Shown: one piece after another, positions 1 through 38,421 of the stretch | How positions within the stretch are numbered: the first letter of the stretch is position 1 | Layout of the letters: the number at the start of each line of letters is the position of its first letter | Assembly: GCA_028284765.1 (NCBI GenBank) | Contig: JANQRA010000021.1 | Coordinates: 1 to 38,421 of the forward strand | Direction of reading: 5' to 3' | From: Acidimicrobiia bacterium | GTDB taxonomy: Bacteria > Actinomycetota > Acidimicrobiia > Spongiisociales > ZC4RG35 | DNA length: 38,421 nucleotides | Notes under the pieces: generated by a model | Databases searched by the model: none | Told to the model about the DNA's origin: nothing | Seen by the model: only the letters and a program-made list of their open reading frames with translations | Made by a program: the position numbers and the translations under genes

Positions 1-93
1 TTCCCGTCGACTCCCAGCGTCGATTCTCAAACTGCCGGACTCAAACAGACGCCGGTCGGCCGGAGCTACCGCAGGACAGCCAGCTACAAGCAT
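1..93 (-). other. Region downstream of pheS, unassigned open frame
   Basis: An ATG at 93-91 overlaps the pheS stop as TGATG and opens a frame that stays open to the window edge (31 codons). The predicted peptide, beginning MLVAGCPAVAPADRRL, does not resemble the start of PheT, the protein expected here. The other two minus-strand frames hit stops within this stretch. It may be the start of an unrecognised gene, or a spacer before a pheT outside the window. No convincing terminator or tRNA fold was seen. Confidence 0.3.
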
Positions 94-1160
94 CAGAACT
101 GCTCCAGGAAACGGACGTCGTTTTCGATGAAGTGACGCAGCGAATCGATTCCATGGCGGGTCATGGCGAGCCGCTCGGGACCCATTCCGAAAGCAAAGCC
201 ACTCAGCCGGGTGGAGTCGTAACCAGCGGCATCGAGAACATTCGGGTCGACCATGCCGCATCCGAGGAGCTCCAACCAGCCTGCTCCCCCGCATACCCGA
301 CAACCCGGTTCGCCGCCGTCACAGCTGAAACAGGACACATCGAGCTCTGCGCTCGGCTCGGTGAACGGAAAGAAGTGTGGCCGAAGCCGAACTTCAGTCG
401 TTTGACCAAAGAACTCCTTGGCGAAATGGAGAAGCGTGCCTTTCAAATCCGAGAACTTGAGGTTCGTGTCGACGGCCAGACCCTCAATCTGATGAAACAC
501 CGGAAGATGCGTGGCATCAATCGTGTCTTTCCGATACGTGCGCCCTGGGACGACGATGTAGACCGGCGGCTCATGGGTCTCCATCCACCGTGCCTGCACC
601 GGAGACGTCTGTGTTCTGAGGAGAACCTCGTCGGACGGATCACCCCAGTCGAGGTACATGGTGTCTGACTCCCAGCGTGATGGGTGTGTGGGAGGCGTGT
701 TCAGGGCATCGAAGTTGTAATAGGCGAGCTCAGCTTCGGGGCCGGATGCCAGTTGGTAGCCAAGCCCGACGAAGATGTCGACGACTTCGTCGATTGTTTG
801 CTGGACGAGATTGATCGCCCCTCGCTTCAGCCGGATGCTCTCGAGAGTCACGTCGATGGCTTCCGCCGAGAGCTGTCGCACCTCTTCCGCTGCCTGGAGC
901 ACCTGACGTCTCGCGTCGATCAATTTGGTGACACGGCTAGACGCTTCGTTCAGCTTCGCTCCCACTGCTGGCCGGAGTGCAGCGTCGATCTTGCCCATGG
1001 CCCTTCGGACCTCACCGACCGGCGAATCCTTGCCGACGATGCTTCCTTCGACGGCCTCTAGTTCGGCAAGGGTTGATGCATCCTCTATGAGTTCAGGAGC
1101 ATCAGCTATCGCCTTGTCCAGTACTGAGATGGGATCCATAGACGGCGGCAGGTTAGACAT
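93..1160 (-). CDS. pheS: Phenylalanine--tRNA ligase alpha subunit
   Basis: Catalytic subunit of the alpha2beta2 enzyme that charges tRNA-Phe in the cytoplasm. The 355-residue protein has the usual N-terminal coiled-coil tRNA-binding region (about residues 1-100). A class II synthetase core follows, with a motif 2-like segment (GRTYRKDTIDATHLPVFHQ) and a motif 3-like end (GFAFGMGPERLAMTRHGI). A cysteine-rich insertion (CFSCDGGEPGCRVCGG) precedes the conserved GWLELLGCGMV; this type of insertion occurs in many bacterial PheS proteins. The ATG at 1160 overlaps the trmH stop by 8 nt, so it is probably co-transcribed with rplT and trmH. The partner pheT is not recognisable immediately downstream. 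Confidence 0.96.
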   Translation of the reverse strand: MSNLPPSMDPISVLDKAIADAPELIEDASTLAELEAVEGSIVGKDSPVGEVRRAMGKIDAALRPAVGAKLNEASSRVTKLIDARRQVLQAAEEVRQLSAEAIDVTLESIRLKRGAINLVQQTIDEVVDIFVGLGYQLASGPEAELAYYNFDALNTPPTHPSRWESDTMYLDWGDPSDEVLLRTQTSPVQARWMETHEPPVYIVVPGRTYRKDTIDATHLPVFHQIEGLAVDTNLKFSDLKGTLLHFAKEFFGQTTEVRLRPHFFPFTEPSAELDVSCFSCDGGEPGCRVCGGAGWLELLGCGMVDPNVLDAAGYDSTRLSGFAFGMGPERLAMTRHGIDSLRHFIENDVRFLEQF

Positions 1161-1866
1161 CCGAGGGTGGCGCGACGGAATGCTTCGACAATTCGTACAA
1201 AGCGATGCCTGCTGCGATTGAGGCGTTCAGGCTCTCCGTAGGGCCGGGAGTCTGGATCGTAAGCCGATGATCCGCTGCCTTGGCTACACCCTCAGGAAGA
1301 CCTTGCGCCTCCTCGCCGATCAAGACTGCCACCCGTGGTGCGGACAAAGACGCAGGGGGAACCCCACCCTCGACCACGGTGGCAACGGTTTCCCACTCGC
1401 CAAGCTCGGAGGTCGAGCCGATGCGTGATATCGGAGTCTGGAACTGACCTCCGGCACCAGCCCGAATCGTTTTTGGGGACCACGGATCGGCAGTACCCGT
1501 CGTGTAGGCGAAACCCCAACCAAAGGCAGCAGCCGTGCGAATCATCGTGCCAACGTTTCCCGGATCGGACACACCAACAGAAACAAGTAGGTCGCGTTCC
1601 CGATCGAGCCATTCCGTCGGTATCTCGACGACCGCTATCGGCCCTCTCGGGGTTTTGGTCCCGGACAGCCGTTCCAAAGCACGCTGATCGACAGGTCGGC
1701 CACCGGTACCAAATACGTCCAAGATGTTGGCTCCGGAGGCTGACACATCTGAGAGGAGATCAGGGCCCTCGACCAGAGTCTGTCCCCGCGCGCGACGCTC
1801 CTTGGCGCGATGAAGCCGGGCCGCATCCACGACGCTCTTCGCGCGATGGGTGAGGACCGGCTCCAT
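1153..1866 (-). CDS. TrmH/SpoU-family RNA 2'-O-methyltransferase
   Basis: A SPOUT-class (trefoil-knot) methyltransferase that probably 2'-O-methylates rRNA or tRNA using S-adenosylmethionine. The 237-residue protein has a short N-terminal RNA-binding region (about 1-85). The catalytic domain carries the three family motifs: DPGNVGTMIRTAAAFG, VLIGEEAQGL, and ESLNASIAAGIALYEL near the C terminus. It starts 17 nt after rplT and overlaps pheS, the place where actinobacteria usually carry the gene annotated tsnR. That name comes from thiostrepton resistance; the sequence does not reveal the target nucleotide, so I give no symbol. Confidence 0.9.
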   Translation of the reverse strand: MEPVLTHRAKSVVDAARLHRAKERRARGQTLVEGPDLLSDVSASGANILDVFGTGGRPVDQRALERLSGTKTPRGPIAVVEIPTEWLDRERDLLVSVGVSDPGNVGTMIRTAAAFGWGFAYTTGTADPWSPKTIRAGAGGQFQTPISRIGSTSELGEWETVATVVEGGVPPASLSAPRVAVLIGEEAQGLPEGVAKAADHRLTIQTPGPTESLNASIAAGIALYELSKHSVAPPSDV

Positions 1867-1883
1867 TTTGTTCGCTTCGGGGC

Positions 1884-2234
1884 TCAGTTGCCCTTGGAGA
1901 CCTCGACCAGCTGAGTAAAAGCGGCCGGGTCATTGACTGCCATCTCAGCAAGCATCTTGCGATCTACTTCGACTTCAGCAGCCTTGAGGCCGGCGATGAA
2001 CTGGCTATAGGTGGTGCCGTTCTGTCGAGCGGCAGCGTTGATTCTGGAAATCCACAGCTTGCGGAACTCCCGCTTGCGAGCGCGCCGGTCGCGATAAGCG
2101 TCCTGCATCGCATGCATGACCTGCTCGTTGGCAGTGCGGTAGCGCCGACTGCGTGCTCCTTTGTATCCCTTGGCCCGATCGAGAACCTTCTTGTGGGACT
2201 TCTTGGCGTGTACTGCTCGTTTGACACGTGCCAT
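1884..2234 (-). CDS. rplT: 50S ribosomal protein L20
   Basis: Large-subunit protein that binds 23S rRNA early in assembly; in several bacteria it also represses its own infC-rpmI-rplT operon. The length of 116 residues is typical. The basic N-terminal tail ([20 protein letters not shown]) and the globular C-terminal segment with [14 protein letters not shown] are diagnostic. The ATG at 2234 has an AGGAG ribosome binding site 7 nt upstream that overlaps the TAG stop of rpmI, so translation is probably coupled. It is the third gene of the infC operon. Confidence 0.98.
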
Positions 2235-2244
2235 TCAGGTACTC

Positions 2245-2439
2245 CTAACGACCAAGTTGCTTCTTGATGACTTTGGCGTCACCAGGTGCGAGTTCCACTT
2301 CGCCTTTGCCGCGACGAAACGTCGACTTGCCTTTGGCGAGCCTGTAGTGAGAGGAACCGGACTTCCGGCGCATCAACTTGCCCGATCCGGTGACCTTGAT
2401 TCTCTTCTTTGCACCACTATGGGATTTCATCTTCGGCAC
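2245..2439 (-). CDS. rpmI: 50S ribosomal protein L35
   Basis: Small, very basic large-subunit protein of 64 residues, the normal length. The start MPKMKSHSGAKKRIKVTGSG is the family signature. The start codon is GTG at 2439, preceded by a strong AGGAGG site 5 nt upstream whose first bases belong to the infC TAG stop. It lies 9 nt after infC and 10 nt before rplT in the conserved infC-rpmI-rplT order. Confidence 0.98.
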   Translation of the reverse strand: MPKMKSHSGAKKRIKVTGSGKLMRRKSGSSHYRLAKGKSTFRRGKGEVELAPGDAKVIKKQLGR

Positions 2440-2448
2440 TGGTGCCTC

Positions 2449-3000
2449 CTATTCGTCTTCTGAGGACTGCTCTTCGTCGGACTTCGCTCTTGCCTGTCGC
2501 GTGGGTGCCAGGACCATCGTCATCGAACCGCCTTCGATCTTCGGCGTCTGTTCCACAGTCCCGTATTCCGCCACTTCCTCGGCGAGTCGGTTCATGAGCT
2601 CACGCCCGAACTCCGGACGTTCTCTCTCACGACCCCGGAAGCGGATCGTCACTTTCACTTTGTCGTTGTCCAACAAAAAGTCCTGAGTCTTGCGACGTGT
2701 GATGTCGAAGTCGTGCTCGCCAATACGCACACGCATCCGCAGCTCTTTCACATTGGTCCGCGTTTGCTTCTTTCGCGCTTCACGCTCTTTGACCGATTGC
2801 TCGTACTTGTACCTTCCGTAGTCCATCAGCCGACAGACCGGGGGCTTGGCATTCGGTGCAACCTCGACGAGATCCAGGTCGAGTTGCTCTGCCAACCACA
2901 ACGCTTCGTTGATTTTCTTGACGCCGATTTGCTCACCGTCAGGGGCGACCACTCGGACCTCTTTTGCCCTGATCGCACCATTCACGCGCAGCTCTGGAAT
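2449..3000 (-). CDS. infC: Translation initiation factor IF-3, probable AUU start
   Basis: IF-3 binds the 30S subunit, keeps subunits apart and proofreads the start codon. The N domain (EVRVVAPDGEQIGVKKINEAL, then DLVEVAPNAKPPVCRLMDYG), basic linker and C domain (RMRVRIGEHDFDITRRKTQDFL) are all complete. A GTG at 2985 is a possible start but lies 20 nt from the ribosome binding site. An ATT at 3000-2998, five codons upstream and in frame, sits exactly 5 nt after a strong AGGAGGT and restores the usual PELRVNGAIRAKEVR beginning. An in-frame TAA two codons further up excludes longer forms. AUU starts on infC are known in E. coli, where they permit autoregulation. From AUU the protein is 183 residues. 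Confidence 0.93.
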   Translation of the reverse strand: MPELRVNGAIRAKEVRVVAPDGEQIGVKKINEALWLAEQLDLDLVEVAPNAKPPVCRLMDYGRYKYEQSVKEREARKKQTRTNVKELRMRVRIGEHDFDITRRKTQDFLLDNDKVKVTIRFRGRERERPEFGRELMNRLAEEVAEYGTVEQTPKIEGGSMTMVLAPTRQARAKSDEEQSSEDE

Positions 3001-3005
3001 TAGTT

Positions 3006-3012
3006 ACCTCCT
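3006..3012 (-). promoter_or_regulatory. infC Shine-Dalgarno site that decides the AUU start
   Basis: The minus strand reads AGGAGGT here, followed by 5 nt and then ATT. This is one of the best ribosome binding sites in the window, and its spacing fits the ATT at 3000 rather than the GTG at 2985. Its GGAGG core is complementary to the CCTCC at 3146-3142 in the leader. Confidence 0.8.
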
Positions 3013-3040
3013 AAAGAGCGACAGTTGGTTCTGTCCTTAC

Positions 3041-3071
3041 AAACAAAAAGCAGCAGATCGGAACCTGCTGC
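3041..3071 (-). terminator. Intrinsic terminator / attenuator in the infC leader
   Basis: On the minus strand a perfect 7-bp stem GCAGCAG/CTGCTGC (3071-3065 with 3056-3050) encloses an 8-nt loop and is followed by TTTTTGTTT. This is a classical Rho-independent terminator. It lies downstream of the predicted infC promoter and 29 nt upstream of the infC ribosome binding site. It can therefore end rib-operon transcripts and also attenuate infC transcription. Confidence 0.82.
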
Positions 3072-3079
3072 CAAACAAG

Positions 3080-3156
3080 CCGCGACGTGCCGTCGCGGTT
3101 GCAGTTGTTGACCTCGGCTCGCTCCTTCGGCGGCCGGGTGGGGAGGCAGCACCTCC
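3080..3156 (-). promoter_or_regulatory. Structured infC leader with two hairpins upstream of the attenuator
   Basis: Hairpin P1 pairs GGAGG (3156-3152) with CCTCC (3146-3142) around a 5-nt loop. Hairpin P2 is a perfect 8-bp stem CCGCGACG/CGTCGCGG (3098-3091 with 3087-3080) with a GCA loop. TGCTGCC at 3151-3145 in P1 is fully complementary to GGCAGCA at 3072-3066, the 5' arm of the terminator, so P1 plus terminator and an antiterminator helix are mutually exclusive. The base pairs are visible; the switching role is inferred. Confidence 0.6.
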
Positions 3157-3182
3157 GCTCTTGCTATCGATTGTTGGCGAGA

Positions 3183-3210
3183 ATGATACCAGGCAGCCCG
3201 ATTCTTCCAA
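3183..3210 (-). promoter_or_regulatory. Probable housekeeping promoter for infC-rpmI-rplT
   Basis: The minus strand has TTGGAA at 3210-3205 (4 of 6 to the -35 consensus) and TATCAT at 3188-3183 (5 of 6 to the -10 consensus), separated by 16 nt. It lies just after the ribH stop, in the only large gap of the window. Transcription would start near 3176, giving a leader of roughly 175 nt. Confidence 0.6.
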
Positions 3211-3231
3211 TATCGACGTGATCTGACGGTC

Positions 3232-3687
3232 TCACAGCTGAGCCAGGCTATTGGCCACCGAGACTGCCGCATCCACAGCTTCCACGCCTTTGTTGGAAGG
3301 CCCGTCGCCCGCTCGTTCGATAGCCTGAGCTATGTCATGAACTGCGAGAACGGCATTTCCAACGGGCACGCCGGTGGCAAGAGCAACATCTGACAGGCCC
3401 CGGCTCGAATCAGCCGCCACCAACTCGTAGTGGTCGGTTTCACCCTTGACTATCACGCCGATTGCCACCACAGCGTCACAGCCTGCCTCGGCGAGCTTCT
3501 TGCATGCCACTGGCAGCTCGAGGGAGCCGGGCACACGCATCACTGTCACATCAGCGGCTTTCAGTTGCTCGCAACGGGTGAGGGCTCCGTCGACGAGTTT
3601 GTCGGTAACGGTCTGATTCCAGAGAGCTGCAGCAATGCCGATGTGCAGCCGACTTGCGTCCGTATCTCCAGAGATGATCCTCGTCAT
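3232..3687 (-). CDS. ribH: 6,7-dimethyl-8-ribityllumazine synthase
   Basis: Condenses the ribitylamino-pyrimidine from the RibD branch with 3,4-dihydroxy-2-butanone 4-phosphate from RibB to give lumazine, the penultimate step of riboflavin synthesis. The 151 residues match the normal length. Visible motifs are the ligand loop VPGSLELP, GVIVKGETDHYELVA and the C-terminal PVGNAVLAVHDIAQAIERAG. The ATG at 3687 overlaps the ribBA stop as ATGA. It is the last gene of the rib cluster; the terminator at 3071-3041 lies 160 nt further on. Confidence 0.97.
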   Translation of the reverse strand: MTRIISGDTDASRLHIGIAAALWNQTVTDKLVDGALTRCEQLKAADVTVMRVPGSLELPVACKKLAEAGCDAVVAIGVIVKGETDHYELVAADSSRGLSDVALATGVPVGNAVLAVHDIAQAIERAGDGPSNKGVEAVDAAVSVANSLAQL

Positions 3688-4895
3688 GCGCTGTCGACAT
3701 CGAGGTCGTGGCCCATGCGGGAGGCCTTTGCCTTGAGGTACTGGCGATTCTCTTCGTTCGCTGGCAATTGCAGAGGTATGCGTTCTTGGATCGATAAGCC
3801 GTAGCCTTCGATGGCCGCCCTCTTCACCGGGTTGTTCGTGAGAAGCCTCATTGAACGTACCCCGATGTCGTAGAGAATCTGCGATCCGACCCCGTAGTCA
3901 CGTGAGTCCACGGGGAGCCCGAGGTTCACGTTGGCGTCGACTGTATCCAGGCCTTCATCCTGGAGCCGGTAGGCGGCGAGCTTGTGAAGCAGTCCAATGC
4001 CCCGGCCCTCATGGCCCCGAATGTAGAGAACGACGCCCCTGCCTTCTCGAGCCACCAACTCCAGTGCGTAGTCGAGTTGCTCGCCACAATCGCACCGGAG
4101 CGAGCCAAACACATCGCCAGTCAGACACTCGGAATGGACCCTCGTGAGAACACCCTCGCCGGCGCCGATATCACCCTTGACTAGGGCGATGTGCTGTCGA
4201 TCATCAACCAATGATCGATATCCGATGGCCTGGAACTCACCGTGCGCAGTGGGAACTCGTGCCTCCACTACTCGTTCGACGAGCTTCTCCGACTCTCTCC
4301 GGTAGGCGATCAAATCCGCAATGGTTCCGATTAGGAGATCGTGCTCCGCAGCAAACGCTTCCAGGTCAGACAGACGTGAGACAGTTCCGTCATCATTCAT
4401 GACTTCGGCGATCACGGCAGCCGGGTAGAAGCCCGCCAGCTCAGCGAGATCGACCGCTGCCTCAGTGTGACCTGCACGTTTCAACACGCCACCCGGCTCG
4501 TAGCGCAGCGGATACATGTGCCCGGGCCGTGCCAGGTCTTCCGGTCGGGTGTCAGGATCGACCACCGCCAGGATGGTCCGGCATCGATCTGCCGCCGATA
4601 TACCTGTGGTGGTGCCTTCTGATACGTCGATGGAGATCGTGAACGCCGTCCGACGAACGTCGGTGTTCTTGGCCACCATCATCGGCAGTTCCAGCTCGTC
4701 GAGTCGTTCACCAACGATCGGGAGACAGATGATTCCGGAGGTGTACCGGAGCATGAAGCCAATTGAGTCCGGAGTGACCGCTTCCGCAGCGATTATCAGG
4801 TCGCCTTCGTTCTCACGGTCCTCGTCGTCGACCATGATCACCATCTCCCCACGCCCGATGGCGTCGATGATCTCGGAGATGGGTGAGAATCTCAT
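3684..4895 (-). CDS. ribBA: Bifunctional 3,4-DHBP synthase / GTP cyclohydrolase II
   Basis: The N-terminal half converts ribulose 5-phosphate to 3,4-dihydroxy-2-butanone 4-phosphate. It shows DDEDRENEGDLI (residues 23-34) and HTEAAVDLAELAG. The C-terminal half opens GTP to the first pyrimidine intermediate of riboflavin synthesis. It shows the zinc cysteine cluster CLTGDVFGSLRCDCGEQL and YIRGHEGRGIGL. The frame is open further upstream, but the ATG at 4895, overlapping the ribE stop as ATGA, gives MRFSPISEIIDAI, the expected start, and 403 residues. It feeds both precursors to the neighbouring RibD and RibH. Confidence 0.97.
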   Translation of the reverse strand: MRFSPISEIIDAIGRGEMVIMVDDEDRENEGDLIIAAEAVTPDSIGFMLRYTSGIICLPIVGERLDELELPMMVAKNTDVRRTAFTISIDVSEGTTTGISAADRCRTILAVVDPDTRPEDLARPGHMYPLRYEPGGVLKRAGHTEAAVDLAELAGFYPAAVIAEVMNDDGTVSRLSDLEAFAAEHDLLIGTIADLIAYRRESEKLVERVVEARVPTAHGEFQAIGYRSLVDDRQHIALVKGDIGAGEGVLTRVHSECLTGDVFGSLRCDCGEQLDYALELVAREGRGVVLYIRGHEGRGIGLLHKLAAYRLQDEGLDTVDANVNLGLPVDSRDYGVGSQILYDIGVRSMRLLTNNPVKRAAIEGYGLSIQERIPLQLPANEENRQYLKAKASRMGHDLDVDSA

Positions 4896-5485
4896 TTCCC
4901 TGCGTTCAGGATTCGTTCCACGTATTTGGCCAGGACATCGACTTCCAGGTTGACCCGATCTCCAGCGGTACGCAAGCCCAGCGTCGTCACAGCCAGCGTA
5001 TGTGGAATCAGGGCAACCTCGAGCCACTCATCAGAGAGGGCGGCAACGGTGAGGCTGACTCCGTCAACAGTTATTGACCCCTTCTCCACGATGAATCGGC
5101 TCAGAGTTGCGGGTACCGAAATGCGCATGACCACACCTCCGCTCGCGTCTTCTGAGATCTGGAGAACTGTTCCGGTTCCGTCAACGTGACCCTGAACCAC
5201 GTGCCCGTCGAATCGCCCTGAAGCAGACATGGCACGCTCCAGGTTGACCCTGCTGCCAGGCTCGATCCCGTCGAGGCTGGTTCGGGCGAGAGTTTCAGGC
5301 ACAACGTCCACAGACAGTGAGCTTTCTTCAATGGCGACTGCCGTTAGGCACACGCCGTTGACCGAGATCGAGGCACCTAGGTCGACATCGTCGATTCCAG
5401 GGGCATCAAAAACCACACGCAAGCCGGTATCGGTTGGGCTAACTGAGACCACGGTCCCGACTTGTTCCACAATCCCCGTGAACAC
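4892..5485 (-). CDS. ribE: Riboflavin synthase, alpha chain
   Basis: Dismutates two lumazine molecules into riboflavin and the ribitylamino-pyrimidine. The 197-residue protein is built from two homologous lumazine-binding barrels. The first begins with the signature MFTGIVEQVGTV and the second is announced by HVVQGHVDGTGTV. The start is a GTG at 5485, two bases after the ribD TAG stop. The next gene, ribBA, overlaps by ATGA. The symbol ribE follows actinobacterial and Gram-positive usage (ribC in E. coli). Confidence 0.96.
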   Translation of the reverse strand: MFTGIVEQVGTVVSVSPTDTGLRVVFDAPGIDDVDLGASISVNGVCLTAVAIEESSLSVDVVPETLARTSLDGIEPGSRVNLERAMSASGRFDGHVVQGHVDGTGTVLQISEDASGGVVMRISVPATLSRFIVEKGSITVDGVSLTVAALSDEWLEVALIPHTLAVTTLGLRTAGDRVNLEVDVLAKYVERILNAGK

Positions 5486-5487
5486 AA

Positions 5488-6525
5488 CTACTTCCTCACG
5501 TACTCCGCTCTGAGATCCTGATCGAGAGCCTTCAGTTCCTTCAGTTCAAGCGACCTGGCATCCGCCAGTGTTGAAAACCTTCCTGCGAAGGGTGCCATTC
5601 CCTGACCGCCACCGGCGAGACCACCGATGAAGACGACCAATCTATGGATCACACCGGCGTCCCAGAAGCTCTTGGCCAGCGTCGGGCCACCTTCGATGAG
5701 AACGTCGTACATGCCTCGCCCGGCAAGGTCGACGCAGATTCCTTCGGGGTCGGGCAAGACGTCGCCGTCGACCACCACACACTCTCCGGCTGGCAATTCG
5801 AGGGAACGTGTCGAGTAGACGAGCGGATCACGACCCCAGATCGCCCTGTTGCCATCCAGTGCTGACCTCCCGGCGACAACAACGGGTCTCGGCTGAGATC
5901 CATCGAAGCCGTCGAGTCTCACCGTTAACTGGGGATCGTCGGCCGCCAAAGTGCCGGCCCCAACAACAACTGCATCCGAGCGCTCTCTCAGTGCATGGGC
6001 GTCCTTCCGAGCCAGTTCACCAGTGATCCACTGTGACGAGCCGTCTTGAGCTGCGATCGAACCATCAATTGTCATCGCGTACTTCAGCGTCACCAGGGGG
6101 AACCCAGTCCTCCGCTGATGGAAGTATCCAGCATCGAGGGCTTCTGCCTCCGGGGCGTCGAGAACTTCGACGTCGATGCTTGCGTTCCGTAGTTGCTCCA
6201 CGCCTTGACCTGCGACTCGATCATCAGGATCGATCGCACCGACGACCACCCTTTGGACTCCGGCTTCGATGAGAGCAGTGACGCAGGGGGGCGTTCGGCC
6301 GTGATGTGCGCACGGCTCGAGGGTCACAAACACTGTCGCACCTCGGGCGTCGACCCCGTCGAGCGCAGCAACCTCGGCATGGGGTTGACCTGGCCCTAAG
6401 TGTGAGCCCTCTCCGAGGACTGCGCCATCGGCTGAGACAACAACCGCACCAACGCGGGGATTCGGGTGGGTTCTGTGAGGAGCGGCGATCTCGATGGCAC
6501 GCTCGAGATGGCCGGGGATGGCCAC
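5488..6525 (-). CDS. ribD: Bifunctional riboflavin biosynthesis deaminase/reductase
   Basis: Carries out the deamination and side-chain reduction steps that follow GTP cyclohydrolase II. The N-terminal deaminase domain (about 1-145) has the zinc motif HAE at 49-51 and PCAHHGRTPPC at 71-81. The C-terminal reductase domain contains TLKYAMTIDGSIAAQDG, SDAVVVGAGTLAADDPQL and LIEGGPTLAKSFWDAG. The length is 345 residues. The GTG start at 6525 follows directly on the TAG of the upstream response regulator gene. No FMN riboswitch can fit in front of it. Confidence 0.96.
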   Translation of the reverse strand: MAIPGHLERAIEIAAPHRTHPNPRVGAVVVSADGAVLGEGSHLGPGQPHAEVAALDGVDARGATVFVTLEPCAHHGRTPPCVTALIEAGVQRVVVGAIDPDDRVAGQGVEQLRNASIDVEVLDAPEAEALDAGYFHQRRTGFPLVTLKYAMTIDGSIAAQDGSSQWITGELARKDAHALRERSDAVVVGAGTLAADDPQLTVRLDGFDGSQPRPVVVAGRSALDGNRAIWGRDPLVYSTRSLELPAGECVVVDGDVLPDPEGICVDLAGRGMYDVLIEGGPTLAKSFWDAGVIHRLVVFIGGLAGGGQGMAPFAGRFSTLADARSLELKELKALDQDLRAEYVRK

Positions 6526-7455
6526 CTAGGCCGTACGTCGGTCGATGCGGTAAGTGGAGCCAGGTTGTTTCTTGGCAAATTCTTTCATTTCCACTGCGAT
6601 CGCCGACGCCTCCCACTGTGTGCCGATCTCTCGGACTTCAGTGGAGGCTACACCCAGCGAAAGCGACACGACTGGGAACGCATACCTCTCGCCCCTTCGG
6701 TCGATCACTTCGATGTATCCACGCAACGCATCAGCAGTGTCATATAGATCGAGGATCCCATCGTCGAACCGTTCAATGACTTCCTTACAGAACGGCTCTG
6801 CCACCTCGGGGGGAACGATCGCAACAAAGTCATCTCCACCGATGTGGCCTACGAACGCGTTCTGGATCCCGAGGTTCTCTGCAGCCTGCGTCATCGCAGA
6901 CGCACAGAAACGAATGACTTCGTCGCCTCTCATGAATCCGTAGTGGTCGTTGAACGCCTTGAAGTTGTCGAGATCTCCGTGAACCAAAGCGAACTCGCGT
7001 TTGTCCTGGATCGAGTTTTCGATCTCGGCAGTGATCTTGAAGTTCCCTGGCAATCCAGTCAACGGAGAGAGATCACGCGCCGCCTGAGTACGCCGTAGGA
7101 CCGCTCGCACCCGCGCTGCCAACTCAGTGATGTCAAATGGCTTCGTGATGTAGTCATCCGCCCCTAGCTCGAGACCTCGGACCCGGTCCTCGGGAAGGCC
7201 GCGAGCCGTGAGAAGAATGATGGGTATCCCGGCGGTTGTCGCTTGACTACGCAGCCGATGAAGGGCAGTGAGCCCGTCCATCCGCGGCATCATGATGTCG
7301 AGGATTATCACGTTGGGAGGGTTGGACGTGGCCTTCTGAAGGGCGTCCTCACCGTCAACGGCGGTCTCAACCTCGAAGCCATCCAGCTCCAGGTTGACTT
7401 TGACCACGGTCAGGATGTCCGGATCGTCGTCTGCGACCAGAACCAATTCGCTCAT
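6526..7455 (-). CDS. Response regulator with receiver and GGDEF-type (GGDDF) domain
   Basis: The 309-residue protein begins with a complete receiver domain: acidic cluster D9-D11, phosphoacceptor D53 in LDIMMP, T83 and K105. A GGDEF-family domain follows (about 128-305). It has SPLTGLPGNFKI, the metal-binding-type DLDNFKAFNDHYG at 161-173, and GGDDF at 206-210 in place of GGDEF. The RxxD product-inhibition site normally just before this motif is absent. It could be a phosphorylation-controlled diguanylate cyclase or a degenerate nucleotide-binding output domain; the sequence cannot decide. The ATG overlaps the rpe stop as TGATG and ribD follows at once, so it is embedded in a metabolic operon with no histidine kinase nearby. 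Confidence 0.9.
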   Translation of the reverse strand: MSELVLVADDDPDILTVVKVNLELDGFEVETAVDGEDALQKATSNPPNVIILDIMMPRMDGLTALHRLRSQATTAGIPIILLTARGLPEDRVRGLELGADDYITKPFDITELAARVRAVLRRTQAARDLSPLTGLPGNFKITAEIENSIQDKREFALVHGDLDNFKAFNDHYGFMRGDEVIRFCASAMTQAAENLGIQNAFVGHIGGDDFVAIVPPEVAEPFCKEVIERFDDGILDLYDTADALRGYIEVIDRRGERYAFPVVSLSLGVASTEVREIGTQWEASAIAVEMKEFAKKQPGSTYRIDRRTA

Positions 7456-8111
7456 CAGTTATCTGCAGCCCTTCTCAAAGCATCTACAGCACTAGCGGGG
7501 TCATCAGCCCGAAAAACCGCTGTTCCCGCTACCAAAACCGACGCTCCGGCCGATACCGCAGAACCTGCGTTTTCTGGTGTGATGCCACCATCGATCTCAA
7601 TATCGGCCCCCAATCCGTGGTTCTCAACCCATTCTCTGGCCTCCTCCACCTTGGACAGGGATGCGGGCATGAACGCCTGACCCCCATACCCAGGTTCGAC
7701 CGACATGATCACGATCGTGTCACAGCGCTCGGCGAAGGGAGCAATCGCCTCAAACGGCGTGCCGGGGTTCACAACAAGACCACACTTCAGCCCGTTCTGG
7801 GTTGCCCTTTCGAAGGCTCGCGTGGGATCTGGAACCGCCTCTATGTGAACCGTCACCTGATCGGCTCCCGCTTCCCTCAGCTCAGGCAGAAAGGCATCCG
7901 GGTTTGTCGTCATGATGTGACAGTCGAAGAACACTTCGGTAGCGGTGCGTATCGACGAGATGACGGGTATCCCAAACGAGATGTTGGGTACGAAGTGCCC
8001 ATCCATCACGTCCAGGTGGAGCCAGTCGACGTGGGGCGCGACCCGGGTTATCTCCTCTTCGAGTCGCGCAAAGTCGGCGGCGAGCAAGGAGGGAGCAATC
8101 TTCACTGGCAT
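7455..8111 (-). CDS. rpe: Ribulose-phosphate 3-epimerase
   Basis: Interconverts ribulose 5-phosphate and xylulose 5-phosphate in the pentose phosphate pathway; ribulose 5-phosphate is also the substrate of RibB downstream. The TIM-barrel motifs are intact: KIAPSLLAADFARL, HLDVMDGHFVPNISFG, DCHIMTTNP, VMSVEPGYGGQAF and EIDGGI. I chose the ATG at 8111 (218 residues), which gives the usual MPVKIAPSL start. A GTG two codons earlier (8117) is possible, and neither has a clear ribosome binding site. It follows fmt by 18 nt. Confidence 0.95.
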   Translation of the reverse strand: MPVKIAPSLLAADFARLEEEITRVAPHVDWLHLDVMDGHFVPNISFGIPVISSIRTATEVFFDCHIMTTNPDAFLPELREAGADQVTVHIEAVPDPTRAFERATQNGLKCGLVVNPGTPFEAIAPFAERCDTIVIMSVEPGYGGQAFMPASLSKVEEAREWVENHGLGADIEIDGGITPENAGSAVSAGASVLVAGTAVFRADDPASAVDALRRAADN

Positions 8112-8129
8112 TGGCACGAGTCTATGGCG

Positions 8130-9044
8130 CTACTCAACGATTCCACCTGACCGCCGCGCACCTCTGAGCCATGCGGAGCCTTCTTGGAGACTCCGGCCCG
8201 GAGGTTGGATCAGGGACAGGGTCGCTGCTCCATCACTAAGTCCCACAACAGGCCAGCCTTCGATCCCGACCCATCGGCCAGGCTCGACGTCGAATTCAGA
8301 GCTCTGAACTGCGAGGATCTTGAACACCTCGCCGTCAACTCTCAATGTCGCTCCTGGCGACGGCGCCAGCGCCCGTACTTTGTCGCGCGCCGCCTTTGCC
8401 GTCCCGTCTATCTCGATGGGACGGTCCTCTTTCTGAATCTTCCTGGCGATGACCGCTCCCTCATCGGTTTGTGTCTGTGGAACGAGTGAGCCATCCAGGT
8501 AGGCCTCAAGCGAGTTCGAGATCAACCTGCCGCCCAAATCGGCCAGCCTTGCGGTCAGGGCCCCACCTGTCTCGTCAGGCGCGATATCGACTGCCTGGGC
8601 GGTGAGGACCGGTCCGGTGTCCATCCCTTCGTCCAGTTGGATGATGGTTACGCCGCTCATCGTGTCGCCAGCCATGATGGCCCGCTCCACAGGCGCGGCC
8701 CCTCGCCAGCGCGGCAAAAGGCTGAAGTGCACATTTAGGAAGCCGGCCCTCGGAACGGCGAGAACACGTGGCCGGAGTATCCGGCCATAGGCGACAGCAA
8801 TTCCAACGTCGATCGGCGCGCTATTGGCAAGGGCGGCCTCGAGCTCAGCGCTTGTGGACGGCTGCTGAACCTCTAAGCCCATCTCGACAGCGGCGACCTT
8901 GACCGGAGATGGTTGTGGCTCGCGTGAGCGACCTCGCGGACGATCGGGTTGAGTGATCACCGTGACGGCATCGTTGTCCTCACGGAGACGCAGAAGGCTT
9001 GGGACCGCGGCACTCGGCGTACCGAGGAAAGCGATTCGAGTCAA
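8130..9044 (-). CDS. fmt: Methionyl-tRNA formyltransferase
   Basis: Formylates the initiator Met-tRNA using 10-formyl-tetrahydrofolate, so that IF-2 can recognise it. The 304-residue protein starts MTRIAFLGTPSAAVPSL. It carries the catalytic segment HFSLLPRWRGAAPVERAI and ends in the OB-fold-like C-terminal domain. The start is a TTG at 9044 that overlaps the def stop as TTGA, making formylation and deformylation genes translationally coupled. In many actinobacteria rsmB follows fmt; here rpe follows directly. Confidence 0.95.
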   Translation of the reverse strand: MTRIAFLGTPSAAVPSLLRLREDNDAVTVITQPDRPRGRSREPQPSPVKVAAVEMGLEVQQPSTSAELEAALANSAPIDVGIAVAYGRILRPRVLAVPRAGFLNVHFSLLPRWRGAAPVERAIMAGDTMSGVTIIQLDEGMDTGPVLTAQAVDIAPDETGGALTARLADLGGRLISNSLEAYLDGSLVPQTQTDEGAVIARKIQKEDRPIEIDGTAKAARDKVRALAPSPGATLRVDGEVFKILAVQSSEFDVEPGRWVGIEGWPVVGLSDGAATLSLIQPPGRSLQEGSAWLRGARRSGGIVE

Positions 9045-9541
9045 TTGATACCCAACTTGTCCTCGCGGATCTCTTTCAGTGCCTTCTTGCGAACCCTCTT
9101 CGGCAGATGATCAATTAGTAGTTCACCATTCAGATGACCCACCTCGTGTTGAAGCACCCGTCCCAGGAGCCCATCGCCCGCGTATTCAACTTCGTTTCCG
9201 TCGAGGTCAAGGGCCTGGACTCTTGCGAAACCCGGACGGACGATCTCCCAGTAGTACCCGGGGACCGAGAGACAGCCCTCGTCGTACTCGAACTCGCCAG
9301 AGGTCTCCACAATCACTGGATTGATCATCACCCTGGGACCGAGATCGTCCTGGGCATCAAAGACTGCGATCCTGCGCCCAATCCCGATTTGGTTGGCGGC
9401 CAGACCCACGCCTGGTGCGTCGTACATCGTTTCGATCATGTCTCTGGCGAGGTTGTGCACGGTCGCGTCGATGTCTTCGATGGCCTTGGTGGGCATACGA
9501 AGAACCGGATCTCCAAAAGTCCTAATGGCGTGGATGGTCAT
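9041..9541 (-). CDS. def: Peptide deformylase
   Basis: Metal-dependent enzyme that removes the formyl group from nascent proteins. All three family motifs are present in 166 residues: GVGLAANQIG (44-53), EGCLSVPG with metal ligand C90, and QHEVGHLNG with ligands H132 and H136 and catalytic E133. The third motif reads HEVGH where most deformylases have HExDH. The codon is GGT, read directly from the sequence. The ATG at 9541 has no obvious ribosome binding site and lies 50 nt after priA. Confidence 0.94.
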   Translation of the reverse strand: MTIHAIRTFGDPVLRMPTKAIEDIDATVHNLARDMIETMYDAPGVGLAANQIGIGRRIAVFDAQDDLGPRVMINPVIVETSGEFEYDEGCLSVPGYYWEIVRPGFARVQALDLDGNEVEYAGDGLLGRVLQHEVGHLNGELLIDHLPKRVRKKALKEIREDKLGIN

Positions 9542-9591
9542 GTTCGGGCGGTCAGCGTAGATGGGTCGACACGTTCAGCTGCATCGGAACC

Positions 9592-11349
9592 TCAGATGTC
9601 GATTGGGTCAACATCCACACGCACCGTTGCTCCAGCATCCCGCCACCGACCGACCAGCTGCCTCAGATCTCGCCTGAAACTGCCCAGCTTCCCGGAGATG
9701 AGCCAACGTCGATCCTCACCATCCTGGATCGGCCCCATGATCGTCGCTTCCGATGGAGCCCCGTCGAAGTCGACCGCCACGTCTTTGCCTCCTCGTAATT
9801 CGATTGCGATGAGGTCTGCTGACGGTGGAAAGCGGTCTCTCGCCCTCTCCACCAGGATCCTCTCCAGATAAGGCATCGGATCACCCCTTCGCATCGTCTT
9901 CACCAGGGCTGAGTCCGGGGTTGAAGTCTGTAAGAGAAGCCGCGATCCAGTCCCGCCGGCGACGAGGGATCCAAGGCGAGCGAGCTGCCGCAACGCTTCC
10001 TCAGCCACCCGATATCCAGTTCCGAGCAACATGCCATCGACGTCCGCCGCAACCACAAGAGCGGCCTCCTGCGCTGATGCCAGATCCCTTTCGGTACCGA
10101 CCGTGACCGGAGCAACAGCTGGACTGACGTCGGCGATCGGCCGCCCGGCCCTCCTATTCATCTCTTCAGCAAGTCGTTCCGGCACGGTCCCCATCTCTTC
10201 GAAGGCTTCGCCACCGCACTTGGCGCACAGTTGAGTCGGCGCATCACAGTTCGGACAGCTCGCGACCCTTCCGAGTCTCCACCCACATTGAGTGCAACGT
10301 CTCAACATCCGACATTGCGAGCATCGGGTTGATGCCGATGCCCGTCGGCGATGCGTGAACACGAACACCGATCGACCGGAATCGACAACTCCTTCGATCG
10401 CAGGCATCGTCCGACTTGAAACGAAGCCTCCAGTGTCTTCGCTCCGATCGACCACTTCGACCAAGGGCCAAGCTCTATTCCCCATCCGGACAATCTCGGC
10501 CCCGCTTCCCACCAACTCGACACCGGGTGTTGGCCCGAAGAAGACCAGATTGAATCGTTCGATGCGGCTCCGGGTCACCATGACGTCCCGGACATGGAGC
10601 GTTGGTGTTTGTCGCTCTTTCATCGCTCGTCGGCTCTCCTCGATCACCAAGGCGAGGCGGAGCCCACCCACAGCCCAAGTGGCGACTCGTGGTGTGCCGA
10701 TGACAACCCTTCCCGGGGCCTGCGCCTGCACCCAAGCAGTGGTGATTGACCGGTCATCGTCGCCATTTGCAGCCACGACCAGCTCACCAAACACTGAGGA
10801 GGCTGCAGATTCGATCCGCCTCGACTCCGCAATCGTCGCCGCAACTATGAGGACCGACCCTCCTGTTGTCAGCACCGGGCCGACAGAAACAAGCCAGCTC
10901 AAGTCCTTCCACTGGCCCACAAGCGCAGTAATCGGTCGGGCACGGCCTTGCGCCGTGTCCTCAGCAAAGTCCCCTAGTGGATGATCGGTACTTCCGACGA
11001 AGTCCAAATCGGGTCCCGGCGACTTCTTGGGAAGATTCGGTGGCGTTGCCTTGGAGAGGAGAACGGACCGAGGGGCCACGTAGTGATTGGAGGCCCAGGT
11101 GAGTGACTCGAGGAGTTTGCGATCGAAGACGGGAACTTCACCTGAGACTCCGGCTATCGGCTTCAGGCGTCCCTGGTCCCGCTCTCCAATCTCGACCACC
11201 CAACCGCGGACGCGCCTACCCGAGAGGGGAACACGAACCAATCGACCTATCTCAATGTCACTCTCGAGATGGCTGGGGATCGAGTACCAGAAGCCATCGT
11301 CCACTGAGAATGAAGGGACGTTGGGCACAACTCTGGCTGCCGGTGTCAC
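9592..11349 (-). CDS. priA: PriA-like primosomal protein N', helicase-inactive type
   Basis: Related to the replication-restart protein PriA, which recognises stalled forks. The 585 residues keep the N-terminal DNA-binding domain (1-105) and eight zinc-binding cysteines (343, 346, 352, 355, 365, 368, 375, 378). The Walker A motif is replaced by VGPVLTTGGSVLIVA (156-170) and the DEEH box reads VIEESRR (235-241). It therefore should not hydrolyse ATP or unwind DNA. Actinobacterial PriA proteins are known to lack helicase motifs, so this is lineage-typical. The GTG start overlaps the metK stop as GTGA. Its partners are not in the window. Confidence 0.87.
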   Translation of the reverse strand: MTPAARVVPNVPSFSVDDGFWYSIPSHLESDIEIGRLVRVPLSGRRVRGWVVEIGERDQGRLKPIAGVSGEVPVFDRKLLESLTWASNHYVAPRSVLLSKATPPNLPKKSPGPDLDFVGSTDHPLGDFAEDTAQGRARPITALVGQWKDLSWLVSVGPVLTTGGSVLIVAATIAESRRIESAASSVFGELVVAANGDDDRSITTAWVQAQAPGRVVIGTPRVATWAVGGLRLALVIEESRRAMKERQTPTLHVRDVMVTRSRIERFNLVFFGPTPGVELVGSGAEIVRMGNRAWPLVEVVDRSEDTGGFVSSRTMPAIEGVVDSGRSVFVFTHRRRASASTRCSQCRMLRRCTQCGWRLGRVASCPNCDAPTQLCAKCGGEAFEEMGTVPERLAEEMNRRAGRPIADVSPAVAPVTVGTERDLASAQEAALVVAADVDGMLLGTGYRVAEEALRQLARLGSLVAGGTGSRLLLQTSTPDSALVKTMRRGDPMPYLERILVERARDRFPPSADLIAIELRGGKDVAVDFDGAPSEATIMGPIQDGEDRRWLISGKLGSFRRDLRQLVGRWRDAGATVRVDVDPIDI

Positions 11350-12485
11350 ACTCCGATTGCGCTGGCGATGTCGTCAACACGATTGATCTGCTCCCAACCG
11401 AACTCGGGCCGTCCGAAATGGCCGTATGCGGCTGTTGGAGAAAACACGGGCTGACGCAAACCCAAAGCCTCGATGATTGCTGATGGGCGGAAGTCGAAGA
11501 GCTCATCCACCGTCTTGTGAATGACCCTGGGGTCTATGTGCTCGGAGCCGAATGTTTCGATGTAGATCGAGAACGGCTCCACCTGGCCGATGGCATACGA
11601 GAGCTGGATTTCGAGTCGGTCAGCGACCCCAGCTGCCACCAGGTTCTTGGCGGCCCAGCGGGCGGCATATGCAGCGGATCTATCCACCTTGGTTGAGTCC
11701 TTACCGGAGAACGCACCGCCACCGTGGCGGGCGTAGCCGCCGTAGGTGTCGACGATGATCTTGCGACCTGTGAGGCCAGCGTCAGCCACCGGTCCACCAA
11801 TCTCGAATCGACCAGAGGGGTTGAAAATGAATGCATCGATCGAAGGCAGATGCTCCTCCGGAACGACCTCTGCCACAACCAGAGCCCAAAGCTCTTCTTT
11901 CATTTCGGTCTGGCCCATCCCCGGTCCGTGATGCGTTGAGATCAGGATCTTCTCAACTGCGACCGGCTCATCGCCCTCATATCTGACTGTCACCTGGGTC
12001 TTGCCGTCCGGGCGCAGGTAGTCGACCATTTCCTTCTTCCGAACTTCGGCAAGCCTCTCGGCTAGACGGTGAGCCATATGGATCGGAAACGGCATGAGAG
12101 TGTCCGTCTCTTTGTTGGCGTATCCGAACATCAGACCTTGGTCGCCGGCACCCAACTCGCGATCCACACCTTCGGCGATGTCAGAGCTTTGCGAGTGAAC
12201 GAGGTCCGTCACTTCGATCGAGTCTGCACTGAAATCTGGGTCGAAACCGTCGTATCCAATACGTTCGACAGTTTCTCTGACTATGGGCTCGATTTCGAGG
12301 TCATGTCCGATCCGCACCTCACCACCAACAACCGCTCGACGTGTGGTGACCAGAGTCTCACAAGCGACACGCGCCTCTGGGTTCAGTTGAATTGCAGCGT
12401 CTAGAACGGCATCGGAAATGGCATCGGCGACCTTGTCCGGGTGCCCTTCCGTCACCGACTCAGATGTGAAATAGGAAGTGGACAT
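11346..12485 (-). CDS. metK: S-adenosylmethionine synthetase
   Basis: Makes S-adenosylmethionine from methionine and ATP. The 379-residue protein begins MSTSYFTSESVTEGHPDKVADAISD when spliced from visible motifs TSESVTEGHPDK and ADAISDAVLDA. It contains the ATP-binding signature GAGDQGLMFGYA and the glycine-rich GGGAFSGKDSTKVDRSAAY. The ATG at 12485 is 14 nt after coaBC. The spacer has no ribosome binding site and no room for a SAM riboswitch. The next gene, priA, overlaps by four bases. Confidence 0.97.
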   Translation of the reverse strand: MSTSYFTSESVTEGHPDKVADAISDAVLDAAIQLNPEARVACETLVTTRRAVVGGEVRIGHDLEIEPIVRETVERIGYDGFDPDFSADSIEVTDLVHSQSSDIAEGVDRELGAGDQGLMFGYANKETDTLMPFPIHMAHRLAERLAEVRKKEMVDYLRPDGKTQVTVRYEGDEPVAVEKILISTHHGPGMGQTEMKEELWALVVAEVVPEEHLPSIDAFIFNPSGRFEIGGPVADAGLTGRKIIVDTYGGYARHGGGAFSGKDSTKVDRSAAYAARWAAKNLVAAGVADRLEIQLSYAIGQVEPFSIYIETFGSEHIDPRVIHKTVDELFDFRPSAIIEALGLRQPVFSPTAAYGHFGRPEFGWEQINRVDDIASAIGV

Positions 12486-12499
12486 ACCGGTGGGCGAGA

Positions 12500-13678
12500 C
12501 TAACTGTCCAGTGAACGGAGAGCAGCAATCCTGTCTAGAAGTTGAGCTGCAACTTCGTCCTTAGATGTCAACGGCATAGGGTCGACCGAACCGTCTCGGT
12601 TTACGAAGGTCACCCGATTGGTATCCGTTCCAAATCCCGAACCTGGTTCGGTGACGTCGTTGTAGACGAGAAGGTCGACATCCTTGCGCTTGGCCTTCTG
12701 AACAGCACGCTCCACATCGCCTGTCTCTGCCGCAAATCCCACCACCAGCGGACGCTTGTCTCGGGCGACCACACTTTCGAGAATGTCAGGATTGGGCACC
12801 AATTCGACTGAGTCGAGACCCTCTGAGCGAGACAACTTGTGGGCCGATTTCTTGGCCGGGCGAAAGTCGGCGACGGCTGCAGCCATGATCGCTACATCCA
12901 TGTCCACTTGTTCGACCGCATTCAGCATCTGTTCTGCCGTCTCAACCTCTACGAGGTTCACCGCCGGGTCTGCGTGCAGGTTGGAAGTAGTAACCAGAGT
13001 CACGTCGTAGCCACGTTGTGCAGCCTCGTTAGCAATTGCATGACCCATTTTGCCGGTCGAACGGTTGCCGAGATACCTGACCGGATCGATCGGTTCACGA
13101 GTACCGCCAGCAGTGACTAGTAGGCGGCCCAAGTCAGGCCTGGTACCCAGGAGGTCGGAGAGTGCTTCGTGGATCTGCTCGGGCTCGGCTACCCGGCCGA
13201 CACCCTCGTCCCCGCCGGCGAGAGCACCGCTCTCGGGGCCGACCGTTTCGTATCCAAACTCCTCGAGAATCGCCATGTTTCGAGCCGTCGCGGGGTGCTC
13301 CCACATCTCAGTGTGCATCGCGGGGGCGATCAAGACAGGACCGGTGTATGCCAGGACTGTCGCCGAAAAGAGGTCATTCGATAGACCGTTAGCCATCTTG
13401 GACAAAGACGCCGCGGTGGCTGGGGCGACGACAATCACTTCTGCCCATCTCGCCAGTTCGGTATGTGGTGAAACAGAATCGGAGTCGAATAGCTTGGTGT
13501 AAGGGGCTGACCCCGTGAGCGCTGCAAAAGTCTGAGGTCCCACGAAGTGGTGGGCAGACTCGGTGAGGATCACTCTGACTTCGGCACCGTCTTCTACGAG
13601 AAGCCTTGTCAGAAGCGCTGACTTGTAGGCGGCCACTCCCCCGGTGACGGCGAGTAGGACTCGCCGGCCGCTGATCAT
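12500..13678 (-). CDS. coaBC: Bifunctional phosphopantothenoylcysteine decarboxylase / phosphopantothenate--cysteine ligase
   Basis: Catalyses two consecutive steps of coenzyme A synthesis. The N-terminal flavoprotein domain CoaC (about 1-185) shows VTGGVAAYKS, the catalytic-type histidine H72 in PHTELARWAE, and PAMHTEMW. The cysteine of the usual ACGD substrate-flap motif is replaced by glycine (AGGD, residues 154-157). The C-terminal CoaB domain (about 186-392) begins LLVTAGGTREPIDPVRYLGN and contains VGFAAETGD. The ATG at 13678 follows the rpoZ stop with no gap. The length of 392 residues is normal. Confidence 0.95.
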   Translation of the reverse strand: MISGRRVLLAVTGGVAAYKSALLTRLLVEDGAEVRVILTESAHHFVGPQTFAALTGSAPYTKLFDSDSVSPHTELARWAEVIVVAPATAASLSKMANGLSNDLFSATVLAYTGPVLIAPAMHTEMWEHPATARNMAILEEFGYETVGPESGALAGGDEGVGRVAEPEQIHEALSDLLGTRPDLGRLLVTAGGTREPIDPVRYLGNRSTGKMGHAIANEAAQRGYDVTLVTTSNLHADPAVNLVEVETAEQMLNAVEQVDMDVAIMAAAVADFRPAKKSAHKLSRSEGLDSVELVPNPDILESVVARDKRPLVVGFAAETGDVERAVQKAKRKDVDLLVYNDVTEPGSGFGTDTNRVTFVNRDGSVDPMPLTSKDEVAAQLLDRIAALRSLDS

Positions 13679-13900
13679 CTATTCCTCGACGGTCTCGACC
13701 GCCACTTTCCCTTCGGCGATCTCTTCCATTGCGATCGTCAAGGGCTTGCGCGATAGCGAGTGCACCTGAGGTGGCACGAACTCACCGTAACCCACCCCCA
13801 ACTGGTGGAAGTAGCTGTTTATCTGCCGGGCGCGGCGCGATGAGACGACAACGGTGGCGAACCGATTGCCGATCTGATCGATGACATCTTCGAGTTTCAT
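13679..13900 (-). CDS. rpoZ: RNA polymerase omega subunit
   Basis: Small subunit that helps assemble beta' into RNA polymerase. The 73-residue protein shows GNRFATVVVSSRRARQINSY and the conserved KPLTIAMEEIAEGKV, with a YFHQLG..FVPPQVHS insert of the actinobacterial type. The ATG at 13900 has AGAGGA a few bases upstream. It lies 40 nt after gmk and directly abuts coaBC, the standard gmk-rpoZ-coaBC order. Confidence 0.96.
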   Translation of the reverse strand: MKLEDVIDQIGNRFATVVVSSRRARQINSYFHQLGVGYGEFVPPQVHSLSRKPLTIAMEEIAEGKVAVETVEE

Positions 13901-13940
13901 TGAATCCTCTGGAAAGGGAATGCGGTGAGGGAATGGTACC

Positions 13941-14492
13941 TCAAGTATTGGCGATTATCAGATTCGCGACCTCTTTCGTCGCGACATCGAGGTCCTCGTT
14001 CACCACCGTGTGGTCAAACAGCTCCGAAGCCTCCTTCATCTGTGAGGCCACAATCCCCAGGCGAGCCTCAATGTCCGACTCGGATGTGTCTCCGCGCTTT
14101 CTCAACCTGCGTTCCAACTCTTCCATCGAGGGAGGTTCGATGAAGATCATCAGAGCGTCCGGTCTCGAGTTGCGCACTTGCCGGGCACCTTGAATCTCTA
14201 TGTCGAGAAGCACGTTCCGTCCATCGAATAGAGCTTCTTCGATCGGCTCAGCAGGGGTGCCGTAGTAGTTGTCGTTGTAGATCGCCCATTCGAGAAGGTC
14301 ACCCCCGAGGATCAACTCCTCGAACTCCTGGGAGTCCATGAACAGATAGTCGACCCCGTGTACCTCGTCGGGACGGGGATCCCTGGTTGTCGCTGATACC
14401 GAGAACTCAAAGTCGACCTCACCCTGGAGACCTTTGAGAATGCTCGACTTACCTGACCCGGAAGGTCCGGATACGACGATCAGCCGGGCCAA
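13941..14492 (-). CDS. gmk: Guanylate kinase
   Basis: Phosphorylates GMP to GDP with ATP. The P-loop SGPSGSGKSS is near the N terminus, and the GMP-binding region follows with VSATTRDPRPDEVHGVDY. The start is a TTG at 14492, just past the mihF stop, giving MARLIVVSGPSG and 183 residues. A GGAGAG about 10 nt upstream, inside the end of mihF, can serve as ribosome binding site. The gene sits in the conserved mihF-gmk-rpoZ cluster. Confidence 0.96.
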   Translation of the reverse strand: MARLIVVSGPSGSGKSSILKGLQGEVDFEFSVSATTRDPRPDEVHGVDYLFMDSQEFEELILGGDLLEWAIYNDNYYGTPAEPIEEALFDGRNVLLDIEIQGARQVRNSRPDALMIFIEPPSMEELERRLRKRGDTSESDIEARLGIVASQMKEASELFDHTVVNEDLDVATKEVANLIIANT

Positions 14493-14493
14493 T

Positions 14494-14808
14494 TCAGGAA
14501 TACTCTCCGATCAACGCTTCCTTCTGACGGTCTCCCAAACCGCGGATGCGTCTGTTCTCAGAAATACCAAGCGCCTCCATCAGGCGCTTTGCTTTGATCT
14601 TGCCTGTCCCCGGCATGGAGGCCACGAGCGACTCCACTTTGAGCCCGGCGAGCAATTCCTCTTCCTCGGCTTTGGCCAAGAGCTCGGACATGGTCATCGA
14701 GCCAGTCTTCAACAGCTCCTTGACCTCGGCTCGAACCCTTCGGGCTTCAGCAGCCTTCGCTAAAGCAGCTTTGCGTTGTTCGTCGGTCAGCTGCGGTGGC
14801 TGCGCCAT
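14494..14808 (-). CDS. mihF: Actinobacterial integration host factor
   Basis: Small basic nucleoid protein found in actinobacteria that binds and bends DNA; it was discovered as a host factor for phage L5 integration. The 104 residues start with MAQPPQLTDEQRKAALAKAA, followed by the helical stretch with RRVRAEVKELLKTGSMT. A helix-hairpin-helix-like end follows (SMPGTGKIKAKRLMEALGI, then RRIRGLGDRQKEALI). The ATG at 14808 has the very strong site AGGAGGAG about 4 nt upstream. Its presence is one of the best taxonomic markers in the window. Confidence 0.94.
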   Translation of the reverse strand: MAQPPQLTDEQRKAALAKAAEARRVRAEVKELLKTGSMTMSELLAKAEEEELLAGLKVESLVASMPGTGKIKAKRLMEALGISENRRIRGLGDRQKEALIGEYS

Positions 14809-14866
14809 TGTCTCCTCCTAGAGATTGACGTCGTCTTGACGATAGCCCGCAACTACGGGAGATCCC

Positions 14867-14881
14867 GGCGCAGATTGCGCC
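14867..14881 (-). terminator. Hairpin immediately after pyrF, possible terminator without U-tract
   Basis: One base after the TAA of pyrF, the minus strand forms a perfect 6-bp stem GGCGCA/TGCGCC around an ATC loop. A small GGGA/TCCC repeat follows. There is no T-run, so it may be a weak or factor-dependent end for the pyr operon, or an mRNA-stabilising hairpin. The rest of the 74-nt gap before mihF (14809-14882) shows no convincing promoter. Confidence 0.4.
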
Positions 14882-14882
14882 C

Positions 14883-15557
14883 TTATTCGTTTAGCTCAGA
14901 CACGATCTCGGCTGCAGCTGCCGATGGGTCGTTAGCTCTCGTGATAGGTCGTCCGATTACCAGGAAGTCAGCTCCTTCGGCGCGAGCGAACGACGGTGTC
15001 GCCACGCGTGCCTGATCGTCGAGACTTGATCCCTTTGGTCTCACTCCTGGCGTGAACACCGTGAGGTCAGGTTGCTCACTCTTTACCAGAGCAGCCTCCT
15101 GTGGGGAGCAGACCACTCCCTCCACCGATGCGTCCATTGCAAGAGCGGCTAATCGAGACACGTGGGCCGAAGCCCGACCATCCACACCGACACTGCTGAG
15201 GCCGGGGCCGTCCATTGATGTGAGCACCGTCACAGCGAGGACGCCATCTCCACCCGTGCCTTCGTTGGCCGCTTCCATCATCTCGGCCCCTCCCGAGGCA
15301 TGCACCGTGATCCACCTCGCCCCGGCCTTGAACAGTTGCTCGGCTGCACCCCGCACGGTGTTCGGAATGTCGTGGAGCTTGGCGTCCGCGAAAACAGGCA
15401 AACCAAGACCGGCGATATCCTCGATCGCGGTGGGCCCGTGACCCATGATGAGTTGCAGTCCCACCTTGAACCCACCAACGGTGCCCTCCAGCTCGCGCGC
15501 AATCGCCACCGCATCACGAAGATCCCTGAAGTCGAGAGCGACGATTATTGGATTCAC
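14883..15557 (-). CDS. pyrF: Orotidine 5'-phosphate decarboxylase
   Basis: Final step of UMP synthesis. The 224-residue protein is the short form: IIVALDF, FKVGLQL, catalytic FADAKLHDIPNTV (lysine flanked by two aspartates), and phosphate-binding VIGRPITRANDP. This differs from the longer mycobacterial type as I recall it. The frame is open far upstream, but the GTG at 15557 overlaps the pyrD stop as GTGA and gives [10 protein letters not shown], so the longer form is rejected. It is the last gene of the pyrimidine operon. Confidence 0.96.
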   Translation of the reverse strand: MNPIIVALDFRDLRDAVAIARELEGTVGGFKVGLQLIMGHGPTAIEDIAGLGLPVFADAKLHDIPNTVRGAAEQLFKAGARWITVHASGGAEMMEAANEGTGGDGVLAVTVLTSMDGPGLSSVGVDGRASAHVSRLAALAMDASVEGVVCSPQEAALVKSEQPDLTVFTPGVRPKGSSLDDQARVATPSFARAEGADFLVIGRPITRANDPSAAAAEIVSELNE

Positions 15558-16452
15558 CACTGGCCCACGCTCCCTCTGATTGAAGACAACTGCTCGACGT
15601 CGAGACGTCCCATTTCCGCCTTGAGCTCTGCGATGAGCCTCCTCCCGGCGTTTGGCTCCGAAAAGTGCAACGTTCCAGCGGCGACGGCATTCGCGCCCGC
15701 GATCACGTATTCGATGATGTCTCGCCCGGTCATCACGCCTCCGCACCCGACTATTTGGACGTCTGGCAACGCCTGGTGGACTTCGTGGACACACCGGAGC
15801 GAAAGTGGTTTGATTCCAGGCCCCGAATAGCCACCTACACCACCGCTCAGTAGCGGCTTCCGAGTGATGATGTCGATACCGAACCCAAGGGCCGTGTTGG
15901 TCAACACCAAGAAGTCTGCACCCGATTCGGCACAAGCCCTCGCTACTCCGACGATGTCAGGCGTGTTAGGCGACAACTTCGCTCCGACCGGCAATGACAC
16001 GGCCTCGGAGACTTCCGCTATCACCTCTGCGGAGCGTTGGGCACTGAACGAAAACAGCGCCCCATCCTCGAGATTTGGACAAGAGAGATTGATCTCCACG
16101 GCTGACATCCCGGCCCTCTCGAGACCCTGAGCCACTGCGACGAACCCGGACACATCCTCGGCGACGGCAGAACCCCACACGCTTGTCTCCAAGCCTCGCA
16201 ATTGCGGTGAGACCTCATTGATCCAGCTGTCGATTCCGGGGTTCTGGATCCCAATCCCGTTCAGCATGCCCACCCTCGTGGGCGCAACTCTGGGCGGCTG
16301 ACGACCGGCCCATGGTTCGGGCGAGACCGATTTCGCAACCGCAGCCCCGTAGTGTTCGAGTTCGGCGACGGTTGCCCATTCCCAAACGGAACCGACCGTC
16401 CCCGATGCTGCGATAAGCGGAGTACTGAGCTTGAGAGGGCCCAGTCCAACCG

Positions 16453-16468
<16 letters not shown>
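15554..16468 (-). CDS. pyrD: Dihydroorotate dehydrogenase, class 1B-like catalytic subunit
   Basis: Oxidises dihydroorotate to orotate with FMN. The TIM-barrel sequence resembles class 1B enzymes: [26 protein letters not shown], the cysteine segment [31 protein letters not shown] and [19 protein letters not shown]. Class 1B enzymes normally work with the iron-sulfur flavoprotein PyrK, which is not next to it. I chose the GTG at 16468, with GAGGAG 9 nt upstream inside carB. The open frame extends further, but that stretch is the shadow of the carB end. The length is 304 residues, overlapping carB by 16 nt. Confidence 0.94.
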
Positions 16469-19688
<3,220 letters not shown>

Positions 19689-19689
<1 letters not shown>

Positions 19690-20849
19690 CAGGACACCAA
19701 TCCCATCTCGGCCATGAACTCGCCAAACAGTGGCGAGGCGTCGTTTGGCCCTGGGGCAGCTTCGGGGTGGTACTGAACCGAGAAGACCGGGAGGTCCACG
19801 AGTCGCATCCCTTCGAGTGTCCCGTCGTTCAGGTTCTGGTGCGTAGGGACCAGGGTTCCAACCTCGGTTTCGACTGAAGCTGGAAGCAAGTCATCGGACG
19901 CCAATCCACTAGCGGGTGGGGCCTCACGTTCAGTGAGAGACCAGAGATCCACAGCGAAACCATGATTCTGCGATGTGATCTCAACTCGCCTATCGCCCAT
20001 TCTCCTAACCGGGTGGTTTCCACCGTGATGCCCGAAGGGAAGCTTGTAGGTCGATGCGCCGAGAGCCAACCCCAGGACCTGATGGCCAAGGCAAATGCCA
20101 AAGATGGGAAGTTCTGAAATCAGCCGATTGATGGTCGAAGCGGTTGCCGTCAATGGTTCTGGGTCGCCTGGGCCGTTTGAAAGGAATAGCCCGTCAGGTG
20201 AAAGCGCAGCGATCTCGTCTGCCGAAGCGTCGTAGGGGACAACATCCACGTCGAGACCTTGTTGATTCAGGGCCGCGATGATGTCCCGCTTGATTCCCAA
20301 ATCGATAGCGACAACACGTCCTCTCCTTTCGCCTACCGCCCCAACTCGATAACTCGATTTCGTGGACACGTTCTTCGCGAGGTCCTGACCCTCCATCGTG
20401 GGCGCGGAGGCTGCCAACTCAGCGAGCTCGGCGCTGTCGGCATCCGACCCCATGGCGACTGGCATGGCCCCCCTGTCTCTGAGATGCCGGGTGAGGCGTC
20501 TGGTGTCGATGTCGGACAAAGCCACGACGTTCCGCTCGGTGAGATATTCGTCGAGTCCACCTGTCGCCCTCCAGTTGGATGGACGACGGGACATGGTCTT
20601 GACCACAAATCCGGCCAAAGCCGGGCGATCTGCCTGATCATCGGCTTCCGCTACGCCGTAGTTCCCAATGTGGGGCGACGTCATCACCACAACTTGACCC
20701 GCGTACGACGGATCGGTGATTATCTCCTGGTAGCCGGACATCGCTGTGTTGAAAACAGCCTCTCCGACTGTGGTTCCTGCCTGGCCGATGGCGGTGCCGC
20801 GAAACACCTCCCCATCAGCGGTGACCAGCACACCTGGGCGCTCAGCCAT
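19689..20849 (-). CDS. carA: Carbamoyl-phosphate synthase, small (glutaminase) subunit
   Basis: Hydrolyses glutamine and channels ammonia to CarB. The N-terminal CarA-specific domain carries [16 protein letters not shown] and [20 protein letters not shown]. The class I amidotransferase domain follows, with the nucleophile in [14 protein letters not shown], then [22 protein letters not shown] and the catalytic histidine in [12 protein letters not shown]. The length is 386 residues. The ATG at 20849 overlaps pyrC by 8 nt and has GAGGAG about 9 nt upstream. Confidence 0.97.
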
Positions 20850-22080
20850 ACGTGACTTCTCCTCGATAGATGGTTGTCAAGACTCTTCCTTTCAACTCTT
20901 GGCCCGTGAAAGGGCTGTTGGACGCTTTGGAGTGGTACTGCTGAGGGACCCACGATTGGTTTGGATCGAACACGACGATGTCTGCGGTAGCGCCCACTGC
21001 GATCGTGCGTTCGGGCAAGGCTGCAATCTTCCGGGGCGCCGTGCCCAGCGTCTCGAAGAGGCGGTCGATATCGGATAGAACCGACCAGGTGGCTGAGGCG
21101 GCAGTCTCCAGTCCGATGACTCCACGTGGGGCATCCTCGAATGGAACGCTCTTCTCCGCCACGGTGTGGGGCGCATGGTCTGTTGCAACGCAGTCGATCA
21201 CGCCGGCCGTTAGGCCATCAACCAAGGCATCCCGATCCTCGGGCGTCCTCAGGGGCGGGTACATCTTGTAATCCGTATCGAGGCTCGCAACTTGCTCGTC
21301 GGTGAAGAACAGGTGATGGGGAGTGACCTCGGCGGTGACAGGCAGTCCAGACTGTTTTGCTTCTCGAATCAGCTCGAGCGTTCCTGCAGCCGAGACGTGT
21401 TGACAGTGATATGGGGCGCCGGTCGCAGCCACCAGCTCGAGGTCGCGGCGCACCTGCTCGACCTCAGCCTCCGACGGTAGGGCTCCCATACCAAGCGAAC
21501 GGGAGATTCCTCCCCCATGCATATGCCCACCGACCGTCATCTCTTTGATCTCGGCATGCTGGGCCATGACCGCTTCAGGCAGGTCGGCCAGGCGAGTCAT
21601 GATCTCACGCGTGACTGCCTCGTCCTCTACGGAGTCCCCGTCATCCGAGAAGACCCGAATGCCCAACTCGTAGAGAGATTCGAGATCAACGACTTCCTTG
21701 CCGTTTCTTCCGATGGTCAAAGCTGCCGCAGGGACGATGTCGGCAATTCCGACCTCCCGCCCACGTCGGGACACCTCGGCTATGACACTCTCGTTGTCCA
21801 TCGCCGGCTCCGTGTTTGGCATGGCGACAACTGCGGTGAAGCCTCCAGCCGAGGCAGCTCGAGACCCCGACTCGATGTCCTCCTTCCAGACCTGGCCAGG
21901 CTCACGAAAGTGGACGTGGAGGTCAACGAGGCCAGGACCAACAAAGCAGCCAGAGGCATCGATGCGCTCAGCGCCCCGGATATCCGGTGCGATCTCGGTG
22001 ATGATTCCGCCCTCGATCGCAACGTCCGTGGTCACCCACCCGTTTGCGGTCAAGACTTCTCCGCCGGCCACGACAATCAT
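20842..22080 (-). CDS. pyrC: Dihydroorotase
   Basis: Cyclises carbamoyl aspartate to dihydroorotate. It is a class I amidohydrolase of 412 residues with the metal ligands in DLHVHFREPG, followed by SDDGDSVED, MAQHAEIKEM, YHCQHVSA, EVTPHHLFFTDE and ATDHAPHT. The open frame continues upstream, but the ATG at 22080 overlaps the pyrB stop as ATGA and gives MIVVAGGEVLTANGW, the standard beginning. It works between PyrB and PyrD in the same operon. Confidence 0.97.
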   Translation of the reverse strand: MIVVAGGEVLTANGWVTTDVAIEGGIITEIAPDIRGAERIDASGCFVGPGLVDLHVHFREPGQVWKEDIESGSRAASAGGFTAVVAMPNTEPAMDNESVIAEVSRRGREVGIADIVPAAALTIGRNGKEVVDLESLYELGIRVFSDDGDSVEDEAVTREIMTRLADLPEAVMAQHAEIKEMTVGGHMHGGGISRSLGMGALPSEAEVEQVRRDLELVAATGAPYHCQHVSAAGTLELIREAKQSGLPVTAEVTPHHLFFTDEQVASLDTDYKMYPPLRTPEDRDALVDGLTAGVIDCVATDHAPHTVAEKSVPFEDAPRGVIGLETAASATWSVLSDIDRLFETLGTAPRKIAALPERTIAVGATADIVVFDPNQSWVPQQYHSKASNSPFTGQELKGRVLTTIYRGEVTYG

Positions 22081-22961
22081 CCGCTCAACGCCCATTCCAT
22101 CACCGCCATACGTGTTGGCACACCGTTGGCTACTTGGTCCAAAACCAAACACCGAGCGTTGTCAAGAACTTCTGACGTAACTTCGACCCCCCGATTGACC
22201 GGTCCGGGGTGCATCACGACGGCGTCGTCCCGAAGCGATCGGAAGCGATCGCCGTTCAGCTGGTAGCTCTCGACATATGAATCAGATATTTCAGCTCCCC
22301 TCTCGCGCTGGACCCGAAGCAGATACACGACATCGAGGTCGCCGAGTACAGAGGCCAAATCGGCTACTTGGTCGGCATCGATCTCGTCACTCAAGAACTC
22401 CGGAGGGCCGATCTGGAACACTTTCGCTCCAAGGTCGGGAAGAAGCCGATAGAGGCTGGAAGCAACTCGACTGTGAGCTAGGTCACCGATTATCCCCACA
22501 CTCAGGCCGTCCAGCGTGCCGAAATGCCTGACCAGAGTGACGGCATCGAGGAGAGCCTGGGTTGGATGTGCGTAGGAGCCTTCGCCTCCGTTGATCACCG
22601 GCCGTGCGGTCCACTCGTGAATCGAGCGCATCGACCCGCGGTCGGAGTGACGAGCCACCAACATGTCGACTCCTATCGCTGAGACAGTCTCGACGGTGTC
22701 GCGCAGCGACTCACCCTTGGACGTGGAAGAGGAGGAGACGTTCAGATTCAACACCCTTGCTCCAAGGTGCTGCGCAGCCAGATCGAAGGACAGTTGAGTT
22801 CGGGTTGAAGGCTCGAAGAACACATTGCCCACGGTGAACTCACCCAGTGCGTTGTCGATGGCATGCCCTCCATCCAACCGATCTCTGAGAAAGACAGCCC
22901 GTTCGACGACGGACTCGCGGTCGTAGCGACTCAGATCGTGGACGGTGAGCAGCGACCTCAT
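22077..22961 (-). CDS. pyrB: Aspartate carbamoyltransferase, catalytic chain
   Basis: Joins carbamoyl phosphate to aspartate, the committed step of pyrimidine synthesis. The carbamoyl-phosphate site FFEPSTRTQLSFD, the loop SSSTSKGES, HPTQALLDA and MHPGPVNRG are all intact. The ATG at 22961 overlaps the pyrR stop as ATGA and gives MRSLLTVHDLSRYD, 294 residues. An ATG six codons upstream is less likely. No regulatory chain pyrI is present, so control is probably at the gene level through PyrR. Confidence 0.97.
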   Translation of the reverse strand: MRSLLTVHDLSRYDRESVVERAVFLRDRLDGGHAIDNALGEFTVGNVFFEPSTRTQLSFDLAAQHLGARVLNLNVSSSSTSKGESLRDTVETVSAIGVDMLVARHSDRGSMRSIHEWTARPVINGGEGSYAHPTQALLDAVTLVRHFGTLDGLSVGIIGDLAHSRVASSLYRLLPDLGAKVFQIGPPEFLSDEIDADQVADLASVLGDLDVVYLLRVQRERGAEISDSYVESYQLNGDRFRSLRDDAVVMHPGPVNRGVEVTSEVLDNARCLVLDQVANGVPTRMAVMEWALSG

Positions 22962-23485
22962 CTCAATACCTCGACCCACACTCCATCGGAGTCGTCGACG
23001 GGACGCGTCCGAACTGTGATGCGCTCTTGCTGGGAGGTCGGGATGTTCTTTCCGACGTAGTCAGCTCGGATGGGAAGCTCACGGTGGCCTCTATCCACCA
23101 TCACAGCGACCTCGATGGTCGCGGCCCGTCCCAAATCGGTTAGAGCGTCGAGCGCCGACCTGACAGTCCTGCCCGTGTACAGAACGTCGTCGACAATGAC
23201 TACATGTTTGTCGTTGATGTCCTCGGGTATTTGCGTCTTACTCTGTTCGTGACGCTCGCGTCTGTCCCGATCATCGCGATACAGCCCGATGTCCAATGTG
23301 CCCACAGGGAGGTCAACGCCTTCGAATGTGGAGACAGTCTCAGCCAACCTGTTCGCAAGTGGAACGCCCCGAGTATGGATCCCCACGAGGATCACATCCT
23401 CAGCACCACTGTGGGTTTCCAGGATCTCGTGTGAGATCCTCTTGATGACACGTTGCATGTCATCGCCCGTCATCACCTGGGGCAC
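22958..23485 (-). CDS. pyrR: Pyrimidine operon regulator PyrR
   Basis: PyrR senses UMP/UTP and binds pyr mRNA to reduce expression; most members also have uracil phosphoribosyltransferase activity. The PRPP-binding signature VVIVDDVLYTGRTVRSAL is intact, as are RISHEILE, VGIHTRGVPLA and DIGLYRDD. Two starts compete: a TTG at 23491 only 2 nt after the GGAAGG site, and a GTG at 23485 placed 8 nt after it. I prefer the GTG (175 residues, MPQVMTGDDMQRV). It leads the pyrR-pyrB-pyrC-carA-carB-pyrD-pyrF operon and follows a probable PyrR-binding loop. Confidence 0.95.
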   Translation of the reverse strand: MPQVMTGDDMQRVIKRISHEILETHSGAEDVILVGIHTRGVPLANRLAETVSTFEGVDLPVGTLDIGLYRDDRDRRERHEQSKTQIPEDINDKHVVIVDDVLYTGRTVRSALDALTDLGRAATIEVAVMVDRGHRELPIRADYVGKNIPTSQQERITVRTRPVDDSDGVWVEVLR

Positions 23486-23493
23486 AATCAAGT

Positions 23494-23523
23494 CCTTCCC
23501 GGCCTCACTGGACCGTCCTTAAA
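23494..23523 (-). promoter_or_regulatory. Probable PyrR-binding loop overlapping control of the pyrR ribosome binding site
   Basis: The minus strand reads GGTCCAGTGAGGCC at 23514-23501. This is nearly identical to the Bacillus PyrR-binding consensus ARUCCNGNGAGGYU. It folds as GG-CC and CC-GG pairs with a bulged U and an AGUGA loop. The pyrR Shine-Dalgarno GGAAGG follows at 23499-23494, and CCTT at 23523 upward can pair with its AAGG, closing a lower stem. Binding of PyrR would then hide the ribosome binding site, as described for mycobacteria. The motif is visible; the function is inferred. Confidence 0.68.
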
Positions 23524-23569
23524 GGTCGGAAACGACCATAACTCGCGCGACGCTCAAGGTCGAGCTATG

Positions 23570-24112
23570 TCAGCGGAGAGTTGTCGCCAGCGTTGCCAGG
23601 ACCCCATTGACAAACGAACCCGACCGTTCCGTGGAGTACGTTTGAGCCATCCGCACCGCCTCGGACACCACGACGGCCGTTGGGATGGTCGGTGAGCTTC
23701 GAAGCTCGTAGGCACCGATTCGGAGAATGTTGCGATCGACAACCGGCATCCTCGCCACCGACCACCGCTCGGCCACAGACTCGATCATCTCATCGAGGTC
23801 GTCCAGGCCGGTTACAACACCATCGATGATCTCACCAGCCCGTCCGCCGACGTCGTAACCCATCTCACCGCGTGTCTCAAATTCGTAGAGCCTTTCGAGT
23901 GCGAGGTCACGCGACTCGACCGACGCACTGACTCCGAGCACCTTGCAGACTTCGATTGCGAGATCGGCACCAATCACCTCATCGGGAGTGTCAGGCTGCT
24001 GGCGAGCGCGCAGAACAGCCTGAATCTGTGATACCTCCCGATCGATGCGCTTGGCGAGATCCTTGGCGGTGACCCGGGCGGGGATGATCAGCGGGTCAGC
24101 CGACCTGTTCAT
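23570..24112 (-). CDS. nusB: Transcription antitermination protein NusB with N-terminal IF2N-like domain
   Basis: NusB partners with NusE (S10) in antitermination of rRNA transcription. The NusB domain occupies about residues 66-180, with SRDLALERLYEFETRG, PVVDRNILRIGAYEL and TAVVVSEAVRMAQTYSTERSGSFVNGVL. The protein carries about 65 extra N-terminal residues. Residues 11-63 (starting IPARVTAKDLAKRIDREVSQ and ending EVCKVLGVSA) follow the pattern of the IF2N domain at the start of initiation factor IF-2. The extended start is supported by the ATG at 24112 overlapping the efp stop as ATGA. The total is 180 residues against about 140 for typical NusB. Confidence 0.9.
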   Translation of the reverse strand: MNRSADPLIIPARVTAKDLAKRIDREVSQIQAVLRARQQPDTPDEVIGADLAIEVCKVLGVSASVESRDLALERLYEFETRGEMGYDVGGRAGEIIDGVVTGLDDLDEMIESVAERWSVARMPVVDRNILRIGAYELRSSPTIPTAVVVSEAVRMAQTYSTERSGSFVNGVLATLATTLR

Positions 24113-24666
24113 ACCCTTGTCTGGTATTCACCAGTGCGGGTGTCGATCTTGAGCTTGTCGCCCTGCTCGACGAAGAGTGGCACCTGGACTTCGATGCCCG
24201 TTTCGAGGGTCACACCCTTGGTGGCGCCGGTCCGCGTGTCGCCCTTGACGGCAGGCTCGGCGTAGGTCACTTGAAGCTCTACTGAAGGCGGAAGATCAAC
24301 TCCGATCGCCGTCCCATTGAACATTGGAAGAGTCACTGTCATGCCGTCGCTGAGAAAGCCGGCTGCGTCACCCACATCGTCAGGACTCAGGACAATCTGG
24401 CCGTAGTCACTCAGGTTCATGAAATGGAACCCGAGATCGTCCCGATAGAGGTACTGATGTTCACTTCTATCGATGATCGCCTGCTGGACATTTTCGTCGG
24501 CGCGAAACGTGCGATCGAGAACCTGTCCTGTCTCGAGCTTCTTCAGTTTCATCCGAACGAACGCCTTGCCCTTCCCTGGCTTGACATGCTGGTATTCGAC
24601 GATGGAGAACAGGCCATCGTCCAATTCGAGGGCCATTCCTGGGCGGACGTCGTTAGTGCTGATCAT
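24109..24666 (-). CDS. efp: Elongation factor P
   Basis: Binds between the P and E sites and rescues ribosomes stalled on proline stretches. The 185 residues have the normal three-barrel layout. The tip loop VKPGKGKAFV has K32 at the position that is modified in E. coli. SDYGQIVLSPDD lies in the middle domain and the C-terminal barrel ends with GDKLKIDTRTGEYQTRV. The ATG at 24666 is 41 nt after aroB with a GAGAAG site nearby. nusB overlaps its stop. Confidence 0.97.
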   Translation of the reverse strand: MISTNDVRPGMALELDDGLFSIVEYQHVKPGKGKAFVRMKLKKLETGQVLDRTFRADENVQQAIIDRSEHQYLYRDDLGFHFMNLSDYGQIVLSPDDVGDAAGFLSDGMTVTLPMFNGTAIGVDLPPSVELQVTYAEPAVKGDTRTGATKGVTLETGIEVQVPLFVEQGDKLKIDTRTGEYQTRV

Positions 24667-24707
24667 CTTTGCTTCTCGGGCTTGGGGCGCACGGCACGCT
24701 AACTGGT

Positions 24708-25730
24708 TCAGAAGCCTACGGCCGCCAGGCCTTCGTCGACGTCTTCAGCTGAGACGTGTTGCAACACCGGCCGTCCGACCTCGGAGAGAAGGACCATTCT
24801 CAGACCCTCTGCATCTCTCTTCTTGTCGCGACGGAGGAGGTTGAGCACTCGGTCCTTGTTCAGTCCTTCGACTGTCACAGGAAGACCCAAGGCGGACAGA
24901 GTTCCTCTGACAAGATCCTCCGACGAGAAGCCCAGAGTCTTCGAGGAGATTCGAGATGCGGCAACCATTCCCAGCGATACGGCTTGCCCATGGGTCAGCG
25001 TCGATGCGTATTCGAGAGCATGCCCGATGGTGTGCCCGAAGTTGAGATGAGCGCGCTCTCCGACCTCGAGTGCGTCTGAGGCGACTATCCGGGTCTTCAC
25101 ACCTATCGCTCTCCGAATGGTGAAATCGAGATCCGTGTCGAGATGCTCGGAAGCAATCCGATCGACGAGCTCGGGATCTCCAATGAGCCCAGCCTTGAAT
25201 GACTCGGACATTCCGTCGCGGATCAGAAACGACGGGAGTTTTCGGATCTGCGCCGTGTCGATTGCCACACGCGACGGATGCCAAAAGACACCCACCAGAT
25301 TCTTGCCCGCAACGTTGATCCCTGTCTTGCCTCCTATTGAGGCGTCCACCGCACCGAGGAGGGTGGTCGGGACGACAACCGACTCCACGCCGCGCATCCA
25401 TGTGCCGGCGACGAAACCACCCAAGTCGGAGACCGAACCGCCACCCACAGACACGACGGTGTCCGTCCTGGCGAGACCGAACCTCGACAGGACGTCATAC
25501 ACCGATGAAGCCACCTCCAGGGTCTTTGACTCCTCTCTGTCGGGAAGTCCAATCACCTCGGTCGTCAGACCCTGGAGCTCGAGCCGTCCACTTATTCCGA
25601 GAGCGATGTCAGTGGGCGCGGGCTGAGTCAGAATCGCCACCCGGCTTCGACCGGGCCTGTCTGGCAGAAGGGGGTCAGGCAGACCCTCGCCAATCAGGAC
25701 CTCCGTCTGGTGAAGCGTCAGTTGCTCCAC
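24708..25730 (-). CDS. aroB: 3-dehydroquinate synthase
   Basis: Second step of the shikimate pathway, converting DAHP to 3-dehydroquinate with catalytic NAD. The 340-residue protein has the NAD-binding SVGGGSVSDLGGFVAGTWMRG, TTLLGAVDASIGGKTGIN and metal-ligand NFGHTIGHALEY. The start is a GTG at 25730 and overlaps aroK by 13 nt. In many actinobacteria aroQ/aroD follows aroB; here efp comes next, so dehydroquinate dehydratase must be encoded elsewhere. Confidence 0.96.
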   Translation of the reverse strand: MEQLTLHQTEVLIGEGLPDPLLPDRPGRSRVAILTQPAPTDIALGISGRLELQGLTTEVIGLPDREESKTLEVASSVYDVLSRFGLARTDTVVSVGGGSVSDLGGFVAGTWMRGVESVVVPTTLLGAVDASIGGKTGINVAGKNLVGVFWHPSRVAIDTAQIRKLPSFLIRDGMSESFKAGLIGDPELVDRIASEHLDTDLDFTIRRAIGVKTRIVASDALEVGERAHLNFGHTIGHALEYASTLTHGQAVSLGMVAASRISSKTLGFSSEDLVRGTLSALGLPVTVEGLNKDRVLNLLRRDKKRDAEGLRMVLLSEVGRPVLQHVSAEDVDEGLAAVGF

Positions 25731-26212
25731 AGCGCCACCAGCTGGTCGACTACTTCATCGTGACTCTTGTCGGACGTGTTGATTCTCTCAGTGGCGAGAC
25801 CCGAATAGGCCTTCTCGCGTGCTGTCAGCAGAGCCTGCAGCGTTGCGCCAGGGTCCGCTCCGAGCAAAGGTCTTTCGGGGTCATTCCCGATTCTCTGAGT
25901 CAAGGTCGCAACGTCGCACTCGAGCCAAACGACAGATTCACCTTTGCTGATGACTCTGGCGTTTTCTGGATCCATAGGGGCACCACCTCCGGCTGAGAAA
26001 ACGCCCGTCTCGTGCTGAAGAGACCCAACGGCCTCACGCTCGAGGCGTCGAAAGGCTGATTCGCCGCATCTGGAGAAGATCTCCACCACTGAAATGCCGG
26101 CCGACTCTTCAACGAGAGTATCGGTGTCATGGAAAGGCAGCCCGAGACGTGAAGCCGCAGTGCGCCCGGCTGTCGACTTGCCCACCCCCATCATCCCGAT
26201 GAGCCAATACAT
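25718..26212 (-). CDS. aroK: Shikimate kinase
   Basis: Phosphorylates shikimate at the 3-hydroxyl using ATP. The P-loop GMMGVGKSTAGR lies at the N terminus. FHDTDTLVEE gives the shikimate-binding aspartate, RRLEREAV the arginine region, and FSAGGGAP the central glycine-rich loop. The ATG at 26212 overlaps the aroC stop as ATGA and gives 164 residues, the usual size. A TTG one codon earlier is less likely. It sits in the aroC-aroK-aroB order. Confidence 0.96.
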   Translation of the reverse strand: MYWLIGMMGVGKSTAGRTAASRLGLPFHDTDTLVEESAGISVVEIFSRCGESAFRRLEREAVGSLQHETGVFSAGGGAPMDPENARVISKGESVVWLECDVATLTQRIGNDPERPLLGADPGATLQALLTAREKAYSGLATERINTSDKSHDEVVDQLVALWSN

Positions 26213-27366
26213 CAACTACCAGGCCGCGCTTCGATTCGGCCAACGTATCTATCAAAGGCCCCTTTGAGATCGGCTGCAGTGTCGCCGCCGAATTGTTCGC
26301 GGACAGTTGACGCAAGGGCAAACGCCACCATCTGTTCCCCGACGACGGAGGCTGCAGGAACCGCACAGACGTCAGAGCGTTCCCGTACCGCCTTGGCGTC
26401 CTCGCCTGTGTCCATGTCCACAGTCTGAAGAGGTCGCATCAGCGTTGAGATCGGCTTCATGGCTGCAGAGACTCGTAGTGGTTGACCATTCGTCATCCCG
26501 CCCTCCAGTCCCCCGGCACGATTACTCCTGCGATCCAGTTGCTCATCCAGAACGATCTCGTCGTGTGCCATCGAGCCTGGTGCATGTGCTGAATCGAAGC
26601 CGTCGCCGACCTGTACCCCTTTGATCGCCGGGATAGACATGACGGCACCGGCGAGCCGTGTGTCGAGTCTTCGGTCATAGTGAACGTGACTGCCGAGCCC
26701 GGCCGGGGCGCCGAAGACGACGACCTCAAAGACCCCGCCGAGTGTGTCTTTGTCCTCGGTAGCACGGTCGATGGCGTCCATCATCTTCTGAGAGGCTGCT
26801 GAATCGAGACATCTCACCGGATCTGTGTCGACATCTAGGAAGTCAACCAGGTCGATCGGTTCCGCCTGGGAGGCGATGCCCCCAATCGATCGGACGTGAC
26901 TGACCACTCTGATCCCCACCTTGTCCAACAAGAGTTTGGACAGATATCCGACGACCGTTCGTGCTGCGGTTTCGCGAGCCGACGCTCGCTCGAGGATGTC
27001 GCGTGCGTCGTCGGTGTCGTACTTGAGCATCCCAGCAAGATCAGCGTGACCAGGTCGTGGTCTGGAGACGCGTGCACCGGTGGGCTGCCCCTCAACGGAC
27101 ATGACACTGTCCCACTTCGGCCACTCGGTGTTTCTGATGACAACCGCGACCGGTGAACCCAGAGTCAGGCCATGTCGCACACCACCGAGAACCTCAACTT
27201 CGTCCTGTTCCACGGCCATTCTCCCGCCGCGCCCATATCCGTGCCGACGGCGAGCCAACTCGGTGCTCAGGCCTTTCGTGGAAAAGGGCAGCCCCTTGGG
27301 CAGACCTTCGACGATGGTCACTAGAGCGGGTCCGTGGGACTCTCCCGCGGTGAGGAATCTCAACAT
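26212..27366 (-). CDS. aroC: Chorismate synthase
   Basis: Last step to chorismate, eliminating phosphate from EPSP with reduced FMN. All signatures are present in 384 residues: TAGESHGPALVTIVEG, YGRGGRMAVEQDEVEVLGGV, RPRPGHADLAGMLKY, ERASARETAARTV and GGLEGGMTNGQPL. The ATG at 27366 lies 26 nt after the prepilin peptidase gene. Confidence 0.97.
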   Translation of the reverse strand: MLRFLTAGESHGPALVTIVEGLPKGLPFSTKGLSTELARRRHGYGRGGRMAVEQDEVEVLGGVRHGLTLGSPVAVVIRNTEWPKWDSVMSVEGQPTGARVSRPRPGHADLAGMLKYDTDDARDILERASARETAARTVVGYLSKLLLDKVGIRVVSHVRSIGGIASQAEPIDLVDFLDVDTDPVRCLDSAASQKMMDAIDRATEDKDTLGGVFEVVVFGAPAGLGSHVHYDRRLDTRLAGAVMSIPAIKGVQVGDGFDSAHAPGSMAHDEIVLDEQLDRRSNRAGGLEGGMTNGQPLRVSAAMKPISTLMRPLQTVDMDTGEDAKAVRERSDVCAVPAASVVGEQMVAFALASTVREQFGGDTAADLKGAFDRYVGRIEARPGS

Positions 27367-27392
27367 CGACCCTCAGGTTACGGCGAGTGCCG

Positions 27393-28103
27393 TCAGATTC
27401 CCGAAATGATGATCGCGGCCCAGGCACCAAGGATCATCGGAGGACCATACGGCAGCTCGGTTTTCCGGCCGGCGCTGCCGAAAACGATCAGTGCTAATGC
27501 GTACAAACCGCCAAGCATGGCCGTGATGAAGACTGCCCTTCCGAGAGTCGTCCAGTCGATAAACGCGGCAAACACACCCAGCTGGACCGACAGTTTCACG
27601 TCCCCAGCACCGAATCCACGACCTCGCCCGATCAAGAACAGAAGTGTCGTGCCAGCAAAATAGAGCCCGCCTCCGCCAAGGCCCCTCCAGAGGTCGCTCC
27701 AACTCCCCTGCATCGCCGCAGCTATCGCGAGCAGACCGATGATTAGAACCGTCCCTGGGAGATTGAGGCGATCAACGATGCGGAATTCGTCGATATCCGT
27801 GATAACCAACGCTGCGCTGAGTGTGAGGAACGCCAAGTACGGGATCAGCAGCACGGTCGGGCCAATTACGGAGTGAAAGCCGATCGCTACCCCGGCGATC
27901 ACGATCGCAAGCAGGAGCTCACGAGAGACACTGCGGCCGCATTCTGCGCACCGAGGCTTCAGCCAACCACGCCTGTAGTCACAGCTTGGGCAGGTACCGG
28001 CGAAAGGGGATAAACGAGTGTCATCCGAAAGAGCTTGGACACCGAGATCGTGGGCCAAGAGCCCAAGAAAAAAGCCAACTGCTCCGACGAGGACGACTGT
28101 CAT
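27393..28103 (-). CDS. Prepilin peptidase-like aspartyl protease (A24 family)
   Basis: Predicted membrane protease that cleaves leader peptides of type IV pilin-like proteins. The 236 residues are mostly hydrophobic, with about six to eight membrane segments. The two catalytic aspartates are D103 in ITDIDEFRIVD and D168 in GFGAGDVKL. A zinc-ribbon-like CPSC...CAEC (C38, C41, C52, C55) resembles the cytoplasmic loop of full PilD proteins. The N-terminal signature GSFLNV of bifunctional PilD is not seen, so methyltransferase activity is doubtful. A homologue between aroE and aroC is also known in Mycobacterium. No pilin gene is in the window. Confidence 0.85.
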   Translation of the reverse strand: MTVVLVGAVGFFLGLLAHDLGVQALSDDTRLSPFAGTCPSCDYRRGWLKPRCAECGRSVSRELLLAIVIAGVAIGFHSVIGPTVLLIPYLAFLTLSAALVITDIDEFRIVDRLNLPGTVLIIGLLAIAAAMQGSWSDLWRGLGGGGLYFAGTTLLFLIGRGRGFGAGDVKLSVQLGVFAAFIDWTTLGRAVFITAMLGGLYALALIVFGSAGRKTELPYGPPMILGAWAAIIISGI

Positions 28104-28143
28104 CGTCGGAGCAAGTTAGCTAGAGGGATTCGTCTGGTTGTGC

Positions 28144-29355
28144 TTACGAGTCGGAGGAAAAGTCCCGCAAGGTTCCCATCCGGCGGCGCCGGAGAAGACC
28201 ATGACCCTCATCAGCCTGCGGCTCAGGTGTCGACTCGAGTTCGGAGAACACCTTCTCGAGGAAGGCTTCAGTGTCCTCTTCTACATCCGAGTCTTCACCG
28301 GAGTCGTCGCTGTCTGATACCGAAGGCATCTCGGAGAGACCTTCAGCTACAACTGCGGGCTCGACGTCTTCTGTCTCTTCGTCGGCCTGCGAAAACTCGT
28401 CCTCGGGTTCTTGCCACCAAGACTCGCTCGGATCTGCCTCGACAGCTTCGTGATCCTCGTCGTCGTCTTGTTCTGCCTCGAAGGACTCGGCCTCGGCCTC
28501 TACAGGCTCGTGATCGGTTTCCTCGACATCGGCATGATCGGTGTCGGCGGTCTCGTACTCGTCATGAGATTCGTACTCACCATGAGACTCGTGCTCGTCG
28601 TTGTCGTCTTCATGAGAGTCACCCAAGTCAGGTTCGACATAGTCGGAGTCAGCTTCTTCGGCGGTGTCGATAGGAGCGCTGTAGAGGTTGGAGTCAATGT
28701 CAACCAACTCCGACTGCACCAGACGGCTTGCCACCTTGGCTGCCCAAAACTCGGTCGTTCCCAGACTGTCGGCAATCTCTGAAACCGAGGCACCAGGACC
28801 GATCTCGCTCAGGATCTTCCAATCGTCGGTCTTGACCGTGACCTCATCGCGGTCGCCCAGATCCCGACGGAACTTCATCGCTCCGTGGAGGTCAGGGACA
28901 ACCTCGTTGACTCGTGACCAATCCTTCTCTCGAGCTCTGGCGTCCGCCAGCAGCTTCTCCAGTTCGAAGGAGTTGGGGGACGCGTACGGGGTCGTTACCC
29001 CTTCACGCACTGCAAACTCGTGTCCACGACTCCCGATCTGATGGAGACTCTCGACGGTCATCTCCCTGAGGAGTTCGATCATCGGCTTATTCGAGTCAGC
29101 CAGAGCGGCGAGTGTGGTCTCGCCCGTTGTGATCCGGCGCAGCGACGATTCGTCACTGAAACCCGAATTCACCAAATGTCTGTGCAGATCCTCATCGTCT
29201 GAGGTGGTCGCCAGATCGACGCCCCGCTCTCCAATGAATACCCGCCCGTAGATGCCGTCACCCGTGACATCGACAGAGCCCTGTTGTCTCGACCTGGTCA
29301 ACAGGCGGAGGACTTCATCGATTGGCACGAAGCTCAGATTCCCAGAAAGTGACAC
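28144..29355 (-). CDS. PATAN (DUF4388)-like protein with winged-helix segment and long acidic tail
   Basis: The 403-residue protein has three parts. Residues 1-110 (MSLSGNLSFVPIDEVLRLLT, QQGSVDV, GRVFIGERGV) look like the DUF4388/PATAN domain found in signalling proteins linked to pili, gliding and small GTPases. Residues 174-222 (ILSEIGPGASVSEIADSLG) resemble a winged helix that often follows it. Residues 230-388 are low-complexity and highly acidic (about 40-49% Asp/Glu in 231-370, a single lysine, no arginine before R389). They end in a basic GLLRRRRMGTLRDF. The GTG start has AAGGAG 6 nt upstream. There is no signal peptide or membrane segment, so it is probably cytoplasmic. Its function is unknown; the neighbouring prepilin peptidase hints at pili. 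Confidence 0.78.
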   Translation of the reverse strand: MSLSGNLSFVPIDEVLRLLTRSRQQGSVDVTGDGIYGRVFIGERGVDLATTSDDEDLHRHLVNSGFSDESSLRRITTGETTLAALADSNKPMIELLREMTVESLHQIGSRGHEFAVREGVTTPYASPNSFELEKLLADARAREKDWSRVNEVVPDLHGAMKFRRDLGDRDEVTVKTDDWKILSEIGPGASVSEIADSLGTTEFWAAKVASRLVQSELVDIDSNLYSAPIDTAEEADSDYVEPDLGDSHEDDNDEHESHGEYESHDEYETADTDHADVEETDHEPVEAEAESFEAEQDDDEDHEAVEADPSESWWQEPEDEFSQADEETEDVEPAVVAEGLSEMPSVSDSDDSGEDSDVEEDTEAFLEKVFSELESTPEPQADEGHGLLRRRRMGTLRDFSSDS

Positions 29356-29420
29356 CTTCAGCTCCTTTTCAAAGGGTCACCCAAGCAATCGGCTCCTGTC
29401 GCGGCACGCTTGAGAGCTTT

Positions 29421-30176
29421 CTACAAGGCAGCCCATACGTCTTCGAACTCTACGTGTACGCCGGTCCACCATTCGAAAGACTTGATCGCCTGCATGACCA
29501 AGAATTGATGTCCATCGACAACGTCACGGTTCGCATCCCGAAGTCGCACCGTGAGTGGTGTGGGTTCAGCTGAGTAGGCCAGATCCACCGCACCGGCAGC
29601 ATCGCCGACCACTGCCTCCGCCAACTCTTCCCCCAACGCTCCGATGGGCGTTGCATTCACGAGCAGAGAACCCTGGACACCATTCCCCCAAGGGATGACA
29701 CGGCTACCAAACCTCTGGGCCAGTCTCTCAGCTTCTTCCTGCCTTCGGGCTGAAACGAAGAGGTCGCGGTCGACAAGAGCGTGCGCTGCAGCGGCAGCTG
29801 CTCCTCCGGCGCCTAGCACCAGCACCTGGTCGAGGTCGGCGAACCTCGAGCGAAGCGCTGCCATGGCTGCGGCATCACTGGAAGCCCCATGAATCTCCCC
29901 GTCTGTGGGAAACATCGTGTTGACGGAGTTGGAAGACCTGGCGTCTTCGGTCAGCCAATCGCAGTAGTCAGCGGCGTGACCCTTGAAAGGCATTGTCACG
30001 TTGACACCGCCCAGTTCTCCGTGCCTGAGGGCGTCAAAGGCCGCTATGGCGCCGTCCAAGTCACAGCTGATCGCCTCGTAGTTCCCCACCAGTCCCCCCA
30101 TCTCCAACAAGACACGGTGGATCTTCGGCGAAGGAGATCGCCCGACGTCGTTCCCGACCAGCCTCAACTCCAGCAT
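29421..30176 (-). CDS. aroE: Shikimate dehydrogenase
   Basis: Reduces 3-dehydroshikimate to shikimate with NADPH. The substrate site is RSPSPKIHRVL near the N terminus and NVTMPFKG with the catalytic lysine. The Rossmann loop VLGAGGAAAAAAHALV, NATPIG and the C-terminal GHQFLVMQAIKSFEWWTG follow. The open frame extends 32 codons upstream, but the ATG at 30176 gives MLELRLVGNDVGRSPS, the expected beginning, and 251 residues. It starts 28 nt after mltG and has no clear ribosome binding site. Confidence 0.94.
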   Translation of the reverse strand: MLELRLVGNDVGRSPSPKIHRVLLEMGGLVGNYEAISCDLDGAIAAFDALRHGELGGVNVTMPFKGHAADYCDWLTEDARSSNSVNTMFPTDGEIHGASSDAAAMAALRSRFADLDQVLVLGAGGAAAAAAHALVDRDLFVSARRQEEAERLAQRFGSRVIPWGNGVQGSLLVNATPIGALGEELAEAVVGDAAGAVDLAYSAEPTPLTVRLRDANRDVVDGHQFLVMQAIKSFEWWTGVHVEFEDVWAAL

Positions 30177-30204
30177 GGGCAGATCATTACATGCTCGCCC
30201 ACCG

Positions 30205-31305
30205 TCAGGGAAGGACACCGTCCTCACGGGCCTGAGCAACATTGGCATTGTGCTCGTCGAGGGTCTCGGCAAAGGCGTGCATTCCGCTCAGGTCGGCCAG
30301 GACATAGAAAAAGAAGGGCGTCTCGGCTGGTGCGGCTGCAGCCTCTAGGGATGCACGTCCCGGCGCCGAAATCGGAGTCGGCGGCAGGTCAGCGACCAGG
30401 TATGTGTTGTAGGGGGAGTTGAATTCGCGGTCGAAATTCGCCACATCCCGCGTGTCCAGGGCATAGAGAACCGTTGCATCAATATCGAGCTTCATACCTT
30501 CTGCAAGTCGGTTGTGAATCACGCTTGAGACGATCGGCCTCTCTTCGTCGAGCAGGACCTCACTCTCGACGAGCGAAGCAAGCACCAATCCCTCGTAGAC
30601 GGTCCTGCCCAGGGCCTCCCATGCGCTCCAGTCGACCGAATTGACCCTTTGTTCCATCGTCGACGCAAGTCTCTGGAGGACATCGTTGGGCCCGGCCGCC
30701 TGTGAGAACTCGTAGGTGTCGGGAAACAGAAGTCCCTCCCAGTCGGAGATCCGGACATCGGCAGGCATCGTTCTCAGAGAGGTGCTGACGCTGCCGTCAA
30801 GAAGTGCAACTTCGAGGTCGCCATATTCATACGGAGTTTGCTCTGCCAACGAAGTGAGGATCTCTTCCACTCTCAAGCCCTCGATGACGGTCACCCGGTA
30901 AACAGCTGGGGCCGGCCCTGCCACCAAGTTGGCGACGACTTCGGCCGGATCCATCAGGGTCGTCAACGCGTAAGTGCCCGCTTGAAGCCGTTGTGCGGCG
31001 TCGACATTGCGCACGGCAACCTCGAACTCGAGAGCAGACCTGACAACCCCGTTGGTAGCGAGGATCGCCCCGATGTCCTGGCCCGTTGAACCGGGTGGAA
31101 TCTCGATAGTGACTGGGAGGCCTGGCTCTACGTTGATTGGACCTTCAGAAGCTTCAGACGGCCCAAGCGCGTCTCCGACAGTTCGCCCCAGATAAGAAGC
31201 ACCGCCAACTACCAGGAACCCCGCGAGGGCAACGCCGGCAACGATGCCAACGACCTTGAGAAGGCGCGACCAGATGGGTTGTTCGGGTGTGGGTTCAAAA
31301 GTCAT
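30205..31305 (-). CDS. mltG: Endolytic murein transglycosylase MltG
   Basis: Membrane-anchored lytic transglycosylase that cuts nascent glycan strands and limits their length. One N-terminal membrane segment (about residues 15-36) is followed by a LysM-like part and the YceG domain. The catalytic-glutamate segment LASLVESEVLLDEERPIVSS is followed by VIHNRLAEGMKLDIDATVLYAL and NSPYNTYLVADLPPTPISAPG. The length is 366 residues. The ATG overlaps the ruvX stop as ATGA. The alaS-ruvX-mltG-aroE order is typical for actinobacteria. Confidence 0.95.
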   Translation of the reverse strand: MTFEPTPEQPIWSRLLKVVGIVAGVALAGFLVVGGASYLGRTVGDALGPSEASEGPINVEPGLPVTIEIPPGSTGQDIGAILATNGVVRSALEFEVAVRNVDAAQRLQAGTYALTTLMDPAEVVANLVAGPAPAVYRVTVIEGLRVEEILTSLAEQTPYEYGDLEVALLDGSVSTSLRTMPADVRISDWEGLLFPDTYEFSQAAGPNDVLQRLASTMEQRVNSVDWSAWEALGRTVYEGLVLASLVESEVLLDEERPIVSSVIHNRLAEGMKLDIDATVLYALDTRDVANFDREFNSPYNTYLVADLPPTPISAPGRASLEAAAAPAETPFFFYVLADLSGMHAFAETLDEHNANVAQAREDGVLP

Positions 31306-31745
31306 ACGGAGTCAGGTGATTCGACGTCCTCGACGTCATCCGGGTTCCCGGCGTGGTCTAGATATGTCTGCAGGATGATGGCGGCAGCGACGCTATCGAT
31401 CGTTTCTTTCCTGGCCTGACGTTTCAGGCCGGCCTCGAGAAGGGCGCTCTCTGCCATGCGCGACGTGAATCGCTCGTCCACAAATACGGTCCGAACATCG
31501 AGCTCCTCGGCTATTTCCCTTCCGAGTTCCCGAGCGGCTGCAGCGGACTCCCCTTCCGATCCGCTCAGGCCTGTCGGGAGTCCGATCACAACCAGACTGA
31601 AAGGGAGCTCGTCGCGTACCTGGGCAATCCGTTGCACGGCATTCCGACGCGGCACCACCTCAAGCGGACGAGCAGTGAGCCCGAGCCCGTCGGAGATGGC
31701 CAATCCGACCCGCTTCTTGCCGTAGTCCACGCCCAAGACGCGCAT
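31302..31745 (-). CDS. ruvX: RuvX/YqgF-family nuclease, putative pre-16S rRNA nuclease
   Basis: RNase H-fold protein of 147 residues. Members were first described as Holliday junction resolvases and, in E. coli, YqgF acts in 16S rRNA 5' processing. The acidic residues are in GVDYGKKRVGLAISD, VDERFTSRMAES and DSVAAAIILQTYL, and VIGLPTGLSGSEG is the conserved loop. The ATG at 31745 overlaps the alaS stop by one base (TGATG). The assignment rests on motifs and the conserved position between alaS and mltG. Confidence 0.94.
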   Translation of the reverse strand: MRVLGVDYGKKRVGLAISDGLGLTARPLEVVPRRNAVQRIAQVRDELPFSLVVIGLPTGLSGSEGESAAAARELGREIAEELDVRTVFVDERFTSRMAESALLEAGLKRQARKETIDSVAAAIILQTYLDHAGNPDDVEDVESPDSV

Positions 31746-34366
31746 CAGGCTTCGGCCAGCTTGGCCTCACTGTCAACACGAACAGCATCAAGCGCAGCGT
31801 CTATAGCTTCACCCTTAGGGCCACCCGCTTGTGCCAGCTCGGGATCACGAGAGCCCCCGCCACCGAGTTCGCGAGCCGGGCCTGCAAGCAAATCGCCAGC
31901 GGAAACACCGCGTTCCACCAAATCCTTGGACGCCAACGCGACCAAGGCGCCCTTCTCGCCGTCTCGAGCACCGAGCACGACCAGCGAGGCACCATCGAGG
32001 CGATCTCGCACTCCCAGCGCCAACTGACGCAACTCGTTACCGCCCATATCGCCGACGTTCGCCGTCACGAGAGTGGAGCCTGCGACGATGTCCGCGCTCG
32101 CTGCCAATTCAGCCGCCAAATCAGACCGACGGCTCGACGCAATCGCCTCGAGCTGGTCTTCGAGCCCTGACACCCTCTCGAGTAGCGCCTCAACCCGGGC
32201 TGGGACCTCCATTGGTGTCGATCGGAGCAATGACCCAGTGCTGTCCAACGCACCTCTCATCGCGACAACCTGCTCATAGGCAGCCGCACCGGTCAGGGCT
32301 TCGATTCGACGGAGGTTGGAGCCGACCGAGCCCTCTGAAACCAGGAGGAGCGGGCCAACCTGCCCTGAAGTCGATGTGTGGGTCCCACCACAGAACTCGG
32401 TTGAGTAATCCCCCACCTTGACGACGCGTACGACCTCGCCGTACTTGTCTCCGAAGAAGGCAAGAGCTCCCATCGCCTGGGCCTCTTCCTTCGAGGTGAC
32501 TGTGGTGGTCACAGACGTGTTGTCGATTAGACGCTGGTTGATTTCACCCTCAATCGAAGCGAGCTCCTCGTCACCAAGTTGACTGAAGTGAGAGAAGTCA
32601 AAGCGGATTCGACCCGGTTCGACCAACGAACCGGCCTGGTTCGCATGGTCGCCGACAACATCGCGGATCGCCCAATGCAAAACATGGGTCCCGGTGTGGC
32701 TCTTCCGTATGGCCTCTCTCCGGGGGCTGTCTATGGCTGACGTGACTGGCTGACCGACCGAGATCTGTCCGGAAGTGACCTTGCCTTCATGACCGTGAAG
32801 TCCTTGGATGACATGTTGGGTATCGGCTACGAAGACCTCTCCAGTCTCGGTTGTCATCCTGCCGGTGTCACCTACCTGGCCGCCCGATTCGGCGTAGAAG
32901 GGTGTCTTGTCGAGAAAGATCTCGACCTTCTGGCCTTTCTCGGCTGTCTGGACCTGTTCACCGTTGTGAACGATTGCGAGAACAACTCCGTCGGAAGTCT
33001 CGTAGTCGTACCCAACAAAATCACTCAGCCCGTACTCGTCCAACACAGCTCGATGAACCTCTGCTGCGTCAGCGACATCGCTGCCTTTCCACGCGGCGCG
33101 CGCCCGAGCTCGCTGTTCCTCCATTGCGGTGTCGAAACCCGACACATCAACCGCCACACCACGCTCCTCGGCAATCTCACGGGTCAGATCGATCGGGAAC
33201 CCGTAGGTGTCATGGAGTTTGAAGGCAGTTTCACCTTCCAACTCCGACACCTCTTCGGTGAGAGCCTCATCGAGCAGTTGGTGACCCGATTCGAGGGTCC
33301 GGCGGAACTTCTCTTCCTCTCTCGTCACTGCGTCGAGGATGAAGTCCTTCTTCTCGACCAGAGCCGGGTACGCAGCTCCCATCAGGTCGATCGTGGTTTC
33401 CGCAAGTTTCGGAATCACGAGTCCTTCACCGCCGTATTGCCATGCGTGACGCACCGCCCGACGAAGAACGCGCCGGAGCACGTAGCCGCGGCCGTCGTTG
33501 GATGGCACAACTCCGTCACCGATCAGGAAGGTCACAGCTCGGCCATGGTCGGCAAGGATCCTCAGTGAGACGTCGGCAGACTCGTTGGCGCCGTATTCGA
33601 GCTTGGTGTACCGCTCTGCGGTCCTCAGCACCTCGCGGGTCGTGTCGATATCAAAAACCGAAGGCACCTCCTGCATGACGGCTGCGATTCGGTCGAGACC
33701 CATGCCGGTATCGATGTTCTTGGCCGGAAGATCCCCGACGACTTGGTAGGGCTCGTCCTGGATGTTCTGCATGAACACGAGATTCCAGATCTCGACGTAG
33801 CGGTCCTCGTCGCCGCCGATCGGTCCACCGGGATCACCGAATTCCTCACCCTTGTCGTAGAAGATCTCAGACGAAGGCCCACATGGCCCGGGAACACCCA
33901 TTTGCCAGAAGTTGTCGTTGCCGCCTCTCTGGACGCGGTCAGGTGCGATACCCACGCCGTCAACCCAGATCTCCGCAGCTTCGTCGTCGGTCTCGTGGAC
34001 CGTGTACCAGAGTCGATCCTCGTCGAGGCCCAATACCTCGGCAACGAACTCGTGGGCATAGGGAATGGCCTTCTCTTTGAAATAGTCACCAAAGCTGAAG
34101 TTGCCCAGCATCTCGAAGAAGGAGAGATGACGCTTCGTGGTTCCAATGATGTCGATGTCGACGGTCCTCACGCACTTCTGCACCGACACGGCCCGATCCC
34201 ATGGCGGGTCCTCTTCCCCGAGGAAATACGGCTTGAAGGGGACCATTCCCGCTGCAGTTAGGAGAAGAGTCGGATCGGTGGGTATCAGGGATGCTGACGG
34301 ACGGAGCTCGTGGTCTCGCTCAACGAAGAAATCGATGAACGCCTCGCGGATTTCTTGGCTATTCAT
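31745..34366 (-). CDS. alaS: Alanine--tRNA ligase
   Basis: Charges tRNA-Ala and edits mischarged Ser and Gly. The 873-residue protein has the class II catalytic core at the N terminus (FFVERDHELRPSASLIP, GMVPFKPYFLG, KHLSFFEMLGNFSFGDYF). The editing domain has its metal ligands in KSHTGTHVLHWAIR and STEFCGGTHTS. A glycine-rich C-Ala region follows, with GGGGSRDPELAQAGG. The ATG at 34366 overlaps aspS by 8 nt. No truncation or frameshift is seen. Confidence 0.98.
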   Translation of the reverse strand: MNSQEIREAFIDFFVERDHELRPSASLIPTDPTLLLTAAGMVPFKPYFLGEEDPPWDRAVSVQKCVRTVDIDIIGTTKRHLSFFEMLGNFSFGDYFKEKAIPYAHEFVAEVLGLDEDRLWYTVHETDDEAAEIWVDGVGIAPDRVQRGGNDNFWQMGVPGPCGPSSEIFYDKGEEFGDPGGPIGGDEDRYVEIWNLVFMQNIQDEPYQVVGDLPAKNIDTGMGLDRIAAVMQEVPSVFDIDTTREVLRTAERYTKLEYGANESADVSLRILADHGRAVTFLIGDGVVPSNDGRGYVLRRVLRRAVRHAWQYGGEGLVIPKLAETTIDLMGAAYPALVEKKDFILDAVTREEEKFRRTLESGHQLLDEALTEEVSELEGETAFKLHDTYGFPIDLTREIAEERGVAVDVSGFDTAMEEQRARARAAWKGSDVADAAEVHRAVLDEYGLSDFVGYDYETSDGVVLAIVHNGEQVQTAEKGQKVEIFLDKTPFYAESGGQVGDTGRMTTETGEVFVADTQHVIQGLHGHEGKVTSGQISVGQPVTSAIDSPRREAIRKSHTGTHVLHWAIRDVVGDHANQAGSLVEPGRIRFDFSHFSQLGDEELASIEGEINQRLIDNTSVTTTVTSKEEAQAMGALAFFGDKYGEVVRVVKVGDYSTEFCGGTHTSTSGQVGPLLLVSEGSVGSNLRRIEALTGAAAYEQVVAMRGALDSTGSLLRSTPMEVPARVEALLERVSGLEDQLEAIASSRRSDLAAELAASADIVAGSTLVTANVGDMGGNELRQLALGVRDRLDGASLVVLGARDGEKGALVALASKDLVERGVSAGDLLAGPARELGGGGSRDPELAQAGGPKGEAIDAALDAVRVDSEAKLAEA

Positions 34367-36113
34367 CAGCTGTCTGCCTCGCTTTGGCTTCGGGCGTCAG
34401 CCCTACTCCCAGCTCGCTGAGCTGACCGGCCTCGACCCAGGTGGGTGCACCGGTCAAAGGGTCGACCCCAGACTGAGTCTTTGGGAATGGAATGACTTCT
34501 CGAATGGACGCCTCGTTCTGGAGCACCATGACCAAGCGATCGATTCCGAAAGCGAAGCCACCATGTGGTGGAGTCCCGTACTCGAGTGCTTCGAGAAACC
34601 ACCCGAATCTGCGCTCAGCCGTTTCGGAGTCGATACCGAGAATCTCGAAGACCTGTCTCTGAACATCCGGGTCGTGGATCCTGATCGATCCCGATCCAAG
34701 CTCGACACCGTTCAGTACAGCGTCATAGGCATTTGATATTGCGGCCTCGGGGCGCACCCTCATCTCGTCGATATCCACCGGCGACGTGAACGGGTGGTGT
34801 GAGAACGTTATCGAGCCGTCTTCGGCCTCCTCGAAGAGTGGAAAATCCGTCACCCAGAGAAAGGCCAGCTCATCATGGTTGTCAGGACGCCCGAGCTCGT
34901 TCCTCAACCCGCCCAGGACTTCGACGGCTGTCTTCCAACGGTCGGCTGCCACCAACAGCACGTCTCCTGGGCCAGCGTCCATGACCTTTTTGATCGATTC
35001 GATCTCGTTGTCTGACAGGAACTTCGCAATCGGAGAGCGCAACGTGCCGTCATCATTGACAACCATCCACACGAGACCTTTCGCACCCAAACCCTTGGCT
35101 TGTTCCGTCAATTCATCAGCGCGAGCCCGCGACCAGTCCTGTTGGCCCGCGTTGATGCCGCGCACGGTGCCGGCGCTTTCGATCGCGCTTTTGAAAACCC
35201 CGAATTCCGTGTCGCCCAGGTAGTCCGTCAGATCGACGATTTCCATCCCGAACCGCATGTCGGGCTTGTCAATCCCAAAGCGGTTCATCGCCTCATGCCA
35301 GGTGAGACGCACAAACGGCGTCTCCACACGCTCCCCGCGCAGTTCCTCAACGACACTAGAGAGCACCTTTTCAATGGTCTCGAAGACGGCCTCGCGGTCC
35401 CAGAATGCGCCTTCGAGATCGAGCTGAGTGAACTCGAGCTGACGGTCGGCGCGAAAGTCCTCATCCCGGTAGCACCGGGCGATCTGGAAGTACCGCTCAA
35501 CGCCCGAAATCATCAGGAGCTGTTTGAAGAGCTGAGGAGACTGCGGCAACGCGTAAAACTCGCCAGATCTGAGGCGAGACGGAACCAACATGTCACGGGC
35601 GCCCTCGGGAGTCGAGTTGATGAGTGTCGGTGTCTCGACCTCGAGAAAGCCCTCTTGGTCCAGCGTTCTCCTTATGGCTGCGGTCGCACGTGAACGCGCC
35701 TTGAGGTTCGCCGCCATCCGGGGCCGGCGGAGATCGAGATACCGATGACGCAGTCGGATCAGCTCGTCCACATCGGTCCGATCGTCGATCATGAACGGCA
35801 AAGCCTTCGCCGGGGACAACACTTCTACCTCGCGGGCGTCGATCTCCACCAAACCGGTCGGAAGCTCGGTGTTTTCAGTCCCCTCGGGGCGGTTTGTCAC
35901 TTCACCGCTGATCCTCACGCAAAACTCCATGCGGAGGTCGTCCACGGCCGGGTGTTGGGCAGGGTCCGCCACCACCTGAACCAAGCCGCTGGCATCGCGG
36001 ATGTCCAGAAAGGCGATACCACCGTGGTCCCGTCTCTTCTGAACCCAGCCGGCGACGGTCACCTCGTTGCCGACGTCGTCGACCGACACCGACCCGGCAC
36101 CGTGGGTCCTCAT
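34359..36113 (-). CDS. aspS: Aspartate--tRNA ligase
   Basis: Class II synthetase of bacterial type, 584 residues. The N-terminal OB-fold contains GWVQKRRDHGGIAFLDIRD. Motif 2 lies around RCYRDEDFRADRQLEFTQLD, and the bacterial GAD insert occupies the middle. Motif 3 is GGFAFGIDRLVMVLQNE, followed by PFPKTQSGVDPLTGAP. The ATG at 36113 overlaps the hisS stop as ATGA and gives the standard MRTHGAG beginning; a TTG five codons upstream is rejected. Sequence alone does not show whether it also charges tRNA-Asn. Confidence 0.97.
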   Translation of the reverse strand: MRTHGAGSVSVDDVGNEVTVAGWVQKRRDHGGIAFLDIRDASGLVQVVADPAQHPAVDDLRMEFCVRISGEVTNRPEGTENTELPTGLVEIDAREVEVLSPAKALPFMIDDRTDVDELIRLRHRYLDLRRPRMAANLKARSRATAAIRRTLDQEGFLEVETPTLINSTPEGARDMLVPSRLRSGEFYALPQSPQLFKQLLMISGVERYFQIARCYRDEDFRADRQLEFTQLDLEGAFWDREAVFETIEKVLSSVVEELRGERVETPFVRLTWHEAMNRFGIDKPDMRFGMEIVDLTDYLGDTEFGVFKSAIESAGTVRGINAGQQDWSRARADELTEQAKGLGAKGLVWMVVNDDGTLRSPIAKFLSDNEIESIKKVMDAGPGDVLLVAADRWKTAVEVLGGLRNELGRPDNHDELAFLWVTDFPLFEEAEDGSITFSHHPFTSPVDIDEMRVRPEAAISNAYDAVLNGVELGSGSIRIHDPDVQRQVFEILGIDSETAERRFGWFLEALEYGTPPHGGFAFGIDRLVMVLQNEASIREVIPFPKTQSGVDPLTGAPTWVEAGQLSELGVGLTPEAKARQTADE

Positions 36114-37318
36114 GACTTGCTGAACCAAACTGAAACCTCCTGGAGCGGCACCTCGGCACGCTCTTCATCTGTCTGCACGTCGACCAGGTAGCCATCGCCG
36201 CGAAACACCAGCACTACGGGTGCACCAAGTCGCCTGGCGGTCCTGAATTGAGCCTTGACCGAGCGGCCCTCCAAATCCAAGTCGATCCGAAGACCGTCTT
36301 TCCTCAGTTGATTTGCGGCCTGCAAGCCCTGCTCCGGCCCGACTTCGGAGACCAGATAGGCGTCGAGGTGCGTCTTCTCAGGATCGCCAAGGGCAAGCAT
36401 GATTCGATCCAGACCCAATGCAAACCCCACGCCTGGTGTACTCCGGCCGCCGAGTACCTCCGCCAAGCCGTCATATCGACCTCCCCCACCGAGTGCGTTT
36501 TGTGCCGTGTCCAGACCGGTTCCGACGTATTCGAACGCAGTTTGCGTGTAGTAGTCCAAGCCGCGCACCAGCTTTGGGTCTTCCGAGTAGGCCACATCGA
36601 GATCTCCAAGCGCCTGCTTCACTCCGGAGTAGTGGACTTCACAGTTATCACAGAGGTAGTCCGTGGTTTTGGGAGCGTCATCGAGCTTCGGTCCATCTGC
36701 CTTCGAATCAAGAACCCGAAGTGGATTCACCTCAATCAGACGGACCGAGTCGCTTGTGAGGTCGGCTTTGCGTTGGTTGAGAAACCCACGCAGCGCCTTG
36801 TAGTAGGCCGGACGACAGCAACCGTCGCCGACCGAATTGATCCTCACCTCGAGTTCGGTGATCCCCAACTCTGTCAGGTAGCTCTTGCCGCACTCGATTA
36901 CCTCGGCATCCGCTAGTGGACCGGGGACACCCAGGTACTCAATGCCGACTTGATAGAACTGTCTGCGTCTCCCTGCCTGGGGGCGCTCGTAACGAAAGAA
37001 GGGACCGGAGTATGCGCCCTTGAACGCCCCTTGCATCCCTGAGTCGAGGTAGGCCCTCACCACGCCCGCTGTACCCTCGGGTCTCAGCGTTACAGACCTC
37101 CCACCATTGTCCTCGAAGGTGTACATCTGCTTGGTTACCACTTCCGACGTGTCTCCGACTCCCCTCTCGAACAGGTCGGTTGCTTCGAAAGTCGGCGTCT
37201 GGATCAGCGAATACCCGTACCTCGCGGACCACTCTTCCCAAAGACCGAGCGCATCCCGCCATGCCTGCGACCGGGGCATGATGAGGTCATCTGTTCCTTT
37301 GGGTGGCTGAAAGCTCAT
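36110..37318 (-). CDS. hisS: Histidine--tRNA ligase
   Basis: Class II synthetase of 402 residues. It begins MSFQPPKGTDDLIMPRSQAW. It has motif 2 region FFRYERPQAGRRRQFYQVG, the histidine-binding segment LVRGLDYYTQTAFEYV, and motif 3 GVGFALGLDRIMLAL. An anticodon-binding domain closes the protein. The ATG at 37318 lies 46 nt after the upstream MBL hydrolase gene. That spacer shows neither a promoter nor a strong ribosome binding site. Confidence 0.97.
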   Translation of the reverse strand: MSFQPPKGTDDLIMPRSQAWRDALGLWEEWSARYGYSLIQTPTFEATDLFERGVGDTSEVVTKQMYTFEDNGGRSVTLRPEGTAGVVRAYLDSGMQGAFKGAYSGPFFRYERPQAGRRRQFYQVGIEYLGVPGPLADAEVIECGKSYLTELGITELEVRINSVGDGCCRPAYYKALRGFLNQRKADLTSDSVRLIEVNPLRVLDSKADGPKLDDAPKTTDYLCDNCEVHYSGVKQALGDLDVAYSEDPKLVRGLDYYTQTAFEYVGTGLDTAQNALGGGGRYDGLAEVLGGRSTPGVGFALGLDRIMLALGDPEKTHLDAYLVSEVGPEQGLQAANQLRKDGLRIDLDLEGRSVKAQFRTARRLGAPVVLVFRGDGYLVDVQTDEERAEVPLQEVSVWFSKS

Positions 37319-37364
37319 TGGCCTGCGAGGTTAACGACGACCCTGCGGATTCTCAGGTCAGTAA

Positions 37365-38015
37365 TCAGCCGGCCCACTCGCCTCTGAAGGGATTGGACTG
37401 GCGCTCCCTTCCGATCGTGGTCTCGGGGCCATGCCCCGGGAGGACACGAACCTCGTCATCAAGGGTCATCACCTGCTCCCGCATCGATTTCATGAGGTCG
37501 GGCCAGGATCCGCCGGGTAGGTCAGTCCGGCCGACACTTCCAGCAAAGAGCTGGTCACCACTGAAGAGGATCCCGTGATTTGGCTCATAGAAACAGCAGT
37601 GTCCCGGAGTGTGACCTGGCGTGTGCATCACCGAGAGTTTCAGGCCCGCCAACTCCAGGGTCTCACCGGGTATCAGGCTTTCCCGCACAACAGGAGCGTC
37701 GTACCGGCCATTCGGGAGCATCCCGAAGAGCCTTCGCAGTTGTTGTTCGGGGTGGTCGGTGAGGAAGTCGTCATCGGAGTGGATGTATGTGACGGCACCA
37801 GTCTTGTCGGCCAGTTCACCCGATCCACCCATGTGATCGATGTGACCGTGTGTGAGCAGAAGGCCGGCAACCGAGACATCGGTTTCGGCAAGGTATCGAC
37901 CCACTTCCTCGGGTTGTGGCGGTACGTCGACGACGACAGCCTGGCCACCCAGTTCGTCAGCGACGACGTAGGCGTTGGTCTCGGCAACCCATGCGGGGAT
38001 GGTCTTGACGATCAA
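37365..38015 (-). CDS. MBL-fold metallo-hydrolase (glyoxalase II-like)
   Basis: Metallo-beta-lactamase-fold hydrolase of 216 residues with a complete binuclear metal site: LTHGHIDHMGG, HTPGHTPGHCCFY, FSGDQLFAGSVGRTDLPGG and LPGHGPETTIG. The overall shape resembles hydroxyacylglutathione hydrolase-like proteins of the YcbL type. The true thioester substrate cannot be told from sequence. The start is a TTG at 38015 that overlaps the rel stop as TTGA. The same neighbour is found between relA and hisS in Mycobacterium. Confidence 0.92.
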   Translation of the reverse strand: MIVKTIPAWVAETNAYVVADELGGQAVVVDVPPQPEEVGRYLAETDVSVAGLLLTHGHIDHMGGSGELADKTGAVTYIHSDDDFLTDHPEQQLRRLFGMLPNGRYDAPVVRESLIPGETLELAGLKLSVMHTPGHTPGHCCFYEPNHGILFSGDQLFAGSVGRTDLPGGSWPDLMKSMREQVMTLDDEVRVLPGHGPETTIGRERQSNPFRGEWAG

Positions 38016-38421
38016 CCGGCTGCCGGGTCGTTGGCGAGTCTGAATGCGGTGTAGACGCCATCAACACCGCGAAGGTCTGAGATAAGGCGCGGTAACTGGG
38101 ACGGGTCAGACATCTCTACTTCGTACTTGAGTACTGCAACCCGATCTTCGCCCACCGCAGTTGAGGAAGCAGTGATGTTGCTACCGGTATCCGAAACGAC
38201 AGCTGTCACGTCCCGCAACAGACGGGCTCGATCGAGTGCCTCAACCTGTATCCAGACCACGAAGGCGGCCGCGATGTCGGAGGGCCAAGCAACGTCTACG
38301 GCCCTCTCGCGGCGTGCCACCAACGAGGCGACATTCGTGCAGTCGTCACGGTGGACTGAAACACCCCTGCCAACGGTGATGTAGCCCACGATCTGGTCGC
38401 CGGGCACTGGCGAACAACAGC
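38012..38421 (-). CDS. rel: (p)ppGpp synthetase/hydrolase Rel, C-terminal fragment (5' end outside window)
   Basis: Only the last 136 or so codons are in the window. The frame enters with CCSPVPGDQIVGYITVGRGV, the zinc-finger-like motif of long Rel/SpoT proteins, and VHRDDCTNV. A C-terminal ACT domain follows (about the last 80 residues, with RDVTAVVSDTGSNITASST). A GTG inside the motif (38407) is not the start, because the conserved CCSP lies upstream in frame. The catalytic hydrolase, synthetase and TGS domains lie beyond the edge. Confidence 0.95.
   Translation of the reverse strand, partial: CCSPVPGDQIVGYITVGRGVSVHRDDCTNVASLVARRERAVDVAWPSDIAAAFVVWIQVEALDRARLLRDVTAVVSDTGSNITASSTAVGEDRVAVLKYEVEMSDPSQLPRLISDLRGVDGVYTAFRLANDPAAG

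Follow-up and report, generated by a model that had tools for sequence, protein, structure and literature searches.

An L20-type attenuator predicted in the infC-rpmI-rplT leader of an Acidimicrobiia bacterium, a variant of the known Bacillota leader

A structured leader precedes the genes for IF3 and two ribosomal proteins on the 38,421-nucleotide stretch of Acidimicrobiia DNA analyzed here (the window), which raises the question of what this leader senses and how it would act on the genes behind it. All features described lie on the minus strand. NCBIfam models identify the downstream operon as infC (IF3; 2449-3000, TIGR00168), rpmI (ribosomal protein L35; 2245-2439, TIGR00001) and rplT (ribosomal protein L20, the proposed ligand; 1884-2234, TIGR01032), and ribH ends just upstream of the leader, at 3232. 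The true start of infC is probably ATT at 3000-2998, behind the Shine-Dalgarno sequence AGGAGG (3012-3007) that is kept in relatives, and not the GTG at 2985, five codons downstream, that was picked by ORF calling. This assignment is made because relatives show an in-frame ATC, ATT or ATA at the same place. In E. coli, a non-AUG start of infC is the known signature of translational autoregulation by IF3.

The sequence-only reading of this locus had proposed an attenuation switch, and the parts it named (promoter, helix H1, an 8-bp hairpin, a terminator, and complementarity between H1 and the terminator) are all present. The predicted promoter (3210-3183) consists of TTGGAA, a 16-nt spacer and TATCAT, with a TG extension (TGG) before the -10 box. 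The position of this box is conserved in 82 relatives, where it precedes an invariant AAG by a spacing that hardly varies (mostly 18-21 nt), with a best-match score of 4.7 against 2.3 in shuffles. Given this spacing, transcription is expected to start near 3176, ahead of the whole element, and a start downstream of the terminator is unlikely. The AAG itself (3162-3160) provides an AA dimer 5' of H1 as a candidate L20 contact. H1 (3156-3142; GGAGG-TGCTG-CCTCC) would serve as the anti-antiterminator, with its loop and 3' arm as the switching strand; the 3' arm, CCTCC in the window, is usually CUUCC in relatives. A further pairing of this arm with the infC Shine-Dalgarno sequence, also put forward by the sequence-only reading, gained no particular support. 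Helix H2 (3139-3111) pairs ACCCGGCCGC (3139-3130) with GCG-A-GCC-G-A-GGT (3122-3111), leaving two single-base bulges, and the CC/GG pairs at its foot form, together with AAG, a candidate L20 site. The 8-bp spacer hairpin (3098-3080), equivalent to H3, is followed by the intrinsic terminator H4 (3072-3041), which reads GGCAGCAGGT-tccg-ATCTGCTGCT; its stem (3072-3049) has 10 pairs, one of them G-U, and runs into TTTTTGTTTG. This terminator is where it had been placed, apart from its 5' end, which is 3072 and had been put one nucleotide off at 3071; H2, AAG and the probable ATT start had been omitted altogether. TGCTGCC in H1 (3151-3145) and GGCAGCA in the terminator's 5' arm (3072-3066) are perfect complements, and they make up the two strands of a putative antiterminator. 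The fold of the leader beats 200 of 200 dinucleotide shuffles (z = -3.4).

Conservation was assessed on infC leaders gathered from the family and the order; the publicly recorded relatives are mostly named Acidimicrobiia. An element of the form AAG-n-H1-C-ACC-H2-(optional hairpin)-terminator could be parsed in 82 of 86 order-level leaders; in two of the other four a stretch of N spans the leader, and one is cut off by the end of its contig. In L042 and L167, N letters, from an assembly gap or from masking, replace the structured region just before infC. AAG is present in all 82 parsed leaders and CC/GG at the H2 foot in at least 77 of them, as well as in 29/29 sequences of the curated alignment. 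The consensus of H2 is ACCCGGCCRC with GYG-M-GCCG-M-GGU, including two single-base bulges. In the 29-sequence alignment, 98.5% of the cells are paired and both-sided changes occur at 7 of 16 pairs. None of 500 shuffles matches this pairing, and slid structures drop to 37-50% paired, a control biased toward the structure, which was read from these same sequences; the both-sided changes are independent of that. H1 and H2 are thus conserved and covarying. The window and its close relatives (L001-L015) carry CCCC for CCC between H1 and H2 (3162-3139 in the window) and AAGAGC for AAGC before H1, a correlated two-sided shift of the junction.

The same comparison bears on two simpler accounts of the locus. 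With ribH ending just upstream, the hairpins might be due to chance and the terminator might be an ordinary one of ribH, whose transcripts it could indeed stop as well. This is very unlikely, as a promoter separates ribH from the element, H1 and H2 are kept where the upstream gene differs (e.g. L035, L185 and L209), and the pairing between H1 and the terminator covaries. Alternatively, a ribosome translating an upstream frame could mediate attenuation, since a reading frame that begins with GTG at 3152 spans the terminator and ends with TAA at 3002-3000. That is less credible still: the GTG is part of H1 and is not conserved (most relatives have GGAAGC), nor is the frame, and the H2 loop varies among relatives from 4 to 62 nt without keeping to multiples of three, which excludes conserved coding. 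The 8-bp hairpin, counted as part of the switch in the sequence-only reading, proved to be specific to the lineage (18/23 leaders of the own family compared with 3/29 in three other families) and is therefore optional, as is H3 of Firmicutes L20 leaders, which is found in about 75% of them (PMC6097659).

The proposal that H1 alternates with an H1/terminator antiterminator turns on whether 3151-3145 and 3072-3066 covary, and relatives show that both sides change in several lineages. Most leaders keep this complementarity between the terminator's 5' arm and the H1 loop with its 3' arm, and among the co-changing words are GCGGACC/GGTCCGC (L035), GGTCGCT/AGCGACC (L131), GCCGCTG/CAGCGGC (L016 and L017), CAGCCTGCT/AGCAGGCTG (L023) and CCTGCT/AGCAGG (L009 and L012). 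Of 63 leaders, 22 have complementary runs of at least 7; swapping between families yields such runs in 10.7% of cases and shuffling the arms in 0.5%, and own duplexes of H1 with the terminator are stronger than permuted ones (3 of 20000). In their best fold without the terminator, 46/63 leaders pair H1 with the terminator arm, compared to 31% if H1 is permuted with its stem kept. A cross-family chimera test gave modest support (p about 0.01 to 0.02, relatedness uncorrected), because most H1 loops share GCTGC. All of these tests (complementarity, swap, permutation, fold and chimera) ignore kinship, and since much of the complementarity is the common word GCTGC/GCAGC, relatedness inflates them. 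Some leaders of family f2 have a complementarity of 3-4 nt only. In silico, the window's antiterminator is favored over H1 by 6 kcal/mol shortly before the terminator is completed; with the terminator complete, the two states are at -58.1 (antiterminator) and -57.1 kcal/mol (H1 plus terminator). With folds so close in energy, a modest binding energy on H1-H2 could tip the switch.

About three quarters of the order-level leaders have a terminator at the same place. In the remaining quarter or so (genus g3, family f6 and some of f2) no canonical terminator was found, and the read-out there must therefore differ. In L025-L030 (genus g3) and L159-L164 (family f6), H1-H2 is conserved and infC is not preceded by a canonical intrinsic terminator.

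The Bacillota L20 leader has this same layout, AAG-H1-C-ACC-H2-optional H3-terminator, so the "different architecture" ascribed to this locus by the sequence-only reading was not borne out. Its suggestion of an actinobacterial counterpart of the L20 leader held up, with a shared layout and reciprocal sub-threshold model matches. The B. subtilis L20 leader (RF00558) has the same operon, infC-rpmI-rplT, the same position and helix order, complementarity between the H1 loop and the terminator's 5' arm, and the same logic of transcription attenuation. PMC6097659 places the L20 site of that leader at the H1-H2 junction, describes H3 as optional and not involved in binding, and has H4 form as terminator upon L20 binding. 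For L20 leaders, PMC7247131 names as determinants an AA dimer together with two consecutive G-C pairs. Their counterparts here, matched by inspection and not by structure comparison, are the invariant AAG and the CC/GG of the H2 foot. The leaders differ in H2, here a GC-rich helix of 10 bp that is near-continuous, has two single-base bulges and carries a conserved sequence of its own, ACCCGGCC...GCCGMGGU. L20 also autoregulates the same genes through rRNA-like determinants in E. coli (pseudoknot plus hairpin before rpmI) and in the Deltaproteobacteria L20 motif (PMC7247131, PMC10931766), on scaffolds other than the one found here. The E. coli control acts on translation and leaves infC uncontrolled, whereas the element described here would be a transcription attenuator ahead of infC.

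At the level of models, RF00558, whose consensus has CCCGC in the H1 loop and GCGGG in the terminator arm, finds no match on the window at its gathering threshold and none at E <= 10. A scan of the window with all of Rfam returned nothing at gathering thresholds and chance families only at E <= 10. The best-scoring Acidimicrobiia leader, L035, reaches 36.2 bits with RF00558 (cut-off 58.7; E = 0.0014 over all Rfam); RF00558 matches the Bacillota leaders of the sample below its cut-off. In the reverse direction we used a covariance model, R1, built from 29 leaders. The window and its nearest relatives were left out of it, as their CCCC (not CCC) after H1 shifts the H1 register, and the window is therefore an independent test. 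R1 scores 49.8 bits on the window (3163-3109; E = 3.9e-11), its only match at E <= 0.01 in that genome, and it finds the Bacillota leaders L046, L051, L059, L068, L071, L077 and L084 exactly at the RF00558 positions. As the window fails RF00558, we class it as a variant rather than place it in that Rfam family. By these comparisons, the leader is predicted to be a genuine L20-type attenuator, one that varies a known kind and occurs in a phylum whose annotation does not list it. Across the phylum, R1 has matches in 43 of 296 genomes (E <= 0.01), and of those inspected most adjoin infC or rpmI. The matches L178, L192 and L193 were rejected as chance, since they do not adjoin infC or rpmI; L178 and L192 lie in protein-coding sequence. 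The narrower, exact pattern AAGNGGAG...CTCCCACC occurs in 58/296 genomes, many times beside infC among the infC genes listed, and contributes infC-adjacent cases beyond those of R1. Judged by these matches, the element is present in many actinobacterial lineages, Streptomyces-like genomes included.

Which protein would be sensed is indicated by genomes in which the operon is split. In five genomes of two families (G304, G284, G366, G380 and G194) the element stands directly before rpmI-rplT, with infC on another contig, and no element was found at the relocated infC of these five. That the element stays with rpmI-rplT and not with infC points to L20 (or L35) rather than IF3. A leader that answers IF3, or translation initiation capacity, would suit an operon with infC as the first gene and a non-AUG start, but it is improbable given that infC moved off without the element, that the invariant positions match the L20 determinants (PMC7247131), and that the non-AUG start (ATT in the window, ATC, ATT or ATA among relatives) is a separate, additional, translational control. 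Leaderless infC genes apart from rpmI-rplT, mostly adjoining rpmG, were observed in two actinobacterial families (L203-L208; L209 and L212-L215), and their readable starts appear to be TTG or ATG, not ATT or ATC. Linkage alone cannot separate L20 from L35, as rpmI adjoins rplT in every locus inspected, even those that lack infC. We know of no L35-binding leader. In B. subtilis, the effector of the element with the same layout is L20, according to PMC6097659, which cites Choonee 2007, so that L35, by itself or jointly with L20, is an unlikely ligand. Linkage and the Bacillus precedent together favor L20, and we hold it very probable, on comparative grounds, that the infC-rpmI-rplT leader is an autogenous transcription attenuator sensed by this protein.

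The mechanism that we propose follows that of Choonee 2007 as given in PMC6097659 and PMC10931766, and its inferred parts are the binding of L20, the direction of regulation and termination in vivo. As long as newly made ribosomes consume the available L20, H1 would lend its loop and 3' arm to a pairing with the terminator's 5' arm, and transcription would read through into the operon. If free L20 builds up, it would bind the H1-H2 junction at the AA dimer and the CC/GG at the H2 foot, and H1 would be held. The 5' arm of the terminator would then be freed, the terminator would form, and transcription would stop before infC.

The leader may also account for an RNA that is catalogued differently. 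RF02830 (Scr1601) coincides with the infC leader in Streptomyces-like genomes (L185, L194 and L196, e.g. L196:1470-1676) with 159-184 bits, ending at the T-run of the terminator. It is catalogued as an sRNA and not as a leader, and its sequence is too divergent to match the window, where RF02830 has no match at the gathering threshold or at E <= 10. PMC8388888 cites Vockenhuber et al. for the report of Scr1601 as an sRNA, and its own finding was that the S. ambofaciens homolog lies in a UTR. The simplest reading of these positions is that Scr1601 would be the attenuated infC leader. In M. tuberculosis, the infC 5' UTR is long and abundant, with more reads than the gene itself (PMC3207917), an abundance that fits attenuation and is compatible with it, but not proof. 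Sequence similarity between the infA and infC 5' UTRs of M. tuberculosis has also been described (PMC3207917).

Taken further, the Bacillota and actinobacterial L20 leaders might be one ancient element that predates the split of the phyla and was kept with rpmI-rplT when infC moved, with Scr1601 as its attenuated product in Streptomyces and the same L20 site serving a different read-out in the terminator-less g3 and f6; we offer this as a tentative view that falls somewhat short of an even chance. If it is true, Scr1601 is an RNA long mistaken for an independent sRNA. The Bacillus-type L20 RNA has been described as restricted to Firmicutes (PMC6097659), and the present results would extend this switch to many actinobacterial lineages, including Streptomyces-like genomes. 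An L20-type switch would explain the long infC leaders of actinobacteria and would allow an Rfam family to be widened. It also suggests that an RNA entered in the catalogs as a Streptomyces sRNA is a terminated leader. For the question of which protein is sensed, a natural test is offered by the genomes in which infC and the leader have been separated.
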